Source: Limosilactobacillus sp.
GTDB taxonomy: Bacteria > Bacillota > Bacilli > Lactobacillales > Lactobacillaceae
Reading direction: 5' to 3'
DNA length: 64,000 nt
Assembly: GCF_022482365.1 (NCBI RefSeq)
Contig: NZ_JAKVPE010000001.1
Span: 310,001 to 374,000, forward strand
The translations under genes and the position numbers were made by a program. Under the pieces are notes generated by a model that worked only from the letters and a program-made list of their open reading frames with translations, searched no databases and was not told the DNA's origin. Shown here piece after piece: positions 1 to 64,000 of this stretch (the stretch's first letter is position 1; every line of letters begins with the position of its first letter).

Positions 1-2
1 GT

Positions 3-491
3 CCGCGACCCGAGATGACCCAAACGGTGGCTGCCAAGGACACTTCCGTGACGGTCGAATTAAACCGTAAGCAGGTCAACGCCCTTTCCGCCAACTATCT
101 GAACCAGTTTTTGAAAGGCCAAAAGATCAAGTATCACTTCCTGGTCGGCAAGCAATACGCGACCCTGGTGGGCGACACTAAGTTCATGGGGGTCAAGATT
201 CGGTTTGCCATTAACTTTGTTCCGGAGAGGACGGCCGCGGGCAACGTCCTCCTGCGGGCGAAGGGACTGGCGGTTGGCCGACTCAACATCCCGATCAAGT
301 TTGTGATGGGCTACATTGCCAAGAACTACAACATTCCCAACTGGGTCTCCATCGATGCCAAGCACAAGACAATCCTGCTTGACCTGAACCGTTACAGCAA
401 GCACCATTCACTGAAGTACTCGGCCCAGGAGATTAATATGGAGACCGGGCGCTTCAAGTTCCTGATTACGGTGCCAACCAATAATAACTAG
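3..491 (+). CDS. YpmS-family (DUF2140) protein, 5' truncated by window edge
   Basis: The reading frame is open to the window edge, so the true start and the N-terminal membrane anchor usual in this family are missing; about 160 residues remain. The visible part (ELNRKQVNALSANYLNQFL, later VGDTKFMGVKIRFAINF) resembles the extracellular domain of Bacillus YpmS-like DUF2140 proteins, which are single-pass membrane proteins of unknown function. It ends 11 bp before the YozE-like gene and is probably cotranscribed with it. The family call rests on sequence character and on the neighbouring yozE-rbgA order; no biochemical role can be given. Confidence 0.7.
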   Translation, partial: PRPEMTQTVAAKDTSVTVELNRKQVNALSANYLNQFLKGQKIKYHFLVGKQYATLVGDTKFMGVKIRFAINFVPERTAAGNVLLRAKGLAVGRLNIPIKFVMGYIAKNYNIPNWVSIDAKHKTILLDLNRYSKHHSLKYSAQEINMETGRFKFLITVPTNNN

Positions 492-502
492 GGGGAATCA
501 AG

Positions 503-724
503 ATGCGCGAAAGCTTTTATCGTTACCTAATGACCCAGCGCAACCCAAATGGGGCCGATGAGGTGCAGCAATTTGCCAACAACGCCTTTTTGGACAGCGC
601 CTTTCCCAAGCAGTCAACAGACTTTGACGAACTTTCTAAGTACCTGGAAGAGAACGCTGACTACCTGCCGTCGATGACCATCTTCGACACGGCCTGGCAG
701 CGTTACCTGGATGCAATGAACTAA
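503..724 (+). CDS. YozE-family (UPF0346) small protein
   Basis: A 73-residue protein beginning MRESFYRYLMTQRNPNGADE, the typical opening of the YozE/UPF0346 family of small helical proteins found across Firmicutes; aromatic and acidic residues dominate. Its function is not established. The ATG at 503 follows a GGGGGAA ribosome-binding site. It lies 11 bp after the YpmS-like gene and 13 bp before rbgA, so it is part of the same housekeeping cluster. Length and start agree with the family. Confidence 0.85.
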   Translation: MRESFYRYLMTQRNPNGADEVQQFANNAFLDSAFPKQSTDFDELSKYLEENADYLPSMTIFDTAWQRYLDAMN

Positions 725-737
725 AGGAGGAAGAAAT

Positions 738-1610
738 TTGGCAGTAATTCAATGGTTCCCCGGACACATGGCCAAGGCCCTGCGGCAGATCCGCGAGCAG
801 ATGCCGCTGGTCGACATCGTCTTTGAACTGGTCGACGCCCGGGTACCGTACTCATCGCAAAATCCGGAAGTCGCCCTTGCCGCCGGCGACAAGCCGCGGC
901 TTTTGATCATGACCAAGACCGACCTGGCCGATGCTGACCGGCTCAAGGAGTGGCTGGACTACTTTGCACAAAAGGGACAACCGGTCCTGGCCCTGGACTC
1001 CCGCCGGCAGAACGTGGCCAAGCTGGTGACCGCCAAGAGCAAGGAAATCCTGCACGATAAGCTGGCCGAGGAGGCGGCCAAGGGAATGAAGAAGCGGCCG
1101 ATCCGGGCGATGTGCGTGGGGGTACCAAACGTCGGTAAGTCGACCCTCCTGAATCACCTGGTGAAGAAAAACGTCGCCGCCACCGGCAACCGGCCGGGGG
1201 TAACGACCGGCCAGCAGTGGCTTCGTTCCTCGGCTGAATTGGAACTGCTCGACACGCCCGGGGTTCTCTGGCACAAGTTTGCCAGCCAAAAGCAGGGGCA
1301 GATGCTGGCCCTAAGCGGGGCAATCAAGGATAGCCTCTACCCAAAGGATGACGTGGCCCTCTTTGCCCTCAAGTACCTGCGGGCTCACCAGCCGGAGATG
1401 CTGAAGAAACGCTACCGGCTGACGGACGCCGACCTGGACGAGGCGGTTACTGATCCCGATCTCCTGCTTACAATTACCCAGAAGCTGGGGATGCGCGACG
1501 ACTACGACCGAGCCAGTGAACGGCTGATCTTTGACCTGCGGAAGGGCAAGCTCGGCCCGATCACGATGGAGGTTCCGGCCGACCTGAATGAGGATGGGAT
1601 CAATGAGTGA
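738..1610 (+). CDS. rbgA: Ribosome biogenesis GTPase RbgA/YlqF
   Basis: A 290-residue circularly permuted GTPase needed for late assembly of the 50S subunit. The permuted order is visible: the G4 motif TKTD (about residue 60) comes before the P-loop GVPNVGKST (about 130) and G3 DTPG (about 172). The N-terminus MAVIQWFPGHMAKA is the family signature. Translation starts at TTG 738, eight bases after a strong AAAGGAGG. The stop overlaps the rnhB start by 8 bp, suggesting translational coupling. It should act in the cytoplasm on the pre-50S particle. Confidence 0.96.
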   Translation: MAVIQWFPGHMAKALRQIREQMPLVDIVFELVDARVPYSSQNPEVALAAGDKPRLLIMTKTDLADADRLKEWLDYFAQKGQPVLALDSRRQNVAKLVTAKSKEILHDKLAEEAAKGMKKRPIRAMCVGVPNVGKSTLLNHLVKKNVAATGNRPGVTTGQQWLRSSAELELLDTPGVLWHKFASQKQGQMLALSGAIKDSLYPKDDVALFALKYLRAHQPEMLKKRYRLTDADLDEAVTDPDLLLTITQKLGMRDDYDRASERLIFDLRKGKLGPITMEVPADLNEDGINE

Positions 1611-2370
1611 GACGATTCGCCAAATCAAGGACCGCCTGGCGGCCATCACCAACCCGGCCGACCCCTATGTTATTGCCTTGCGTGACGATCCGCGCAAGGG
1701 GGTCCAGCAAGCCCTTGCCCAGCACCAGCGCAGGTTGGAACGACAAGCCGCGGCACTAGCGGCCTTCCACCAGCGCTTTAGGTACGAGCAAGCCCTTTGG
1801 CAGCGGGGCTGTACCTACGTTGCCGGAATGGACGAGGTCGGGCGAGGCCCCTTGGCCGGCCCGGTGGTTACCTGCGCCGTCATTCTCAAGCCGTCCTTTG
1901 ACCTGGTCGGGGTGACCGACTCCAAGCAGCTGACCAAGCATGAGCGTGAGCAGCTCTACCTGCAGATCGTCAACGAGGCCGTCGAGGTCAGCATCGCGGT
2001 CAACGATCGGGAGGCGATCGACCGGTTGAACATCTACGCGGCAACCCAGGACGCAATGATCCGGGCGGTCAACAACCTTCATCACCGGCCCCAGCACCTG
2101 ATTGTCGACGCGGTGCCCCTCAAAATCCCGATCCCGCAGACGACCCTGATCAAGGGGGACCAGAAGAGCATCAGCGTCGCGGCGGCCAGCATTGTCGCCA
2201 AGGAATACCGGGACCACCTGATGCGCGATTACGACCGGGTCTACCCCGGCTACGGCTTTGCAGAAAACATGGGCTACGGAACCAAGGAGCATCTGGCTGG
2301 CCTCGCCAAGTACGGGGTAACGCCGATCCACCGCCATTCCTTTAGCCCGGTTAAAAAATATTTAAATTAA
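1603..2370 (+). CDS. rnhB: Ribonuclease HII
   Basis: A 255-residue type 2 RNase H that cuts the RNA strand of RNA/DNA hybrids and removes misincorporated ribonucleotides. The signature GMDEVGRGPLAGPVV (about residue 75) supplies the first catalytic Asp-Glu pair; IVDAV and the ASIVAKEYRD block supply the rest of the site. An upstream in-frame ATG exists at 1588, but ATG 1603 has AGGATGGG at a proper distance and gives the usual MSETIRQIKD-type start. It overlaps rbgA by 8 bp, as in many lactobacilli. Confidence 0.95.
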   Translation: MSETIRQIKDRLAAITNPADPYVIALRDDPRKGVQQALAQHQRRLERQAAALAAFHQRFRYEQALWQRGCTYVAGMDEVGRGPLAGPVVTCAVILKPSFDLVGVTDSKQLTKHEREQLYLQIVNEAVEVSIAVNDREAIDRLNIYAATQDAMIRAVNNLHHRPQHLIVDAVPLKIPIPQTTLIKGDQKSISVAAASIVAKEYRDHLMRDYDRVYPGYGFAENMGYGTKEHLAGLAKYGVTPIHRHSFSPVKKYLN

Positions 2371-2422
2371 TAAAGTATAATTTGCCAAAAGTCCCGTACT
2401 TAATAAGTAGGAGGCTTTTTTT

Positions 2423-3280
2423 ATGTTATCAAAACGCGAATTCTTATTACGACTGAGTCTGTGCCGCGGCCTGGGACGGGTCAGCAAGTACCATCTCTGG
2501 CAGGCTGCACAACAGCACCAGTCTTTTACCCAAATGGACCACTTGGTCAACGAAGTATCACTCAGCATCCGCGCTCGGACGGCCCTGGAGAACAATTGGG
2601 CCAGTCAGGCGCTCGACCAGGCAGTGGCCGCCAACCAAACGCAGCCTTTCATTACCCTGGTTGACGATGCCTACCCGAGTCAGCTCAAGGAAACCTATTG
2701 CCCGCCGCTGGTGCTCTTCTATGCGGGCAATCTTAAACTATTGCAGTCCCCGATGCTGGGCGTCGTGGGGGCCCGTGACGCCTCATCCTATGGGGTCAGC
2801 GTGCTCCGCGGCTTTTTACCCGAAATCGTCAAGCACCGGCTGGTCGTGGTCAGCGGCCTGGCCCGGGGAATCGACGGGCTCAGCCACCAGGTGACGCTCG
2901 ACTGTGGCGGCATGACGGTCGGGGTGATCGGCTGCGGGCTCAACCGGTGCTACCCGGCCGAAAACCGCGGGCTCCAGTCCCGGGTCGCCAAAGAGGGCTT
3001 GGTGCTGACCGAATACGGTCTGGGCGAACCCCCACTGGCCTTCCATTTTCCAGAGAGGAACCGGATCATTGCGGGCCTCTCCCAGACGCTTTTGGTGGTC
3101 GAGGCCAAGCGGCGCAGCGGCAGCCTGATCACGGCCAACATCGCCCTGGACGAAAATCGCAACGTCTGTGCGGTCCCGGGACGGATCGATACGATTCGCT
3201 CTTTGGGCACAAACGAGCTGATCGCTGCCGGGGCCAAACCAATTTTGCGGGCCCAGGATCTGCTCGATGAATTTGCCTAG
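2423..3280 (+). CDS. dprA: DNA-processing protein DprA
   Basis: A 285-residue DprA/Smf protein that binds incoming single-stranded DNA and loads RecA in natural transformation. An N-terminal helical segment (LCRGLGRVSKYHLW) precedes the Rossmann-like DprA core: GVVGARDASSYG, SGLARGIDGLSH, GVIGCGLNRCYP, FPERNRIIAGLS and RRSGSLITA are all family blocks. No C-terminal winged helix is evident, consistent with the short length. ATG 2423 follows TAGGAGG. A TATAAT-like box lies at 2376-2381 without a clear -35, so the gene may be read mainly from rnhB. Confidence 0.95.
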   Translation: MLSKREFLLRLSLCRGLGRVSKYHLWQAAQQHQSFTQMDHLVNEVSLSIRARTALENNWASQALDQAVAANQTQPFITLVDDAYPSQLKETYCPPLVLFYAGNLKLLQSPMLGVVGARDASSYGVSVLRGFLPEIVKHRLVVVSGLARGIDGLSHQVTLDCGGMTVGVIGCGLNRCYPAENRGLQSRVAKEGLVLTEYGLGEPPLAFHFPERNRIIAGLSQTLLVVEAKRRSGSLITANIALDENRNVCAVPGRIDTIRSLGTNELIAAGAKPILRAQDLLDEFA

Positions 3281-3313
3281 GACAAGATATTTTTGGAAAA
3301 AGGCTTTTCGGAT

Positions 3314-3343
3314 TTGACAGACAATGGTTAAATGGGCTAATAA
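3314..3343 (+). promoter_or_regulatory. Promoter of topA
   Basis: A perfect -35 TTGACA (3314-3319) and TAATAA (3338-3343) are separated by 18 bp, 43 bp before the topA ATG and downstream of the dprA stop. Called by eye. Confidence 0.6.
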
Positions 3344-3385
3344 TAGATAGAAGAAAATCATCATAAAACGTGAGGAGCCTACTTT

Positions 3386-5521
3386 ATGGCAACCAAAACA
3401 ACAGCAAGTAAAACAAGCAAGAAGACGACGAAGAAGCGCACCACCCGGCGGGCCAAGCCCAAAAAGAAATTGGTGATCGTCGAATCGCCGTCGAAGGCGA
3501 AGACGATCGGCCGCTTTTTGGGCCGGTCCTACAAGGTGGTCGCCAGCCTCGGCCACGTCCGCGACCTGCCCAAGAGCCGGATGGGGGTCGACGTTGAAAA
3601 CAACTACCAACCGGACTACATCTCAATCCGGGGCAAGGGGGACGTCATCAAGGAACTGCGCAAGGACGCCAAAAACGCCAAGGCGGTCTACCTGGCATCG
3701 GACCCCGACCGGGAAGGAGAGGCCATTGCCTGGCACGTTTCCAACATTCTCAAGCTGGACGACAAGGACAAAAACCGGGTAACCTTCAACGAAATCACTA
3801 AGGACGCGGTCAAGGAGGCCTTTAAAGAACCCCGGACGATCAACATGGACCTGGTCGATGCCCAGCAGGCACGGCGGGTCCTCGACCGGCTGGTGGGGTA
3901 TTCCATCAGCCCGATCCTCTGGAAGAAAGTTAAGAAGGGGCTCAGTGCCGGCCGGGTCCAGTCCGTGGCCCTCAACTTGATCATCAAGCGGGAAAACGAG
4001 ATTAAAAACTTCCAACCGGAAGAGTACTGGACGATCGATGCTGAATTCCAGCACGGCCGGGATAAGTTTAGTGCCAGCTTCTACGGCGAAAACGGTAAGA
4101 AGCTGCCCCTTCACAACAACGCGGCTGTTCAGGCGGTCTTAGGCAAGCTCGACCGGCGCAAGAACTTTACGATTACCAAGGTGACCCGGCGCGAACGCAA
4201 GCGACTGCCGCAACCGCCTTACACGACCTCGACCATGCAGCAGGATGCCAACCGGCGCCTGAATTTCCGGACCCGGAAGACGATGATGGCGGCCCAGATG
4301 CTTTACGAAGGGATCGATATCAAGGAAGGGGCCCCGGTTGGACTGATTACCTACATGCGGACGGACTCAACCCGGATTGCCTCAATCGCCAAGCATGAGG
4401 CCTCCCAGTTTATCCATGAGCAGTACGGTGGCGACTTTGCGGCCGTCAAGCCGGTCAAGGGCAAGCTGCCGGAGGGGGCCCAGGACGCCCACGAGGCGAT
4501 CCGGCCGACCTCGGTCTACCGGACCCCGGCCAAGATGAAGCCCTACCTGACGAACGACCAGTACAAGCTCTACAGCCTGATCTGGTCCCGTTTCGTAGCC
4601 AGTCAGATGACCGCCCAGGTGGTGGACACGATGACGGTTGACCTGGAGCAAAACAAGGTCGATTTCCGGGCCACCGGTTCTAAGGTTAAGTTCCCCGGCT
4701 TTACCAAGGTTTACAAGCGGGGGGAGGAAAAGGATAACCTCCTGCCGGACTTAAACGAAGGCGACGCGGCCAAGATGGTCAGCGACAACCCGGCCCAGCA
4801 CTTTACCCAGCCACCAGCCCGCTATACCGAAGCGGCCCTGATCAAGACCCTGGAGCAAAATGGGGTGGGCCGGCCGTCAACCTACGCGCCGACCCTGGAC
4901 ACGATCCAGCGGCGGTACTATGTGCGGCTGGTTTCCCGGCACTTTGAACCGACGGAACTCGGCGAGATCGTCAACCAGATCATTGAAAAGCAGTTCCCAG
5001 AGATCGTCAACGCCAAGTTTACCGCTGACGTCGAAGGGGAATTGGACCAGGTTGAAGCCGGCAAGCGCAACTGGGTCAAGGTGGTCGACGGCTTCTACCA
5101 GCCCTTCTCCAAGGAGGTCAAGGACGCCGAGGACCAGGTCGCCAAGATCCAGATGCGTGACGAGCTGGCGGGGATGGACTGTGAGATCTGCGGGGCCCCA
5201 ATGGTGGTCAAAATGGGGCGCTACGGCAAGTTCTATGCCTGCTCGCGCTTCCCGAAGTGTCGCAACACCAGGGCAATCGTCAAGGATACCGGCGTGACCT
5301 GCCCGAAGTGTCACCAGGGGACCGTCGTCGAGCGCAAGTCCAAGAAGAACCGGGTCTTTTACGGCTGCTCTCGTTATCCGGACTGCGACTTCGTTTCCTG
5401 GGACAAGCCAATCGGCCGGGACTGCCCAAAGGATGGGCACTTCCTGGTTGAAAAGAAGGTCAAGGGTGGCAAGCAGGTTGTCTGCCCGAATGGAGACTAC
5501 AAGGAAGAAATTCAGAAGTGA
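3386..5521 (+). CDS. topA: DNA topoisomerase I
   Basis: A 711-residue type IA topoisomerase that relaxes negative supercoils. A TOPRIM domain begins at [14 protein letters not shown] (about residue 29) with the acidic DPDREGE motif; the active-site tyrosine lies in [12 protein letters not shown]. Three C-terminal zinc-ribbon-like modules follow: C-x2-C...C-x4-C near residue 592, a second near 639, and a degenerate one at the end with only two cysteines. The first 28 residues form a Lys/Thr/Arg-rich tail absent from short homologues. ATG 3386 follows GTGAGGAG and its own promoter lies at 3314. Confidence 0.97.
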
Positions 5522-5567
5522 AAACTTTTACGTAAAAATTTACTATTTTACCAGTAAAGATTGATTG

Positions 5568-5613
5568 AAAAGGCTTTCCTAATCTGCTATCGTGCACTTA
5601 GGAGCTTTTTTAG
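5568..5613 (+). terminator. Terminator after topA
   Basis: TCCTAA pairs with TTAGGA around a 13-base loop, extended by AAGGC against GCTTT-type pairing and followed by a T run. It lies 50 bp after the topA stop. Confidence 0.5.
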
Positions 5614-5653
5614 CATTATGATGATAAACGCTTAGCAATGGAGGATGATCGTA

Positions 5654-6532
5654 ATGATTTCTTTGCACAATGATCAGTTGACGGTGGAAATTAATGAGCT
5701 GGGTGCCCAGCTGCACAGCATCAAGCGCCAGGGGGAGGCAACCGAGTACCTCTGGCAGGGGGATGCGGCCAGTTGGGGACGGCAGGCGCCGATCCTCTTT
5801 CCCTTTGTTGGTCGTCTAAAGGATGATCAGTACGTCTTTGAGGGACAAACCTACCACCAGACCCAGCATGGCTTTGCCCGGGACCGGCGTTTCGCCGTAG
5901 TGGAGCAGGAAAGCGACCGGGTAGTCTTCGAACAGCACGACGACGAGCAGACGCGGGCGGCCTTTCCCTTCGCCTTTCGTCTGTTCGTCACCGTGGAATT
6001 AGTATGGGATTCCGTTCACGTTGACTACCGGGTCGAAAATCCGGATGGTCAGCGCACCCTGGTGTACGCGATCGGTGCCCATCCGGGATTTAACATGCCG
6101 CTGACGGCTGGGCAAGACTTTGATCAGATTCAGCTGAGCGTCGACCCGGCCGGGGAATACTCCCGGATCGTTCTAGATGGCCCTTACAATGATTCCAACC
6201 ATCCGCAATTCATCGACATGACCAAGCCACTGACGCTGAACCACGAGCTCTTTGCCCATGACGCCGTGATCTTCAAGACCGCGGGCAGCAACTTCACCGC
6301 TACCTTGCACGACCCGGCCGGTCAGCACGGGGTCAGCGTCACCACCCGTGGGACCCAGTACGTCGGCGTTTGGTCCGCCTACCCAGCCAAGGCGAACTTT
6401 GTCTGTGTTGAACCCTGGTGGGGGATCGCTGACAACGTCAACGCCGATGGCCAGCTGCTCCATAAACAGGACATGCACCGGCTGGCACCGGGACAGACGG
6501 CCGACTACCGCTTTAGCATCCGGCCGTTCTAA
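5654..6532 (+). CDS. LacX-like aldose 1-epimerase family protein
   Basis: A 292-residue protein of the galactose-mutarotase fold, closest in character to the LacX subgroup, which interconverts sugar anomers. Seen: N-terminal beta strands with EINELGAQLHSIK, then WGRQAPILFPFVGRL, HGFARDRRF (a catalytic-region His) and GAHPGFNMPL. The ATG at 5645 lies inside the ribosome-binding site; ATG 5654, 9 bp after GGAGG, is the better start. It is a single-gene unit between the topA terminator and the terminator shared with plsY. The exact substrate is not known. Confidence 0.85.
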   Translation: MISLHNDQLTVEINELGAQLHSIKRQGEATEYLWQGDAASWGRQAPILFPFVGRLKDDQYVFEGQTYHQTQHGFARDRRFAVVEQESDRVVFEQHDDEQTRAAFPFAFRLFVTVELVWDSVHVDYRVENPDGQRTLVYAIGAHPGFNMPLTAGQDFDQIQLSVDPAGEYSRIVLDGPYNDSNHPQFIDMTKPLTLNHELFAHDAVIFKTAGSNFTATLHDPAGQHGVSVTTRGTQYVGVWSAYPAKANFVCVEPWWGIADNVNADGQLLHKQDMHRLAPGQTADYRFSIRPF

Positions 6533-6550
6533 CTTGAGAAAAATAAAAAG

Positions 6551-6582
6551 CCTTGATCGCTATTGCAGCGATCAAGGTTTCT
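6551..6582. terminator. Bidirectional terminator between lacX-like gene and plsY
   Basis: A perfect 10-bp stem (CCTTGATCGC at 6551-6560 with its complement at 6568-6577) around a 7-base loop, with A-rich and T-rich flanks. It can serve both convergent genes. Confidence 0.8.
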
Positions 6583-7209
6583 TTATTTCTGGTGATGTTC
6601 ACGCAGGTAGTGGCCCAGCCCGAAGCCAACCATCGACTCCGTTCCGGCAAAGATGCGTTTAATGTTGCTGCGGTGGCGATTGAGAACCACCAGGGTCAAA
6701 AAGCCGGACACCAGGGTCAGGATCCAGTCCTGTTCACACAGGGCAATCACGAAGACGGCACTGATGCCGATGATGCTGGCACAACTGGCCATGCTGGTGA
6801 GCAGCAGGGTGGTGATGAAAATCAGGCAGGCGATCCCGAAAAGCGGCGGGTTGTAGGCCAGCAGGATCCCGGCACTGGTTGCCACCGCCTTGCCCCCGTG
6901 GAAGTGGTCAAAGACCGAGGCGGTGTGACCCAGCGAAGCGAAAAGCCCGATCAAGAGGGGGTTGACGGTTGCACTAACGCCCCAGAAGTAGGGCTGACAG
7001 GCGGCCAGGGTTCCCTTGAGCACGTCCATGAAGAGGACGACGGTTCCCGCCTTGGGCCCGAGGGTTCTAAAGGTGTTGGTGGTCCCAATGTTGCCGCTGC
7101 CGAGTTTACGGATATCCTTGTGATAAAAGATTTGGCCGATCCACAGCCCCGAGGGGATCGACCCCAGCAGGTAGGCCACGACGACCATGATGATAATTTT
7201 GAATGTCAT
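6583..7209 (-). CDS. plsY: Acyl-phosphate:glycerol-3-phosphate acyltransferase PlsY
   Basis: A 208-residue integral membrane enzyme that makes lysophosphatidic acid from acyl-phosphate and glycerol-3-phosphate, the first membrane step of phospholipid synthesis. The family block YLLGSIPSGLWIG followed by LGSGNIGTTNTFRTLG and the GGKAVATSAGILLA loop are clear, with about five hydrophobic segments. It is divergent from parE, a common Firmicutes arrangement. The start at 7209 is supported by an upstream GAGGAG-like site on the minus strand. Confidence 0.95.
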   Translation of the reverse strand: MTFKIIIMVVVAYLLGSIPSGLWIGQIFYHKDIRKLGSGNIGTTNTFRTLGPKAGTVVLFMDVLKGTLAACQPYFWGVSATVNPLLIGLFASLGHTASVFDHFHGGKAVATSAGILLAYNPPLFGIACLIFITTLLLTSMASCASIIGISAVFVIALCEQDWILTLVSGFLTLVVLNRHRSNIKRIFAGTESMVGFGLGHYLREHHQK

Positions 7210-7359
7210 TTAAATTTGCTCCTCACTGATAATTGCATGGGTGCCCATCAAGAATAGCATGAAAGCGGCCGTTGTGCTACCGCATTTTCGAAGGCAGTTT
7301 GCGAAATTGGCTAGTTTTGCGTATTATTTAAGATGTTGCTTTCGCAGGTTGGAAAGAAT

Positions 7360-7388
7360 TTGCGTTCGCTAAATAGCAATGCTAAAAT
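7360..7388 (+). promoter_or_regulatory. Promoter of parE-parC
   Basis: TTGCGT (7360-7365), 17 bp, TAAAAT (7383-7388), about 60 bp before the parE start in the plsY/parE divergent gap. The rest of that gap (7210-7447) shows no ORF or other structure. Confidence 0.55.
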
Positions 7389-7447
7389 ATTTTTATCGAA
7401 CATATGTTTATGTCCAACAAACAATGTGATAAATGGGAGGTCATTTT

Positions 7448-9430
7448 GTGACCACGAAGAAAGTAAAATATGATGATTCCTCCATTCAGGTCTTAAAGGG
7501 CTTGGAAGCAGTTCGCAAGCGGCCGGGGATGTACATTGGCTCGACCGACGCCCGGGGGCTTCATCACTTGGTATATGAAATTGTCGATAACGCGGTAGAC
7601 GAGGCCCTTTCCGGCTACGGAAAGGAGATCAGCGTCACGATTGAGGCCGACAACGCGATTACGGTTCAGGACCATGGGCGGGGGATGCCCGTGGGGATGC
7701 ACGCCTCCGGGAAACCAACGCCGGAAGTCATCATGACCGTCCTGCACGCCGGCGGGAAGTTTGGCCAATCCGATGGCTATAAGACCTCGGGGGGCCTGCA
7801 CGGTGTTGGGGCCTCGGTCGTCAATGCCCTGTCGACCCACCTGACGCTGACGATCGTCCGGGATCACCAGCGCTACCGGGAAATCTTTAAAGACGGGGGC
7901 CAGCCAGTCGGGACCCTCAAGAAATTAGGCAAGACCACGGCCGGCAACGGGACGACGGTCTCCTTCAAACCGGACCCGAAGATTTTTACGACGACGGTCT
8001 ACGATTACAACACCCTGGCCAACCGGCTGCGCGAATCAGCCTTCCTGCTCAAGGGGATCAAAATTATCCTGACCGATAAGCGGCCGGGACAGGAAAAACA
8101 GGACGTCTTCCAGTACGAGGATGGAATCCAGGAGTTCGTGTCCTACCTCAACGAGGGCAAGGACACCCTGGGGAAGGTCCTCTACTTTGATGGCAAGCAG
8201 GATGGCGTCGAGGTTGAGGTGGCGGCCCAGTACAACGATGGCTATTCCGAAAACCTGCTGTCCTTTGTCAACAACGTCCGGACGCCGGACGGGGGGACTC
8301 ACGAGGCTGGCTTCCGCAGCGCCTGGACCAAGACCTTCAACGAATACGCCAAGAAGGTCGGCCTGCTGAAGGCCAATGGTAAGAATCTGGAGGGGAGCGA
8401 CGTCCGCGAAGGGCTAACGGCCGTGGTTTCCGTCCGGATTCCGGAACGCCTGCTCCAGTTTGAAGGCCAGACCAAGGACAAGCTGGGGACTCCGGAGGCC
8501 CGCAAGATCGTTGACTCAATCGTCAGTGAGCAGCTGAACTACGCCCTGATGGAGAACGGCGATTTTGCCCAGATGCTGATCAAAAAGTCGCTCAAGGCCC
8601 GCGAAGCCCGTGAGGCCGCCCGTAAGGCCCGTAACCAGGCCCGGGGTGGCAAGCGGCGCAGCAAGAAGGAACGAAACCTTTCCGGCAAGCTGACACCGGC
8701 CCAGTCGAAGAACGCCAAGAAAAACGAGCTCTTCCTAGTCGAAGGGGACTCGGCCGGCGGTTCCGCCAAGCAGGGCCGTGACCGCAAGTACCAGGCAATC
8801 CTGCCGTTGCGGGGCAAGGTTCTCAACACCGAAAAGGCCAAGCTCGACGACGTTTTGAAAAACGAGGAGCTCAACACCATCATCTACACGGTGGGTGCCG
8901 GGGCCGGCTCCGAATTCAACGTCGAGGACTCCAACTACGACAAGATCATCATCATGACCGATGCCGATGACGACGGGGCCCACATTCAAATCTTGCTGCT
9001 GACCTTCTTCTACAAGTACATGCGGCCGATGATCGAGGCGGGCAAGGTCTACATCGCCCTGCCGCCGCTCTACCGCCTGCAGCAGGGCCGGGGGGCCAAG
9101 ACGAAGATCACCTACGCCTGGACCAACGATGAACTGACGGCCCTTACCAAGTCAATGGGGAAGACCGCTTCCCTGCAGCGCTTCAAGGGGCTCGGTGAGA
9201 TGAACGCCGACCAGCTCTGGGAGACGACCATGAATCCGGAAACGCGGACCCTGATTCGGGTACGGATCGAGGATGCCGAGCTGGCCGAGCGCCGGGTCAC
9301 GACACTGATGGGCAATAAGGTTGAACCGCGGCGGGAATGGATCGAGGATCACGTCCAGTTCACCCTCAGCGACGACCAGGAGTCGGACCAGCTGGTGGAG
9401 AGCAAGGGGCAATTAAACCCGAACAAGTAA
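7448..9430 (+). CDS. parE: DNA topoisomerase IV subunit B
   Basis: A 660-residue GHKL ATPase subunit that, with ParC, decatenates sister chromosomes. ATPase motifs EIVDNAVDEALSG and GGLHGVGASVVNALS are present; the TOPRIM part has LVEGDSAGGSAKQGRD, PLRGKVLN and TDADDDGAHI. The C-terminal domain includes the RFKGLGEMNADQLWETTM signature. An ATG at 7433 overlaps the GGGAGG ribosome-binding site, so GTG 7448 is the likely start. parC follows 68 bp later. Gyrase subunits have the same folds, but the pairing with parC and the position next to plsY favour ParE. Confidence 0.95.
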   Translation: MTTKKVKYDDSSIQVLKGLEAVRKRPGMYIGSTDARGLHHLVYEIVDNAVDEALSGYGKEISVTIEADNAITVQDHGRGMPVGMHASGKPTPEVIMTVLHAGGKFGQSDGYKTSGGLHGVGASVVNALSTHLTLTIVRDHQRYREIFKDGGQPVGTLKKLGKTTAGNGTTVSFKPDPKIFTTTVYDYNTLANRLRESAFLLKGIKIILTDKRPGQEKQDVFQYEDGIQEFVSYLNEGKDTLGKVLYFDGKQDGVEVEVAAQYNDGYSENLLSFVNNVRTPDGGTHEAGFRSAWTKTFNEYAKKVGLLKANGKNLEGSDVREGLTAVVSVRIPERLLQFEGQTKDKLGTPEARKIVDSIVSEQLNYALMENGDFAQMLIKKSLKAREAREAARKARNQARGGKRRSKKERNLSGKLTPAQSKNAKKNELFLVEGDSAGGSAKQGRDRKYQAILPLRGKVLNTEKAKLDDVLKNEELNTIIYTVGAGAGSEFNVEDSNYDKIIIMTDADDDGAHIQILLLTFFYKYMRPMIEAGKVYIALPPLYRLQQGRGAKTKITYAWTNDELTALTKSMGKTASLQRFKGLGEMNADQLWETTMNPETRTLIRVRIEDAELAERRVTTLMGNKVEPRREWIEDHVQFTLSDDQESDQLVESKGQLNPNK

Positions 9431-9498
9431 TAATCCAGAGACTGAAGGAGATTCAGCCTCTTAATTTTTGAAGACACAAGAGAAAGGATGCGTTTTTT

Positions 9499-11973
9499 GT
9501 GAAAAGCGCGAAGATTGAGACCATGTCACTCGAGCAGATCATGGGTGATCGTTTTGGTCGGTATTCGAAATCAATTATTCAGGAGCGGGCCCTGCCAGAC
9601 ATTCGGGACGGCTTAAAGCCGGTGCAGCGGCGGATTCTTTTTGCCATGAACAAGGATGGCAATACCTACAATAAGGGTTTCCGGAAGTCTGCCAAGTCGG
9701 TTGGGAACGTCATGGGGAACTTCCACCCCCACGGCGACAGCTCGATTTACGAGGCCCTGGTGCGGCTCAGTCAGGATTGGAAACTGCGCGAGCCCCTAGT
9801 CGAAATGCACGGCAACAACGGGTCGATGGACGGTGACCCGGCCGCGGCGATGCGGTATACCGAGGCCCGGCTGAGCAAGATCGCCGGTCTGATGCTGCAG
9901 GACATCGACAAGGACACGGTCGAAATGACCCTGAACTTCGACGACACGGAAAAGGAACCAACCGTTCTGCCGGGGCGGATCCCGAACCTCCTGGTCAACG
10001 GGGCCACCGGGATTTCTGCCGGTTACGCGACCGAAATTCCGACCCATAACCTGGCTGAGGTCCTGGATGCCCTGATTTACCTGGTTGACCACCCCACGGC
10101 CGACCTGGACAAGCTGATGGAATTTATCCCCGGTCCGGATTTCCCAACCGGGGGCATCATTCAGGGTATCGATGGCATTAAAAAGGCCTACCAGACCGGT
10201 CGTGGCCGGATCGTGGTCCGGGCCAAGACGGAAATCGAAACCCTGCGCGGCGGACGGCAGCAGATCAACGTCACGGAGATTCCCTATGAGGTCAACAAAG
10301 CCCAGCTGGTCAAGCGGATCAATGACCTGCGGCTGGCCCGGAAGGTGGAGGGAATTGCCGAGGCCCGTGACGAAACCGACCGCTCCGGCTTGCGGATTGC
10401 GATCGAACTCAAGCGGGGCGCCGATGCCACCGGGGTTCTCAACTACCTGCTGAAGAATACCGATCTGCAGATCAATTACAACTTCAACATGGTGGCCATT
10501 GACGACCAGCGCCCGATGCGGGTGGGCTTAAAACACATCCTGACCTCTTACCTGGCCTTTCAAAAGCAGGTCGTTCGCCGGCGGACCCAGTTTAACCTGA
10601 ACAAGGCCCAGCACCGCCTCCACATCGTTGAGGGGCTGATCAAGGCCCTTTCGATCCTGGATCAGGTCATCAAGACGATCCGGGCCAGCAAGAACCGTCA
10701 GGACGCTAAGCGCAACCTGGTCAACCAGTACAGCTTTACGCCGGAACAGGCCGAGGCTATCGTGACCCTCCAGCTGTACCGGCTAACCAATACCGACGTC
10801 ACCGAGCTTGAGGATGAGCAGGCAAAGCTGAATCAGGAAATCAAGGAATACCAGCTGATCCTAGACGACGAGCACGAACTGGCCAAGGTTCTCAAGCAGG
10901 AAATGCGGGCAATTAAGAAGGAGTTCGGCAACCCGCGGCGGACCAAGATTGAGGACCAGGTCGAGAAACTAGAGATCGACACCACGGTCACCGTGGCCAA
11001 CGAGGACGTCGTGGTCCTGGTCTCCCATGCCGGCTACATCAAGCGCAGCAGCCTGCGGTCCTTTAAGGCCTCTGCCATCGACGAAAACGGCCTGCGTGAG
11101 GATGATTACCCACTGCTAATCCAGCAGACCAATACGCTGGCCCACCTCTTCATGTTCACTAACCTCGGTCACGTGATTTACCGGCCGGTCCACGAGATTG
11201 CCGATGCCCGCTGGAAGGACACCGGGGAGCACATCTCACAGACAATTGGCCTGGCCGATGACGAGGAGATTGTTAAGGCAATGCTCTTCGATAAGCTGGA
11301 CCTGCCGGGAACCCTGATCATGGGGACCAGCGACGGCCAGGTTAAGCAGTCGGCCTTTGCGGACTACCAGCCGGGCTCACGCTACAAGAGTCACGCCAGC
11401 GTGGCAATCAAGCTCAAGGACAAGGATGCCCGCCTGGTGAGCGTGGATTACTATGAACCAGAAGCAGCGAGCCGCTCCCTTCTGGCTATCAGCCGGGAAG
11501 GCTACGCGGTCCGCTTCGACGTGGCCGATGTCCCGGTTACCGGCGTGCGGACGGCCGGCGTGCGGGCCATTAACTTGAAGGCTGGTGACGTTATGACAAA
11601 CCTGGCCCTGGCCACTGCCGGTCAGCGGGTCGCAACAATCACCCAGCGGGGGGCCTTTAAGGTCATGCCACTTGATGAGATTGAGATTGGGGCCCGTGCA
11701 CGGCGGGGTGAGCTTGTCCTGCGTCGTCTCAAGAGTCATCCCCACCAGATTGCCGACTTTCTGACCTACGACGCTGACTTTGCCGGCACCCTGGAGGTTA
11801 TTACCGACCGGCCACAGTTCCAGGACGTCGCGGTTAGCGATCACCACCTGGGTTCAATCAAATCCAACGGCACCTTTGTGATCGATACCGATACCCAGGG
11901 CACGCCGGTCGCAATCCGCCTTAAGCAAACGGCGGTCTTAAGTGAGGATCAGCCGGAGCAAACCGTCGATTGA
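9499..11973 (+). CDS. parC: DNA topoisomerase IV subunit A
   Basis: An 824-residue DNA-cleaving subunit. The winged-helix region has GLKPVQRRILFAM, and the quinolone-determining stretch HPHGDSSIYEALVRLSQ keeps the Ser and Glu expected of sensitive alleles. The catalytic tyrosine is in MRYTEARLSK (about residue 120). A coiled-coil arm and C-terminal beta-pinwheel blades follow, without a canonical gyrase box, which fits ParC rather than GyrA. Translation begins at GTG 9499, about 10 bp after AGAAAGGA. It is cotranscribed with parE. Confidence 0.96.
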   Translation: MKSAKIETMSLEQIMGDRFGRYSKSIIQERALPDIRDGLKPVQRRILFAMNKDGNTYNKGFRKSAKSVGNVMGNFHPHGDSSIYEALVRLSQDWKLREPLVEMHGNNGSMDGDPAAAMRYTEARLSKIAGLMLQDIDKDTVEMTLNFDDTEKEPTVLPGRIPNLLVNGATGISAGYATEIPTHNLAEVLDALIYLVDHPTADLDKLMEFIPGPDFPTGGIIQGIDGIKKAYQTGRGRIVVRAKTEIETLRGGRQQINVTEIPYEVNKAQLVKRINDLRLARKVEGIAEARDETDRSGLRIAIELKRGADATGVLNYLLKNTDLQINYNFNMVAIDDQRPMRVGLKHILTSYLAFQKQVVRRRTQFNLNKAQHRLHIVEGLIKALSILDQVIKTIRASKNRQDAKRNLVNQYSFTPEQAEAIVTLQLYRLTNTDVTELEDEQAKLNQEIKEYQLILDDEHELAKVLKQEMRAIKKEFGNPRRTKIEDQVEKLEIDTTVTVANEDVVVLVSHAGYIKRSSLRSFKASAIDENGLREDDYPLLIQQTNTLAHLFMFTNLGHVIYRPVHEIADARWKDTGEHISQTIGLADDEEIVKAMLFDKLDLPGTLIMGTSDGQVKQSAFADYQPGSRYKSHASVAIKLKDKDARLVSVDYYEPEAASRSLLAISREGYAVRFDVADVPVTGVRTAGVRAINLKAGDVMTNLALATAGQRVATITQRGAFKVMPLDEIEIGARARRGELVLRRLKSHPHQIADFLTYDADFAGTLEVITDRPQFQDVAVSDHHLGSIKSNGTFVIDTDTQGTPVAIRLKQTAVLSEDQPEQTVD

Positions 11974-12021
11974 CGCTCCCTGATGCTGGTCGTGATAATG
12001 TTTTCGAAATGAGGAATTGAG

Positions 12022-12528
12022 ATGGGAAGAACGGAACAGAATCCAGTGGCAATGGATCTGCACCTGCCACGCTACGCCGACCTGCCCAGACTGGGGCTTT
12101 ACCTTGAGCAGGCGGTTGAGTATGTCAACGGGTGCCTGGTGGCCCTGGGCGACGTGCGGCTGACCAGCGCAATGGCCAGTAGTTACGTCAAGCATCACCT
12201 GCTTGGTCATCCCCAAAAGCGGCAGTACGGGCGCGACCACCTGGCCCGCCTGATCTTTATTGCAGCAGCCAAGAACGTCCTGCCCCTGGCCTCGCTGCGG
12301 GTGGCCGTGGAGATCCAGCAGGGGAGCCGGGACAGCTTTGCCAGTGCCTACGACAGTTTTTGCACTGAGCTGGAGAACGCCACCCGCTTGGCCACGGGAC
12401 AGCAAGGCTCAGGTGAGGTGGTTGACGCCGAAACGGACCAGCAGCAAATGCTCCACAACCTGGCCCTGGCGATTGCCTACCGGTCCGTGGTAGACCGCTA
12501 TTTCCACGCCATCAGTGCCGATCTTTAA
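12022..12528 (+). CDS. DUF1836-type helical protein
   Basis: A 168-residue protein whose N-terminal two thirds (LPRYADLPRLGLYLEQAVEYV, then SYVKHHLLGHPQKRQYGRDHLARLIFI) looks like the DUF1836 family, thought to be MerR/HTH-like helical proteins of unknown function. It starts at ATG 12022 after GAGGAA, 48 bp downstream of parC, and ends 12 bp before the Nudix gene, so it is probably in the same transcript. A DNA-binding role is suggested by the HTH-like helix pair but is only inference. Confidence 0.6.
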   Translation: MGRTEQNPVAMDLHLPRYADLPRLGLYLEQAVEYVNGCLVALGDVRLTSAMASSYVKHHLLGHPQKRQYGRDHLARLIFIAAAKNVLPLASLRVAVEIQQGSRDSFASAYDSFCTELENATRLATGQQGSGEVVDAETDQQQMLHNLALAIAYRSVVDRYFHAISADL

Positions 12529-12540
12529 GGAGGAGTTGCA

Positions 12541-13005
12541 ATGGCTTATATCAAGGAAGTTCGTCAGCTGGTCGGACACCGGCCACTGATTTTGACGAGT
12601 GCATCTGGCGCCCTGGTCAACGATGCTGGGGAGGCCCTGCTTCAGGAGCGGGCTGACACCGGTGACTGGAGTTTCCCGGGTGGCTACATGGAATTTGGCG
12701 AGAGCTTCACCCAGACCCTTGTTCGCGAGTTTAAGGAGGATGCTGGGCTTGACGTTGCCCCGGTGCGGCTGATCGGGATGTTTGACCACGACTTTTACAC
12801 TTACCCGAATGGGGACCGGGTGCAGCCGGTCAACGCCTTTTACCTGGTTCGGCAGGTGAATAGTGCGACTGCTATGCCGAAGCCCAGCGAGACGGTGCGT
12901 CTGGAGTACTTTGCTCTGGATCAACCGGCACCCCGCTTCTTTAACCAGCAGCACGCCGAACAGTGGGCGGCACTGCGGAAAATGGTTAGGCAGGGCGAAG
13001 ATTGA
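12541..13005 (+). CDS. Nudix hydrolase
   Basis: A 154-residue Nudix protein that should hydrolyse a nucleoside diphosphate linked to another moiety. The Nudix box runs GGYMEFGESFTQTLVREFKE then DAGLDV, matching Gx5Ex7REUXEExGU except that the last Glu is Asp, a conservative change that may still bind metal. The N-terminal MAYIKEVRQLVGHRPLIL is common to ADP-ribose-pyrophosphatase-like members in lactobacilli. ATG 12541 follows AAGGAGG. Substrate unknown. Confidence 0.88.
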   Translation: MAYIKEVRQLVGHRPLILTSASGALVNDAGEALLQERADTGDWSFPGGYMEFGESFTQTLVREFKEDAGLDVAPVRLIGMFDHDFYTYPNGDRVQPVNAFYLVRQVNSATAMPKPSETVRLEYFALDQPAPRFFNQQHAEQWAALRKMVRQGED

Positions 13006-13034
13006 ACAAAGTCCTGCACGAGCGAAACGATTCA

Positions 13035-13043
13035 TGCTAAAAT
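13035..13043 (+). promoter_or_regulatory. Extended -10 promoter of ppaC
   Basis: TG-C-TAAAAT (TG at 13035, TAAAAT 13038-13043), 70 bp before the ppaC start. No good -35 is visible, which suits an extended -10 promoter. Confidence 0.5.
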
Positions 13044-13112
13044 GATTAATAGCGATTGGTTCACGCACGGAACTGATTGGTGCAAAATGTGAACAAACAG
13101 GAGGAATCATTT

Positions 13113-14048
13113 ATGGATAAAGAATTAGTCTTCGGACACCAGAAGCCAGATACCGATGCCATCACGGCGGCAATGGCCTTCTCATACTTCCAAAACCAAC
13201 TGGGTTATGAAACGGAAGCGGTCGCACTTGGCGAACCAAACGACGAAACCAAGTACGCTTTAAACAAGTTTGGCATGGAGGCCCCACGGGTAGTGACGAC
13301 CGTTGCCAACGAGGTCGACAAGGTCATGCTGGTTGACCACAACGAACCGCAACAGAGCGTTAGTGACATCGACAAGGTTACCGTTACCCACCTGGTTGAC
13401 CACCACCGGCTGGCAAACTTTAACACTGCTCAGCCACTGTGGGCAACCCTGCGCCCATACGGCTGTGTCAGCACGATCCTGACCGAAATGTTCCAGCAAA
13501 AGAACATCAACATTCCTGCTAACCTGGCTGGGATGATGCTCTCCGCCATCATTTCTGACACGCTGCTGCTCAACTCACCAACGACGACCGACCACGACCG
13601 TGAAGCTGTTAAGTACCTTGCCAAGGTTGCCGGCGTTGACGACTACGAGAAATACGGGGTTGAAATGCTGAAGGCTGGTGCCAACGTTGATGCCAAGTCC
13701 GACGCCGACATCGTTGATGGTGATGCCAAGACCTTCGAACTGGGTGGCACCAAGATGCGGATTGGTCAGGTTAACGCCGTTGAACTGGACGACGTCTTCA
13801 AGCGTCAGGCAGACCTGGAAAACAAGATGCACGAACTGATGGACCAAAACGGCTACCAGCTCTTTATCCTGATTGCGACGAACATCTTAAACAGCGATTC
13901 CGAACTGCTGGTTGTCGGTGACCAAACCGACAAGGTTGAAGAAGCGTTCGGTCACCAGCTGGGCGACAACAACCGGATGAACCTGCCAGGGGTTGTTTCC
14001 CGGAAGAAGCAGGTTGTTCCACCATTGACCAAGGCCTTTGAAGGCTAA
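13113..14048 (+). CDS. ppaC: Manganese-dependent inorganic pyrophosphatase (family II)
   Basis: A 311-residue DHH-family pyrophosphatase that splits pyrophosphate in the cytosol. Metal-binding motifs are [11 protein letters not shown] at the N-terminus, MLVDHNE (about residue 73), THLVDHHRL (about 95) and [10 protein letters not shown] (about 148); the C-terminal substrate block [13 protein letters not shown] is intact. Although the frame is open further upstream, ATG 13113 follows AGGAGG and gives the family's [10 protein letters not shown] start. It is monocistronic, with its own promoter and a terminator. Confidence 0.97.
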
Positions 14049-14061
14049 ATTCAACCATCTA

Positions 14062-14100
14062 ACGGCAACGCCAGACAGATGACGCTGCCGTTTTATTTTT
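14062..14100 (+). terminator. Terminator after ppaC
   Basis: AACGGCA (14062-14068) pairs with TGCCGTT (14087-14093), followed by a T-rich tract, 13 bp after the ppaC stop. Confidence 0.75.
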
Positions 14101-14197
14101 TAAAAATTTGGTGACCAGTCGGCACAAGTGTGTCATACTTAAATTGAAACTGGAATAATTGATTACCGAGCAGAGTATGTACTCGAGGAGGAAAAAT

Positions 14198-14998
14198 ATG
14201 CGCAAGCCTTTTATCGTTGCCAACTGGAAGATGCACAAGACGGTTGACGAATCGGTCAAGTTTGTCAAAGCAATCCGGGACCAGCTGCCGGATCCGCAGG
14301 AGGTCGAAGTCGGGATCGCGGCCCAGGCCTTTTCGCTGTATCCAATGGCCCAGGTGGTAGGCAAGTCCGGGCTGCAGATCATTGCCCAGAATGCGGCGGC
14401 CGAATATTCGGGACCGTACACCGGTGAGATCAGTCTTCGGGGCCTGCACGATCTCGGCTCCCGCTACGCCATGCTGGGTCACATCGAGCGGCGGCGGCTC
14501 TTCGGCGAAAACAACGCGGCCGTCAGTCAGAAGGTCAAGGCGGCCCTGCAAATCGGGGTCACCCCAATCATCTGTACTGACGAGACGATGGTCCAAAAGG
14601 AAGTCAACGGTGAGATTCACTACGTCTTCCAGCAGCTGATGAGCGTGCTGCACGGCGTCTCCCTGGATCAGATCAGGCGGGTCGTTATTTCCTACGAACC
14701 GAGCTGGGCGGTCGGGGTCGGTCAGCACGCCAACGCTGCCCTGGCCGAAGAAGGCTGCCGGATGATTCGGCGGACGATCGCGGACAACTATACCTACGAG
14801 ATTGCCGACAAGATTCGGATCCTCTATGGGGGAAGCGTTAACCCGGACAACATCAAGGAGATCATGGCCAAGCCGGACATCGACGGGGCTCTGATTGGTC
14901 GGGCCAGTCTGGACGTCGATAATTTCCTCAAGATGGTCAATTATGCCAAAAATGAGGAGGCGCAGCTTGCAAAGCAGGCGCCTGCAAAGAAGAAATAG
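14198..14998 (+). CDS. Triosephosphate isomerase paralogue
   Basis: A 266-residue TIM-barrel protein of the triosephosphate isomerase family. The catalytic Lys is in FIVANWKMHKT, the His in LGHIERRRLFGE, the Glu in SYEPSWAVG, and the phosphate loop is LYGGSVNPDN. It departs from housekeeping enzymes: the Ser after the catalytic His (normally GHSERR) is Ile, the usual CIGE block is CTDE, and loop 6 reads EPSWAVGVG instead of EPVWAIGTG. It is not next to gap-pgk, where the glycolytic copy usually lies. It may be a second, modified isomerase. ATG 14198 follows GAGGAGG. Confidence 0.85.
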   Translation: MRKPFIVANWKMHKTVDESVKFVKAIRDQLPDPQEVEVGIAAQAFSLYPMAQVVGKSGLQIIAQNAAAEYSGPYTGEISLRGLHDLGSRYAMLGHIERRRLFGENNAAVSQKVKAALQIGVTPIICTDETMVQKEVNGEIHYVFQQLMSVLHGVSLDQIRRVVISYEPSWAVGVGQHANAALAEEGCRMIRRTIADNYTYEIADKIRILYGGSVNPDNIKEIMAKPDIDGALIGRASLDVDNFLKMVNYAKNEEAQLAKQAPAKKK

Positions 14999-15007
14999 GG
15001 TGAAAGA

Positions 15008-15529
15008 ATGCAACTGAAGAAAGCAGGAATGGCCGATCTCGAGTCGGTCTTGACAATTCTGCGTGACGGCCGGGATCAGCTGGCCGAACGCGGGGTCGAC
15101 CAGTGGCAGGGGGACTACCCAAATGCCACTCATATCAAGCAGGACATTGAGGCCGGTAACGCCTACCTGATCCAATCCGACGATGATCAGACGGTCGGGA
15201 CGGTGGCAATCGTGGGCGCCCCGGACCCGGTCTACGACGACCTAAATGGTCACTGGCTGACCCAGACGGATAAGTACGTGGTGATTCACCGGGTGGCCAT
15301 TCATTCCGACCATGCCGGCAAGGGCTATGCCTCGGCGCTCTTTGTCCACCTGCTGGACTACCTGGCCGAGCAAACGGACATTCAATCGGTCCGGGCCAGC
15401 ACCAACCAAAACAACCAGGTCATGCAGCACCTGCTGACCAAGCACGGTTTTACCAAGGTGGGGACGCTCAAGGGGGCTTACCGCCCGCAGGAGCTGTCCT
15501 ACGTTTATGAGCGGCTTGTAAAGGAATAA
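15008..15529 (+). CDS. GNAT acetyltransferase (copy 1 of a paralogous pair)
   Basis: A 173-residue GNAT-fold protein; the acetyl-CoA loop is HSDHAGKGYASALF (about residues 97-110), after the beta-strand VVIHRVAIH. The acceptor is unknown; the length and the opening DGRDQLAERGVDQWQGDYP resemble the small GNATs often annotated in lactobacilli. It is cotranscribed with the triosephosphate isomerase paralogue, 9 bp downstream. A close paralogue lies at 25734-26258. Confidence 0.88.
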   Translation: MQLKKAGMADLESVLTILRDGRDQLAERGVDQWQGDYPNATHIKQDIEAGNAYLIQSDDDQTVGTVAIVGAPDPVYDDLNGHWLTQTDKYVVIHRVAIHSDHAGKGYASALFVHLLDYLAEQTDIQSVRASTNQNNQVMQHLLTKHGFTKVGTLKGAYRPQELSYVYERLVKE

Positions 15530-15538
15530 GAAATGCGG

Positions 15539-15575
15539 ATCGCAGTCTGATGAGGGGCTGCGATTCTTTTTATTA
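15539..15575 (+). terminator. Terminator after GNAT gene
   Basis: ATCGCAG (15539-15545) pairs with CTGCGAT (15558-15564), followed by TCTTTTTATT. Confidence 0.7.
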
Positions 15576-15612
15576 GCTTGGTTGAATGTGCTTATTTACT
15601 TTAACAAAATCC

Positions 15613-15652
15613 AAAACAAAAAAAGCACGCAAAAAATGCATGCTTTTAAGTT
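15613..15652 (-). terminator. Minus-strand terminator after rqcH
   Basis: On the minus strand AAAAGCATGCA and TGCGTGCTTTT form an imperfect stem followed by a T run; it lies 35 bp beyond the rqcH stop. Confidence 0.55.
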
Positions 15653-15684
15653 TACGAAAGGGCACGCTCACAAATTAGCGCACG

Positions 15685-17367
15685 CTATTTACCCATCGGA
15701 TGAGGTGTGACATATAAAGTCTTCTGCCCGCGGAAAGTCACGAAACCAGGTTTGGCACCGCTGGGTTTGTGAAGCCGCTTGACCGGCAGGTAATCGACGG
15801 GGACGTTGTCCGAGTCACGGCCTTTGGAGAAGTAGGCGGCTAGCTGGGCGGCCTCGAGGATTGTTTGATCGCTGGGATTAGTCGAGCGGATCACAACGTG
15901 GGAACCGGGGATGTCCTTGACGTGGAGCCAGATCTCGTTCTTATTGGCGATCTTAAAGCTCAACCGGTCGTTTTGCATGTTGTTCTTACCGACCAGGACC
16001 AATGTGCCGTCGCTAGCGTGGAATTGTTCGGGCTTGCTTGCGCGAACCTTGCGCTGCTTCTTGCTCTTCTGGTGCTTGGCCTTGATGTAGCCCTGGTGCT
16101 GAAGCTCCAGCCGAATTTCCTGGATGTCAGCCGGGGAGGCGAGATCGATCTGGTTTTGGATGTTTTCAAAGTAGGCGATCTCGTCTTCGGTCAGCTTCAT
16201 CTGCTCATTGACGTGGGCAACCGAGGCCTTGAGCTTATCGTACTTGGTAAAGTATTTTTGCGCATTGCGTGACGGCGACAATTCCGGTGCCAGGGCAATC
16301 TTTAGTGGCTTGTTGTCATCATAGAAGTTTGGCAGGGTGATTTCCTTCATCCCCGGCTTGAGCTTGCCGAGGTAAGTGGTTAGGATCTCGCCGCGAATCC
16401 GGTAGCGATCGGCCGCATCGGCATCGGCCAGCTGCTGGTGGAACTTCTTGACCTTGCGTCGGTCCTTCTTCAATTCGTTTTTGATCACCTTGATGACCTG
16501 GCCAGCCAGTTCCTTTGAGCGGTCCTGCTGCGCCTTTTGGGCATAGTAGTTGTCCAGTAGCTCCGAAAGGGTCGTAAAGTGCTGAAGCGAGTCTTCAACG
16601 CTGTCCAATGGTGGAAAAGCCATGAAGGACTTTTTCTTGCCGTCAATGATCACTGGATCTGGTGAATCAAAGTGCTGGATGAACTGTTGGTAGGTGGTTG
16701 GCAGGTGTTCGCTGTCCAACAAGCGCTTGGCCAGGTCGCGGGCGGTGTCGGTGCCCAGCCCCTCGTAGCCAACTTGGAGCTGGTGGGCGAGTTCGCGGGG
16801 ATCCGAATACTGGCGTGTTAAGTCGGAATAGAGTTGGTTTGGCAGGTAAGGGTTGCGTTTTTCCTGCTTGGGCGGCATCACGAAGGTAGCACCCGGCAGG
16901 AGAAGGCGGACCCGGTTTTGGTCGGAGCCGACGTGCTTAATCGTGTCGATAATCTTGCCCGTCTTCTGGTTGACCAGGGAAATATTGCTGTGGCGGGCCA
17001 TGATTTCGCTGATCAGGACCAGCTGCTGGCTGTCGCCGAGCTCGTCGCGGGTATCAAAGGTCAGCTTGATGATCCGGTCATTACCGACCTGCTCAATCGA
17101 GCTGAGGATGGCGCCCTCTAAGTACTTGCGGAGGGTCATCGTAAAGTTGGTTGGCACCGCCGGGTTGCTGTAGGGGATCGTCGTGATTTGAATCCGGGGA
17201 TAGGTGGGATTAGCCGAAAGCAGCAGGGCGTGGTTGTGCCGGTGGGCGCGGATTGTGATGATCAGCTCGGCCGGGTAGGGCTGGCTGATTCTGGCCACAC
17301 GTCCGGTGGTCAGGGTTTGGTCTAATTCATGCACCATTGCATGGGTGAAAAAACCATCAAAGGACAT
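15685..17367 (-). CDS. rqcH: RqcH, Rqc2/NEMF homologue (fibronectin-binding-like NFACT protein)
   Basis: A 560-residue NFACT protein that binds obstructed 50S-peptidyl-tRNA and directs C-terminal alanine tailing for ribosome rescue; older annotation calls it fibronectin-binding protein A. The NFACT-N domain starts MSFDGFFTHAMVHELDQ, with the invariant Asp-Arg in GNDRIIKLTF (about residue 100). HhH and a long charged coiled coil follow (about 270-440), then the NFACT-R domain near residue 450 (GKNNMQNDRLSFKI, WLHVKDIPGSHVVI). It is transcribed alone, opposite to its neighbours. Confidence 0.95.
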   Translation of the reverse strand: MSFDGFFTHAMVHELDQTLTTGRVARISQPYPAELIITIRAHRHNHALLLSANPTYPRIQITTIPYSNPAVPTNFTMTLRKYLEGAILSSIEQVGNDRIIKLTFDTRDELGDSQQLVLISEIMARHSNISLVNQKTGKIIDTIKHVGSDQNRVRLLLPGATFVMPPKQEKRNPYLPNQLYSDLTRQYSDPRELAHQLQVGYEGLGTDTARDLAKRLLDSEHLPTTYQQFIQHFDSPDPVIIDGKKKSFMAFPPLDSVEDSLQHFTTLSELLDNYYAQKAQQDRSKELAGQVIKVIKNELKKDRRKVKKFHQQLADADAADRYRIRGEILTTYLGKLKPGMKEITLPNFYDDNKPLKIALAPELSPSRNAQKYFTKYDKLKASVAHVNEQMKLTEDEIAYFENIQNQIDLASPADIQEIRLELQHQGYIKAKHQKSKKQRKVRASKPEQFHASDGTLVLVGKNNMQNDRLSFKIANKNEIWLHVKDIPGSHVVIRSTNPSDQTILEAAQLAAYFSKGRDSDNVPVDYLPVKRLHKPSGAKPGFVTFRGQKTLYVTPHPMGK

Positions 17368-17416
17368 GGATAGCGCTCCTTTCCTGTATAAATACGCGTA
17401 AAATCGTGCGGTATTT

Positions 17417-17446
17417 ATTATACCGTTTTTGTCCCATTCTAAACAA
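17417..17446 (-). promoter_or_regulatory. Promoter of rqcH
   Basis: On the minus strand TTGTTT (complement of 17441-17446), 18 bp, TATAAT (complement of 17417-17422), 50 bp before the rqcH start. Confidence 0.6.
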
Positions 17447-17548
17447 GTTTCAGCCCTTGTGTCGGCAAAGAAGGTTGGTTTATTCTAGAGGGTGTGGTAT
17501 GCTTCTTGTATTATGCGAGTATTCTATACTGATTAATTTGCACTTATC

Positions 17549-17562
17549 TTGATAATTATCAA
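17549..17562. promoter_or_regulatory. Perfect 14-bp palindrome TTGATAATTATCAA before degV
   Basis: TTGAT-AATT-ATCAA is a perfect palindrome that matches the enterobacterial FNR consensus TTGAT-N4-ATCAA. It sits 10 bp before the degV ribosome-binding site. A TATACT box (17525-17530) lies upstream, so the position would suit a repressor. The binding protein is unknown. Confidence 0.5.
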
Positions 17563-17585
17563 AATTGAAATTGGAGGACGATATA

Positions 17586-18464
17586 ATGAAAATTGCTGTT
17601 GTGACCGACAGCACGGCCTACCTGACTCCTGAAGAGGCGGCCGCCAATCACATCCACGTTGTACCGATCCCGTTTGTGGTGGACGGCAAGAGTTATCGTG
17701 AGGGTGTTGATATTACGACCGCGGAATTTTATCACCTGCTGAAAACGTCAAGCACCTTTCCAAGCACTTCCCAGCCGTCGATCGGTGAAATGATGGAGCT
17801 CTACCAAGGCCTGGCCGACCAGGGCTACGATGCCGTCATCAGCATTCACCTGACCAGCTCAATTTCTGGCTTTTTGAACTCGATCAGCCAGCTTGCCGAA
17901 GAGATGAAGGACACGATTAAGATCGTGCCGTTTGATAGCCACATCACCGTCAAGCTGATGGGCTACCTGGCCCTGGAGGCCTCCAAGATGGTTCAAAACG
18001 GTGACGACCTGGACACGATTGTAACGAAGCTGACCCAGCTGCGGGACACGATTAATGAAGTTTTCGTGGTCGATGACCTGCAAAACCTGGTCCGGGGTGG
18101 CCGGCTTTCCAACGCCTCGGCTTTCGTGGGTTCCATTTTGAAGATCAAGCCGCTCCTGACCTTCCATAACGAGCACCACGCCATCGAGGCCTTTGAGAAG
18201 GTCCGTTCAATGAAGAAGGCCAAGCTGCGGTGTGAGGAGATCTTCAAAGAGGACTTGGCCAAGATCGACTATCCAGTTCGGGGACTGGTCTTCCACGCTA
18301 ACGCACCGGAAGCCGGGCAAAAGTGGCTGGACAAGCTTCAAGCCGAGTATCCAGATATTAACTTTGAACTGACCTACTTCGGGCCGGTTGTCGGGACGCA
18401 CCTCGGTCAGGGTGCCCTGGCCCTGGCCTGGATGCAGGACACCACGAAGAAGCCCTTAGAATGA
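17586..18464 (+). CDS. DegV-family fatty-acid-binding protein
   Basis: A 292-residue DegV/FakB-type protein; relatives bind a fatty acid and present it to the kinase FakA. The N-terminal KIAVVTDSTAYLTPEEA, STSQPSIGEM (lipid/phosphate loop), SIHLTSSISG and LVRGGRLSNASAFVGSIL are family blocks. ATG 17586 follows TTGGAGG; the in-frame ATG at 17565 lies before that site. No fakA is nearby. The stop overlaps the next start (ATGA), coupling it to the membrane protein. Confidence 0.93.
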   Translation: MKIAVVTDSTAYLTPEEAAANHIHVVPIPFVVDGKSYREGVDITTAEFYHLLKTSSTFPSTSQPSIGEMMELYQGLADQGYDAVISIHLTSSISGFLNSISQLAEEMKDTIKIVPFDSHITVKLMGYLALEASKMVQNGDDLDTIVTKLTQLRDTINEVFVVDDLQNLVRGGRLSNASAFVGSILKIKPLLTFHNEHHAIEAFEKVRSMKKAKLRCEEIFKEDLAKIDYPVRGLVFHANAPEAGQKWLDKLQAEYPDINFELTYFGPVVGTHLGQGALALAWMQDTTKKPLE

Positions 18465-18997
18465 GAACATCGGTAAAAAATGGGGTCATCGTGATCATCG
18501 CGGTGGCCTTAATGCTTTTAGTTGCTGCCATCAGTCCCCGGGTGGTCCTGCCGACGGGGAGCCTCGTTGCACCACTGGCCGGGATCATTGGCATCAGTGC
18601 CTTGCTGACGGTGGGCTTTTCTCTGGCACTTTTGATTATGATGCTGGGCTTGGTCGGAATGTATTTGCTGGGGGCCGCTGATGAGATCGTGATCATAGCC
18701 GTCGTGGTGACCTTTATTGTGGTTGCCCTTCTGCGTAACCGGCAGACGAGGCCGGTCAGTCACCAGCAATTAATCCTGTTTGGCCTGGTGGCTGGGATAT
18801 TAATGTTTGTCCTCATCGAGCTTGGCCTCCTGGTCCGCGGCTGGCTGTTTGACGGTCAGTGGTCGACTGCCCTGGCTTTTGGGCAACTGGGCCTTTCGCT
18901 GGGAACCCTGACCGCCCTGCTCTATGCTGCCCTGGTGGCGCCGGTTACGATCGGCTGGCGCAAGGCGCTGGGCCGGTGGAACGAAAATGGATTGTAA
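18461..18997 (+). CDS. Predicted integral membrane protein
   Basis: A 178-residue, strongly hydrophobic protein with about five membrane segments (near residues 8-26, 37-56, 56-72, 75-91 and 104-125, with a further one near 145-165). I do not recognise the family. It is translationally coupled to degV through a 4-bp ATGA overlap, so it probably acts with or is regulated like DegV. No catalytic motif or signal peptide cleavage site is evident. Confidence 0.7.
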   Translation: MRTSVKNGVIVIIAVALMLLVAAISPRVVLPTGSLVAPLAGIIGISALLTVGFSLALLIMMLGLVGMYLLGAADEIVIIAVVVTFIVVALLRNRQTRPVSHQQLILFGLVAGILMFVLIELGLLVRGWLFDGQWSTALAFGQLGLSLGTLTALLYAALVAPVTIGWRKALGRWNENGL

Positions 18998-19001
18998 AAA
19001 T

Positions 19002-19172
19002 AAAAGAGGCTGAGGATTAACTCAGTCTCTTTGCTGTTATATAGTTGTAAATGCTACAGCGCGGTAGCTGGCTGGATTCCAGACGTTGATAAATCAACGC
19101 CCGGAACGCCTAGCCAGCCTCGCGGGGGTGGAAAGACGAACTCGCAAGCGAGTTCTGTTCCACTCCCTTTTT
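19002..19172. repeat. Hairpin-rich intergenic repeat, copy 1
   Basis: About 170 bp that recurs in inverted orientation at 21502-21710. Internal structure: a terminator-like hairpin GAGGCTGAG.../...CTCAGTCTCTTT (19013-19032), GCTAC-N6-GTAGC (19053-19068), CGTTGAT-AA-ATCAACG (19084-19099) and AACTCGC-AA-GCGAGTT (19139-19154). It lies between the convergent membrane-protein and HD-hydrolase genes. Copy 1 lacks about 25 bp present in copy 2. No ORF is present, so it may be a structured, mobile-type intergenic repeat that also acts as a terminator. Confidence 0.85.
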
Positions 19173-19175
19173 ATT

Positions 19176-19832
19176 TTAGCGTTCTGCGTTCCATTCGGCC
19201 TTGAATTCATTTAGGAAGTCATACATCACCTGTTGACGGTGCTCGGCAATTTCCCGCGCGGTCTTAGTCTGCAGCATGTCTTTTAACTTGAACAGCTTTT
19301 CGTAGAAGTGGTTGATGATCGTTTCATCTGCTAAATTCCGGTATTCCTCCCGGCTCATGTTTTCCCGCGGCTTGGTAGCGGGGTCGTAGATTCGTTCACG
19401 GTGCCGGCCGCCGTAGTAGACGGCCCGGGTGATGCCGATCGCGCCGATGGCATCCAGCCAGTCGGCGTCCCGGACGATCTTGGCGACGAGGGAGAGGTGG
19501 ATTGGCTCACCGTCCAGGGTGTGGGCAAAGGAAATGTTGGAGATGACGTTCATAATGGTGGTGACTTGCTCAGCAGAAAAATCCTGATCTAAAAGATAGG
19601 CTTTCAGCTCGGCCTTGGCACCGTCCACACTGTCGACCAGTTTTTCGTCAATCGTGTCGTGCAGGTAGGCGGCCACCACCGGCAGGAAGGGATCGATGCC
19701 CTCGCCAATGGACAAGCGACGGGCCATTCTGACAACCCGGTTGATGTGATCCATGCCGTGGCCGGACTTGTCAGCCCCCAATTTACTGATGGTGTAGTTC
19801 TTGACCGCGACAATTTGTTTTTCTTGCTCCAT
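19176..19832 (-). CDS. HD-domain phosphohydrolase
   Basis: A 218-residue metal-dependent HD hydrolase. The metal ligands are seen as H in GHGMDHINRV (about residue 25), HD in AAYLHDTIDEK (about 57) and D in VRDADWLDAIG (about 117), as in the YedJ/YpgQ group of small nucleotide or phosphate-ester hydrolases. The substrate is not predictable. It ends immediately beside repeat copy 1 and is divergent from the GT8 gene 83 bp away. Confidence 0.9.
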   Translation of the reverse strand: MEQEKQIVAVKNYTISKLGADKSGHGMDHINRVVRMARRLSIGEGIDPFLPVVAAYLHDTIDEKLVDSVDGAKAELKAYLLDQDFSAEQVTTIMNVISNISFAHTLDGEPIHLSLVAKIVRDADWLDAIGAIGITRAVYYGGRHRERIYDPATKPRENMSREEYRNLADETIINHFYEKLFKLKDMLQTKTAREIAEHRQQVMYDFLNEFKAEWNAER

Positions 19833-19915
19833 AGTGAACCTCCGTTACCAAAATTGAATGCGAGCCACCCGCGAAGCTTGTTATAATTAGGCAGAAGAAT
19901 GAGGGGAGACGCGCA

Positions 19916-20749
19916 ATGAATTTATTATTTTCAATTGATGACCATTATACTACACAGCTTGAAACGGTGCTGCTGTCGATTCGGCTGAACACCCGGCCGA
20001 CGAAGATTAACGTTTACGTGATTCAAAAGCAGCCCCTCAAGCAGGCGGCTGAGCTGAAACGGGTCTGCGCTCACCTGGGGATGACCTACCACCCGGTGAT
20101 GGTCGAAGATGGGATGTTTGCCACCGCGCCGGTGACCGATCGCTACCCGACGACGATCTATTATCGTTTGCTGGCCCATCAGCTGCTGCCAAAAAGCTTA
20201 CATAAGATTCTCTACCTGGACGCCGACGTGCTCTGCATTAACGATTTGACCAGCCTCTACGACCTTGACCTCAGCGGTTACCTTTACGCCTCGGCCATCC
20301 ACACCGGGCTGACCAACACCACCGAGGTAATCAACAAGATTCGCCTGCAAAACTTCGATGCCGATGGCTACTACAATTCCGGGGTCCTCCTGATGAATCT
20401 GGACGAGATCCGGCGGCGGGTGCGGGCTGAGGACATCTTTAGCTATATTCGCAAGCACGTCCTTCTTTTGCCTGACCAGGACGTCCTCAACGCCCTTTAC
20501 GGCAAATACATCAAGTCGGTGCCGGACGAGCTCTATAACTTCGACACCCGTAACGGGCGCATCTACGAGACGATCTCTTTTGGTGAGTGGACCCTCGACT
20601 GGGCGGTCAAGCACACCGTGATCCTCCATTACTGCGGTCGGGAAAAGCCGTGGCTAACTACCAAAAATAGTGGACGCTACACGGCCCTGTACAAGCACTA
20701 CTGGCGCTTGGCAGAACGAGTGGCGGACGATAAATTAAGACTCAATTAA
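19916..20749 (+). CDS. Family 8 glycosyltransferase
   Basis: A 277-residue GT8 retaining glycosyltransferase. The nucleotide-sugar/metal DxD motif is in ILYLDADVLCIND (about residue 102), with NSGVLLMNLDEIR and the C-terminal HYCGREKPW (HxxGxxKPW) as further family marks. No signal peptide or membrane segment is seen, so it should work on the inner face of the membrane, perhaps on teichoic acid or surface glycan. No other glycan gene is adjacent, so the acceptor is unknown. ATG 19916 follows GAGGGGAG. Confidence 0.93.
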   Translation: MNLLFSIDDHYTTQLETVLLSIRLNTRPTKINVYVIQKQPLKQAAELKRVCAHLGMTYHPVMVEDGMFATAPVTDRYPTTIYYRLLAHQLLPKSLHKILYLDADVLCINDLTSLYDLDLSGYLYASAIHTGLTNTTEVINKIRLQNFDADGYYNSGVLLMNLDEIRRRVRAEDIFSYIRKHVLLLPDQDVLNALYGKYIKSVPDELYNFDTRNGRIYETISFGEWTLDWAVKHTVILHYCGREKPWLTTKNSGRYTALYKHYWRLAERVADDKLRLN

Positions 20750-20795
20750 AAGCGCGTCACGGGGCCGAAAATGGCTCACGTGACGCGCTTATTTT
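20750..20795. terminator. Bidirectional terminator, GT8 / endonuclease
   Basis: An 11-bp perfect stem, AAGCGCGTCAC (20750-20760) with GTGACGCGCTT (20780-20790), followed by ATTTT, at the convergent end of both genes; it overlaps the endonuclease stop. Confidence 0.8.
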
Positions 20796-21469
20796 AGGCG
20801 GAGTTGATCGCCGGCAAGAAAACTGTCGTCGAATTTGGTCAGGGGATGAAAATAACGTTTGCCGAACTCATCGATCAGGCCGTGGAAGTCCTGGGCCATG
20901 GCGGCAGTGAAGTCGGCCGGCAGGGTAACCCGGTTGGCCAGCTGCTGGTAGGACGTCAGACCCGTGGCCCCCAGGCAGGTAAAAAGGGTCCGGGCATACT
21001 TGTCACTGATAAAGGTGGGAACCTCAAAAACGTATGTGAGCAGCACGTCGGCGGTCTCCGGGCCAATCCCGTGCAACTTGAGCAGTTGCGTGCGGAGTCC
21101 CTTCCCGTATTTTTGCCGGATCGCTGGGTAGTCGTAGTCAAACTGCCGCAGCCAGGAAAAGACGCTGACCAGGGCCCGACTCTGCAGCCAGGAAAAGACG
21201 CTGACCAGGGCCCGACTCTTATTGCGGTAGAAACCGGCGGGCCGAACCAGATCGTGGAGCTTGTCGGGCGTTAGTGCCAATAGTTGGTTGGGATTCAGGC
21301 TGGTTTCCTTGCGCAGCAGGGCCAGGGCCTGGTCGGCGTTGCGCCAGTTAGTGTTTTGGATCAGGATCGCGCCGATGATGATCTCTTCCTTGGAGTCGGC
21401 CGGCCACCAGCCGGACGGGCCCATCTGGCGGCGCATCTTTTGGTAAAGCGTGATGAGGGTAATCTGCAT
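20789..21469 (-). CDS. Endonuclease III-related (HhH-GPD) DNA glycosylase with internal 12-residue duplication
   Basis: A 226-residue HhH-GPD protein. The helix-hairpin-helix is KLHGIGPETADVLL (about 131-145) and the catalytic-type Asp is in FISDKYARTLF (about 156). The loop Lys of true endonuclease III is absent (GPETAD) and there is no C-terminal 4-Cys Fe-S cluster, so it fits the endonuclease III-related (COG2231-like) monofunctional glycosylases. Residues 85-96 and 97-108 are nearly identical 12-residue copies encoded by a perfect 36-bp tandem repeat. The frame is open to 21553, but ATG 21469 with GGAAAGGA is the likely start. Confidence 0.85.
   Translation of the reverse strand: MQITLITLYQKMRRQMGPSGWWPADSKEEIIIGAILIQNTNWRNADQALALLRKETSLNPNQLLALTPDKLHDLVRPAGFYRNKSRALVSVFSWLQSRALVSVFSWLRQFDYDYPAIRQKYGKGLRTQLLKLHGIGPETADVLLTYVFEVPTFISDKYARTLFTCLGATGLTSYQQLANRVTLPADFTAAMAQDFHGLIDEFGKRYFHPLTKFDDSFLAGDQLRLK
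21148..21219 (-). repeat. Perfect 36-bp tandem duplication inside the endonuclease gene
   Basis: Bases 21148-21183 and 21184-21219 are identical and adjacent. The unit is 12 codons (SRALVSVFSWLQ/R), so the frame is kept. This looks like a recent slippage or unequal-exchange event. Confidence 0.98.
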
Positions 21470-21501
21470 GTCATCAGTCCTTTCCAAACTATTTTTAACG
21501 A

Positions 21502-21710
21502 AAAAAAGAGAACGGGAGTGGGACAGAACTCGCTTGCGAGTTCGTCTTCTCACCCCCGCGAGGCTGGCTAGGCGTTCCGACGCGAAGCTAGCCTATCCTG
21601 GTGGACGTTGATTTATCAACGTTCGGAATCCAGCCAGCTACCGCGCTGTAGCATTTATAGCTATAAAATAGCAAAGAAACTGGATTAATGCCTAACCTCG
21701 TTCTTTTGAT
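21502..21710. repeat. Hairpin-rich intergenic repeat, copy 2 (inverted)
   Basis: The inverted partner of 19002-19172. It contains AACTCGC-TT-GCGAGTT near 21528-21543, CGTTGAT-TT-ATCAACG (21606-21621) and GCTAC-N6-GTAGC. An extra block of about 25 bp (about 21580-21605), containing GAAGCTAGCC, is absent from copy 1. It fills the gap between the endonuclease start and the downstream end of the alpha/beta-hydrolase gene, with no ORF of its own. Confidence 0.85.
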
Positions 21711-21718
21711 AGTAGGTT

Positions 21719-22561
21719 TTACTTGCCCCAGAAGAATTTGATCAGGATTTGATTGACCTGCGGGTTGTGGTGGAGCAGTTCGTGCTTGACATTGGTCCCG
21801 GTGAGCCGGATTTCGCGATACGAACGCGGCCGGTTGTTCAAGAGGTAGCGGAAGGATTTACTCGACAGGTTGCTGACCTGGCTGTCGTCACCAGTGCCGA
21901 GGTCCCCGTAGACGTTTAATACCCGAACCTGGCGCGGGTAGGAGTGGCGCAAGGGTAGCAGCTTGCGGTAGGAGCCATTCATCGCGGATGGCTTGCCGGT
22001 CTTGGCATTGACGGATTTCAGATCACTTGGCTGGTTCCAGCCCATGGCACCATCAAAGGGACCGCCCAGGGCGACTTCCTTTTGCAGCTGGGGCAGCTTT
22101 TTATTGTGGGCGTTGGCCAGGAGGTAGTACATCACCGCCAAGTTGCCCATCGAATGGGCCTCGATGTTGATCTTCTTGAAGTGGTAGGTGTTTGCGAGCT
22201 TAACGATGACGTTTTTAGCCCACTTGCCCTGCTCGCTGTAATTGGTGTTCTGGTTGTTTTCAAAATTGACCTCGACGAGCGGGTTGACGGCATTGTGGGG
22301 GATTGTGCCCTCCAGAGTGACCTGACCAGACCCACTGACGTCGGCGACAATCGCCGTCTTGCTGACGCCGACGGCCATGATTCCGTCAACCATGTACTGT
22401 TCTGACTTGGTTGAGCCCCCGAAGCCGTGGAAAAAAAGGGTCGGGGTGGTGGAATGGACATAGTGATCGGCCAACTGTTGGGCGTGGCCGCTGCTGGTCG
22501 GTAGGAGAAGGATAACCAGGGCCACTATGAGGCTGCTCAATATTACAAAACGCTGTTTCAT
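21719..22561 (-). CDS. Secreted/anchored alpha/beta hydrolase, DUF915 type
   Basis: A 280-residue hydrolase with an N-terminal signal or anchor (residues 7-25, cleavable near SGHAQQ). The oxyanion region is TLFFHGFGGS (about 42-51), the nucleophile elbow is IEAHSMGNLAV (about 140), and a C-terminal His-rich HELLHHNPQVN ends the core. This matches the DUF915 family of extracellular hydrolases common in lactobacilli; the substrate is unknown. Transcribed on the minus strand, apparently alone. Confidence 0.9.
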   Translation of the reverse strand: MKQRFVILSSLIVALVILLLPTSSGHAQQLADHYVHSTTPTLFFHGFGGSTKSEQYMVDGIMAVGVSKTAIVADVSGSGQVTLEGTIPHNAVNPLVEVNFENNQNTNYSEQGKWAKNVIVKLANTYHFKKINIEAHSMGNLAVMYYLLANAHNKKLPQLQKEVALGGPFDGAMGWNQPSDLKSVNAKTGKPSAMNGSYRKLLPLRHSYPRQVRVLNVYGDLGTGDDSQVSNLSSKSFRYLLNNRPRSYREIRLTGTNVKHELLHHNPQVNQILIKFFWGK

Positions 22562-22634
22562 GAAAATTTAGCCTTCTTTGATGTAATTTAAGGCTATCAT
22601 AGCATCATCTGCTGGCGATGGAATGCTCGAATCC

Positions 22635-23189
22635 TTAATTGCCGGTTTTCTTTAGGGAATTAAGGAAGGCGGGACTGCTGGTAATCTTGGCGGCATAGTC
22701 GACCATTTCATCAATCCCCGGTTCCATCCCCCGCTTAAACCACTCGATCACCAGATTATAGGCAATCCCGTTCCAGGCGGCGTGAATGATGTAGTCCTCT
22801 TGGCCTGGCAAAATTTCCTGGTTCAGCAATGCAAGAATTTCTGCTTCCAAACCGGCATTGATGATGATCGTCAGCTTTTTTCGCTGCTCGTAAACAGCAT
22901 TGAAAGTGTAGCGCCAGCCCTCTTGCAGGCCGGGGAAGAAACTATTAAAGCAGTTGGTGGTGACGCTTTGGATTAATTCTTCTAAAATGTCATTTTTGGA
23001 CTTGTAATTGTTGTAAAAAGCGGAGCGCGAAACGCCGGCCACCTTGATTAATTCAGTAATCGTAATTTTGGCGAAATCTTTTTTCCGCATCAAAATGAAG
23101 AGGCCTTCCTGAATCGACTCCCGGACGATCTGACGCGATTCGTGGTTGGCCTTTTTTAGTGCGGCAATTTGTTTGGCAGTTTTAGTCAT
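22635..23189 (-). CDS. TetR/AcrR-family regulator
   Basis: A 184-residue regulator with a TetR N-terminal HTH: KDFAKITITELIKVAGVSRSAFYNNYKSK (split here as an ITITELIKVAGVS helix and a RSAFYNNYKS recognition helix). The C-terminal ligand domain is TetR_C-like and unassigned. The start is ATG 23189, preceded by AAAGGAT; the frame runs on to 23234 without an RBS. It is divergent from the tandem unknown genes at 23318, which it probably controls; a palindrome ACAAATTTGT (23213-23222) lies in the gap. Confidence 0.9.
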   Translation of the reverse strand: MTKTAKQIAALKKANHESRQIVRESIQEGLFILMRKKDFAKITITELIKVAGVSRSAFYNNYKSKNDILEELIQSVTTNCFNSFFPGLQEGWRYTFNAVYEQRKKLTIIINAGLEAEILALLNQEILPGQEDYIIHAAWNGIAYNLVIEWFKRGMEPGIDEMVDYAAKITSSPAFLNSLKKTGN

Positions 23190-23212
23190 GTGAAGTGATC
23201 CTTTCTGTGAAT

Positions 23213-23222
23213 ACAAATTTGT
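23213..23222. promoter_or_regulatory. Candidate operator ACAAATTTGT
   Basis: A perfect 10-bp palindrome in the divergent gap between the TetR gene and the unknown tandem genes, just before the TetR ribosome-binding site. Candidate for autoregulation; weak evidence. Confidence 0.3.
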
Positions 23223-23317
23223 GCTTCTGTCCACGCGGTTCCTTAAACCATTGTCATCCCCCTTATTATAAAGTAAACTACGGATAAAACAACTGTATTA
23301 CCGGAAAGGAGAACGAC

Positions 23318-24055
23318 ATGATTAAGGTTTCGATCAGAGGAAAAGAATTCACCGAGACGGATATTAAGGAATGGGAAGCCTGGCGAGTAGGAGTCTCAAA
23401 GAAATTCTTTGAAAAGAAATTAAACAAGCAGCTCGACATTAAGAATGCGGATGAGCTTGCCGCATTTAAAGCAACGATTCCCCAAGCGGAGATGCGCCGC
23501 CTGATGCAAAAACAGGTCGACTTTACGGCCACTGGCAGCAATGTCGTCGTTCGAATGTCCAGGGGAAAGCGCAAGATCAGCGTGACGGAGATGGATGTTG
23601 ACTTTTGTGATTCAAAGACGCTGCGCAAGATGTACGATGACATGATGCTCAATAACACGGAAGCCAATCGCCGGGCATGCCTGCGGGCCAACCCGGATCA
23701 TTACCTGCTGCAGGGTCTGAATGAGACCGATCAAGAGGTGATTGAGCTGACGGGTGGTTTGCCATGGGCCAGCCGGTTCGTCATTCGTTACGGTGACTTT
23801 GCCGGTTTACAATCGAAAAAGGATCCGGACTACCCTTACCAAGCAGCTGGGGTCTCGTACCTGCCGAGTGGCCTGGCCATCGGTGCCGTTCGTCACCAGA
23901 TGAAGGATACCGCGACGGGGTGCCACATCAAGCTAATGGTTGAATTTCCAATCTTGATGCCGGATAAGAACATTCGCGCCCACGAGTACCATTTAGCGTG
24001 CGAATTCTACAATTGGTTTAGCGAAATCGAAAGAAGAATTAAGGAGGGTGAATAG
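23318..24055 (+). CDS. Unknown protein A of a tandem paralogous pair
   Basis: A 245-residue soluble protein that I do not recognise. It begins MIKVSIRGKEFTETDIKEWE. Shared with its neighbour at 24057: ANPDHYLLQG, QEVIELTGG, a DPDYPYQ block, then AVRHQMKDTATG, EFPIL and RAHEYHLACEF near the C-terminus. No signal peptide or membrane segment. Conserved His (PDH, RHQ, and two in the HEYHLA block) and acidic residues could form a metal or catalytic site. It is the first gene of a likely operon facing TetR. ATG 23318 follows GGAAAGGAG. Confidence 0.85.
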   Translation: MIKVSIRGKEFTETDIKEWEAWRVGVSKKFFEKKLNKQLDIKNADELAAFKATIPQAEMRRLMQKQVDFTATGSNVVVRMSRGKRKISVTEMDVDFCDSKTLRKMYDDMMLNNTEANRRACLRANPDHYLLQGLNETDQEVIELTGGLPWASRFVIRYGDFAGLQSKKDPDYPYQAAGVSYLPSGLAIGAVRHQMKDTATGCHIKLMVEFPILMPDKNIRAHEYHLACEFYNWFSEIERRIKEGE

Positions 24056-24056
24056 G

Positions 24057-24866
24057 ATGGAAGCTGAAGTATACTTTAGCGGCAAAAAGGTGGCGCCAAA
24101 AGAAATTGAAGATTGGGAGAAACGGCATTCGGTCGCAATGGCCAAGCGCTTGCAGAAGTTTTATCACATCGATGTCAGCCCATTCTTTGTGCGGAGCATT
24201 CCCGAAACCGACGTCTTGACCGTTCGCAAGAAGCTCGTCGATTACAAAATGCAGCTAAGCAATGAAGAAATTCGCGGGAAACTAAAGCACGTCTTTCAGC
24301 TGACTAACACTGCCGAGGACCTGATGGCGACTTTAGGGCGGCACAAGCGCAAGTCCAGCGTTGTGGAAATTGTCGTTAAAAACGTGCCCGCTAATTTTGA
24401 CCTGAAGAAGTTTGTTGATGAGATCCAGGCCCTGATGACCTCGACCTCCGCAAAGGACCGCCGGATTGGTTTGGCAGCTAGTCCAGACCACCTGCTTCTC
24501 GAAGGGCGGCCACACAATTCCCAGGAAATCGTTGAGATTACTGGTGGGGCCCCGATGGAAGCCCACTTTATCAACTATTACGGTGTTGAAGCGGGGATCA
24601 ATTATCCACGGGATCCGGAATACCCCTACCAAATGGTCGGCATTAGCATGATGACGAATAACACCATTGCGGGGGACATTCGCCATCAGTACAAGGAGGA
24701 GGGGACGGGCTTTCGGGCCAAGTTGGCAGACGAATTCCCCGTTTTCTTCACCAGCTCCATGATCCGCGAGCACCAGTTCCACTTGGCCAACGAATTCTTA
24801 GTGTGGTACAAGTATCTGCTGGATAATTGGAAACAATCGCCCCAGCAAGTCAAAAACAGGAAGTAG
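24057..24866 (+). CDS. Unknown protein B of a tandem paralogous pair
   Basis: A 269-residue protein paralogous to the one at 23318; the gap is one base. Conserved blocks: ASPDHLLLEG, QEIVEITGG, NYYGVEAG, DPEYPYQMVG, GDIRHQYKEEGTGF, DEFPVFF and REHQFHLANEF. Identity is modest in the N-terminal half and high in the C-terminal half, where the His positions are kept. The start is ATG 24057, 10 bp after AAGGAGGG. Possibly a heterodimer or a duplicated enzyme. Function unknown. Confidence 0.85.
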   Translation: MEAEVYFSGKKVAPKEIEDWEKRHSVAMAKRLQKFYHIDVSPFFVRSIPETDVLTVRKKLVDYKMQLSNEEIRGKLKHVFQLTNTAEDLMATLGRHKRKSSVVEIVVKNVPANFDLKKFVDEIQALMTSTSAKDRRIGLAASPDHLLLEGRPHNSQEIVEITGGAPMEAHFINYYGVEAGINYPRDPEYPYQMVGISMMTNNTIAGDIRHQYKEEGTGFRAKLADEFPVFFTSSMIREHQFHLANEFLVWYKYLLDNWKQSPQQVKNRK

Positions 24867-24875
24867 GTAATTGGA

Positions 24876-25550
24876 ATGAAGATTATGGTAATTGGCGCCT
24901 TTGGTCGGGTTGGACAGAAGGTCGTTCGACTGGCCCAGGCACAGGGCATGCAGGTCACCGCTGTTGGCCACCATGACCATCCGGAAGTTGATCTTGGTCA
25001 GGCAACCGTCTTAATCAAAGACGTTAAGGAACTGACGCAAAAAGAGATCACTGGTTATGACGCTATTTTGGACGCAACGGCCGGCTGGGATGAGGATAGC
25101 GCGGCTAATGTCTACCTCGGACTATGGCACTTGGCCCAACTATTGAGCAGCTTTAAGAACCAGACGCGCCTGCTGAAGGTTGGCGGCACGAATACGCTCT
25201 TCATTAATCCTGAACACACACTAACCCTCCAGAGCCTATCCAGCTATTACCCAGCAAAGTATAAGTTCATGTGTGACGCCCATCAGGAAGCACTCGACAT
25301 TCTGCGGCGCTATTCCAACCTCCTGTGGACCTATGTTACCCCGGCATATAATTTTGACTCTCAGGGAGTGGCCACCCACTCCTATCACGTTGCGGGGGAG
25401 GAGTTTACTCCTGTTCCGGGCGGCGATGATGGCAAGGACGACTACATTAGCTATACGGACTTTGCCCAGGGAATTGTCGACCTGATCGCCAACCACCAAT
25501 TCATTCGCCAGCGGATTACCCTCAGCCATGGCGATAAGCCCGTTGAGTAA
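24876..25550 (+). CDS. NAD(P)-binding Rossmann-fold protein
   Basis: A 224-residue short-chain/NmrA-type Rossmann protein: MKIMVIGAFGRVGQKVVRLA is a GxxGxxG dinucleotide motif, followed by DAILDATAGW and LLKVGGTNTLF. It resembles the YwnB-like NAD(P)H-binding reductase group. It starts 9 bp after unknown gene B and closes the operon, so it may be the redox partner of the two unknown proteins. A perfect hairpin terminator follows. Confidence 0.85.
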   Translation: MKIMVIGAFGRVGQKVVRLAQAQGMQVTAVGHHDHPEVDLGQATVLIKDVKELTQKEITGYDAILDATAGWDEDSAANVYLGLWHLAQLLSSFKNQTRLLKVGGTNTLFINPEHTLTLQSLSSYYPAKYKFMCDAHQEALDILRRYSNLLWTYVTPAYNFDSQGVATHSYHVAGEEFTPVPGGDDGKDDYISYTDFAQGIVDLIANHQFIRQRITLSHGDKPVE

Positions 25551-25561
25551 GCAAAACAAGC

Positions 25562-25596
25562 AAAAAAGCAGAGCTTCAATCCGACTCTGCTTTTTT
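25562..25596. terminator. Terminator after unknown operon
   Basis: AAAAAAGCAGAG (25562-25573) and CTCTGCTTTTTT (25585-25596) form a 12-bp stem with a T run. It is symmetric, so it can act in both directions. Confidence 0.9.
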
Positions 25597-25733
25597 GTTG
25601 CAATGTCCTTTCTCAAACCAAAAATTAGCCCTTATTGCTTGTCAGGAAAACGCAAAGTGTGATACATTATTATGGTTCTAATTATCAGATGAGCGGTTTT
25701 GATAAGAAAAAATAATGAAGGGATGATCAATAC

Positions 25734-26258
25734 ATGCAAATCAAGCAAGCAACGATGGACAACCTCGACCAAATTCTTGAAATCCTGCGGGACGGCCGTG
25801 ACCAGCTGGCCTCCCAGGGGATTGACCAGTGGCAGGGAGACTATCCCAACGTTGAACACGTTAAGGAAGATATTAATCACGGTTGGGCTTACCTGGTCCA
25901 GTCCGACGATGATGAAACGGTCGGCGCCCTGTCAATCGTGGAAGCACCGGATCATTCCTACGATGAGCTCGACGGTGACTGGCTCATCGATACCGACAAG
26001 TACGTGGTGATCCACCGGGTCGCCATCCACTCTAACCACGCCGGTAAGGGTTATGCTTCGGCCCTCTTCACCAACGTGATCGACTACATCAAGACGAACC
26101 GGAAGGACATCAAGACGATTCGAATCGACACCCACGAGGACAACAAGATCATGCAGCACCTGATTACTAAGACCGGCTTTACTGAGGTCGGGATGCTCCA
26201 TGGTGTTTACCGCCCGGAGGAAAATTCAATCGTTTACGCCATGCTGACTGGCAACTAA
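25734..26258 (+). CDS. GNAT acetyltransferase (copy 2 of a paralogous pair)
   Basis: A 174-residue GNAT protein closely similar over its whole length to the one at 15008: DGRDQLASQGIDQWQGDYPN, TDKYVVIHRVAIHSNHAGKG and KIMQHLITKTGFTEVG repeat nearly unchanged. The CoA loop is SNHAGKGYASALF. Monocistronic, with RBS GAAGGGAT and a terminator after it. The acceptor is unknown. It is a duplication 10 kb from copy 1. Confidence 0.9.
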   Translation: MQIKQATMDNLDQILEILRDGRDQLASQGIDQWQGDYPNVEHVKEDINHGWAYLVQSDDDETVGALSIVEAPDHSYDELDGDWLIDTDKYVVIHRVAIHSNHAGKGYASALFTNVIDYIKTNRKDIKTIRIDTHEDNKIMQHLITKTGFTEVGMLHGVYRPEENSIVYAMLTGN

Positions 26259-26268
26259 TATACTAATG

Positions 26269-26300
26269 CGGCGTCTCCTAAACGGGAGGCGCCTTTTTCG
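26269..26300 (+). terminator. Terminator after GNAT copy 2
   Basis: GGCGTCTCC pairs with GGGAGGCGCC (one G-T pair) and is followed by TTTTT. Confidence 0.75.
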
Positions 26301-26364
26301 GATGGTCATGATCCCATTGATCTGTTAAAATAAAACGTATTACGGATTTGGGAAGTGATGATCG

Positions 26365-27075
26365 GTGAAAAATGAACGACAGCAAAATAATTTCCGCTTT
26401 GCCCTCCAGACCTCGAGCCCGGTGTTCTTTGGCTACGTGATCCTGGGAATTGGCTACGGACTATACATGCACAATCTCGGTTTCTCGTTTTGGTATCCGA
26501 CCCTGATGGCGCTGACCATCTATGGGGGCTCGGTCGAGTTTGTGATTGCTAACCTTCTGCTGCAGCATTTTAACCCGCTCAATGTCTTCCTGATCACTGC
26601 CGTGGTGGGCTTTCGCCAGTTCTTCTACGGGATTTCGATGCTGACGAAGTATCCGCACCGGGGTTGGCGGAAGTGGTTTTTGCTCTTCGGGCTGACGGAC
26701 GAGACCTTCGTCATCAACTACAACCTGTCCCACGTGCCGGACAACTGTGATCTGCGCACGGTCCAGCTCTGGATTACGGCCCTCGACTACTTCTACTGGG
26801 TGTTGGGCGCCTTTTTAGGGGGCTTTCTGGGCAGTGCGATGAACATCCAGATCAAAGGGCTGGACTTCGTGATGACAGCCCTTTTCATCGTCCTGGCCCT
26901 TGAACAGTTCCTCAAGGAAGAGAGCCACGTCAGCTCGATCAGCGGGCTCGTGATCACCGTTGCCTGCCTGCTGCTCTTTGGCAAGACCTACTTCCTGATT
27001 GCAACCCTATTGATTTTGGTCGGCGAATACTATTACTTTTACCGCCGACGCGTTCGGGGAGGTGAGGGCCAATGA
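26365..27075 (+). CDS. azlC: AzlC-family branched-chain amino acid exporter subunit
   Basis: A 236-residue multispanning protein of the AzlC/LIV-E family (large subunit of a branched-chain amino acid exporter): FFGYVILGIGYG, MALTIYGGSVEFVIA, FRQFFYGISM and TDETFVI are family blocks, with about six hydrophobic segments. The start is GTG 26365. The stop overlaps the azlD ATG by 4 bp, so the two are coupled. Likely exports valine, leucine or isoleucine, or a related compound; direction and substrate are inferred from the family. Confidence 0.9.
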   Translation: MKNERQQNNFRFALQTSSPVFFGYVILGIGYGLYMHNLGFSFWYPTLMALTIYGGSVEFVIANLLLQHFNPLNVFLITAVVGFRQFFYGISMLTKYPHRGWRKWFLLFGLTDETFVINYNLSHVPDNCDLRTVQLWITALDYFYWVLGAFLGGFLGSAMNIQIKGLDFVMTALFIVLALEQFLKEESHVSSISGLVITVACLLLFGKTYFLIATLLILVGEYYYFYRRRVRGGEGQ

Positions 27076-27410
27076 TGTTTTGGCAACGAGTGGTGACGAT
27101 TGGCATCGCGGCGGTCACCAATTTTTTGACCCGCTACTTGCCGTTTCGCCTTTTTACCTCCAGCAAGGACGAGGAGGACGAACTCTCACCCTTCATCAAG
27201 GGGCTCGGGGAGTTCCTACCGGCGGCAATCATGAGCATGCTGGTCGTCTACTGCTACCGCAACATTAATCTGTTGGGCGGCAATCATGGCCTGCCGGATC
27301 TAATCGCCGGTTTGATCACCGTCCTGGTGCATCTCTGGCGGCGAAGCATGTTTCTCTCACTGATCGTCGGGACGGTTTCCTACATTCTGCTAATTAACTT
27401 TGTTTTCTAA
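27072..27410 (+). CDS. azlD: AzlD-family transporter subunit
   Basis: A 112-residue AzlD-like membrane protein and partner of AzlC. It has TRYLPFRLFTS after an initial helix (AAVTNFLTRYLPF), then FLPAAIMSMLVVYC and DLIAGLITVLVHLW. About four membrane segments. The start ATGATG overlaps the azlC stop (27073-27075). Both are single-copy here, ended by a bidirectional terminator. Confidence 0.9.
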   Translation: MMFWQRVVTIGIAAVTNFLTRYLPFRLFTSSKDEEDELSPFIKGLGEFLPAAIMSMLVVYCYRNINLLGGNHGLPDLIAGLITVLVHLWRRSMFLSLIVGTVSYILLINFVF

Positions 27411-27412
27411 GC

Positions 27413-27456
27413 AAAAAAGCGTCGGTCGCAAATTAATGCGAGCGGCGCTTTTTAGT
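27413..27456. terminator. Bidirectional terminator, azlD / LysR gene
   Basis: AAAAAAGC...TCGCA (27413-27430) and TGCGA...GCGCTTTTT (27437-27453) form an interrupted stem; it serves the two convergent genes. Confidence 0.75.
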
Positions 27457-28330
27457 TGCTGTGATCGGCGACGAACTGCAGGAAGGCTTCGGCAGCCGGC
27501 GAAAGGGTACGATTCTTCTTCCATACCAGGACGTGGCCGGTCGAAGTCGCAGGACTGAAGGGGACGAAGGCTAGCGAGGGATCGTGGTAGAGGTTAAGAA
27601 TCCCGCCGATGGCCAGGCCATAGTATTGGCCGGAGCGGATTAGCTCCATGGCGTTGTTCGGCAGGTTGTTGCTGACCTTGGCGTTGAGCTTGCGGAGGTC
27701 TAGTTTGAGAATATCGCTGACCTGGTCCCTGACGATGTTGCGGTGGGGGATGATCAACGGCAGCTTGGAAAGGTCGTCCTTGGTGAAGGACTTGCGCTGG
27801 GCCAGCGGATCATCGGCGCGGAGGATAATTCCCCATTGCTCGTGGACGGGAAGAACCAAATAATTGTATTTGGCGGCCTCAACCGGTTCGATCAGGCAGG
27901 CTAGCTCGGTTTCGGCCTCGTCGATCTGGCGGCGGAGGACGTCGCCGTCACCATCGAAAAGGTTGAAGAAAACGTCGGGATGCTGGTGCTGAAACTGATT
28001 GACGAGTTGCATCAAAAACGCTGAGGCACTAGAAACGACGCAGCCGAGGCTGACGGTCCCGGTGAGGGCATCCCCTTTTTGGTGCAGTTCCTCTTCGGTC
28101 TGGTCGAGGAGCTGGAGGATGGTTGTTGCCCGCCGCTGAAAAAGCACGCCGGCACGGGTTAGTTGCATCCGCCGCTGGTTGCGGTCGAAGAGGGTGGCAT
28201 TCAGCTCGTGCTCTAGGTCCATGATCTGGCGGGAGAGGGTTGGCTGGGTGACGTGCAGCTGTTTGGCGGCCTTTGTGATATTATTAGTTTGAGCAACGGT
28301 TAAAAAGTATTTCAAAACGCGGGTATCCAC
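27452..28330 (-). CDS. LysR-family transcriptional regulator
   Basis: A 292-residue LysR regulator. The N-terminal winged HTH is NNITKAAKQLHVTQPTLSRQ, followed by the linker helix and a two-lobe effector-binding domain (SLGCVVSSASAFL, IILRADDPLA, AMELIRSGQYYGLAIGG). It is divergent from the flavodoxin-like gene across a 57-bp gap and probably controls it and/or itself. The inducer is unknown; the companion genes point to redox or aromatic stress. Confidence 0.93.
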   Translation of the reverse strand: MDTRVLKYFLTVAQTNNITKAAKQLHVTQPTLSRQIMDLEHELNATLFDRNQRRMQLTRAGVLFQRRATTILQLLDQTEEELHQKGDALTGTVSLGCVVSSASAFLMQLVNQFQHQHPDVFFNLFDGDGDVLRRQIDEAETELACLIEPVEAAKYNYLVLPVHEQWGIILRADDPLAQRKSFTKDDLSKLPLIIPHRNIVRDQVSDILKLDLRKLNAKVSNNLPNNAMELIRSGQYYGLAIGGILNLYHDPSLAFVPFSPATSTGHVLVWKKNRTLSPAAEAFLQFVADHSN

Positions 28331-28387
28331 AAATGTACCTCCTAAATTAGGTTAATAAATTAATTATAGCGCAAAGGGGACCTTCAC

Positions 28388-28864
28388 ATGGCAAAACAAG
28401 CACTGATTCTGTATTATTCCCAATTTGACACTACGGCCAAGGTGGCCAGCCAGATCCATCGGCTGACTGGGGCCGACATTCTGCGGGTCCGAGTGGCACC
28501 TGGGACCTTTCCGGACGACATGAATGCCACCGACAAGGTTTACCGCCAGCAGCGGGCCAGTGGCGACCTGCCAACGCTGGCCACCAAGCTCCCGGACCTC
28601 AGCTACTACGACACGATCCTCGTCGGGGGCCCGGTTTGGGATGGCCAAATCTCGTCGCCGGTCATGCGGCTGCTGGGGATGCTCCAGGGCTACCATGGCA
28701 CGGTGGCACCCTTTAGCACCGGTTGGAGCGATACCGGCAACTACCAGCAGGACTTTGTTGCCCACGCTGGCAAGCTGCGGGTCGGGCCCGGCTACCATGT
28801 CCTGACCCACGCCAACCCGCGCTTTGATCCTGCGAGCCTAGCATCCTGGCTTCGTAAACTATAA
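28388..28864 (+). CDS. Flavodoxin-like protein
   Basis: A 158-residue flavodoxin/NADPH-quinone-reductase-type protein. The FMN phosphate loop region is LILYYSQFDTTAKVASQI, and DTILVGGPVWDGQISSP and TGWSDTGNY match FMN-binding loops of flavodoxin-4-like proteins. It may carry electrons or reduce quinones. Its start faces the LysR gene. No ferredoxin-NADP reductase is adjacent. Confidence 0.85.
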   Translation: MAKQALILYYSQFDTTAKVASQIHRLTGADILRVRVAPGTFPDDMNATDKVYRQQRASGDLPTLATKLPDLSYYDTILVGGPVWDGQISSPVMRLLGMLQGYHGTVAPFSTGWSDTGNYQQDFVAHAGKLRVGPGYHVLTHANPRFDPASLASWLRKL

Positions 28865-28901
28865 TTCATATTTTGAATAGATGCATACTTGCAATAAGCA
28901 T

Positions 28902-28930
28902 TTCACATTATGTGACTTTTCTTTTATAGT
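28902..28930 (+). promoter_or_regulatory. Promoter of cupin gene
   Basis: TTCACA (28902-28907), 17 bp, TATAGT (28925-28930), about 31 bp before the cupin ATG. The -35 differs from consensus by one base. Confidence 0.65.
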
Positions 28931-28961
28931 ATAGACAACAAAACAAAAGGGGATAATCATA

Positions 28962-29378
28962 ATGGCAAAAAACGAACAAGAAGTTAAAAACGACATGTTT
29001 GGTTTCGGCGAAAAGAATGTCGCCTTCGCCAAGTACTTCATCGGCACCAGCTACCTGAACGGCCTGGTTGCCCCAGACGACAACATCGACGTCAACATTT
29101 CCAACGTCAACTTTGAACCCGGCTGCCGCAACGACTGGCACATTCACCACAACGGCTTTCAGATTCTCCTGGTAACCGCCGGCGAAGGCTGGTACCAAGA
29201 AGAAGGTAAGCCGGCACGGCTCCTTAAGCCTGGTGACGTTCAAGTAATCCACGAAGGCGTTAAGCACTGGCATGGTGCCACCAAGGACTCCTGGTTCTCC
29301 CACATCGCCATCACCAAGGGAACCAGCGAATGGCTGGAAAAGGTTGACGACGCTTACTACGACAAGCTGAGCAAGTAA
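28962..29378 (+). CDS. Cupin-domain protein
   Basis: A 138-residue single cupin. Metal ligands are seen in cupin motif 1, NDWHIHHNGFQILLVTAGEGW (His-His, Gln in place of Glu is possible), and in motif 2, PGDVQVIHEGVKHWHG (His). No dedicated catalytic domain. It has its own promoter and is followed 26 bp later by the CMD gene. Such cupin plus CMD pairs are often found together in bacterial genomes, and the pair may act on a small aromatic or quinone-type metabolite; this is inference. Confidence 0.88.
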   Translation: MAKNEQEVKNDMFGFGEKNVAFAKYFIGTSYLNGLVAPDDNIDVNISNVNFEPGCRNDWHIHHNGFQILLVTAGEGWYQEEGKPARLLKPGDVQVIHEGVKHWHGATKDSWFSHIAITKGTSEWLEKVDDAYYDKLSK

Positions 29379-29404
29379 TTAAGATTGAAGGGAGCTTGAT
29401 TCAA

Positions 29405-29725
29405 ATGGCAAAGAAACAAACTGCAGGTCGCGACCAACTCGGTGATTTTGCCCCGAAGTTCGCGGAATTAAACGATGACGTCCTTTTTGGCCAGGTGTGG
29501 TCACGGGAGAAGGAGCTCAGTCCACGTGATCGGAGCTTCCTGACCGTCACCGCCCTGATCACTAAGGGAGCCTTTGAACAGCTGCCTTACCACATGCAGA
29601 CGGCGAAGAAGAACGGGATCACCAAGCAAGAGATTGCCGAAATGATTACCCAGTTGGCGTTCTACGTTGGCTGGCCGAATGCCTGGAGTGCTTTCGCCGT
29701 TGCCAAAAAGGTTTGGGACGACTAA
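29405..29725 (+). CDS. Carboxymuconolactone-decarboxylase-family protein
   Basis: A 106-residue CMD-fold protein. The start is ATG 29405 (RBS AAGGGAG at 29388), not the in-frame TTG 29396. It has SPRDRSFLTVTALITKGA, LPYHMQTAKKNGITKQEI and the aromatic C-terminus YVGWPNAWSAF, as in gamma-carboxymuconolactone decarboxylases. The CxxC pair of AhpD-like peroxidases is absent, so peroxidase activity is unlikely. It follows the cupin gene in the same transcript. Confidence 0.88.
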   Translation: MAKKQTAGRDQLGDFAPKFAELNDDVLFGQVWSREKELSPRDRSFLTVTALITKGAFEQLPYHMQTAKKNGITKQEIAEMITQLAFYVGWPNAWSAFAVAKKVWDD

Positions 29726-29730
29726 TCAAA

Positions 29731-29775
29731 ATGCTCGCGGATGTTGTTATAGCAACGTTTACGGGCATTTTTGTT
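29731..29775 (+). terminator. Terminator after CMD gene
   Basis: ATGCTCG...GTTG and CAAC...GGGCAT form a long imperfect hairpin with a T run. The remaining 29776-29950 holds no gene; it has two copies of GGGCATA 11 bp apart but no att-like pair. Confidence 0.6.
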
Positions 29776-29951
29776 TTTAAATATGTTTGTCGAATTTTAT
29801 GACATGAGTGTGATACTTTATAACGAAACAACGTCAGATAACGACTTTTAATAACATTTGCGGGCATAGTGTGGGCATATAAAAATCCTGTGGGATAGTA
29901 TAAATTGAGCAGACCCGAAAGAGGACGCTCTTTTTGCTTGCAGCAAAAGAA

Positions 29952-29982
29952 AACCCCGGCCAAAATCAGGTCGGGGTTCTTT
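29952..29982 (-). terminator. Terminator of surface-protein gene
   Basis: AACCCCG (29952-29958) and CGGGGTT (29972-29978); read on the minus strand it is followed by a T-rich tract, 11 bp past the stop. Confidence 0.75.
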
Positions 29983-29988
29983 TAGTGT

Positions 29989-32694
29989 TTAGTTACCAAG
30001 CCAATGGCCATTATTGTCGAAACTGTAGGTGCGTCCGTTGATCTGCACGCTGCCAGTCTCCATTTTACCGTTGGCATCGAAGTAGTACCATTGACCGTTG
30101 ATGTACTGCCAGCCAGTGTCGGCCCAGGTATTAGTCGGATCGAAGTAGTACCAGTCGCCGGCCATAGTTTGGAACCAACCCTTTGCTGCCCAAGCATTGT
30201 TGTTGTCGAAGTAATACCAGCGATTGTTAATCTTCTGCCAACCGGTATCGGCCCAAGCATTCGTCGGGTCGAAGTAATACCAATTGCCAGCTCCAGATTG
30301 GAACCAGCCGGTGTCAGCCCAGGCATTTACAGGATCGAAGTAATACCAGCGGTTATTGATCTTTTGCCAGCCCCGCAGTGCCCAAGCATTATTGTTGTCG
30401 AAATAGTACCAATGGTTGTTAATCTTTTGCCAACCGGTATCGGCCCAGGCGTTCGTTGGGTCAAAGTAGTACCAGTTACCGGCTCCGGACTGGAACCAAC
30501 CGGTGTCAGCCCAAGCATTGGTCGGATCGAAGTAATACCAGCGGTTGTTAATCTTTTGCCAGCTGGTCAGCGCCCAAGCATTGCTGTTATCAAAGTAGTA
30601 CCAACGGCCATTAATCTTCTGCCAGTTGGTAGCTGCCTGGGCTGTCTCCGGTTCAAAGTAATACCAGTTGCCAGCCCCGGACTTATACCAGCCGGTTTGT
30701 GCTGTGCCGTTATTAAAGTAGTACCAATGACCATTGATCTTCTGCCAGCCGGTGGTCGTACCGCCTGTGGTAGGGATGGATGGCTGGGTTGGCTGGCCAG
30801 TCAATCTGTCATATTCAGCTTGTGCATTCTTTAGATTTTCTTGTGCCTGCTCAAGCGTTGCATTTGCTGTAGAAAGTGCAGCGTTTGCTTCATCTAATAC
30901 TCTCTGGCCGGCTGATTGCTTTTCTTGGCTTATCTTCAAATCCTTTTGTAATTGAACGATTTGGGTATTAACGTTAGCCAAATCAGCTTGCTCTTGTCTT
31001 AGTTGGCTCTCAAGTTGAGACAAGTTTGCTTGTGCTTTTTGATCAGCATCAACTTTAGCTTGTGCCTCTTTAAGCTCATTTTGTGCTTGGGTAAGCTTAG
31101 CTTGTGCTTGGTCTAATGCACTATTAGCATCATTGAGCTTAGCTTGTGCGGCTTGGTTAGTCTGCGACTTTTCAGCAACAGCCTGTTTAGCAGCATTGAT
31201 CTCAGCTTGATGGTCGTTGACTGAAGGAATAGCAATTTGTTCCCGATTTTCCGGTTGGTTAAACTTGGTGTTAGGGTCCAAGAGTCCTACTCCGACATAC
31301 CCGGAACCTAATGTCTTGACATAAGAGCTGTCCGGGTCACCTTCAGAGTTAAAGTGGAAACCACCTTCGTAAAGGTTCTTCTGGCCGTACCAGTTAGTGA
31401 CCTTGCCAGTGTTGGTGTAAGTGTAATCGACACCTAAGTAGATAGAACCAGCATCAATGAAGTAAGTAGAATCAGTTGGGTTAGCATAATCGGCTGGATA
31501 ACGAGTACCTAAGATGTCAGTTGTATGGCCGCATCCCTGATCACAGTCATTGAAGAGCAGATCGAGCAATGCATTGTAGATTCCTCGTTGGAGGTCGTTA
31601 CGAGTTAGGCTGTCATAATGAGAAGTCCAGACACCGGTGCTGTCATCATAGGTTGCGTTGGCAAAAGATAAGTCGCCAGCCCAGGATTCCCCAACATAGG
31701 TACCCCAGTCATTCCCAACGTCAGTTAAGCCAGCGTTGTCATGGGCTTGGATCCAAGGATTCCATTGGTCATTTTGATAGCGATCGGCAACGTCCTCGGC
31801 AATTTTGATGGAACCTTGGCTAATCTTATACAACGGTGTACCAATTTGGGCACGGAGCGGGTTAATTAACTGTGCCGTATATTGGGTTGCATAAACAACA
31901 TCATCATGAGATAAAGTACCATTAGCATTCATATGAACCGGAATAGCCTTAGCTGCTTCATCTTCTTGATACTGATTAAGCTTCAAGCTGGCCGCACAAG
32001 CTTTAACTAGAGCATCCCAGTCAAGGCCTTGAGTGTCTTTGCCGATGGTGAAGGTATTACCTCTTGCATTCCTCATTTGAGTGATAAAATCAGACGTAGC
32101 ATTAATCGTGTTAACCACGCCAAAGCTCTTTTCAAGATTACTTAAATTGTTTTGAGCATCTTGGAGAGCTTGACTAGCCGTGTTAGCTGCTGATTGTGCC
32201 TGACTTTGAACTGAAGCAGCACTATTAACATCGTTTTGAGCGGGAGCTTCAACAGCTTTTGCGCTAGACAAGGCAGCTTGGTCTTGGGCTAAATTGTTAA
32301 TAGCAGACTTGGCCTGATCAATAGCCGTTGAATCGGCAGGAATTTGTTGGTTGAGCTGGGTCTGTTTAGCGGTGGCACTAGCTAGTGCGGAACTTTGACT
32401 GGCAACCGTGTTGTTAAGATCATTTTGAGTACTCTGTGCTGCTGCTTGGCTAGTTGCTGCCTGGTTGACAGCGTCACTAGCTTTTTGAACAGCAGCGCTG
32501 GCACTACTTACAGCAGTTTGTGCTGAAGTAACGGCCGCGTTGTCAGTTGCAGCAACCCGCATTTGAGCAACAGGCTGAGTATCAGCGTGAACGGCAGGCT
32601 GGGATACAGCTGCGAATCCAGCAAGAGCTGCAACGGCAATCAACGATGAAACCCATAATTTTCCAGATTTGTACAATTTAATATGTTCTTTCAT
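29989..32694 (-). CDS. Large secreted surface protein: KxYKxGKxW signal, SEC10/PgrA-like domain, coiled coils, glucan-binding-type repeats
   Basis: A 901-residue secreted protein. Residues 6-14 read KLYKSGKLW, the KxYKxGKxW signal that often routes through accessory Sec or standard Sec with a long signal peptide (cleavage about residue 36, after AVHA). A long Ala/Gln-rich coiled coil follows (about 40-190), then a SEC10/PgrA-type domain (about 200-490: GLDWDALVKACAASLKLNQY, SHYDSLTRND), then another coiled coil (about 505-630). Residues 649-901 are 12 repeats of about 21 residues with the WYYF core. No LPxTG motif: attachment is likely through these repeats. An upstream ATG is in frame, but GGAAGGAAG supports 32694. 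Confidence 0.93.
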   Translation of the reverse strand: MKEHIKLYKSGKLWVSSLIAVAALAGFAAVSQPAVHADTQPVAQMRVAATDNAAVTSAQTAVSSASAAVQKASDAVNQAATSQAAAQSTQNDLNNTVASQSSALASATAKQTQLNQQIPADSTAIDQAKSAINNLAQDQAALSSAKAVEAPAQNDVNSAASVQSQAQSAANTASQALQDAQNNLSNLEKSFGVVNTINATSDFITQMRNARGNTFTIGKDTQGLDWDALVKACAASLKLNQYQEDEAAKAIPVHMNANGTLSHDDVVYATQYTAQLINPLRAQIGTPLYKISQGSIKIAEDVADRYQNDQWNPWIQAHDNAGLTDVGNDWGTYVGESWAGDLSFANATYDDSTGVWTSHYDSLTRNDLQRGIYNALLDLLFNDCDQGCGHTTDILGTRYPADYANPTDSTYFIDAGSIYLGVDYTYTNTGKVTNWYGQKNLYEGGFHFNSEGDPDSSYVKTLGSGYVGVGLLDPNTKFNQPENREQIAIPSVNDHQAEINAAKQAVAEKSQTNQAAQAKLNDANSALDQAQAKLTQAQNELKEAQAKVDADQKAQANLSQLESQLRQEQADLANVNTQIVQLQKDLKISQEKQSAGQRVLDEANAALSTANATLEQAQENLKNAQAEYDRLTGQPTQPSIPTTGGTTTGWQKINGHWYYFNNGTAQTGWYKSGAGNWYYFEPETAQAATNWQKINGRWYYFDNSNAWALTSWQKINNRWYYFDPTNAWADTGWFQSGAGNWYYFDPTNAWADTGWQKINNHWYYFDNNNAWALRGWQKINNRWYYFDPVNAWADTGWFQSGAGNWYYFDPTNAWADTGWQKINNRWYYFDNNNAWAAKGWFQTMAGDWYYFDPTNTWADTGWQYINGQWYYFDANGKMETGSVQINGRTYSFDNNGHWLGN
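29992..30750 (-). repeat. Twelve tandem glucan/cell-wall-binding repeats
   Basis: DNA encoding 12 units of 19-22 residues with WYYF cores, alternating GWQKINNRWYYFD and GWFQSGAGNWYYFD types. The last is degenerate (GSVQINGRTYSFD). Such repeats are known from glucansucrases and choline-binding proteins, where they bind glucan or teichoic-acid choline. High similarity between units makes copy-number change likely. Confidence 0.9.
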
Positions 32695-32905
32695 GAAAAT
32701 ACTTCCTTCCCAATACAAACACACAAATACCGTGTACATTTTTATTTTAGTTCTTTACGAGTACTTCGGAATGCATTAAATATAATTTTTACGTATGTGG
32801 AATATTATGTCACTTCATTGAAAATAAGCCTTTGAAGTTTTCGTTCGTTCTTTTTGGTCCCAACCATGCTAAAATTAGAGAATAATTTTTAAGAGTGGGG
32901 GAACG

Positions 32906-33334
32906 ATGATGAATGACGATCTTAAGCTAGTTGGTGGGCACCTGTCGCTTGACCAGTTGAACGCAATCTTTACAACCATTCCGCAAGAGTTTGATGTCCT
33001 TGACGAAAACGATGTGGTTGTCTGGTCTTCAATGAACAAGGACCGAATCTTCCCACGGACCGAGAAGGATGTTGGCAAGACGGTCTTTGAGGTTCACCCG
33101 GGTCATTCGCAAGAACGGGTCAAGGCCGTCCTGAATCAGATGCATGATGGCAAGCGCGGTCACCTGTCCTTAATCATCACTAAGGATAATCAGCCCATCA
33201 ATATTTCGTTCTACAGTTTGCACGACGATTCCGGGCACTATATTGGCTGCGTTGAGGTGACCCAACCGATTAAGGACTACCAGGTGAAAGGAAGTAAGTG
33301 GCGCAACATTCTCAACATTTTGAAGAAAAAATAG
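32906..33334 (+). CDS. PAS-domain sensor-like protein
   Basis: A 142-residue protein with one PAS-like domain: FTTIPQEFDVLDENDVVVWSSMNKDRIFPRT is the typical PAS beginning, then GKTVFEVHPGHSQERVKAVLNQM and SFYSLHDDSGHYIGCVEV. This fits the haem- or flavin-free PAS_10/DUF438-type single-domain proteins that sense small ligands or redox. No output domain is fused. The start is ATG 32906 or 32909. The upstream gap (32695-32905) has no ORF or clear element besides possible promoters. Confidence 0.8.
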   Translation: MMNDDLKLVGGHLSLDQLNAIFTTIPQEFDVLDENDVVVWSSMNKDRIFPRTEKDVGKTVFEVHPGHSQERVKAVLNQMHDGKRGHLSLIITKDNQPINISFYSLHDDSGHYIGCVEVTQPIKDYQVKGSKWRNILNILKKK

Positions 33335-33357
33335 AATTGAACGACACGATTTAAAAT

Positions 33358-33393
33358 AGACTCCCGGCCAGTGATCAGTCGGGAGTCTATTAG
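33358..33393 (+). terminator. Terminator after PAS-protein gene
   Basis: AGACTCCCG (33358-33366) pairs with CGGGAGTCT (33380-33388). Confidence 0.7.
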
Positions 33394-33470
33394 TTTAGAA
33401 GATTGTAAGAATAATCAAGATGCTTTATGCTGATTTCATAAACGACTTTAGAAAAGGGTGAGATAACAAA

Positions 33471-34403
33471 TTGGCCACAATTTATGATGTCGCGAAGGCG
33501 GTCGGCTGTGCCCCCTCGACCGTCTCCAAATACCTGACCAAGAATGGTTATGTGAGTGCCCAGCTCGGTGAGCGGATCGCAAAGGCAATGCAGGAGTTGG
33601 ATTACCATTACAACGGCATGGCCGTCAACCTGAGCAAGAACATTAATGACCGGATTGGCGTGCTGGTGCCGCTTCTCGATCACCCGTACTTTCAGGAGTT
33701 GACCAGCGCCATCAGCATTGCCGCCGCCAAGCAGGGCAAAGAGGTTGTTCTCATGCCGACGAACTACCAGACTGCACGTGAACAGCGTTTCTTAGACGAG
33801 CTTGAGCACCGTCTGGTTGGCTCGCTGATCGTTACATCACACCAGTTGCCCTACCAGAAAATCTCACAATATCAACGATTCGGCAGTCTGGTGTTCTGCG
33901 AAGATCTTGCCGATGATGATCTGAAGACGGTTCGCACCAATCGCCTGGCCGTTTTCAAACAACTATTTGAACGCCTAAAAAAAGAGGGCGACCGTAAAAT
34001 TGGCTTTTTGATGATTCGTCCAGCCGACCAGAGCCGCAGTACGCGAGAAGCCTTCCAGGCGTACCGAGCCGTTTTCGGTCGCCAACCAAATTCTGATTAT
34101 GTCCGCTATTCCTGTCGAACGCTTGCCGACGGACGACGGAGGATGCATGAACTTTTGCCGGTTAACCTAGATGCCGTCCTCACTGAAGGTGATGCGACTG
34201 CGGCCGGTGCCTTTCAGGAGCTGCGCCGGGCTGGCCAGCAAACAGTGGTGATTGGCCAGGGTAACCAGCTGCCCAGCCAGCTCTTAGGGTTCACCTCAAT
34301 TGATCAGTGCTTTCGTCAGATGGGCCAGGCAGCCGTTGATTTGGCGCTCCATAAGCAGGATCAGATAAGCCGAGAAATAAAGTTTAAAATTATTTGGCGT
34401 TAG
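33471..34403 (+). CDS. LacI-family transcriptional regulator
   Basis: A 310-residue LacI repressor. The HTH is TIYDVAKAVGCAPSTVSKYL, the hinge AVNLSKN, and a periplasmic-binding-protein-like domain follows (RIGVLVPLLDHPYFQEL...). TTG 33471 is the start, 12 bp after AAAAGGGTGA. It lies directly upstream of gldA; a perfect palindrome with central CG, typical of LacI operators, overlaps the gldA promoter (34413-34426). The effector is probably a polyol or its derivative. Confidence 0.92.
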   Translation: MATIYDVAKAVGCAPSTVSKYLTKNGYVSAQLGERIAKAMQELDYHYNGMAVNLSKNINDRIGVLVPLLDHPYFQELTSAISIAAAKQGKEVVLMPTNYQTAREQRFLDELEHRLVGSLIVTSHQLPYQKISQYQRFGSLVFCEDLADDDLKTVRTNRLAVFKQLFERLKKEGDRKIGFLMIRPADQSRSTREAFQAYRAVFGRQPNSDYVRYSCRTLADGRRRMHELLPVNLDAVLTEGDATAAGAFQELRRAGQQTVVIGQGNQLPSQLLGFTSIDQCFRQMGQAAVDLALHKQDQISREIKFKIIWR

Positions 34404-34406
34404 GTC

Positions 34407-34437
34407 TTGACAGGAAACCGGTTTCCGAACCGATAAT
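34407..34437 (+). promoter_or_regulatory. Promoter of gldA
   Basis: Perfect TTGACA (34407-34412) and GATAAT (34432-34437) with a 19-bp spacer. The operator palindrome lies directly in the spacer. Confidence 0.6.
34413..34426. promoter_or_regulatory. LacI-type operator GGAAACCGGTTTCC
   Basis: A perfect 14-bp palindrome with central CCGG, placed immediately after the -35 box of gldA. It fits the LacI regulator encoded upstream. Confidence 0.75.
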
Positions 34438-34449
34438 TTAACCGTAATC

Positions 34450-34464
34450 AAGAAGGCGCTTTCA
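34450..34464 (+). promoter_or_regulatory. cre-like site before gldA
   Basis: AAGAAGGCGCTTTCA matches the catabolite-response consensus WTGNAARCGNWWWCA at all but two positions; it lies between the promoter and the gldA RBS, a place where CcpA would block elongation. Confidence 0.45.
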
Positions 34465-34485
34465 ACACCATAGGAGGCTTTTATT

Positions 34486-35586
34486 ATGATTAAAGAGTTT
34501 GGTTCACCATCATCATACGTTCAGGGCAAGGGTGTCTTATTCAAGAGTGACCCATATCTGAAGGGCTTTGGTAAGAAGCCAATGCTGCTGACGGACAAGG
34601 ACGTTTACCAGATCGTCGGCGAAAAGCTGGAATCCTACCTCAAAGACAACGGGTACGACGTGACGACCGTGATGTTCGGTGGGGAATCGTCAACCAACGA
34701 GATTGACCGGGTCACCAAGATTGGTCAGGACAAGCAGGTTACCGTTATCTATGGCCTCGGCGGTGGGAAGACCAGTGATTCCGCCAAGGCGATTGCCGAC
34801 AACCTTGGTCTGCCAGTGGTTATCATGCCGACCCTGGCATCAACTGATGCGCCGTGTTCACGGCTGTCGGTAATTTACACCGATGACGGCAGTTTTGACC
34901 ACTACCGCTTTTATAGCCACAACCCGGACCTGGTCTTGGTCGACAGCCAAGTGATCGCTAATGCGCCGGCCGGCCTGCTGATTTCCGGGATTGCCGATGC
35001 CCTGGCTACTAACGTTGAAGCCCAGGCAGTTGCCCAGGCGGGGGCCGACACGATGCTGAATGAAAAGCAGACACTGGTTGGGAACGCCATCGCCCAAAAG
35101 TGTGAGGACACCCTGTTCAAGTACGCACACCTGGCCGTTGCCGACGTGAAGAAGCACGTGGTCACCAGTGCCCTGGAAAAGATTATCGAAGCCAACACGC
35201 TGATGAGTGGCCTGGGCTTTGAAAGTGGTGGTCTGTCCGGTGCCCACGCCATTCATGATGGCCTGACCACCCTGGAAGAGACGCACGCCCTGAGCCATGG
35301 TCAAAAGGTTGCGTACGGGACTCTGACCCAGTTGATGCTTGAGGGGGCTAGCCAGGAACGTTACAACAAGTACTTCAAACTGATCCTGTCCCTGGGCCTG
35401 CCAACGACGCTGGAGGACCTGCACCTCGATCAGGCTTCCGATGAGGAATTGCTGAAGGCAGCCAAGGCAGCCTGCTCCGAAAATGACACCATTGATCGGC
35501 TGCCGTTTGCCGTTGAACCGGACGACGTCGCCCAGGCATTCCGGGCCGTTGATTCCTACACGAAGCAGTACCTGGAAACTAAATAG
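34486..35586 (+). CDS. gldA: Glycerol dehydrogenase
   Basis: A 366-residue iron/zinc-type alcohol dehydrogenase of the GldA group, oxidising glycerol to dihydroxyacetone with NAD+. The NAD loop is YGLGGGKTSDSAKA (about residue 91); PTLASTDAPCS is the substrate block; metal ligands are Asp in ISGIADALAT (about 170), His in GAHAIHDG (about 254) and His in ALSHGQKVA (about 271). ATG 34486 follows AGGAGG. No dihydroxyacetone kinase is adjacent. Controlled by a LacI-type operator and probably CcpA. Confidence 0.94.
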   Translation: MIKEFGSPSSYVQGKGVLFKSDPYLKGFGKKPMLLTDKDVYQIVGEKLESYLKDNGYDVTTVMFGGESSTNEIDRVTKIGQDKQVTVIYGLGGGKTSDSAKAIADNLGLPVVIMPTLASTDAPCSRLSVIYTDDGSFDHYRFYSHNPDLVLVDSQVIANAPAGLLISGIADALATNVEAQAVAQAGADTMLNEKQTLVGNAIAQKCEDTLFKYAHLAVADVKKHVVTSALEKIIEANTLMSGLGFESGGLSGAHAIHDGLTTLEETHALSHGQKVAYGTLTQLMLEGASQERYNKYFKLILSLGLPTTLEDLHLDQASDEELLKAAKAACSENDTIDRLPFAVEPDDVAQAFRAVDSYTKQYLETK

Positions 35587-35647
35587 CTGAATTATATGAA
35601 GCTTAGTGAGCATCTTGTTGAGCAGATAGATTAAATTAATTGCTTTT

Positions 35648-35700
35648 AGGCAGTCTAATGTCGTTGATATCTTTATCGACATTGGACTGCCTTTTTATTT
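35648..35700 (+). terminator. Terminator after gldA
   Basis: AGGCAGTC...ATGTCG and CGACAT...GACTGCCT form a long stem (35648-35692) followed by TTTTATTTTT. Confidence 0.85.
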
Positions 35701-35706
35701 TTAATA

Positions 35707-35716
35707 GACATTTGTC
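35707..35716. promoter_or_regulatory. TetR operator, copy upstream of tetR gene
   Basis: GACATTTGTC lies 4 bp before the -35 (TTGCAA 35721-35726; GATAAT 35744-35749, 17-bp spacer) of the tetR gene. The same motif, GACAATTGTC, occurs at 36456 in the enoate-reductase promoter; both are followed by GnT. Confidence 0.6.
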
Positions 35717-35801
35717 GATCTTGCAACATTGTACTCACTTGATGATAATAGTAATAAACAGTCGATGCTAACTTAAAAGATTGATTTGCAGGAGGATCGT
35801 C

Positions 35802-36386
35802 ATGCAACAAAAGGAAAACCAACGGGTGAAATTAACCAAACGTCTTTTAAAAGAAAGCTTGCTTAGTTTAATGGAAAACGAGCAGATTGAAGATATTTCT
35901 GTTTGTGAGTTGTGTTCTACTGCAGGGATCAATCGGTCAACTTTTTATAAGCATTATGGAAAACCATACGATGTTCTGGCCGACATGGAACAGGATATGA
36001 TCAATGATCTATCGATAATCTGGAAAGAAAAAGTTTCTGGTCAGTGGACATTTAGTAAGGGAATTGAACTAGTCAGCACATACTTAAAAGAACATGAACG
36101 ATTTACTAAATTGTTGCTTCGTGATACGAAAACTGATTTAGAATTTGCTGGTAAGTTAACTGGTTCTGATCACGTTAAAAAAATGTATGATCGTTTGCTA
36201 GCGGACGTTAAAGACCCGGAAAGTCGGCGTTTGATCATGACTTTTTCGACGACGGGATCTTACCAAATGATCCGTCAATGGCTGTTAGATGATAGTACAA
36301 AATCACCGAAAGAAATGGGAGAATTAGCAGGGCAAATGGTTTCAATTGTTATTAAAGATCAACGAAATCGGCACTCAATTTTGTGA
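35802..36386 (+). CDS. TetR/AcrR-family regulator of enoate reductase 1
   Basis: A 194-residue regulator with an N-terminal TetR HTH: IEDISVCELCSTAGINRSTF then YKHYGKPYDVL. The rest is a helical ligand domain with a TetR_C-like pattern. DNA here is visibly richer in A+T than the flanks. ATG 35802 follows GGAGG; the in-frame ATG 35781 lacks an RBS. It is directly upstream of the enoate reductase gene and shares an operator motif with it, suggesting autoregulation and control of the target. Confidence 0.9.
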   Translation: MQQKENQRVKLTKRLLKESLLSLMENEQIEDISVCELCSTAGINRSTFYKHYGKPYDVLADMEQDMINDLSIIWKEKVSGQWTFSKGIELVSTYLKEHERFTKLLLRDTKTDLEFAGKLTGSDHVKKMYDRLLADVKDPESRRLIMTFSTTGSYQMIRQWLLDDSTKSPKEMGELAGQMVSIVIKDQRNRHSIL

Positions 36387-36445
36387 ACAAGTATACAATT
36401 CCTCAGGCTTTGTTGCCTTCACATCATTTTGCTAACAACTGTTTG

Positions 36446-36474
36446 TTGCTAAGATGACAATTGTCGCTTATATT
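36446..36474 (+). promoter_or_regulatory. Promoter of enoate reductase 1 with embedded TetR operator
   Basis: TTGCTA (36446-36451), 17 bp, TATATT (36469-36474). The palindrome GACAATTGTC (36456-36465) occupies the spacer, where bound repressor would block RNA polymerase. Confidence 0.65.
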
Positions 36475-36518
36475 GAAAATAAGGTGTGCACATCCAACTA
36501 AACCGAGGAGGAACTATT

Positions 36519-38524
36519 ATGAATTCTCATTATCATGCGCTGTTCCAACGTGGAAAAATTGGAAATGTTGAACTAAAGAACCGGATTTTTAAGCCAGCAG
36601 CGGAAGACAGTTGTTCAGACGACGGTTTCGTTCCCGACTATCTTTGGCAGTTCTATGCTGAAGAAGCAAAGGGTGGTGCTGGATTGATCATCTGTGGGCT
36701 TTACATTGCTACCACACTAGAAAAGTCTGGTCTGGACCGGCACCCAGTTATTACAGACGATTCGAAAATACCAGGATTCAGTAAGATTGCCCAGGCTATC
36801 AAGGATAATGGTGCTAAGGCTTGCTGTCAGCTAGGTCACCTTGGCTCCCATGGTGAGCCGTCTGTGCCAGGGGAACACCGGTGTGTATCTTACGGACCGC
36901 TTGAAGTTCCGGGTGCAGAAGAATGGTTTACGATTTTCAATGTTGCTTATTGGCACATGAAACCACCATACCCATACAAGGAATACACAATTGATGAGAT
37001 TCATAAGATTATCAATGATTATGGCGATGCGGCTGTGCGGGCAAAAAAGGCCGGTTTTGATATGGTTGAAGTTCATGGTGGGCATCGGCACGGTTTAGGA
37101 TGCTTCCTGTCACCGCTGACTAATTGGCGAAATGACGAATATGGTGGCTCGGTTGATAAGCGGGCTCGTATTTTGTATGAAATCATTGACAATATTCAGC
37201 AAAAGTGTGGGAAAGATTTCCCAATTCTTGTGCGTCTTAATGGTCGTGATGGTGGTGGAGCACTACATTACCAAGATGGTATTAAGAAAGGGCAACAGAT
37301 TGAAGACACTATTCAAATTGCAAAACATTTGGAGAAACAAGGTGTGGCTGCCTTAAACATCTCAATTCAGGACACCAATGTCCCAATGCAGCATATTTCT
37401 TATGGGGTTGCAGTTGACGGGGCTAGTCAGGTACGAAAAGCAGTCAACATTCCAGTTTTGACTGCTGGTTCGGTTCAAGCACCTGAATTTGCTGAAAAGG
37501 TAATTGAAAACGGTGATGCAGATTTCGTTGGAACCGCTCGTCAAATGTATGCTGACCCGGCATGGCCAAAGAAAGCGATGCGCGGATTACGGGATGACAT
37601 TAAGCCATGTATTCGGTGTATGGAGTGCTGCAACCAGGACCGGCACTCTTGGTATGGACCGTTAGGCTGCACAGTTAATCCGGCTGTTGGTAAGCCGGGA
37701 ATGGAAATCAAGCCTGCTAAGGTTCAACGCAATGTTGCAGTTGTTGGTGGTGGACCAGCTGGGATGGAAGCTGCCCGGGTTCTCGCTTTGCGGGGCCACA
37801 AAGTTACGCTTTTCGAAAAACGCAAACTTGGGGGCATGTTATACGAAGCCGCTACACCTGACTTTAAGCAGGACATTCGAAAATTAATTGAATATTATGA
37901 CCGGCAGATGAATAAGCTGGCGATTGACTGTCGTCATCAGGAAGCAACCATTGATGACTTAAGAGGATACGATGCAATTGTTGTTGCTACGGGTTCAAAA
38001 CCAGTGAACGTTCCTGTTCCTGGCGCCGATGGCGATAATGTTTACTCCGCTGTTGAGCTTCTGGCGGATTGCTCCGTAAAGAAGACCGGCCTGCCGGACA
38101 TCGGTGAACGCGTAACGATTATTGGAGGTGGTTCTGTCGGTGTTGAAACGGCAATTTGGCTTGCTCAGCAAGGCAAGAAGCCAACCGTTATTGAAATGCG
38201 TGACAAGAGGCAGATGAGATGTAAATCACCCTTGCCGAAGATTTTGGCTTAATTAAGAAATACGGCATTGAGATTTTAACTAACCGGAAGCTAAAGAGTA
38301 TTCAAACGGATTCAGTCACCATTACCAATGCAGAGGGTAATGATCAGGTATTAGATGCCGATTCTGTAGTAATGGCTGCTGGTTTACGAGCAAATGATTC
38401 GCTGAAGGAACAGCTTGACAAGGACTTAGTTGATGTTGAAGTTTATCCCGTTGGTGATTGCGAAGGCCCACGAAAGATTTACGATGCCATTCATGAAGGC
38501 TACCATGCAGCTCTAGAAATTTAA
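36519..38524 (+). pseudogene. Enoate reductase / 2,4-dienoyl-CoA-reductase-like flavoenzyme, frameshifted
   Basis: The N-terminal 578 codons form an intact FMN barrel (Old Yellow Enzyme type: LFQRGKIGNVELKNRIFKPA), an Fe-S motif C-x2-C-x3-C with a further Cys (CIRCMECC...LGC, about residues 366-387), an FAD site VVGGGPAGMEAARVLA and an NAD(P)H site IIGGGSVGVETAIWLA. The frame then ends early at 38252. The remaining C-terminus continues in the next frame from about 38225 (ITLAEDFGLIKKYGIEILT to ALEI at 38524). Restoring one A to the AAA at 38223-38225 joins the frames. The intact protein would be about 668 residues. Start ATG 36519 follows GAGGAGG. Confidence 0.88.
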
Positions 38525-38592
38525 TTACGAGAGATCTATTCATAAATTATTAGTCTCACATAAAAACAGCTAAATATTAAATAATGTCCCCC

Positions 38593-38635
38593 AAAGGCTT
38601 GACTATCATGAAATGGTAGCTAAGCCTTTTTGCAT
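38593..38635 (+). terminator. Terminator after enoate reductase 1
   Basis: AAAGGCTT...CTATC and GGTAG...AAGCCTTTTT form a hairpin about 70 bp after the stop. Confidence 0.65.
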
Positions 38636-38687
38636 ACATGATAGCTTATAAATATACTCATTATCCTTAACTATAGTATATTTATTC

Positions 38688-38715
38688 TTGCAATCTAAAA
38701 GCTAGATGTTATAAT
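38688..38715 (+). promoter_or_regulatory. Promoter of aminotransferase cluster
   Basis: TTGCAA (38688-38693), 16 bp, TATAAT (38710-38715), with a TG one base before the -10 (extended -10). Strong. Upstream, AAATATACT and AGTATATTT form an inverted repeat around 38650-38683 that could bind a regulator. Confidence 0.7.
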
Positions 38716-38748
38716 TCTAATTAACTTTTAATCTAAGGAGGTCAAACG

Positions 38749-39906
38749 ATGGATAGTTCATTCTTAAGCCAAGCCTATCAGCACCCGGCACCTAATATTC
38801 TGGCGGATGTCTGCGAACAGGCGGCCACAATGGATAACGTAATCGACTTATCGGTCGGCGATCCGAACTTTACGACGCCAGAACCGATCATCGATGCGGC
38901 AATGAAGGCGGCCAAGGCGGGCCATACTCACTACACCGCCGCAATGGGGATGCCAGAACTGCGACGCGCCGTCAGTGAGGATTACAACCAGCGTTTTGGC
39001 CTCAAGTATAAGCCGGAGCAGGCGATGATCACGGTGGGGGCTGAGCACGCCCTCTTCATCGCGCTGAAGGCGGTACTGGATCCTGGCGACGAGGTGATCG
39101 TGCCCGAACCCTGCTTCTCTCCCTATATCGAGCAGGTTGAGATGTGTGGTGCCAAACCCGTAGTGGTCGCTACTAAGCCGGAGGACGGCTTTGCAATCAC
39201 GGCCGCGGCGGTCGCCAAGGCGGTGACAAAGAAGACGAAGGGGATCATCATCAATTCGCCAAATAACCCAACAGGGATGGTGATGACCTCGGGCCAACTG
39301 AAAGATCTTGCCCAGGTGGCAATCGAGAATAACCTGCTGATCTTTAGCGACGAGATCTATTATGATTATGTCCTGCCGGGCCACGAATTCGTGCCGATGG
39401 CCAAGTTCGCCCCCGAGAACACGGTGACGATCAACGGCTTTTCCAAGAGCTTTGCCATGACCGGCTGGCGACTGGGCTATATCTTAGCGCCGCAGTGGCT
39501 AACCGATGCGGCGGGGATGGTTAATGACGGCGTCACCTTCTCGGCACCGACCCCATCCCAGTATGCCGCACTCTATGCCATTCAGCACCACGACGAGCTG
39601 GCCAAGCCGATAACGGCGGCTTTCGCTCAGCGCCTGCACTATCTGGAAACGGTCCTCAATCAACTCGATTGGCTGCATGTCAGTCCGGTTGGTGGCAGCA
39701 TCTACGCCTTTGTCGACATCCGACCGACCGGACTGAATTCGGTTGACTTTGCTGACGCCCTGCTGAAGAAAGCAGGGATCCTGGTGGTACCGGGATTGGC
39801 GTTTGGGGCTGCCGGTGAGGGCTTTGAACGAATCGCGGCCACTCAGCCGCTGGATGTGCTGGAAGAAGCGGTCGCGAAGATGAAAGAGCTGAAGTGGGAG
39901 GCATGA
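38749..39906 (+). CDS. Class I/II pyridoxal-phosphate aminotransferase
   Basis: A 385-residue fold-type I aminotransferase. Seen: IDLSVGDPNFTTPEPI, HYTAAMGMPELRRA, NSPNNPTG, SDEIYYDYV and the Schiff-base Lys in NGFSKSFAMTGWRLGY (about residue 230), with the C-terminal phosphate/carboxylate Arg in RIAATQP. The substrate is likely an aromatic or branched-chain amino acid; the next gene encodes a 2-hydroxyacid dehydrogenase, so the pair could transaminate an amino acid and then reduce the 2-oxo acid. The stop overlaps an upstream ATG of the next gene. Confidence 0.92.
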   Translation: MDSSFLSQAYQHPAPNILADVCEQAATMDNVIDLSVGDPNFTTPEPIIDAAMKAAKAGHTHYTAAMGMPELRRAVSEDYNQRFGLKYKPEQAMITVGAEHALFIALKAVLDPGDEVIVPEPCFSPYIEQVEMCGAKPVVVATKPEDGFAITAAAVAKAVTKKTKGIIINSPNNPTGMVMTSGQLKDLAQVAIENNLLIFSDEIYYDYVLPGHEFVPMAKFAPENTVTINGFSKSFAMTGWRLGYILAPQWLTDAAGMVNDGVTFSAPTPSQYAALYAIQHHDELAKPITAAFAQRLHYLETVLNQLDWLHVSPVGGSIYAFVDIRPTGLNSVDFADALLKKAGILVVPGLAFGAAGEGFERIAATQPLDVLEEAVAKMKELKWEA

Positions 39907-39908
39907 AA

Positions 39909-40895
39909 ATGAAAATTATCATGTACGCCGTCCTGGACGTCGAGCGCCCCTTTATTAAAGCGTGGGCAGAAAAACACAACGTTGAAATTAAGTGCGTCAC
40001 CGAGCGACTGACGCCGGAAACCGTCAAGTGGGCAGACGGTTACGACGGCATCGATTTTCAACAGACGCACATGCTGGACGATTCGATTTATCCAACCCTC
40101 AAGGCGATGGGCTTTAAGCAGCTGACTGCCCGAATGGTGGGCTTGGACATGGTCAACGTTCCGCTGGCCAAGCAAAATGGCCTGATCGTTACCAACGTGC
40201 CAGCCTATTCCCCGCGGGCAATTGCCGAGATGGGGCTAACCCAGGCATTGCGTTTGGTCCGTAAGCTCGGCTATTACGACCAGCGAATGGACAAGCTGGA
40301 CTTCCGTTGGACCGGCCTGGAGAGCACCGAGATCTACAACTTAACCGTGGGGATCATCGGTGCCGGCAACATTGGTGGGGCGACCGCCCGAATCTACTCG
40401 GCCCTCGGTGCCAACGTGATTGCGACCGACCCGGTCCACCATGCCGAACTCGAGGCCTACTTGAAATACACCGACCTGGAGACGGTTCTGACCCAGTCGG
40501 ACATCGTGACCATCCACACGCCGCTGGACGACACCACGGCCAACATGCTGGATGCGGCGGCCTTTAAGAAGATGAAACCGACCGCCTACCTGATCAACAT
40601 GGCCCGGGGTGGCCTGGTCAAGACGCCGGACCTGATTGCTGCCTTGCAAAATCACGAGATTGCGGGGGCCGCACTGGATACTCTGGCCGACGAGGTCCAA
40701 TTCTTTGAAAAACAAGCCGAACCGGATGAGATTCCGGAAGACTACAAGACCTTGCGGGCGATGCCGAACGTCTTGATATCCCCGCACAGCGCCTTTTACA
40801 CTAACACGGCGATGAAGAATATCGTCGAAATGGGCTTGGATGACGTTCTAGCAGTGCTGGAGGGTCGTCATCCCCAATATGAAGTACTCTACTAA
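39909..40895 (+). CDS. D-2-hydroxyacid dehydrogenase (D-lactate dehydrogenase family)
   Basis: A 328-residue NAD-dependent D-2-hydroxyacid dehydrogenase. The NAD loop is VGIIGAGNIGGATARIY; catalytic residues are Arg in INMARGGLVKT (about 235), Glu in TLADEVQFF (about 260) and His in SPHSAFYT (about 293). D-2-hydroxyisocaproate dehydrogenases share this architecture, so the substrate is probably a larger 2-oxo acid; D-lactate is possible. ATG 39909 is favoured, 6-8 bp after GGGAGG; ATG 39903 also exists and overlaps the previous stop. Likely translated with the aminotransferase. Confidence 0.92.
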   Translation: MKIIMYAVLDVERPFIKAWAEKHNVEIKCVTERLTPETVKWADGYDGIDFQQTHMLDDSIYPTLKAMGFKQLTARMVGLDMVNVPLAKQNGLIVTNVPAYSPRAIAEMGLTQALRLVRKLGYYDQRMDKLDFRWTGLESTEIYNLTVGIIGAGNIGGATARIYSALGANVIATDPVHHAELEAYLKYTDLETVLTQSDIVTIHTPLDDTTANMLDAAAFKKMKPTAYLINMARGGLVKTPDLIAALQNHEIAGAALDTLADEVQFFEKQAEPDEIPEDYKTLRAMPNVLISPHSAFYTNTAMKNIVEMGLDDVLAVLEGRHPQYEVLY

Positions 40896-40909
40896 TAAAA
40901 CGCAAATAA

Positions 40910-41032
40910 ACGGAAAGCGAGCGTGATGAACTTGGGACGTGCCAACATCTAATTGCAAAGCTGCTTGAATCCTACCGACGAGCCCTGGCAACCGATCAGA
41001 CTGTCGTGGTGCTAACGGACTTTAGAAAGTAG
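40910..41032 (+). other. Short open frame without a start codon, possible gene remnant
   Basis: Forty codons in frame between an upstream TAA (40907) and TAG (41030). The translation contains an amphipathic helix, LIAKLLESYRRALATD, and then a strand-like QTVVVLTDFRK. It looks like protein but has no ATG, GTG or TTG after the upstream stop. It could be the tail of a deleted gene. It ends 8 bp before the EIIC start. Weak evidence; it may also be chance. Confidence 0.3.
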
Positions 41033-41040
41033 GAATGAGT

Positions 41041-42103
41041 ATGACAAGCTTAAAAGAATACACAATGGGCGACTTTTGGAACCGGATCATGTCGGCGGTT
41101 GCGATGGCAATCGTGGTGGCGGTGACGCCAAGCGCAATCGTCGGGCCGCTTTTCCAGGCTTTAGCAACACATGGCGCCTTCTGGTCGGCTCTTAATACTG
41201 CCTGCAACATGGCTACTTATGCCGTTCCGGTGCTCTGTGGGGCGCTAGCGGCCGGGCAATTCAACTTTACGATGATTGGAGCGGGCCAGCGTTGCCCTGG
41301 CAACCCTGCTTGGTTCAGGAGCGGTCAACTACTCGGCTAAGGGTGGGGGTACCTTCACCCTGGTCGGGATGGGGGACCTGATCAACACGATCATCGTCAC
41401 CGCCCTGGCCGTCTTCGCCATCTTTTTGATCCGGGACTACGTTGGCTCATTTGCCATCATCTGGGATCCGATCGTGGCGACCTGCATCGTTGGTGGGATC
41501 GGGATGTTTATTTATCCCTACGTTCACCTGGTATCGACGACCGTCGGGGGAATCCTGAATTCCTTCACTAATTTACAGCCGGTTCTGATGTGCACCCTGT
41601 TGGGGATGGCCTTTGCCGTCATCATCGCGACGCCGCTGTCGACGGTTGGTCTGGCCTACGCCTTTGGCATCACCGGAATTGCTGGCGGGGCCTCCTCTGT
41701 TGGGGTCAGCGCCTGTTTTCTTGCCGTTGCCTATGCCTGTTCCAAGGTCAACGGCAAGGGGGTCGTGGTGGCAATGGTCTTTGGTTCGGTCAAGATGATG
41801 CTGGCCAATTTCCTCAAGCACCCGCAAATGCTAATCCCGTTGGCAATTACCGGTGCCCTGACCGGCTTCACCGATTCCTTCATCCAAGTCAAGAACGTGG
41901 CCGCGGATGCGGGGTTCGGGATTCCAGTCGGCCCGATCAATGCCTACACGTTAATGTCTGGCAGCGTGGGCACGAAGCTTTTGACGATTGCAATGATCTA
42001 CTTTGTTTTGCCGACCATCTACGGGATCCTGGCTTACTACCTGTGTACGCACGTCTTTCATTTCATCAAGGATGAATATTGGAAAGTAGATTTGGATAAA
42101 TAG
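41041..42103 (+). pseudogene. PTS EIIC-like (PF13303-type) membrane transporter, frameshifted
   Basis: The first part (TSLKEYTMGDFWNRIMSAV... to AAGQFNFTMIGA) is read in one frame to 41340, and the remainder (ASVALATLLGSGAVNYSA to YWKVDLDK) in another frame to 42103. Removing one G from the GGG at 41283-41285 joins them to a 354-residue protein with about eight hydrophobic segments. The GITGIAGGASSVGVSA and MMLANFLKHPQMLIPLAI blocks match the PTS_EIIC_2 family. The start is ATG 41041 with GTAGGA. No EIIA or EIIB is nearby, so the transport mode is unclear. Confidence 0.8.
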
Positions 42104-42107
42104 AAAC

Positions 42108-42140
42108 AAAAAACGGGGCCGTTTGAGCCTCGTTTTTTCA
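42108..42140. terminator. Bidirectional terminator, EIIC / enoate reductase 2
   Basis: AAAAAACGGGGC (42108-42119) and GCCTCGTTTTTT (42127-42138) form a stem with one mismatch; it serves the two convergent genes. Confidence 0.8.
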
Positions 42141-42148
42141 ATAAGTGC

Positions 42149-44092
42149 TTAATCAATATGTTGGCCGGCGTCAAAGCCCATGCGGTTGGCGGAGGCAATG
42201 TTGCGGACCATGAAGGCGTCCCCAATTACTTGGTAGGGGATTTCGAGTTCATCTAGTGAATCTTGAAGGTCGGTAACCGGATGCTGGCCAAGGGCGAGGA
42301 CAATCTGTTCACCGGGTACAAAGCCATTGCGGCCGGAGTGCTTGGCAACGTAGTGGATGCCGTCGTCCGTGATCTTGGTGGCGACGGCGTTCAGGACGGA
42401 CTTGACGCCTTCCTTTTTCAGATTGCGCAGGAATTCACCCCGTGAAACCCGCTCGCGCTTCATTGTTAACTCGGGCAGCATGTCCATGATCGTCACCTGG
42501 TGTCCCTCTTGGGCAAGCAGATCCGCAACTTCGGACCCGGTCTCGCCGCCACCGAGGACAATCACGTTTTTGGCGGTGACTTCGGCCGTGCCCTTAAGCA
42601 GGTCCCAAGAGCTGATGGTCTTTTCGATGCCATCGATCGGTGGTACGGAAGGAACGGACCCGGTGGCTAAAATCACGGCGTCGGGCTTGAAACTTTCGAT
42701 CAGGGCCTTGTCAACCTTAATACCCGTTTTAACGGTGACGTGGCAACGCTTCATTTCGCCAGCTTGCCATTTACCGACTTCTTTGACGATTTCCTTGTGT
42801 GGCGGTACAGCGGCAATGTTCATCTGACCACCCAGCTTGTCGTCCTGTTCGTATAAGGTAACGTGGTGGCCACGCTTAGCAGCGGAGTAAGCGGCCGTCA
42901 TTCCGGCAGGACCACCACCAATGACCATGACCTTCTTCGGCTCCGTGGTCTTAAAGAGGTGCTTGTATTCCGATTCATAACCAACCAGTGGATTGACAGT
43001 GCACCGCATTCCAAGGCCGGGGTGGATGGTGTCGCCCTGACAGTGAAGACAATTGATGCACCGCCGGATTTGGTCCGCGTGACCGAGCCGGGCCTTATTC
43101 GGCCAGTCCGGATCGGCAATTAACGTCCGACCAAGGGCGACCAGGTCAGCTTGTCCCTTTTCCAAAATACTTTCCGCCACGTCCGGGGTCCGAATGTTGC
43201 CGACGGTGATGACTGGAATGTTGACAACTTTTTTAACCGCCTCAGCCAAGTATACTTTATCAGCTTGTGGGAAGGTCTGGGTCTCAAAGGTTCGTTCCAT
43301 GGAACCGTAATAGCCACCGCTGACGTGGAGCATGTCAACTCCGGCTTCTTCAAGAACTTTGCACATCTTGACGCCTTCTTCAAGGTGGTAGCCGGGGTCG
43401 GTGAATTCGTCGACGGAAATTCGGAAGTCAATTGGGAAGTCGTAGCCAACTTCCCGCCGAACCGCCTTAACAATCTCCAGCGGGAAGCGCATCCGATTTT
43501 CAAAGCTGCCGCCGAATTCGTCGTGACGGAAGTTGGTGGCTGGGGACATGAATTGCTCGATTAGATAGCCGTGGCCACCAAAGATTTCAATTCCGTCAAA
43601 ACCGGCCACTTTGACCCAGTGAGCGGCTTTAGCGAATTTGTTAATCATTTCCCAGACTTCGGCGTTAGACATTACCCGTGGCTGGGTCTTGCAGACGGGG
43701 GAAGGGACACCGGATGGGGATACAAGCGGCACGCCCTCGCTGTGCTCCATGGTGGTTTGGTTCCCGCCCTGGTGAATCTGACAGAAGATTTTGGCGTCGT
43801 AAGCATGGACCCGTTCCACCAGGTTATTCAGGCCGGCACAGTATTTCATGTCATCAACCCGCAATTGGTTAGCCACGTCCTTGCCGCGTGGATAGTCAAC
43901 TGAGCAATTACCAGTATAGATTAGGCCGGCACCGCCCTTGGCCCGGGCTTCGAAGTAGTCGAGCAGCTCGGGGGTGACAAAACCGTCCTGACCCAGGTTG
44001 GTGGCTAATGGGGGCATGACGATCCGGTTCTTTAACTGAACGTGACCGATGTGGAAAGGTGAGAAAAGTTTAGGATAGTGTTTATTTTGCAT
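42149..44092 (-). CDS. Enoate reductase / 2,4-dienoyl-CoA-reductase-like flavoenzyme 2
   Basis: A 647-residue intact relative of the broken gene at 36519. It has the FMN barrel (LFSPFHIGHVQLKNRIVMPP), substrate/FMN motif GFDGIEIFGGHGYLIEQFMS, Fe-S cysteines CINCLHC...MRC (about residues 335-355), FAD site VIGGGPAGMTAAYSAA and NAD(P)H site VLGGGETGSEVADLLA. Relatives reduce activated C=C bonds (enoates, dienoyl-CoA, bile-acid intermediates); the substrate is unknown. ATG 44092 with GGAGG is chosen over the longer frame to 44224. It is divergent from TetR, with TTGACA-18-TACAAT at 44196-44225. Confidence 0.93.
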   Translation of the reverse strand: MQNKHYPKLFSPFHIGHVQLKNRIVMPPLATNLGQDGFVTPELLDYFEARAKGGAGLIYTGNCSVDYPRGKDVANQLRVDDMKYCAGLNNLVERVHAYDAKIFCQIHQGGNQTTMEHSEGVPLVSPSGVPSPVCKTQPRVMSNAEVWEMINKFAKAAHWVKVAGFDGIEIFGGHGYLIEQFMSPATNFRHDEFGGSFENRMRFPLEIVKAVRREVGYDFPIDFRISVDEFTDPGYHLEEGVKMCKVLEEAGVDMLHVSGGYYGSMERTFETQTFPQADKVYLAEAVKKVVNIPVITVGNIRTPDVAESILEKGQADLVALGRTLIADPDWPNKARLGHADQIRRCINCLHCQGDTIHPGLGMRCTVNPLVGYESEYKHLFKTTEPKKVMVIGGGPAGMTAAYSAAKRGHHVTLYEQDDKLGGQMNIAAVPPHKEIVKEVGKWQAGEMKRCHVTVKTGIKVDKALIESFKPDAVILATGSVPSVPPIDGIEKTISSWDLLKGTAEVTAKNVIVLGGGETGSEVADLLAQEGHQVTIMDMLPELTMKRERVSRGEFLRNLKKEGVKSVLNAVATKITDDGIHYVAKHSGRNGFVPGEQIVLALGQHPVTDLQDSLDELEIPYQVIGDAFMVRNIASANRMGFDAGQHID

Positions 44093-44195
44093 AGGATTTC
44101 CTCCATGACTGGCGTCAACCACACCGCAATTAGTGGGTTGGCTGGTTGTACTGCAATTTAGGATGAAATCGATTTCTTGTTTGGATCCGCCATTA

Positions 44196-44225
44196 TTGTA
44201 TCCCTGTTCAACAATGAATGTCAAT
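44196..44225 (-). promoter_or_regulatory. Promoter of enoate reductase 2
   Basis: On the minus strand TTGACA (complement of 44220-44225), 18 bp, TACAAT (complement of 44196-44201). Confidence 0.7.
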
Positions 44226-44238
44226 TCAATCTTGAATC
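44225..44238. promoter_or_regulatory. Candidate TetR operator ATTCAATCTTGAAT
   Basis: ATTCAA-TC-TTGAAT is a perfect inverted repeat overlapping the upstream edge of the -35 box of enoate reductase 2, in the gap shared with the divergent TetR gene. Confidence 0.5.
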
Positions 44239-44301
44239 ATAATTTAATAATGCGAACATGGTATACTAGGTAAAAGTAATTAGTAAAGCGGGGAAAATCA
44301 T

Positions 44302-44886
44302 ATGGTGATGTCAGCTGAGAACCGAAAAAAGGTGACGGCCAAGCGGCGAAAGGCCATTCTGGAGGCGGCCATTGCACTCTTTGATGAGCAGGGCTATGAG
44401 AATACCAAAATCACCGATATTGCGGAAAAAGCCGCGGTTTCGGCAGGGCTGATCTACCACTATTTCGGATCCAAGGCGGCGATTTTGAAGTCCTACGGGC
44501 CGATGATTGAAGAGTGCCAAAACTATGTGCTGAGCTTGCCCACCCCGCGGGATTCCATCGCAACCTTTTGCCGACGGGTGATTTTTCCCTATCGGCAAAC
44601 GAATTATCATTCGCCGATTAGAATTCTGGTTTCTTGCTACGCCAATGGTTCACTGGCAGATGACAACGAGGTGTTCCCGTTTAGCAGCTATGGACGAGAC
44701 TTCTTGGGAAAGATCATTCGGCGGGGACAAGAAGCGGGGCAGTTTCGTGATGGTGACCCGGAAGCAATGGGCGACATTCTTTGGCATACCGTGATTGGCT
44801 ACATCGTCCATCGTCTGAACTATAGCAACGGCAAGGAGATCTTTTTGCCATCGGTCGATGAGCTGGTAGCAACAATTGAAAAATAA
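44302..44886 (+). CDS. TetR/AcrR-family regulator of enoate reductase 2
   Basis: A 194-residue TetR regulator: RRKAILEAAIALFDEQGYEN, TKITDIAEKAAVSAGLIYHY and FGSKAAILKSY form the HTH; the C-terminus is a helical ligand domain (VIFPYRQTNYHSPIRILVSC). Divergent from enoate reductase 2, so likely its repressor. ATG 44302 is 7 bp after GCGGGGA; ATG 44308 is an alternative. It is not closely similar to the TetR at 35802, so the two modules have independent regulators. Confidence 0.92.
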   Translation: MVMSAENRKKVTAKRRKAILEAAIALFDEQGYENTKITDIAEKAAVSAGLIYHYFGSKAAILKSYGPMIEECQNYVLSLPTPRDSIATFCRRVIFPYRQTNYHSPIRILVSCYANGSLADDNEVFPFSSYGRDFLGKIIRRGQEAGQFRDGDPEAMGDILWHTVIGYIVHRLNYSNGKEIFLPSVDELVATIEK

Positions 44887-44926
44887 AAGGTGATCATCGA
44901 GGACTTCCTCAATGATCACCTTTTAC
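44885..44926. terminator. Bidirectional terminator, TetR / feo operon
   Basis: AAAAGGTGATCAT (44885-44897) and ATGATCACCTTTT (44912-44924) form a 13-bp perfect stem. Confidence 0.9.
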
Positions 44927-45085
44927 TTATGCGTGTTTTTTTCTAGCCAGGCGTTTTACCTCACAGTCATACGAGCAGGCAGCACACCGGCCGGATTTTT
45001 TGCTGCGGCGAAAGTTGTTGATGATGATGCCAACTGCCAGGGCGGCAATCCCGGCGATAATCAAAACGTTAATCAATACTTGCAC
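44927..45085 (-). CDS. FeoB-associated Cys-rich membrane protein
   Basis: A 52-residue protein: GTG start at 45085 after GGAGG, one membrane helix (VLINVLIIAGIAALAVGIII), a basic stretch and a Cys cluster C-x2-C-x3-C (RCAACSYDCEVKR). It lies 15 bp after the feoB stop and matches the small FeoB-associated Cys-rich proteins known in Firmicutes, which may help iron uptake like a FeoC-type accessory. It is easily missed because of its size. Confidence 0.9.
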   Translation of the reverse strand: MQVLINVLIIAGIAALAVGIIINNFRRSKKSGRCAACSYDCEVKRLARKKHA

Positions 45086-45100
45086 TTTTAATAATTCCTC

Positions 45101-47089
45101 CTAGACGATCAGTAGGGCAATGTGGTAGGTCAGAAAGGCGACCAGGTAGGCGATGCCAAGGCTGGAGAGCATCGAGTAGATCATCCACCAGGTCGAGCCG
45201 GTCTCCTGCTTAATGGTGGCCATCGTCGCGAAGCACGGGGCGTAAAGCAGAATGAAGACCAGCAGGGCGTAGGCACCGGCCGGGGACATGAAGGGCCCGA
45301 GGGCGGCGATCAGAAAGGCCTTGCTGCTGGTATGGAACATCACCATCATGCTGGAGGTGATGACTTCCTTGGCCAGGATCCCGGTGAAGAGGGCGGAAAT
45401 GACCTGCCAGTGGGCAAAACCAACGGGACGGAAGAGTGGCATCAGCCACCGGCCCAGGTCTGCCGCAAAGCTGCGGGTCGAGTCGGTTACAAATCCGCTG
45501 GTGCCGAAACTGGATAAGAACCAGATCAAAACGGTTCCGGCAAAGATGATCGTACCGGCCTTGTGGATGAAGCCCTTGCCCTTGTCCCAGGTGCCGTGCC
45601 AGATGATGTCCGGGCGGGGCAGGTGGTATTCGGGCAATTCAATTACGAAGACCGACCCCTGCCGGACGTGAAAGGCGACCTGGTAGCACTTAGCCACCAG
45701 GAGAGCCACCGCAATTCCTAAGAAGTAGACCGATAAAACGATCAGGGCTTGGTGGCGTGGGAAGAAGGCGGCGACGACTAGGCTGTAGATGGGCAGCCGG
45801 GCGGAACAGCTCATGAAGGGCATGATCAGGGTGGTGATCAACCGTTCCTTGGGCTGCTCGATCGTCCGGGCCGCCATGATCCCGGTGACGTTGCAGCCAA
45901 AACCGATGATCAGCGGGATGAAGGCCTTGCCGTTGAGACCAATCAGCTGCATTAGCCGGTCGGTCACCAGCGCTGCCCGGGCCATGTAGCCCGAGTCCTC
46001 CAGAATCGAGATACAGGCGAAGAGCATGAAAATCTGCGGGATGAAGGCGAGCACCCCGCCAACCCCCGCGATGATCCCGTTGACCACGAGGGAGCGCAGG
46101 GCGGGCAGGGCCCCGGCCTGAATCAGGAGGTGGTTGGCGGTCGTCGAGACGGGCCCCGAGAGAAAGCCATCGAGCAGGTCGGAAAGTGGGGTGCCGACCC
46201 AGTCGAAGGAGAGCTTAAACATGATAAAGAAGATCAGGGCAAAGATCAGCGGCCCCCAGACGGGGTGGGTTACCACCCGATCGACCCGGCTGGTGAGGTG
46301 ATGGTCGTGACTGTTACCCACCGGCTTCCGGGCCGCCTTGATGGTTTCCTCGATAAAGTCCTGACGGGCGGCAAAGATCCGATCGGCGAATCCCTGCTGG
46401 TCGTAGTAGCGCTGCTGATTGAGCAGTGGTTGGAGATCCTTGTCGGCCGCGTACTTGCGGATCACTTTGTTTTGGTTGATGAACTGAATCGCCAGCCAGT
46501 GAGCGGTGGTTGCAGAATAGTGATAATCGGCTGCCAGAGCTTCTTCGGCCTGGCGAATTGCCTGTTCAATCATTGGCGGATAGTTGATCGCCAGCCGCTT
46601 AGTGGGCCGTTGCCGGTACTCAATTGCCGCCTTGCGAACATCCGCCACGCCTTCCTTGCTGCGGGCATTGGTTTCAATGACCGCACAGCCAAGGCGCTGC
46701 CGAAGAATTGCCAGGTCGTAGTCGTACCCGGTCCGGCGCAAATCATCGATCATGTTCAAGACGAGGACGGTCGGCCGGGCGAGCTCTAAGGCCTCAATCG
46801 TCAGCAAGAGATTGCGCTGGAGCTGGCTGGCATTAGTGATGTTGAGGATTAGGTCCGGCTGGTTCTGCATCAGGTAGGTGGCGACCACGGATTCGTCCTT
46901 GGTAAGGGGATCCAGCGAGTAGACCCCCGGCAGGTCGACGAGGGTGACGTCCGCATCCTTAAGTTGCCCCTGCTTCTTTTCAACGGTTACCCCGGCCCAG
47001 TTACCGACGTACTCATACTTATTAGTGAGCGAATTGAAAAGGGTCGTCTTCCCCGTGTTTGGATTGCCAATTAGTGCAACGGTCGCCAT
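45101..47089 (-). CDS. feoB: Ferrous iron transport protein B
   Basis: A 662-residue Fe(II) transporter with a cytosolic GTPase (G1 GNPNTGKTTLFN, G3 VDLPGVYSLDP, G4 NMID) and a GDI-type helical domain, then a membrane part with two Gate motifs (ISILEDSGYMARAAL; LIIGFGCNVTGIMAAR) and the C-terminal CFATMATIKQETGS stretch. It lies 2 bp after feoA. Supplies ferrous iron, probably under low-oxygen conditions, for Fe-S enzymes in this region. Confidence 0.96.
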   Translation of the reverse strand: MATVALIGNPNTGKTTLFNSLTNKYEYVGNWAGVTVEKKQGQLKDADVTLVDLPGVYSLDPLTKDESVVATYLMQNQPDLILNITNASQLQRNLLLTIEALELARPTVLVLNMIDDLRRTGYDYDLAILRQRLGCAVIETNARSKEGVADVRKAAIEYRQRPTKRLAINYPPMIEQAIRQAEEALAADYHYSATTAHWLAIQFINQNKVIRKYAADKDLQPLLNQQRYYDQQGFADRIFAARQDFIEETIKAARKPVGNSHDHHLTSRVDRVVTHPVWGPLIFALIFFIMFKLSFDWVGTPLSDLLDGFLSGPVSTTANHLLIQAGALPALRSLVVNGIIAGVGGVLAFIPQIFMLFACISILEDSGYMARAALVTDRLMQLIGLNGKAFIPLIIGFGCNVTGIMAARTIEQPKERLITTLIMPFMSCSARLPIYSLVVAAFFPRHQALIVLSVYFLGIAVALLVAKCYQVAFHVRQGSVFVIELPEYHLPRPDIIWHGTWDKGKGFIHKAGTIIFAGTVLIWFLSSFGTSGFVTDSTRSFAADLGRWLMPLFRPVGFAHWQVISALFTGILAKEVITSSMMVMFHTSSKAFLIAALGPFMSPAGAYALLVFILLYAPCFATMATIKQETGSTWWMIYSMLSSLGIAYLVAFLTYHIALLIV

Positions 47090-47091
47090 GC

Positions 47092-47295
47092 TTATTCCTC
47101 CGCAAGCAATCGGGCAAAGACCCGGTAGCGCAGGCCAATTCGCTGATGGTGGGCCTCAATAATTACTGGTCCGTGGAAGGGGTAGCGCTGAACAACTTGC
47201 ATCCGACAGCCGATACAGAGGCCGAGGTTGTGAAGACGGATGACGGTGGGCTTATTGACCCCCTCAAAGGACTGGAGAATGTATTCTTGTTGCAT
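47092..47295 (-). CDS. feoA: Ferrous iron transport protein A
   Basis: A 67-residue SH3-like FeoA protein: HNLGLCIGCRMQVVQRYPFHGPVII matches the FeoA core. It is somewhat short for the family but the fold is complete. It binds FeoB's cytosolic part and is needed for transport. Start ATG 47295 follows AAGGGGTG. It shares the gap 47296-47522 with the divergent suf operon. Confidence 0.9.
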   Translation of the reverse strand: MQQEYILQSFEGVNKPTVIRLHNLGLCIGCRMQVVQRYPFHGPVIIEAHHQRIGLRYRVFARLLAEE

Positions 47296-47443
47296 GCTAG
47301 CACCCCTTCATTAATTGTTCATATGAAACAATATTCCAAAAATATATAAAATAATAATGCTATATTGTATTATACGCGTGAACTTGCCCGTGCGAAAGCG
47401 GTTTTAAGAATTTTGTCGAAACTATTTTAATCTTCAAAGCGTT

Positions 47444-47452
47444 TGCTATAAT
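47444..47452 (+). promoter_or_regulatory. Extended -10 promoter of suf operon
   Basis: TG-C-TATAAT (TG at 47444-47445, TATAAT 47447-47452), about 70 bp before sufC; no clear -35, consistent with an extended -10 promoter. Confidence 0.55.
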
Positions 47453-47522
47453 ATAAAATAGCTGATTTTACTAATTTCCAATAAGAATATTTGGAATGAC
47501 TATTATGCCAGGAGGAATATCG

Positions 47523-48320
47523 ATGGCAACGCTAGAAGTTAAAGATTTACACGTTTCAGTTCAGGACGAAGAAAAGAAGCAGGAAAAGGAGATCCTCAAG
47601 GGGGTCAACCTGAAGATGAGCACGGGTGAGATCCACGCCATCATGGGTCCAAACGGTACCGGTAAGTCGACTCTTTCTCAGACGATCATGGGTCAACCGA
47701 GTTACCACGTCACTCAGGGGGACATCCTGCTCAATGGTGAGAGCATTCTGGACATGCCAGTGGATGAACGGGCGCGCAAGGGACTCTTCCTTGCCATGCA
47801 GTACCCGGCAGAAATTCAAGGGGTAACCAACGCCGAATTCCTGCGGGCCGCCATCAATGCCCGCCGGCCGGAAGACGACCAGATTTCGGTGATGGACTTC
47901 CTCAAGAAGCTGGACAAGAATCTTAAACTGCTGGACATGAGCGAATCGATGACCGAGCGTTACCTCAACGAGGGCTTCTCCGGTGGTGAAAAGAAGCGTA
48001 ACGAAATCCTCCAGCTGCTGATGATCGAGCCAAGCTTTGCCCTCTTGGACGAAATTGATTCCGGTCTGGACATTGATGCCCTGAAGGTTGTTGCCAAGGG
48101 GGTTAACTCGATGCGCGGTGACAATTTCGGTTCCCTGATCATCACCCACTACCAACGGCTGCTGAACTACATCGTGCCGGACACCGTACACGTCATGATG
48201 GATGGCCGGATCGTCAAGACCGGGGGTCCCGAACTGGCCAAGAAACTGGAAGACGAGGGTTATGCCGGCCTGCGGGATGAACTCGGCCTGAACATTAAGC
48301 TCGTGGACGATGAAGACTAG
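47523..48320 (+). CDS. sufC: Fe-S cluster assembly ATPase SufC
   Basis: A 265-residue ABC ATPase. Walker A MGPNGTGKST, ABC signature GFSGGEKKRNEI, Walker B FALLDEIDSGLD and H-loop ITHYQRLL are intact. SufC drives the SufB/SufD scaffold during cluster assembly. ATG 47523 follows AGGAGGAAT; the frame from 47496 lacks an RBS of its own. First gene of the operon. Confidence 0.97.
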   Translation: MATLEVKDLHVSVQDEEKKQEKEILKGVNLKMSTGEIHAIMGPNGTGKSTLSQTIMGQPSYHVTQGDILLNGESILDMPVDERARKGLFLAMQYPAEIQGVTNAEFLRAAINARRPEDDQISVMDFLKKLDKNLKLLDMSESMTERYLNEGFSGGEKKRNEILQLLMIEPSFALLDEIDSGLDIDALKVVAKGVNSMRGDNFGSLIITHYQRLLNYIVPDTVHVMMDGRIVKTGGPELAKKLEDEGYAGLRDELGLNIKLVDDED

Positions 48321-48331
48321 GGGGCACTTTC

Positions 48332-49621
48332 ATGACTGAATTAGAACAAGCGCGGGCCCAATTAGAAGCGGCCAGCCGGGAAAATCAGGAGCCAGCCACG
48401 CTCACCCAGCGCCGGCTTGTGGCTCGGGATTTGATGGAGAAACTTCGCCTGCCACGGATGCAGCGCTTTAAGTATCAGGATTGGCCATTAATCAGTGACC
48501 AGCCGCTGGCCTGGCTGCGATCCGATGAAAAGCAAGTACCAGCTACTAGCAAGGATGATGAAGTGATCAAAGTGACCCAGTTTGGGCAGACCACCATTCA
48601 CTTGCACATCCCCGACCAACTGCGTGAAAAAGGGGTGATCCTAACTGACATTTTCACGGCTGCCCGGGAGCACGCCGATCTTTTTGATCGCTCCTTCATG
48701 TCCGCCATCAAACCGGAAGAAAATCTTTTGACAGCCTATCATGCCGCCTACCTCAACGCCGGGCTCTTCCTTTACGTGCCCAAGGGAGTGGTGATCGATA
48801 AGCCGATCGAGGCAGAACTGATCCAGGATAACACCCAAACCGCGCCACTGCTTTCCCACATTCTGGTGATCGCGGACCGCGACAGCAAGGTCAAGTTCAT
48901 TCAGCACCTGTCCGCGGTTGGTGAAGTCGACAACGCCGCCAACATGATGATCGAACTGATTGCCAAGGAAAACAGTGAAATTGACTTCTCCTCATTGGAC
49001 GAGTTGAACGAGCATTCCCATACCTACTTCAAGCGTCGCGCGGACATCGGCAGAGATGCCCACGTCGAATGGGCGGTCGGCATCATGAACGATGGCGACA
49101 CGGTTGGCGACATGGATTCCGAATTGCTCGGTGAGGGCGGCTACGCTAATTCCAAGATGATTGCCGTCACCACCGGCGAGCAAAAGGTTGGGATCAACAA
49201 CCGGGTTACCAACCGGGGTAAGCACACCACCGGCCTGATTAACCAGCGGGGCGTTATTTTGGAAGATTCCGAACTGATCTTCAATGGGATTGGTCAAATC
49301 ATCCACGGTGCCCACGGCTCTAAGGCCGACCAACAAAACCGGGTGCTGATCATGTCCCCACAGGCCCGTGGGGATGCAAACCCGATCCTGCTGATTGACG
49401 AAAATGACGTTGAGGCTGGACACGCCGCCAGCGTTGGTCCCGTTGATCCCCACCAGATGTACTACCTGATGAGCCGGGGAATCCCGCGCCCGCAGGCCCA
49501 ACGGATGGTTATCCGGGGCTTCTTGGGCGCCGTGCTCAACGCCATCCCATCCAAGGATGTTCGTAACCAGATGATTGATATTCTAGAAAGGAAGCTTGCT
49601 AATGGCCAACAGTATCAATAA
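48332..49621 (+). CDS. sufD: Fe-S cluster assembly protein SufD
   Basis: A 429-residue SufB/SufD-type beta-helix scaffold subunit. Seen: LFLYVPKGVVIDKPIE and HTTGLINQRGVILEDSEL with RPQAQRMVIRGFLG at the C-terminus. It forms the SufBC2D complex. It begins 11 bp after sufC and overlaps the sufS start. Confidence 0.95.
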   Translation: MTELEQARAQLEAASRENQEPATLTQRRLVARDLMEKLRLPRMQRFKYQDWPLISDQPLAWLRSDEKQVPATSKDDEVIKVTQFGQTTIHLHIPDQLREKGVILTDIFTAAREHADLFDRSFMSAIKPEENLLTAYHAAYLNAGLFLYVPKGVVIDKPIEAELIQDNTQTAPLLSHILVIADRDSKVKFIQHLSAVGEVDNAANMMIELIAKENSEIDFSSLDELNEHSHTYFKRRADIGRDAHVEWAVGIMNDGDTVGDMDSELLGEGGYANSKMIAVTTGEQKVGINNRVTNRGKHTTGLINQRGVILEDSELIFNGIGQIIHGAHGSKADQQNRVLIMSPQARGDANPILLIDENDVEAGHAASVGPVDPHQMYYLMSRGIPRPQAQRMVIRGFLGAVLNAIPSKDVRNQMIDILERKLANGQQYQ

Positions 49622-50840
49622 GGCGCGGGCCGACTTCCCAATTCTCGACCAGCGGGTCAACGACGAGCGCTTGGTCTACCTGGATAATGCCGCGACCGTT
49701 CAGCGGCCAACTCCGGTGCTGCAGAAGCTAATGGACTTCTACCAGCATGACAATGCCAACGTTCATCGTGGGGTTCATACCCTGGCGGAACGAGCAACAA
49801 AGGACTATGAGCAGGCACGGGTAAAGGTTCAACACTTCATCAACGCCCAGTCTTCGGACGAGATTATTTTCACCAAGGGCTGCACCGACGGGTTAAACCT
49901 GGTGGCATCGACCTATGGTGAGCAGAACGTCCACGCCGGGGATGAGATCGTGATTTCGATCATGGAGCACCACAGCAACCTGATCCCCTGGCAGCAGCTG
50001 GCCATCAAGAAGGGGGCGACCCTGAAGTACATCGGGCTGACTCCTGACGGCGAGCTCGACATGAATGATGCTAAACGTCAGATTACCGACAAGACCAAGA
50101 TCGTGGCGGTGGCCCACGCTAGCAACGTTCTCGGTGTGGTGAACCCGTTGCGGGAGCTAGCCGAATTAGCTCATTCCCACGGTGCCGTCCTTGTTGGCGA
50201 CGGTGCCCAGGCCGTACCGCACATGCCAGTCGATGTGAGCGCTTTGGACGTTGATTTCTACGCCTTCTCCGGCCACAAGATGATGAGCCCAATGGGAATC
50301 GGGGTGCTTTACGGCAAGGCCGATCTCCTGCGAGCAATGCCACCGTATCAGTACGGGGGCGAAATGATTGGTGACGTTCACCGGCAGGAAAGTACCTGGG
50401 CGGACATCCCGTTTAAATTCGAGGCCGGCACCCAAAATATTGCTGGCGCCGTTGGCCTGGGTGCCGCGGTTGATTACCTGGATGAACTGGGAATGGAAAA
50501 TATCCAGCAAGCTGAGCAAGACCTGGTCGACTACGTTCTGCCCCAATTGGAAGAGCTGCCCTATGTGACCGTCTACGGACCCCAGGATCCTAGCCACCAT
50601 ACCGGGGTGATCGCCTTTAACCTCAACGGCCTGCACCCGCATGACGTGGCCACCGCCCTGGACATGGACGGGGTGGCCGTACGAGCAGGTCACCACTGCG
50701 CCCAGCCATTAATGGAAGAGCTGGGACTGACGGCTACCGCCCGGGCCAGCTTCTACTTCTACAACACCAAGCAGGATGCCGACCAATTAATCAAAGCAAT
50801 CAAGGAAACAAAGGAGTTCTTTAACGGTGGGACTTTCTAA
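49602..50840 (+). CDS. sufS: Cysteine desulfurase SufS
   Basis: A 412-residue group II cysteine desulfurase. The PLP-Lys is in YAFSGHKMMSPMGIG, the PLP His in SIMEHHSN and the active-site Cys in VRAGHHCAQPLM (about residue 366). Translation begins at ATG 49602 (RBS GAAAGGA), 20 bp inside the sufD end. It supplies sulfur, transferred through SufU. TTG 49596 is less likely. Confidence 0.96.
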   Translation: MANSINKARADFPILDQRVNDERLVYLDNAATVQRPTPVLQKLMDFYQHDNANVHRGVHTLAERATKDYEQARVKVQHFINAQSSDEIIFTKGCTDGLNLVASTYGEQNVHAGDEIVISIMEHHSNLIPWQQLAIKKGATLKYIGLTPDGELDMNDAKRQITDKTKIVAVAHASNVLGVVNPLRELAELAHSHGAVLVGDGAQAVPHMPVDVSALDVDFYAFSGHKMMSPMGIGVLYGKADLLRAMPPYQYGGEMIGDVHRQESTWADIPFKFEAGTQNIAGAVGLGAAVDYLDELGMENIQQAEQDLVDYVLPQLEELPYVTVYGPQDPSHHTGVIAFNLNGLHPHDVATALDMDGVAVRAGHHCAQPLMEELGLTATARASFYFYNTKQDADQLIKAIKETKEFFNGGTF

Positions 50841-51282
50841 ATTAAATGGATTATACCGAGAAGTGATTCTGGATCATGCCAACCATCCTCACAACAAGGG
50901 GAAGCTGCCAACGGCGACCAACGCTATGACCCTCCATAACCCGACCTGCGGCGACACGATTAACCTGCAGGTGGACGTGGCCGATGGCAAGATCAGAGAC
51001 ATCGCCTACACCGGGGAAGGCTGCACCATCAGCCAGGCCTCTGCCAGCATGATGACCGAGGCCGTTAAGGGAAAGACGGTTGACCAGGCGCTCAGCATGG
51101 CCAAGACCTTTTCCGATATGGCGATCGGCAAGCAGCATTCGGATGCTGATCTCCAGCAGCTGGGGGATGCACAAATCCTGACCAGCATCATGGAGTTCCC
51201 GGCCCGGATCAAGTGTGCAACCCTGTCCTGGTGGGCGCTGCAGCGGGCACTGCTTAAGCAAGGTAACGAGGAGGAAGATTAA
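50827..51282 (+). CDS. sufU: Fe-S assembly sulfur-transfer protein SufU
   Basis: A 151-residue IscU-like protein. The zinc/sulfur-binding residues are Cys-Asp in NPTCGDTI (about residue 40), [10 protein letters not shown] and IKCATLSW. SufU is a zinc-dependent sulfurtransferase for SufS in Firmicutes. GTG 50827 overlaps the sufS stop by 14 bp. Its stop overlaps the sufB start by one base (TAATG). Confidence 0.95.
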
Positions 51283-52691
51283 TGAGTAAGGAAACAGCAG
51301 CCAGCATTGTTGGCGACGAAAATTACGAGTACGGCTTCCACGACGACGTTAAGCCGGTCTACTCCACGGGGCGAGGCCTCACGGAGGAAGTCGTCCGCAA
51401 AATCTCGGCCGAAAAGCACGAGCCGGAGTGGATGCTTGATTACCGGTTGAAGTCATACCGGATCTACAAGAAACTGCCAATGCCGAAGTTTGGCCCGGAC
51501 CTGTCGGGGTTGGACCTCGATCACATGCTCTACTACCAGAAGATGACCGACAAGAAGTTCCGCGACTGGAATGACGTGCCCGAAGACCTGAAAAAGACTT
51601 TTGACCGGCTCGGGGTTCCCCAGGCGGAGCGGAAGTACCTGGCCGGGGCTTCTGCCCAGTACGAGTCCGAAGTGGTGTACCACAACATGAAGAACCAGTT
51701 TGAAAAACTCGGCATCATCTTCACCGATACCGATACGGCACTGAAGAAGTACCCGGACCTCTTTAAGAAGTGGTTCGGCAAGCTGGTTCAACCGGCCGAT
51801 AACAAGTTTGCGGCTCTGAACGGTGCGGTTTGGTCCGGTGGCTCCTTCATCTACGTGCCAAAGGGCGTTAAGGTGAAGACACCGATTCAATCCTACTTCC
51901 GGTTGAACGCCGAAAACACCGGGCAATTTGAACGGACCCTGATCATTGTCGATGAGGGCGCCAGCGTGGACTATGTGGAAGGGTGCACGGCACCAAACTA
52001 CTCCTCCGACAGCCTCCACGCGGCCGTTGTTGAGGTCAACGTGGCCAAGGACGCCTACTGCCGCTACACGACGATCCAGAACTGGTCGGACAACGTCTAC
52101 AGTCTAGAAACTAAGCGGGCCGCCGCCGCGGAAAACGCCACGATGGAGTGGGTCGACGGTAACCTTGGTTCCAAGGTGACGATGAAGTACCCAAGCGTCT
52201 ACCTGAATGGTGAGGGCGCCCGGGGGACGATGCTCTCAATTGCCGTGGCCAGCAACGGAATTCACCAGGACTCCGGTGCCCGGATGATCCACAATGCCCC
52301 GAACACCTCCAGTTCAATCGTTTCCAAATCGATTGCCAAGACCGGGGGTTCAACCGACTACCGGGGGACCGTCCGCTTTACCAAGCATTCTGACGGCTCC
52401 AAGGGGCACGTCGAATGTGATACAATCATCATGGATGACCAGTCGTCTTCGGACACGATCCCGTACAACGAGATTGACAACGCCCACGTGGCGATGGAAC
52501 ACGAAGCCAAGGTTTCCAAGATCTCGGAGGAACAGCTTTACTACCTGATGAGTCGGGGGATTTCCGAGGCCAAGGCCACCGAGATGATCATCATGGGCTT
52601 TGTTGAGCCCTTTACGAAGCAATTACCGATGGAATACGCGGTTGAACTGAACCGGTTGATCAGTTTTGAAATGGAAGGCTCGATCGGTTAA
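51282..52691 (+). CDS. sufB: Fe-S cluster assembly protein SufB
   Basis: A 469-residue scaffold. [14 protein letters not shown] conserved segment ([16 protein letters not shown]), [38 protein letters not shown] with conserved Cys, and [19 protein letters not shown] are family blocks. Immediately follows sufU. This is the standard sufCDSUB order. Confidence 0.97.
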
Positions 52692-52711
52692 TAGCGAATG
52701 GAGGAATCAGA

Positions 52712-53044
52712 ATGGCAGAAGGACAGGACCAGCCTTACTCGGCAATCGAAAACCAGGTCATGGACGCACTAGAGAAGGTCATTGACCCCGAACTGGGCAT
52801 CGACCTGGTCAACCTCGGCCTGATCTATGATGTCCGCGTCGACGATCAGGGGACCTGTACGGTGACGATGACCCTGACCACGATGGGCTGTCCACTGGGC
52901 GACATTTTAAACCGGGACATTACGTCTGCCGTGCTGTCGGTCGACGGGGTGGACGACTGCAAGATCAACCTGGTCTGGGAACCAGCCTGGGACATTTCCC
53001 GGATGAGCCGTTTTGCCAAGATTGCCCTGGGCATTCACGGCTAG
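52712..53044 (+). CDS. SufT/MIP18-family (DUF59) Fe-S maturation factor
   Basis: A 110-residue MIP18-type protein: ALEKVIDPELGIDLVNLGLI, TMTLTTMGCPLGDIL (conserved Cys) and LVWEPAWDISRMSR are the family signature. SufT homologues help Fe-S cluster maturation or transfer. It lies 20 bp after sufB and probably ends the suf transcript; a regulator follows. Confidence 0.9.
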   Translation: MAEGQDQPYSAIENQVMDALEKVIDPELGIDLVNLGLIYDVRVDDQGTCTVTMTLTTMGCPLGDILNRDITSAVLSVDGVDDCKINLVWEPAWDISRMSRFAKIALGIHG

Positions 53045-53054
53045 GAAGTGCGCC

Positions 53055-53948
53055 ATGGATATTCAAAAGTTTGTGCGGCAGCGCAAGAGCCTGGGTTATT
53101 CCCAGGTTGAGCTCAGTCGGGGAATCTGTACCCAATCGACCCTCAGTAAATTTGAGAACAGCGGGAAGGTTCCGTCGCTTTCAATCCTGGAACAGCTTTG
53201 CCGCCGGTTGGGGTTGACTATCGACGAGCTGAATCAAGACGATGCCTCTTCGCTGCGCTATCTGCGGCGCCTGATGGACACGGCGGAGCAGCATCTGATG
53301 CTGGAACGCTTTCCCCAGGCCATTGGTCTGCTGAAAAAGGTGGCTCCAGAAAACCTAGCGGCCCCGCAGGACCAGATGCAATACTACTACCTGCAGGGGA
53401 TGATTGGCGCCCTGACTAGTGGTCAGCTTTCCGCCACGCTCTTCAACTTTACAAAAATCCTTGATGAGCTGGACGAGGAACACCAGACGATCTTTTCGCA
53501 GCTGGCCTACCTGGGTTCGGGGATCCTTTACGCGCGACAGGGCTCGATGGACCACGCTGACTTCTTTTTCGCCAAGGTGATCACCTATCTGCAGGAAAAT
53601 GCCAGCGATGACTGGTCAAAAGCGGAGCGGTTGCGCTATTTGCGGACAATCATGATGACCTACTACGCGGCCGAGTACCACGCCCTCAATCACCGTCTGC
53701 CGATCTCCAATAAGGTTTTGGACCAGGCGATCGGGATGTGTGCGGCCCAGCACGTGACCTATTTTCTGCCACGGATCAAGTTGCTGCAGGCCAACAATGC
53801 AATTGAGGCCGGGGGTTCGATCGACTCTGTTCGCCGCTTGTTGACCGAAGCAATGGTCTTTGCCCGCTTCAATCACAGTGAGGTGGTTGAAGTTCAGGTT
53901 GCAACGATCAGGAAAAACTTCGAAAACGAAATTGTCAATAATGACTAA
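53055..53948 (+). CDS. XRE/Rgg-like transcriptional regulator with helical repeats
   Basis: A 297-residue protein with an N-terminal XRE HTH (FVRQRKSLGYSQVELSRGIC then TQSTLSKFENSGKVPS) and a C-terminal TPR-like helical domain, the Rgg/PlcR-like architecture that often senses peptides or metabolites. Start ATG 53055 with AGGAAG; a longer frame begins at 53013. It is 10 bp after the SufT-like gene, so cotranscription is possible. No signal peptide gene is visible. Target unknown. Confidence 0.85.
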   Translation: MDIQKFVRQRKSLGYSQVELSRGICTQSTLSKFENSGKVPSLSILEQLCRRLGLTIDELNQDDASSLRYLRRLMDTAEQHLMLERFPQAIGLLKKVAPENLAAPQDQMQYYYLQGMIGALTSGQLSATLFNFTKILDELDEEHQTIFSQLAYLGSGILYARQGSMDHADFFFAKVITYLQENASDDWSKAERLRYLRTIMMTYYAAEYHALNHRLPISNKVLDQAIGMCAAQHVTYFLPRIKLLQANNAIEAGGSIDSVRRLLTEAMVFARFNHSEVVEVQVATIRKNFENEIVNND

Positions 53949-53953
53949 AAACG

Positions 53954-54000
53954 CACCACGGCAGGTGAGAAATTTAATTCTCTCACCTGCCGTGGTGTCT
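53954..54000. terminator. Bidirectional terminator, Rgg-like gene / response regulator
   Basis: A 17-bp perfect stem, CACCACGGCAGGTGAGA (53954-53970) and its complement (53981-53997), followed by TTTTT. One of the strongest hairpins in the window. Confidence 0.92.
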
Positions 54001-54002
54001 TT

Positions 54003-54656
54003 TTAAACTGTAATTAAGTGGTGACGAATGGCGAAGCGAATCAGGTCCGCCTGATTGTGGAGGTCAAGTTTATGCATGATCTTCGCTTTGTGGGCCTCGA
54101 CCGTTTTCGTCGAGATGAAGAGACGGCTCGCGATCTCCTTATTCGAATAGCCGAGCGCGATGAAGGGGAAAAGCTCCCGTTCCCGCTTGGAGAGTTCACG
54201 AAAAGACGCCAATTCAGGCCTAGCGGTGGTTGCTTGAATTTTTTGCCGATCCTTGCCCGTAATCATGATGTTGTTGTCGAGGTAGAGTTCGCCCCTGGCC
54301 AGGCTGGTCAGGCCGGCAATGATTTCACTGGTTGGGGAGCTCTTGAAGATGTAAGACAGGGCGCCGTTGTGAATCGCCCGGTTGACGATCTCCTGCTCCT
54401 CGTGGTGGGAAAGGATCATTACCCGGACAGCGGGGAAGAGGTCGTGAATTCGTTGAATGGTGACAAGACCGTTTTCTCCCGGCGGCAGCGTCAGTCCCAT
54501 GATTGCAATGTCGATATCACCCTGGCCCAGTCGCATGCATGCGTCGGCGCTGTCAGCCACCTGGTCCGCCAGTTGGAAGTCGGCCAACCCGTCGATTAAT
54601 GTTGTTAATCCCAGGCGAACGATCGGCTGCTCGTCCGCAATCAGCACGTTTTTCAA
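54003..54656 (-). CDS. LuxR-type response regulator-like protein with altered receiver
   Basis: A 217-residue protein with an N-terminal receiver-like domain and a C-terminal LuxR HTH (LSKRERELFPFIALGYSNKE then STKTVEAHKAKIMHKLDL). In the receiver the acidic pair is present (LIADEQPIV) and the Lys (YIFKSS), but the expected phospho-acceptor Asp in IAIMGLTLPPG is Gly. No histidine kinase is adjacent. It starts at TTG 54656 (AAGGTG upstream); GTG 54665 is possible. It is divergent from preTA, so it may regulate it. Confidence 0.85.
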   Translation of the reverse strand: MKNVLIADEQPIVRLGLTTLIDGLADFQLADQVADSADACMRLGQGDIDIAIMGLTLPPGENGLVTIQRIHDLFPAVRVMILSHHEEQEIVNRAIHNGALSYIFKSSPTSEIIAGLTSLARGELYLDNNIMITGKDRQKIQATTARPELASFRELSKRERELFPFIALGYSNKEIASRLFISTKTVEAHKAKIMHKLDLHNQADLIRFAIRHHLITV

Positions 54657-54800
54657 ACAAATCACCTTACCACTTTTTTCTTTATTATAACGTATTGTCC
54701 GTAGTAGCCAAATGGTTAAATTAGTGGAATATTCCAATTTTATATTGAATATTATTGTTGATAATAATAAGTGAGCGTGGACACCGAGGGAGTTCCCTAA

Positions 54801-54829
54801 TTCCCATGTAAGCGGTTAAACTGTATTAT
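54801..54829 (+). promoter_or_regulatory. Candidate promoter of preTA
   Basis: TTCCCA (54801-54806), 17 bp, TATTAT (54824-54829), about 75 bp before preT. Weak -35. It contains the cre-like site and lies before the dyad at 54844. Confidence 0.35.
54806..54820 (+). promoter_or_regulatory. cre-like site before preTA
   Basis: ATGTAAGCGGTTAAA matches WTGNAARCGNWWWCA with one mismatch. Lies in the putative spacer, consistent with catabolite repression. Confidence 0.5.
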
Positions 54830-54843
54830 TAATATTGTAGTAA

Positions 54844-54857
54844 GTGATATTAATCAC
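54844..54857. promoter_or_regulatory. Dyad GTGAT-ATTA-ATCAC before preTA
   Basis: A perfect inverted repeat with the CRP/FNR-type GTGA-N6-TCAC spacing. Placed downstream of the likely -10, so it may repress. It resembles the degV palindrome in layout but not in flanks. Confidence 0.45.
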
Positions 54858-54902
54858 AAAAATGTCGTTGACATGATCCGTAATCTGAAGGAGGAAGTCC
54901 AC

Positions 54903-56141
54903 ATGACCTCAGAATATACTAAGGAACCTAAGGGCTACACGATGTCCACGGTGATGCAGGAGGCGGCACGCTGCCTGCTTTGTGAAGATGCACCGTGTTC
55001 GAAGGCTTGTCCGGCGCACACCAACCCTGCTAAATTTATCCGCAGCGTTCGCTTCCGCAACGTCAAGGGAGCGGCAGAGACCATCCGGGAAAACAACGCC
55101 CTCGGTGCAATTTGTGCCCGTGTTTGCCCGACGGAACGCTACTGTGAGAGTGCCTGCACGCGGGCCAAGATCGATGGGCCGATTGACATCGGCGGAATCC
55201 AGCGCTACGTCACTGATATGGAGCGCAAGGAGAACATGCAGATCCTGCATCCCGGTAAGGATAACGGGATGAGCGTGGCGATCATCGGTAGTGGCCCGGC
55301 CGGACTGCAGGCCGCCACGACCCTGCGGCAAAAGGGCTACGCAGTTGACATCTACGAAAAGCAGGCCAAGGCCGGTGGCTATTTGACCTATGGGATCCCG
55401 GAGTACCGTCTGCCGGAAGCAATCGTTGACTACGAAGTTCAGCGAATCGTCAACCTTGGTGCCAAGATTCACTACAATGTTGCGGTCGGCACGGATATTA
55501 CAATGGACCAGCTGAAGCAGGAGCACGACGCCGTCATCGTGGCCATTGGTGCCAGTGCCGCCAAGACGATTCCAATGTTTGAACACAACATCTGCACCGA
55601 ATCTGCTATTTCCTTCCTGTCACGAGCAAAGGAAAACCAGGGCAAGATTGACGTGCCCGACAACGTCCTGGTCATCGGTGGCGGGGACGTGGCCATGGAC
55701 GTGGTTACAACGCTGAAGAAATTGGGCGTACCTCATGTCACCGACGTGGTTTACGAAGAATTTGCCGAATTTAAAGCTTCTAAAAAGGAACTGGCCGGGG
55801 CCCAGGCGGCTGGCGTGACGATCATCGATGGCTATGCACCACAGGAAGTGCACCAAAACCGGGTCACCTTCAAGCACCGGAAGATTGACGGTGAGCTGAC
55901 GATTACCACCGACAAGATTATTTTGGCGGTTGGTCAAAAGGTTGACGCCACCGGGCTGGACATCGACATCCAGCACAATGAGATTCCATTCAGAGACGCG
56001 CGCTACCACACCAAGGACCCACAAGTCTTCGCCGCCGGGGACATCGTTGATGGTGATAAGACCGTGGTGTTCGCCGTTCAGAAGGGGAAGGAAGTCGCTG
56101 AAGAAATCGATCGTGTATTAGGGGGCCAGAATAATGATTAA
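54903..56141 (+). CDS. preT: NAD-dependent dihydropyrimidine dehydrogenase subunit PreT
   Basis: A 412-residue FAD/NADH subunit resembling the glutamate-synthase small chain. N-terminal Fe-S cysteines ([19 protein letters not shown] and [15 protein letters not shown]), FAD loop [15 protein letters not shown] and NAD loop [15 protein letters not shown] are clear, ending at [20 protein letters not shown]. With PreA it reduces uracil or thymine (reductive pyrimidine degradation). ATG 54903 follows AAGGAGG. Overlaps preA by 8 bp. Confidence 0.93.
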
Positions 56142-57423
56142 TAAAGACCTATCCGTTGACTTTTTAGGGGTTCATTTTGAGAACCCGTTCTGCCTGTCGT
56201 CGTCACCCGTCGGCAACTGTTACGAGATGTGTGCCCGGGCCTTTGACGCCGGCTGGGGTGGGATTGTCTACAAGACGATCTCGACCGATCGTTTCGTCAT
56301 CGATGAGGTTTCGCCGCGGTTTGACGAGCTGACCAAGGAGGATACGCCGTTCGTGGCCTTCAAGAACATGGAGCAGCTGTCTGAGCACACCCTGGCGCAG
56401 GACCTGGCGGACATGAAACGGCTGAAGACTGAGTACCCAAACAAGGTTCTGATTGCCTCAATCATGGGTGAGAATGATGAGGAATGGACCTACCTGGCCA
56501 AAAAGGTTGAGGAGGCCGGCGCGGACATGATCGAGATGAACCTTTCCTGTCCGCAGATGACCTCGCACAAGATGGGTTCGGACGTTGGGACTAACCCTGA
56601 GCTATGCAAGCAGGACTGCATCGCTGTCAAGAAGGGCAGCAGTTTGCCACTGATGGCCAAGATGACGCCAAACATAACTACGATGGTGCCGGTCGTCAAG
56701 GCCTGTCTCGAGGGTGGTGCCGACGGTTTCTCACTGATCAACACCGTGAAGTCGGTGGCTAACGTGGACCTCGATAAGCACGTCGGTCTGCCGAATATCG
56801 ATGGCAAGTCCTCCGTCTCCGGCCTGTCCGGGAAGGGCGTCAAGCCGATTGCCCTCCGCTTCCTCCAGCAGTTGCGTTCCGCGTCCGGGCTGGAGCAGCT
56901 GCCAATCTCCGGGATCGGGGGCATTGAGACCTGGGAAGATGCCGCCGAGTTTATCCTGATGGGAGCAACGACGCTCCAGGTTACGACTGCGATCATGCAA
57001 TACGGTTACCGAATCGTTGAGGATATGAAGAACGGCCTGATGCACTACATGGAAGAACAGGGGGTCGACCACCTATCCGATCTGGTTGGGCTGGCTAACA
57101 AGAACATCGTCGCAACGAATAAGCTCAACCGGAACTACAAGGTTTACCCAGAGATTGATTGGGACAAGTGCATTGGATGTGGACGGTGCTTCATTTCCTG
57201 TCAGGATGGGGCTCACCAGGCACTTGGCTGGGATGATGAGAAGCGTCTGCCGACTTTTGACAAGAGCAAGTGCGTCGGCTGTCAACTCTGTGCTCTGGTC
57301 TGCCCGGTTGGTGCAATCAAGCTGGGCATCGTGGAGATGAAACCGGGCCGGGAAGGCAATCCGGACGAAATCGATGTCGGCTCACAACGGCTGCACACCT
57401 ACCATCCGGCACAATCAAATTAA
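56134..57423 (+). CDS. preA: NAD-dependent dihydropyrimidine dehydrogenase subunit PreA
   Basis: A 429-residue FMN subunit related to dihydroorotate dehydrogenase. The FMN barrel begins [20 protein letters not shown], with [12 protein letters not shown], the catalytic-Cys region; two C-terminal 4Fe-4S motifs are [16 protein letters not shown] and [16 protein letters not shown]. It receives electrons from PreT. Relatives in gut bacteria also reduce the drug 5-fluorouracil. No dihydropyrimidinase or ureidopropionase gene follows. Confidence 0.93.
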
Positions 57424-57437
57424 GCAGGAATCGTATG

Positions 57438-57468
57438 AGGACTAGTCAGTTTTGGCTGGTCCTTTTTG
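57438..57468 (+). terminator. Terminator after preA
   Basis: AGGACTAGTCAG pairs imperfectly with GCTGGTCCT (57455-57463), followed by TTTTTG. Confidence 0.6.
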
Positions 57469-57540
57469 AATTTAAAAAATACAAATGGGGAGATTTAACG
57501 TATATAATTAGTGAGAGCAAAAATAGAGGGGTAATGTGTC

Positions 57541-59340
57541 ATGACTAATCGTCCATTAGAAGTATTGCAGGAGCATTTTGGCTTTAAGAACTTTCGCCCG
57601 GGGCAGGAGCAGGTAATTGATCAGGTGCTGGCAGGGCAGAACACCCTGGCGGTAATGCCGACCGGGGGTGGGAAGTCACTCTGCTACCAGATACCGGCCC
57701 TGATTAGCCCCGGGGTGACGATCGTAGTGTCGCCGTTGATTTCGCTAATGAAGGATCAGGTAGACGCCTTACGTCAAAATGGCATCCGCGCCGGTGCCCT
57801 CAATAGCGCGACCCCGCGTGAAGAGGTCAATCCGCTCCTGCGCAGCGCTTATAACGGCGAGACCAAGCTTCTCTACGTGACGCCCGAGCGGCTGGCGATG
57901 GATTATTTCCAGTACCAGCTGAGTTTTATCAACGTCAGCCTGGTGGCAATTGACGAGGCCCACTGTATTTCCCAGTGGGGACACGATTTTCGACCGGCTT
58001 ACAGACAGTTAAACGCAGCGGTGACTAAGCTGCCGTCACACCCAGTGGTACTCGCCTTAACAGCGACCGCCACGCCCCGGGTACAGGAAGACATCGGTGA
58101 CCAGCTCAGTATCTCCCAGAAGAATTTTGTGATTACCAGCTTTACTCGGCCCAACATTAGCTTCCGGGTTGTTCATCCCCGGACCAGTACTCGGCAGTTG
58201 CTTGCGGCCTACTTAAAGGATCACCAGGGTGAAGCCGGAATCATTTACGCCAACACCCGCAAGCGGGTCGAGTCACTGACCAACTACCTAACCGATCGCG
58301 GCTTTAATGTCGCAATGTATCATGCGGGAATGAGCAATGAAGACCGGGCACGAGTCCAGGACGATTTTCAGTACGACCGGGTCCCAGTGATCGTGGCTAC
58401 CAATGCCTTTGGGATGGGGATTGACAAGAGCAACGTTCGTTTCGTTCTCCACGCCACCAGCGCGAAAAACCTGGAATCATATTACCAGGAAGCGGGCCGG
58501 GCCGGACGAGACGGCCTGCCGAGCGAGGCGATCATGTACTATCACGCCAACGACATCCAGCAGTACCGTCGCTTCATCGACCAGTCGACTGCTGATGACG
58601 AATACCGTGAGGTGCAATACAAGAAGCTGCAGGCGGTGACGGCCTATGCCAACACGCCACAGTGCCTGCAGCAACAAATTGTCGAGTACTTTGGCCAGGA
58701 GTGTGAGCCCTGCGGCCACTGCAGCAATTGTACCGACTCACGGGAGATGGAGGACGTGACGGCAGCTGCCAAGGTATTGATCGCGGTAGTCGACGAGCTC
58801 CACGGCCGTTTTGGTAAGTCGCTAGTGGTCAAGGTCGCGACGGGCTCTCATGACCAGCGGATTGAGCAGCTCGGTGCCGACGAATTAGAGTACTATGATG
58901 GCTTGGAAAAATACTCCCAGGCCGCGGCCGGCAGTCTGCTGGATTACCTGGTCGCCACCGGCTTCTTGGCAATGGAGGGCGGTCAGTACCCGATCGTTAA
59001 GGTCAGTCAAAAGGGTCGCCAAGTGTTGGCGGGTGCCGCCCGGGTTAGCCGGCGGGTTGAACCACGGCCGCAAAAGAAGGCCACCCAGGTCGCGGAGACT
59101 CCAGAAGAAGCCGAATTGTTCCAAATGCTGCGCCTGAAGCGACGCGAACTGGCGGACGAACAGGAGGTACCGCCGTTCGTTGTCTTTTCCGACCGGACCC
59201 TTCACGACATGGCTCGGCAGAAACCCCAGACGGCAGTTGACTTCCTAGAGGTCAACGGTGTTGGGCAAGCAAAGTTGAAACGCTATGGAGACGTGATGAT
59301 GAAGGTAATCGCGGATTATTTGGCTGAAAAGCAGAACTAG
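57541..59340 (+). CDS. recQ: ATP-dependent DNA helicase RecQ
   Basis: A 599-residue RecQ helicase. Walker A MPTGGGKSLCYQIPAL, DEAH-type IDEAHCISQWGHDFRPAY, motif VI ESYYQEAGRAGRDG, the RecQ zinc-binding CLQQQ...CEPCGHCSNC and a C-terminal HRDC domain (LKRRELADEQEVPPFVVFSD, VNGVGQAKLKRYG) are all visible. It unwinds DNA in repair and replication restart. The ATG has a modest site upstream; TATAAT lies at 57503-57508. Confidence 0.96.
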   Translation: MTNRPLEVLQEHFGFKNFRPGQEQVIDQVLAGQNTLAVMPTGGGKSLCYQIPALISPGVTIVVSPLISLMKDQVDALRQNGIRAGALNSATPREEVNPLLRSAYNGETKLLYVTPERLAMDYFQYQLSFINVSLVAIDEAHCISQWGHDFRPAYRQLNAAVTKLPSHPVVLALTATATPRVQEDIGDQLSISQKNFVITSFTRPNISFRVVHPRTSTRQLLAAYLKDHQGEAGIIYANTRKRVESLTNYLTDRGFNVAMYHAGMSNEDRARVQDDFQYDRVPVIVATNAFGMGIDKSNVRFVLHATSAKNLESYYQEAGRAGRDGLPSEAIMYYHANDIQQYRRFIDQSTADDEYREVQYKKLQAVTAYANTPQCLQQQIVEYFGQECEPCGHCSNCTDSREMEDVTAAAKVLIAVVDELHGRFGKSLVVKVATGSHDQRIEQLGADELEYYDGLEKYSQAAAGSLLDYLVATGFLAMEGGQYPIVKVSQKGRQVLAGAARVSRRVEPRPQKKATQVAETPEEAELFQMLRLKRRELADEQEVPPFVVFSDRTLHDMARQKPQTAVDFLEVNGVGQAKLKRYGDVMMKVIADYLAEKQN

Positions 59341-59395
59341 TGAAGAGATGGATGGAAAGAAACTTTCCGCAAACCGATACATGCCGAGAAGGATA

Positions 59396-59425
59396 CTGTC
59401 AATTCGTTCCTGCAAGTGGTAGAAT
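59396..59425 (+). promoter_or_regulatory. Promoter of copY-like gene
   Basis: CTGTCA (59396-59401), 18 bp, TAGAAT (59420-59425); the inverted repeat at 59429-59442 follows. Confidence 0.5.
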
Positions 59426-59428
59426 ATA

Positions 59429-59442
59429 TTTACGAATGTAAA
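59429..59442. promoter_or_regulatory. cop-box-like operator TTTAC-GAAT-GTAAA
   Basis: A perfect inverted repeat whose core TACGAATGTA differs by one base from the CopY box TACA-N2-TGTA. Lies just after the -10 box, 20 bp before the gene. Confidence 0.7.
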
Positions 59443-59462
59443 CGATAGAGAGGAGGATCCCG

Positions 59463-59894
59463 ATGGAAGAAACGGCATTGGAAATCACACCGGCCGAATG
59501 GCAGGTGATGCGAATCGTCTGGACCCTGGGGGAAACCACCAGCAGTCAGTTAACCACGATCCTGCAACGGAAGGTCGATTGGAAAGCGGCAACGGTGAAG
59601 ACACTCCTGCGACGGCTAGTCGCCAAGGGAGCCCTGGCGACGACCAAGCAGGGACGGGGATTTATCTATCATCCCCTGGTAGCTGAGCAATCAACGATGG
59701 ACGAGGTGGCTGACGGGCTCTTCTCCAGCATCTGTGAGCGTCGGGTGGGGACGACCCTGGAGCACGTTATTAATCATGCGACGCTGAGCAAGGCCGATGT
59801 TGCCAAGCTTCAGGAGGCTCTCAAAAACAAGGCCGCAACCGCCCCGGATGAGGTTGAATGCAACTGTGTTCCGGGAATGAAAATGAAATGCTAA
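59463..59894 (+). CDS. CopY-type copper-responsive repressor
   Basis: A 143-residue BlaI/MecI-type winged-HTH repressor: TPAEWQVMRIVWTLGETTSS, then WKAATVKTLLRRLVAKGAL. The C-terminal tail CNCVPGMKMKC resembles the CopY metal motif CxC-x4-5-CxC but lacks one Cys. CopY releases DNA when Cu(I) replaces Zn. A cop-box-like operator lies upstream. No copA or copZ gene is adjacent within the window, so it may control remote genes or itself. Confidence 0.88.
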   Translation: MEETALEITPAEWQVMRIVWTLGETTSSQLTTILQRKVDWKAATVKTLLRRLVAKGALATTKQGRGFIYHPLVAEQSTMDEVADGLFSSICERRVGTTLEHVINHATLSKADVAKLQEALKNKAATAPDEVECNCVPGMKMKC

Positions 59895-59900
59895 TAAGGT

Positions 59901-59932
59901 TCAGGGCAAGCATTTGCCCTGAGCTTTTTTCG
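59901..59932 (+). terminator. Terminator after copY-like gene
   Basis: TCAGGGCAA (59901-59909) and TTGCCCTGA (59914-59922), followed by GCTTTTTT. Confidence 0.85.
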
Positions 59933-60008
59933 TTAACTAGAGGTTAAGCCCCCTTGAAAAACCGTTAATTTACAAAGAAGCATTGTGACTTTATGATCAA
60001 GATGTTGA

Positions 60009-60023
60009 ATGAAAACGTTACCG
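60009..60023 (+). promoter_or_regulatory. cre-like site before 3-hydroxyacyl-CoA dehydrogenase
   Basis: ATGAAAACGTTACCG fits the cre pattern TGNAANCGNTNNCA at all but the last position. Close to the RBS. Confidence 0.35.
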
Positions 60024-60041
60024 GAGAAAGGAAGGACAAAG

Positions 60042-60929
60042 ATGTCAATTCAAAATGTTTTCGTTGCGGGCGGGGGCGTCCTAGGAAGTCAGATTGCCTA
60101 TCAAGCGGCCTACACAGGCTTTAAAGTGACTAGTTATGATTTGCATCCCGAAAAAGTGCAAAAGCGGATAGAAACCCTGCGTGCTGGCTATAAACAGGAC
60201 TTAAAGACGACCGATCAGCAGTTTGATAATGGGCTTGCCAACCTAAGCTACATTTCTCAACTGCCGGAGAAGATTGATGCAGACCTGATCATTGAAGCCC
60301 TGCCGGAAGTGCTTGATCTCAAAAAGAGCTTCTTAAAAGAGATTAGCCAGGAGGTTTCTACAAAGACGATCATTGCCAGCAACTCCTCGACCTTTACGCC
60401 GAGTCAACTTAAGGACAGTGTTACTGATCCCGCTCGTTTCTTGAACATGCACTTTGCCAACCGAATCCGGTTATACAATAGTGCCGAAATCATGGGCCAT
60501 CCGGGCACGGACCCAGCGGTTATTGAACAGGTAATTGCCTTTGCCAGGAAGATGAAAATGGTCCCGGTTCATATCAAAAAGGAAAAGGCCGGTTACATCG
60601 GCAACACGCTTTTAACGCCATGGTTCAATGCCGCCCTGGACCTTTGGGCAAATGATTATGCAACGCCACAGGACATTGACCGGGAATGGATTATTTCACA
60701 GGGGGCATCGGTTGGCCCGTTCATGCTCTTTGACATGGTGGGCCTGCGGACGGCCTACCAGATTACCACCAACGAGCTGCAGGCGGAACCGGACAATCAA
60801 ACCTATCAACGGGCCGCCAAGCGCCTTAAGCAGATGCTTGATGCTGGCAAACTGGGACAAGAGTCCGGTGAGGGCTTTTACCACTATCCGAACCCGGAGT
60901 TCGAACAGGACGATTTTTTGACTAAGTAA
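60042..60929 (+). CDS. 3-Hydroxyacyl-CoA dehydrogenase-like protein
   Basis: A 295-residue NAD-dependent 3-hydroxyacyl-CoA dehydrogenase-type protein: NAD loop VAGGGVLGSQIAYQAAYTG, catalytic-region IIASNSSTFTPSQL, the active-site His in FLNMHFANRI and Glu in NSAEIMGHPGTD, and a C-terminal helical dimer domain (LDAGKLGQESGEGFYHY). Lactobacilli lack full beta-oxidation, so the true substrate is uncertain. ATG 60042 follows GAAAGGAAGGA. Paired with the hydrolase 10 bp downstream. Confidence 0.88.
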   Translation: MSIQNVFVAGGGVLGSQIAYQAAYTGFKVTSYDLHPEKVQKRIETLRAGYKQDLKTTDQQFDNGLANLSYISQLPEKIDADLIIEALPEVLDLKKSFLKEISQEVSTKTIIASNSSTFTPSQLKDSVTDPARFLNMHFANRIRLYNSAEIMGHPGTDPAVIEQVIAFARKMKMVPVHIKKEKAGYIGNTLLTPWFNAALDLWANDYATPQDIDREWIISQGASVGPFMLFDMVGLRTAYQITTNELQAEPDNQTYQRAAKRLKQMLDAGKLGQESGEGFYHYPNPEFEQDDFLTK

Positions 60930-60939
60930 GGTGATAATG

Positions 60940-61773
60940 ATGAGTTTCTATAGCGAAGAGGTTGTTTCAAAGATAAAATACGGCCAGTCAAATATTCTAA
61001 TCAATACAATTACTAATCTGGCTGACACACCCTATGCCAATGTCATCATTAGTCATGGCTTGGGAGAATACGCACAACGCTATGACACGCTGACGAGTTT
61101 TCTTTTAAGCCATAATTATAATGTCTTCCGCTACGATCAAATTGGTCATGGTGAAACGACCGGTGAGCATGGTTACATGAAATCTGCAGAAGACCTCTGG
61201 AAGCCACTTCAAATGCTGGTAAAGCACGTTCGCAATGCTTATCCGGACTTGCCAACCTACTTAATTGGCCACAGCATGGGCGGAGAAGCTTGCCTCTTGT
61301 ATGGAACCAAATTTCCAAACACGGTTGATGGGATAATCGCGAGCTCGCCAGTTTCTCTTTCCAAGCGGTCAAAGGGGCTTCCCCTCCCCATGAAGGGAGA
61401 AGAGCATGCGACTTTTCCAAATGTTGATACGGGTGGTATTAATCGCGATCAGCGGGTTGTTGACCATTTTCTGACTAACAAGCGGACCCTCAAGGAAGCA
61501 ACGGTTGGTATAATGAATAATGCTCTCTGGAACGGTGCCCTGGACCTCAGAAAAAATTTAAATAAACTTGTTGACCCAATACTGTTCCTGCAAGGTGTAG
61601 CTGACGCAGAGGTTAATTACCAGGATAGTTTTGAAGCCTTTGACATGATATCTTCATCCGATAAAGAAATGCATGTTTACCCATTTGTAATGCATGAAGT
61701 CCTGAATGATTCTAAAATCAAATGGAAAGTCTTTAAAGAGATTGATGAGTGGATGACGGAACGAAAATACTAA
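60940..61773 (+). CDS. Alpha/beta hydrolase, monoacylglycerol-lipase-like
   Basis: A 277-residue hydrolase. Oxyanion region VIISHGLGEYAQRY (about 35-48), nucleophile elbow LIGHSMGGEACLLY (Ser about 115), Asp likely in LQGVADAEVNY and His in FVMHEVLNDSKIK. It resembles Hydrolase_4/monoacylglycerol lipase proteins. It is cotranscribed with the dehydrogenase, so the two may act on an acyl compound. ATG 60940, 6 bp after AAGGTG; 60937 is an alternative. Confidence 0.88.
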   Translation: MSFYSEEVVSKIKYGQSNILINTITNLADTPYANVIISHGLGEYAQRYDTLTSFLLSHNYNVFRYDQIGHGETTGEHGYMKSAEDLWKPLQMLVKHVRNAYPDLPTYLIGHSMGGEACLLYGTKFPNTVDGIIASSPVSLSKRSKGLPLPMKGEEHATFPNVDTGGINRDQRVVDHFLTNKRTLKEATVGIMNNALWNGALDLRKNLNKLVDPILFLQGVADAEVNYQDSFEAFDMISSSDKEMHVYPFVMHEVLNDSKIKWKVFKEIDEWMTERKY

Positions 61774-61779
61774 CTTAAA

Positions 61780-61825
61780 AAAGATAGCTCCTAGGCAGTT
61801 AAATTTGCTTAGGGGCTATCTTTAT
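61780..61825. terminator. Bidirectional terminator, hydrolase / CNNM gene
   Basis: AAAGATAGC (61780-61788) and GCTATCTTT (61815-61823) with further internal pairing; serves convergent genes. Confidence 0.75.
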
Positions 61826-61829
61826 GATT

Positions 61830-63197
61830 TTATTTTTCTTCCTTATCTTGATTATCCTCGTCCGTTGCCGGCTTTTTCTTCTTTGGCCGGATGTAGATGA
61901 CCTTGAACTTGTTTACGTAGGCGTTCTGCAGGTCCAACGGGATGAAGGAGAAGTTGTCGACTCTGATTGGCTGACCAACCTTGAGATCATACTGCCGCTC
62001 AAGGAAGAAGCCGGTCAAGGTCGTCACTTCGGAATTTTCGAACTGCTCGATCTTCGTGTGGAAGAAGCGCTCGAAGTCATCCAACGGCATCTTGCCAGAA
62101 ATCTCGTAGGTTGGGTTTCCCTTGGAGTCCGGCCCCTTCTTTTCAATCATGTCCGAGGTGGCGTGGTCAATTTCTTCACCAACCGTGCCGAAGAGCTCTT
62201 CGTAGATATCCTTGTCGGTGATGATCCCTGAGGTCCCACCGTACTCGTCTTGGACAACAACAATTGGCACCTGCTTCTTAATCATCGTCTGCAGGACCTT
62301 GGTGATCCGTTCGTTCTCGTAGACGATTGGGATCTTCCGCATGATTGTCCGGATTGACTGGTCAGGGTTGATCTGGTTTTGCCGCATCACGTCATAGGAG
62401 AAGATGTAGCCAAGAATGTGGTCCTTGTCGTTATTGGCAACGACCGGGAACCGGGTGAACTTCTTTTCAAAGTACAGCTGAGCGGCGTCGGCCACCTTAG
62501 CCTTGATATCGATGACCGAAAGCTGGGTCCGGTCGATCATGATGTCCTCAGCGACCTTGTCGTTCATCTCAAAGGCCCGCTGCATGAAGACGACATCTTC
62601 CTTGTCCATTTCACCGGCCTTTTCTGATTGGCGGGATAGGGTCACAATTTCGTTTTGTGAGTAGGTATCCTCTTCCGGTTGGACGTTGTAACCCAGCATC
62701 TTGGTGATCTGCGCCGCCACGACGGCAAAGAGCCAGACGAACGGGTAGAAGATCGTGTGGAAGAATTGGACGATGTGGACGATCGACAGCAGAATTGGCA
62801 CCGGCCGGTCGATGGCCATGTTCTTTGGCACCAGGTCGGTGAAGACGGCGTGGAAGAAGGTGAAGATCAGCACACCCAGGATTGGGGAGATGACTTCCCG
62901 AACGCTGGCCGGGACAATCGTGATCTTCATCAAGAGATCGGTAATGAACTGGTCACCAATCCACCCTAAGATCAGAGAGGTCATCGTGACCCCGACCTGG
63001 GCGGTGGACAGGTACTCGTTTAAGTTGGCGACCATGTGCTCGGCCCGCTTAACTTTCCGGGTCTGCTTCAATTCCTTTAATTCACTCGGCCGGACCTTGA
63101 CGACTGAGTATTCCAGCAGGGTAAAGAGCGCTGCCAGCAACAGAATTAAAATGATAACAATTAGCTTAAACCAATATGAAGACCATAATTCACTCAT
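61830..63197 (-). CDS. CNNM/CorC-type hemolysin-family membrane protein
   Basis: A 455-residue protein: a DUF21 (CNNM) membrane domain with about four helices (1-190), two CBS domains (about 210-330; TRFPVVANNDKDHILGYIFS, VPIVVVQDEYGGTSGIITD) and a CorC_HlyC domain at the C-terminus (DFERFFHTKIEQFENSEVTTL). Relatives export Mg2+ or other divalent cations; the hemolysin name is historical. ATG 63197. A TACAAT-type extended -10 lies on the minus strand at 63242-63247. Confidence 0.93.
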   Translation of the reverse strand: MSELWSSYWFKLIVIILILLLAALFTLLEYSVVKVRPSELKELKQTRKVKRAEHMVANLNEYLSTAQVGVTMTSLILGWIGDQFITDLLMKITIVPASVREVISPILGVLIFTFFHAVFTDLVPKNMAIDRPVPILLSIVHIVQFFHTIFYPFVWLFAVVAAQITKMLGYNVQPEEDTYSQNEIVTLSRQSEKAGEMDKEDVVFMQRAFEMNDKVAEDIMIDRTQLSVIDIKAKVADAAQLYFEKKFTRFPVVANNDKDHILGYIFSYDVMRQNQINPDQSIRTIMRKIPIVYENERITKVLQTMIKKQVPIVVVQDEYGGTSGIITDKDIYEELFGTVGEEIDHATSDMIEKKGPDSKGNPTYEISGKMPLDDFERFFHTKIEQFENSEVTTLTGFFLERQYDLKVGQPIRVDNFSFIPLDLQNAYVNKFKVIYIRPKKKKPATDEDNQDKEEK

Positions 63198-63345
63198 ATT
63201 TGATAGATTCTCCTAGTCTTTCGTTTGATATTTCAACCTCTATTGTAGCAAGTTCCGCTCCCGGTGACTACATATTTGTGGCGAAGCGCGGCCGATTCTG
63301 CGGTAAAATGAAAGGTGAATCAAACGCGATAAAGGATGAGGGAAA

Positions 63346-64000
63346 ATGACCAGCGAAACCAACGATATTAATAAGAGCCAGCGGCTGCGGGAGATCATGG
63401 CGATTATGCGTCGCCACCACTTTCTCAGCAACTTCTACCACCAGACTAATCCCGGAGAGGTCTGTGCGGCCCTTCAGGAACTCGGTCCGACCTTTATTAA
63501 GCTTGGTCAGATTCTTTCGACCCGTTCGGACCTGGTCTCACCGGCTTACATTAAGGAGCTGCGCCGACTCCAGGATCAGGTCAAGGCCGACCCCTTCGAA
63601 AGCGTTCAGCAGACTTTTGAGAATCAAACTGGCAAGAAGCTTACCGATGTCTTTTCGCACTTTGACCACGAGTCCTTTGCCTCGGCTTCCATCGGCCAGG
63701 TCCACCACGCAATTTTAAAGGACGGGACGCCGGTGGTCGTTAAGATTCAACATCCGGCGGTGAGCCAACTGGTTAACACCGACATTGCTCTGATGCGGCG
63801 GGCGGTGAAGCTGTTGCGCTACGTGCCTACCGACGTCACCGTCGTCGACCTCAATAAGGTTCTGGACGAATTGAGCACCTCCCTACTCAGCGAGGTCAAC
63901 ACCATGAACGAGGTGCACAACGGTCAGCGCTTTTACGAACTGAATAACGGGGACGACATCATCACGGTGCCGCGGGTCTATGCCAAATACTGTGCGCCCC
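63346..64000 (+). CDS. UbiB/AarF-family (ABC1) kinase-like protein, 3' truncated
   Basis: The first 218 codons are in the window; the frame is open to the edge. It has the UbiB signature FIKLGQILSTRSDLVSPAYI, ASIGQVHHAILKDGTPVVVKI (atypical P-loop with AxxGQ) and DELSTSLLSEVNTMNEV. Family members are atypical kinases or ATPases linked to isoprenoid quinone biosynthesis and to membrane lipids; the role in lactobacilli is unclear. ATG 63346 follows GGATGAGGGA. C-terminal part and membrane helices lie beyond the window. Confidence 0.9.
   Translation, partial: MTSETNDINKSQRLREIMAIMRRHHFLSNFYHQTNPGEVCAALQELGPTFIKLGQILSTRSDLVSPAYIKELRRLQDQVKADPFESVQQTFENQTGKKLTDVFSHFDHESFASASIGQVHHAILKDGTPVVVKIQHPAVSQLVNTDIALMRRAVKLLRYVPTDVTVVDLNKVLDELSTSLLSEVNTMNEVHNGQRFYELNNGDDIITVPRVYAKYCAP

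Follow-up and report, generated by a model that had tools for sequence, protein, structure and literature searches.

What do two adjacent genes encode when their products share a series of conserved sequence blocks with each other and match no named protein family? The question arises from a 64,000-nucleotide stretch of a Limosilactobacillus sp. genome (NCBI RefSeq assembly GCF_022482365.1, contig NZ_JAKVPE010000001.1, positions 310,001 to 374,000; referred to here as the window), in which gene 1 (23318..24055, forward strand) encodes a protein of 245 amino acids and gene 2 (24057..24866, also forward strand) one of 269 amino acids counted from the ATG. They lie one base apart, as the first-pass annotation of this DNA had noted, if gene 2 starts at the ATG at 24057; an alternative GTG start at 24048 would make the two open reading frames overlap. 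The proteins share 32% identity over 249 aligned columns (E 8e-45, far beyond chance), and all five blocks picked out earlier were present in both (gene 1 / gene 2: PDHYLLQG / PDHLLLEG, QEVIELTGG / QEIVEITGG, DPDYPYQ / DPEYPYQ, RHQMK / RHQYK and HEYHLACEF / HQFHLANEF). Neither protein had a significant match in Pfam, NCBIfam or PHROGs. The earlier view that they belong to no recognised family therefore stands for curated families, but a distant known family can be proposed, the DAPG/phloretin hydrolases of PF18089. The other matches from Pfam, NCBIfam, PHROGs and the PDB sequences were weak and judged to be chance, among them PDB entry 8ga6, which we take to be a designed protein, for gene 2 (E 9e-5 over 41 residues), and TamB in Pfam (E 0.0026 in one of 42 family members).

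The two genes belong to a family which is widespread and still unnamed. Four copies were found in the window's own genome, and gene 2 had matches at E ≤ 0.001 in three of 50 genomes of the genus (the own genome included, and one of the three being weak). A four-sequence profile matched 46 of 397 Lactobacillaceae genomes spanning 22 of 40 genera, and when a large protein set was searched with a profile, 109 proteins matched, none of them carrying a precomputed Pfam annotation. In named genomes, 88 loci were detected and 80 of them kept (one of these, L165, yielded no family ORF), and 81 of the 87 family ORFs of the named loci were added later to the family set. These loci extend the family across Bacillota, Actinomycetota and Pseudomonadota, with members in Limosilactobacillus kribbianus (where one protein is 99% identical to gene 1, so that the window comes from a close relative of this species), Lactococcus, Enterococcus, Staphylococcus and Bacillus relatives, as well as in Nocardia, Mycobacterium, Gordonia, Rhodococcus, Amycolatopsis, Variovorax, Sphingopyxis and others. 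Plasmid records add 22 members from Streptomyces and one from Tsukamurella; among the 20 plasmid matches listed, 18 carry a name and this is always "hypothetical protein". Our search of the literature, in which subscription papers were largely outside coverage, found no paper on the family or on PF18089 in Lactobacillus.

Six residues stand out when these proteins are aligned: H128, E143, H193, H222, H225 and E229 of gene 1, which are equivalent to H145, E160, H210, H239, H242 and E246 of gene 2. In gene 1, the codons of the first two lie in the forward-strand stretch 23699..23746 (H128 at 23699-23701 and E143 at 23744-23746), and those of the remaining four in 23894..24004 (H193 at 23894-23896, H222 at 23981-23983, H225 at 23990-23992 and E229 at 24002-24004). 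Amongst the first 47 relatives, P126, H128, E143, H225 and E229 were invariant and H193 was kept in 43; in the larger set of 230 sequences (223 of them unique), H128, E143 and E229 were each kept in 229, H193 in 223, H222 in 227 and H225 in all 230. The conserved histidines and acidic residues seen from two proteins are therefore a property of the family, and random loss of the shared histidines in homologues, which would have counted against this, is ruled out by the finding that just nine of the 230 sequences depart at any of the six positions. We judge a metal or acid-base site, as suggested earlier, to be the most likely use of these residues.

A few members depart from this pattern or carry additional features. 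The clearest degenerate copy is the second tandem gene of Mycobacterium gordonae (L158:8729-9466), which has lost E143, H193 and H222 and lies beside an intact copy, of which it is likely to be a pseudoenzyme partner. A 469-amino-acid protein from another lactobacillus (L076:7054-8463), left out of the 230-sequence set, consists of two fused family domains and has Glu at the H193 position in both halves. Two actinobacterial members (L125:6589-7467 and L156:6086-7000) have an N-terminal motif which we take to be twin-arginine-like, and judging from this motif may possibly be exported.

We placed the pair within the family using a midpoint-rooted tree of the 230 sequences, which assigns the two genes to separate clades at a tree distance of 3.6 from each other. 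Gene 2's own clade, the second of the unnamed family to be represented here, includes six sequences, and the clade that joins the two genes holds 80 of the 230 (support 0.92). This rules out a recent tandem duplication: the genes are adjacent and paralogous, as the description of them as tandem paralogues held, but they are ancient paralogues from different clades and not the products of a simple tandem duplication. Since these ancient members have been kept adjacent here, and as two family domains are fused in L076, a heteromer or pseudo-dimer of family members is possible.

The order of the conserved residues (H...E...H...H-x3-E) is one that we took to resemble the metal site of PhlG, the 2,4-diacetylphloroglucinol hydrolase, a likeness noted before the families were compared. 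Searches of Pfam and the PDB gave no significant match of this kind: the best PF18089 hit in the Pfam scan was at E 0.11 in one of 42 family members, the gathering score of 22.7 bits was reached by no family member tested, and PF18089 was absent from the Pfam listing for 30 further members. Genes 1 and 2 had no PF18089 match at E ≤ 10, none was found in their own genome, and neither PhlG nor phloretin hydrolase was listed when the family profile was run against the PDB. To test the likeness we compared profiles, for which PF18089 proteins were gathered from Bacillota and Lactobacillaceae genomes (the first of these proteins matches the PDB phloretin hydrolases 5xe5/5xey and PhlG 3hwp). PF18089-like proteins from genomes that hold the named loci were added afterwards (10 of the 49 genomes match at E ≤ 0.01, nine of them over the cut-off), and PF18089 set D2 took in every eighth of the other listed homologues. 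A length filter left 149 of the 155 family sequences, and 126 of the 128 from PF18089, for the profiles. Amongst the proteins collected were a long flavoprotein-like ORF with the PF18089 domain at its C-terminus (L084), two proteins for which PF02910 is listed together with PF18089 (P0179 and P0198), and two divergent PF18089 proteins whose genes stand in tandem in another lactobacillus (L092 and L106 of genome G166).

The profile–profile alignments scored above their controls. With smaller profiles, 178 columns were aligned with a score of 34.6 (P 4.4e-4), compared to at most 22.5 in 150 column shuffles and at most 18.6 in 27 unrelated neighbour families (19.4 with the larger family profile), and smaller pairs with explicit match columns scored 28.2–31.4 (P 8.8e-4 to 3e-3), slightly under the 29.4–34.6 obtained otherwise. 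The best pair, produced by hhalign from 149 family members and 32 PF18089 proteins, reached a score of 40.8 (P 2.9e-5, probability 73.5%); reversing the profile gave 17.2, and none of 60 column shuffles exceeded 23.1. Comparisons of individual sequences pointed in the same direction, with 120 of 135 unique PF18089 proteins outscoring all reversed decoys when searched with the family HMM and, in the reverse direction, 40 of 223 unique family sequences scoring above every reversed decoy with the PF18089 HMM (138 of 154 and 41 of 230 when duplicates are included), the individual E-values being weak both ways. The alignments, computed with no hint of these positions, pair five residues of gene 1 in order with residues that are near-invariant in PF18089 (numbered here on L083: H128–H114, E143–E145, H193–H190, H225–H237 and E229–E241), and their partners on the 3hwp chain, counted along the alignment, are at 137, 168, 222, 278 and 282. 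These presumably correspond to the PhlG site residues H129, E160, H214, H270 and E274, which are the chain positions minus eight. E143, H193, H225 and E229 fell on their L083 partners in all seven unmasked comparisons that we tracked; H128 did so in only four of the seven, with a posterior of 0.44 in the best one, and this has slightly lowered our confidence in kinship with PF18089 as an explanation.

The profile–profile search that the first-pass annotation had proposed does point to PF18089, but most of the signal is lost when the key columns are masked. With the five columns masked, the four smaller profile pairs dropped to noise (P 0.02 to 0.28); the best pair fell to a score of 27.4 (P 0.0033) with E143 and H193 still paired when one side was masked, and to P 0.0062 in the wrong register when both were. 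As masking removes most of the signal, the case for homology rests mainly on the active-site columns. It is here that convergence must be considered, with the family being an unrelated group of metalloproteins which arrived at the H...E...H...H-x3-E pattern independently, since masking takes the scores to or near noise and identity within the profile alignments is only 15–18%. However, the order of the residues, the H-x3-E pair, the surrounding context (D/E-H-Y/F and E-x-x-G) and the length of the proteins all agree, and the reversed, shuffled and unrelated controls score lower; we regard convergence as unlikely. On the comparison of sequences, the family appears to share a metal-binding active site with enzymes that cut the C–C bonds of phenolic compounds.

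One feature of PF18089 is missing from the family. Ahead of the first histidine, 29 of 32 PF18089 proteins carry a W[WYF]x2-3W signature, which none of the 230 family members has, and because of its absence the substrate should differ; as no member tested passes the Pfam cut-off either, we have not filed these proteins as PF18089 members. The family probably works like PF18089, to which it would be a sister family whose substrate pocket differs.

The flanking genes are as first described. Upstream and divergent is a TetR-family regulator gene (22635..23189, reverse strand; TetR_N PF00440, E 1.2e-6), which starts at the ATG at 23189, or further out at the GTG at 23234, and clusters with TetR-type genes that adjoin family genes in other lactobacilli. 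Downstream is gene 3 (24876..25550, forward strand), encoding an NAD(P)-binding Rossmann protein (NAD(P)H-binding PF13460, E 5.4e-11), which begins 9 bp after gene 2 and is likely to be in the same operon as the pair. The divergent intergenic region (23190..23317) is, from its sequence, the presumed operator/promoter, and includes a perfect 10-bp palindrome spotted by eye (ACAAATTTGT at 23213-23222); a repeat search of the region also found an imperfect 17-nt inverted pair (23199-23215/23294-23310) and a 10-nt pair (23182-23191/23316-23325). A promoter scan of the region gave scores no better than shuffles, and the repeat search and scan established no conserved operator. Elsewhere in the window, an HhH-GPD (endonuclease III-like) DNA repair gene contains a perfect 36-bp tandem duplication (21148-21219) which repeats 12 residues in frame.

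Linkage to a regulator is common in the family. At 86 of 119 loci, a gene for a TetR, MarR or MerR regulator is found no more than 500 bp from the family member. The Lactobacillaceae set, of which the window is part, contributes 29 of its 40 loci to this count and the named set 57 of its 79; the control, made up of other genes at the Lactobacillaceae loci, gave 57 of 391. Regulators were detected by models built from clusters, with cluster representatives checked in Pfam, and the 119 loci include at least four genomes twice (L115/L045, L131/L046, L127/L050 and L130/L080). In all five annotated plasmid regions examined, a TetR gene adjoins a family gene, being divergent and directly upstream in the four from Streptomyces and next to the second family copy in the one from Tsukamurella; in the window's own genome, a further copy (L004) has close to it a TetR-like gene whose Pfam scores fall short of the cut-offs. 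Because a regulator adjoins most family members, the unit looks inducible, as had been proposed, and the neighbourhood favours a small-molecule enzyme; its role may be in metabolism or detoxification. The same linkage to one-component regulators could suggest that the proteins are non-catalytic sensors or carriers which bind a ligand and partner the adjacent regulator, and the second M. gordonae copy without E143, H193 and H222 would suit such a role. The retention of the key residues in 223–230 of 230 sequences is nonetheless stronger than a binding pocket alone should need, and we consider this reading very unlikely.

Other neighbours bear on the reaction that the family might catalyse. SDR, zinc-type alcohol dehydrogenase and CrtC-type lipocalin proteins are encoded near the family gene in some relatives: SDR genes are found 3' of the closest Clostridia-type relatives (L107 and L108), and the third copy in the window's genome (L003, G000:C1 at about 451.3-454.7 kb) directly follows a CrtC/AttH-type lipocalin gene whose cluster is also represented near family genes in several lactobacilli (L047, L054, L055, L061 and L063; the CrtC identity was checked in Pfam for L003 and L054 only). 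Together with the tryptophan-rich signature missing throughout the 230 sequences, such neighbours would fit proteins with the same Bet v1-like fold and metal site which, alongside neighbouring oxidoreductases, act as an isomerase, cyclase, hydratase or ester/lactone hydrolase. This seems doubtful to us, as most members retain the complete five-residue set of the hydrolases and there is no specific pointer to another reaction.

Our preferred explanation, which we hold with slightly better than even confidence, is that genes 1 and 2 represent an uncharacterised family which is remotely related by descent to the DAPG/phloretin hydrolases, themselves Zn-dependent and Bet v1-like, and which responds to a small acyl-phenolic-like inducer, the fold, metal, reaction and inducer all being ones that we infer. 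H128, H225 and E229 would hold the metal, and E143 and H193 would help it to activate a water molecule; this would attack the carbonyl of a small hydrophobic compound (an acyl-phenolic or similar ketone) and release an acid. The gene 3 Rossmann protein may then handle the substrate or product in a redox follow-up step. The same compound might also bind the divergent TetR protein and switch the operon on, in the way that PMC8003664 describes for DAPG with PhlH and phlG. A bolder form of this explanation, which is possible though tentative, has a metal-dependent C–C hydrolase family spread across phyla with a rebuilt pocket and, commonly, its own ligand-sensing repressor, represented here by a heteromeric pair of ancient members acting on a dietary or host phenolic or ketone ahead of a reductase. 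If the preferred explanation is true, the sister family in lactobacilli, enterococci, staphylococci, nocardiae and proteobacteria is an untapped class which would hold possible polyphenol- or xenobiotic-cleaving enzymes, and in many members the adjoining sensor gene could be used to find the substrate. To our knowledge, Zn-dependent C–C hydrolases with a Bet v1-like fold are few and have been characterised only on acyl-phloroglucinol compounds.

The phloretin hydrolases (5xe5/5xey and the PF18089 proteins of Clostridia) share the same five positions with the family and also occur in Bacillota, but no family member tested reaches the Pfam cut-off. A PF18089-like gene was found in four of the 121 neighbourhoods searched (L138, L168, L179 and L182; two are over the Pfam cut-off), and in L168 and L179 it directly adjoins the family gene. 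The divergent PF18089-like proteins from Nocardia and Rhodococcus (L138, L168 and L179), whose genes lie near family genes, have their similarity to PF18089 in its N-terminal half (profile positions about 24–109), which is the part missing from the family. Compared with PhlG (3hwp), the family has the five catalytic-site positions in the same order by alignment and proteins of similar size; unlike PhlG, it shows neither the conserved tryptophans nor the Arg-Tyr before the first histidine, gives no significant single-sequence match to PhlG, and has neighbourhoods in which, as viewed without a dedicated search, we noticed no DAPG synthesis genes. On the account given in PMC8003664, PhlG depends on zinc and has a Bet v1-like fold, and the TetR protein PhlH represses phlG through an operator between both genes until DAPG binds, with the plant compounds apigenin and phloretin also raising phlG expression through PhlH. 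The window pair similarly adjoins a TetR gene, in an arrangement like that of phlH–phlG, where the PhlH operator lies between the two genes (PMC8003664).
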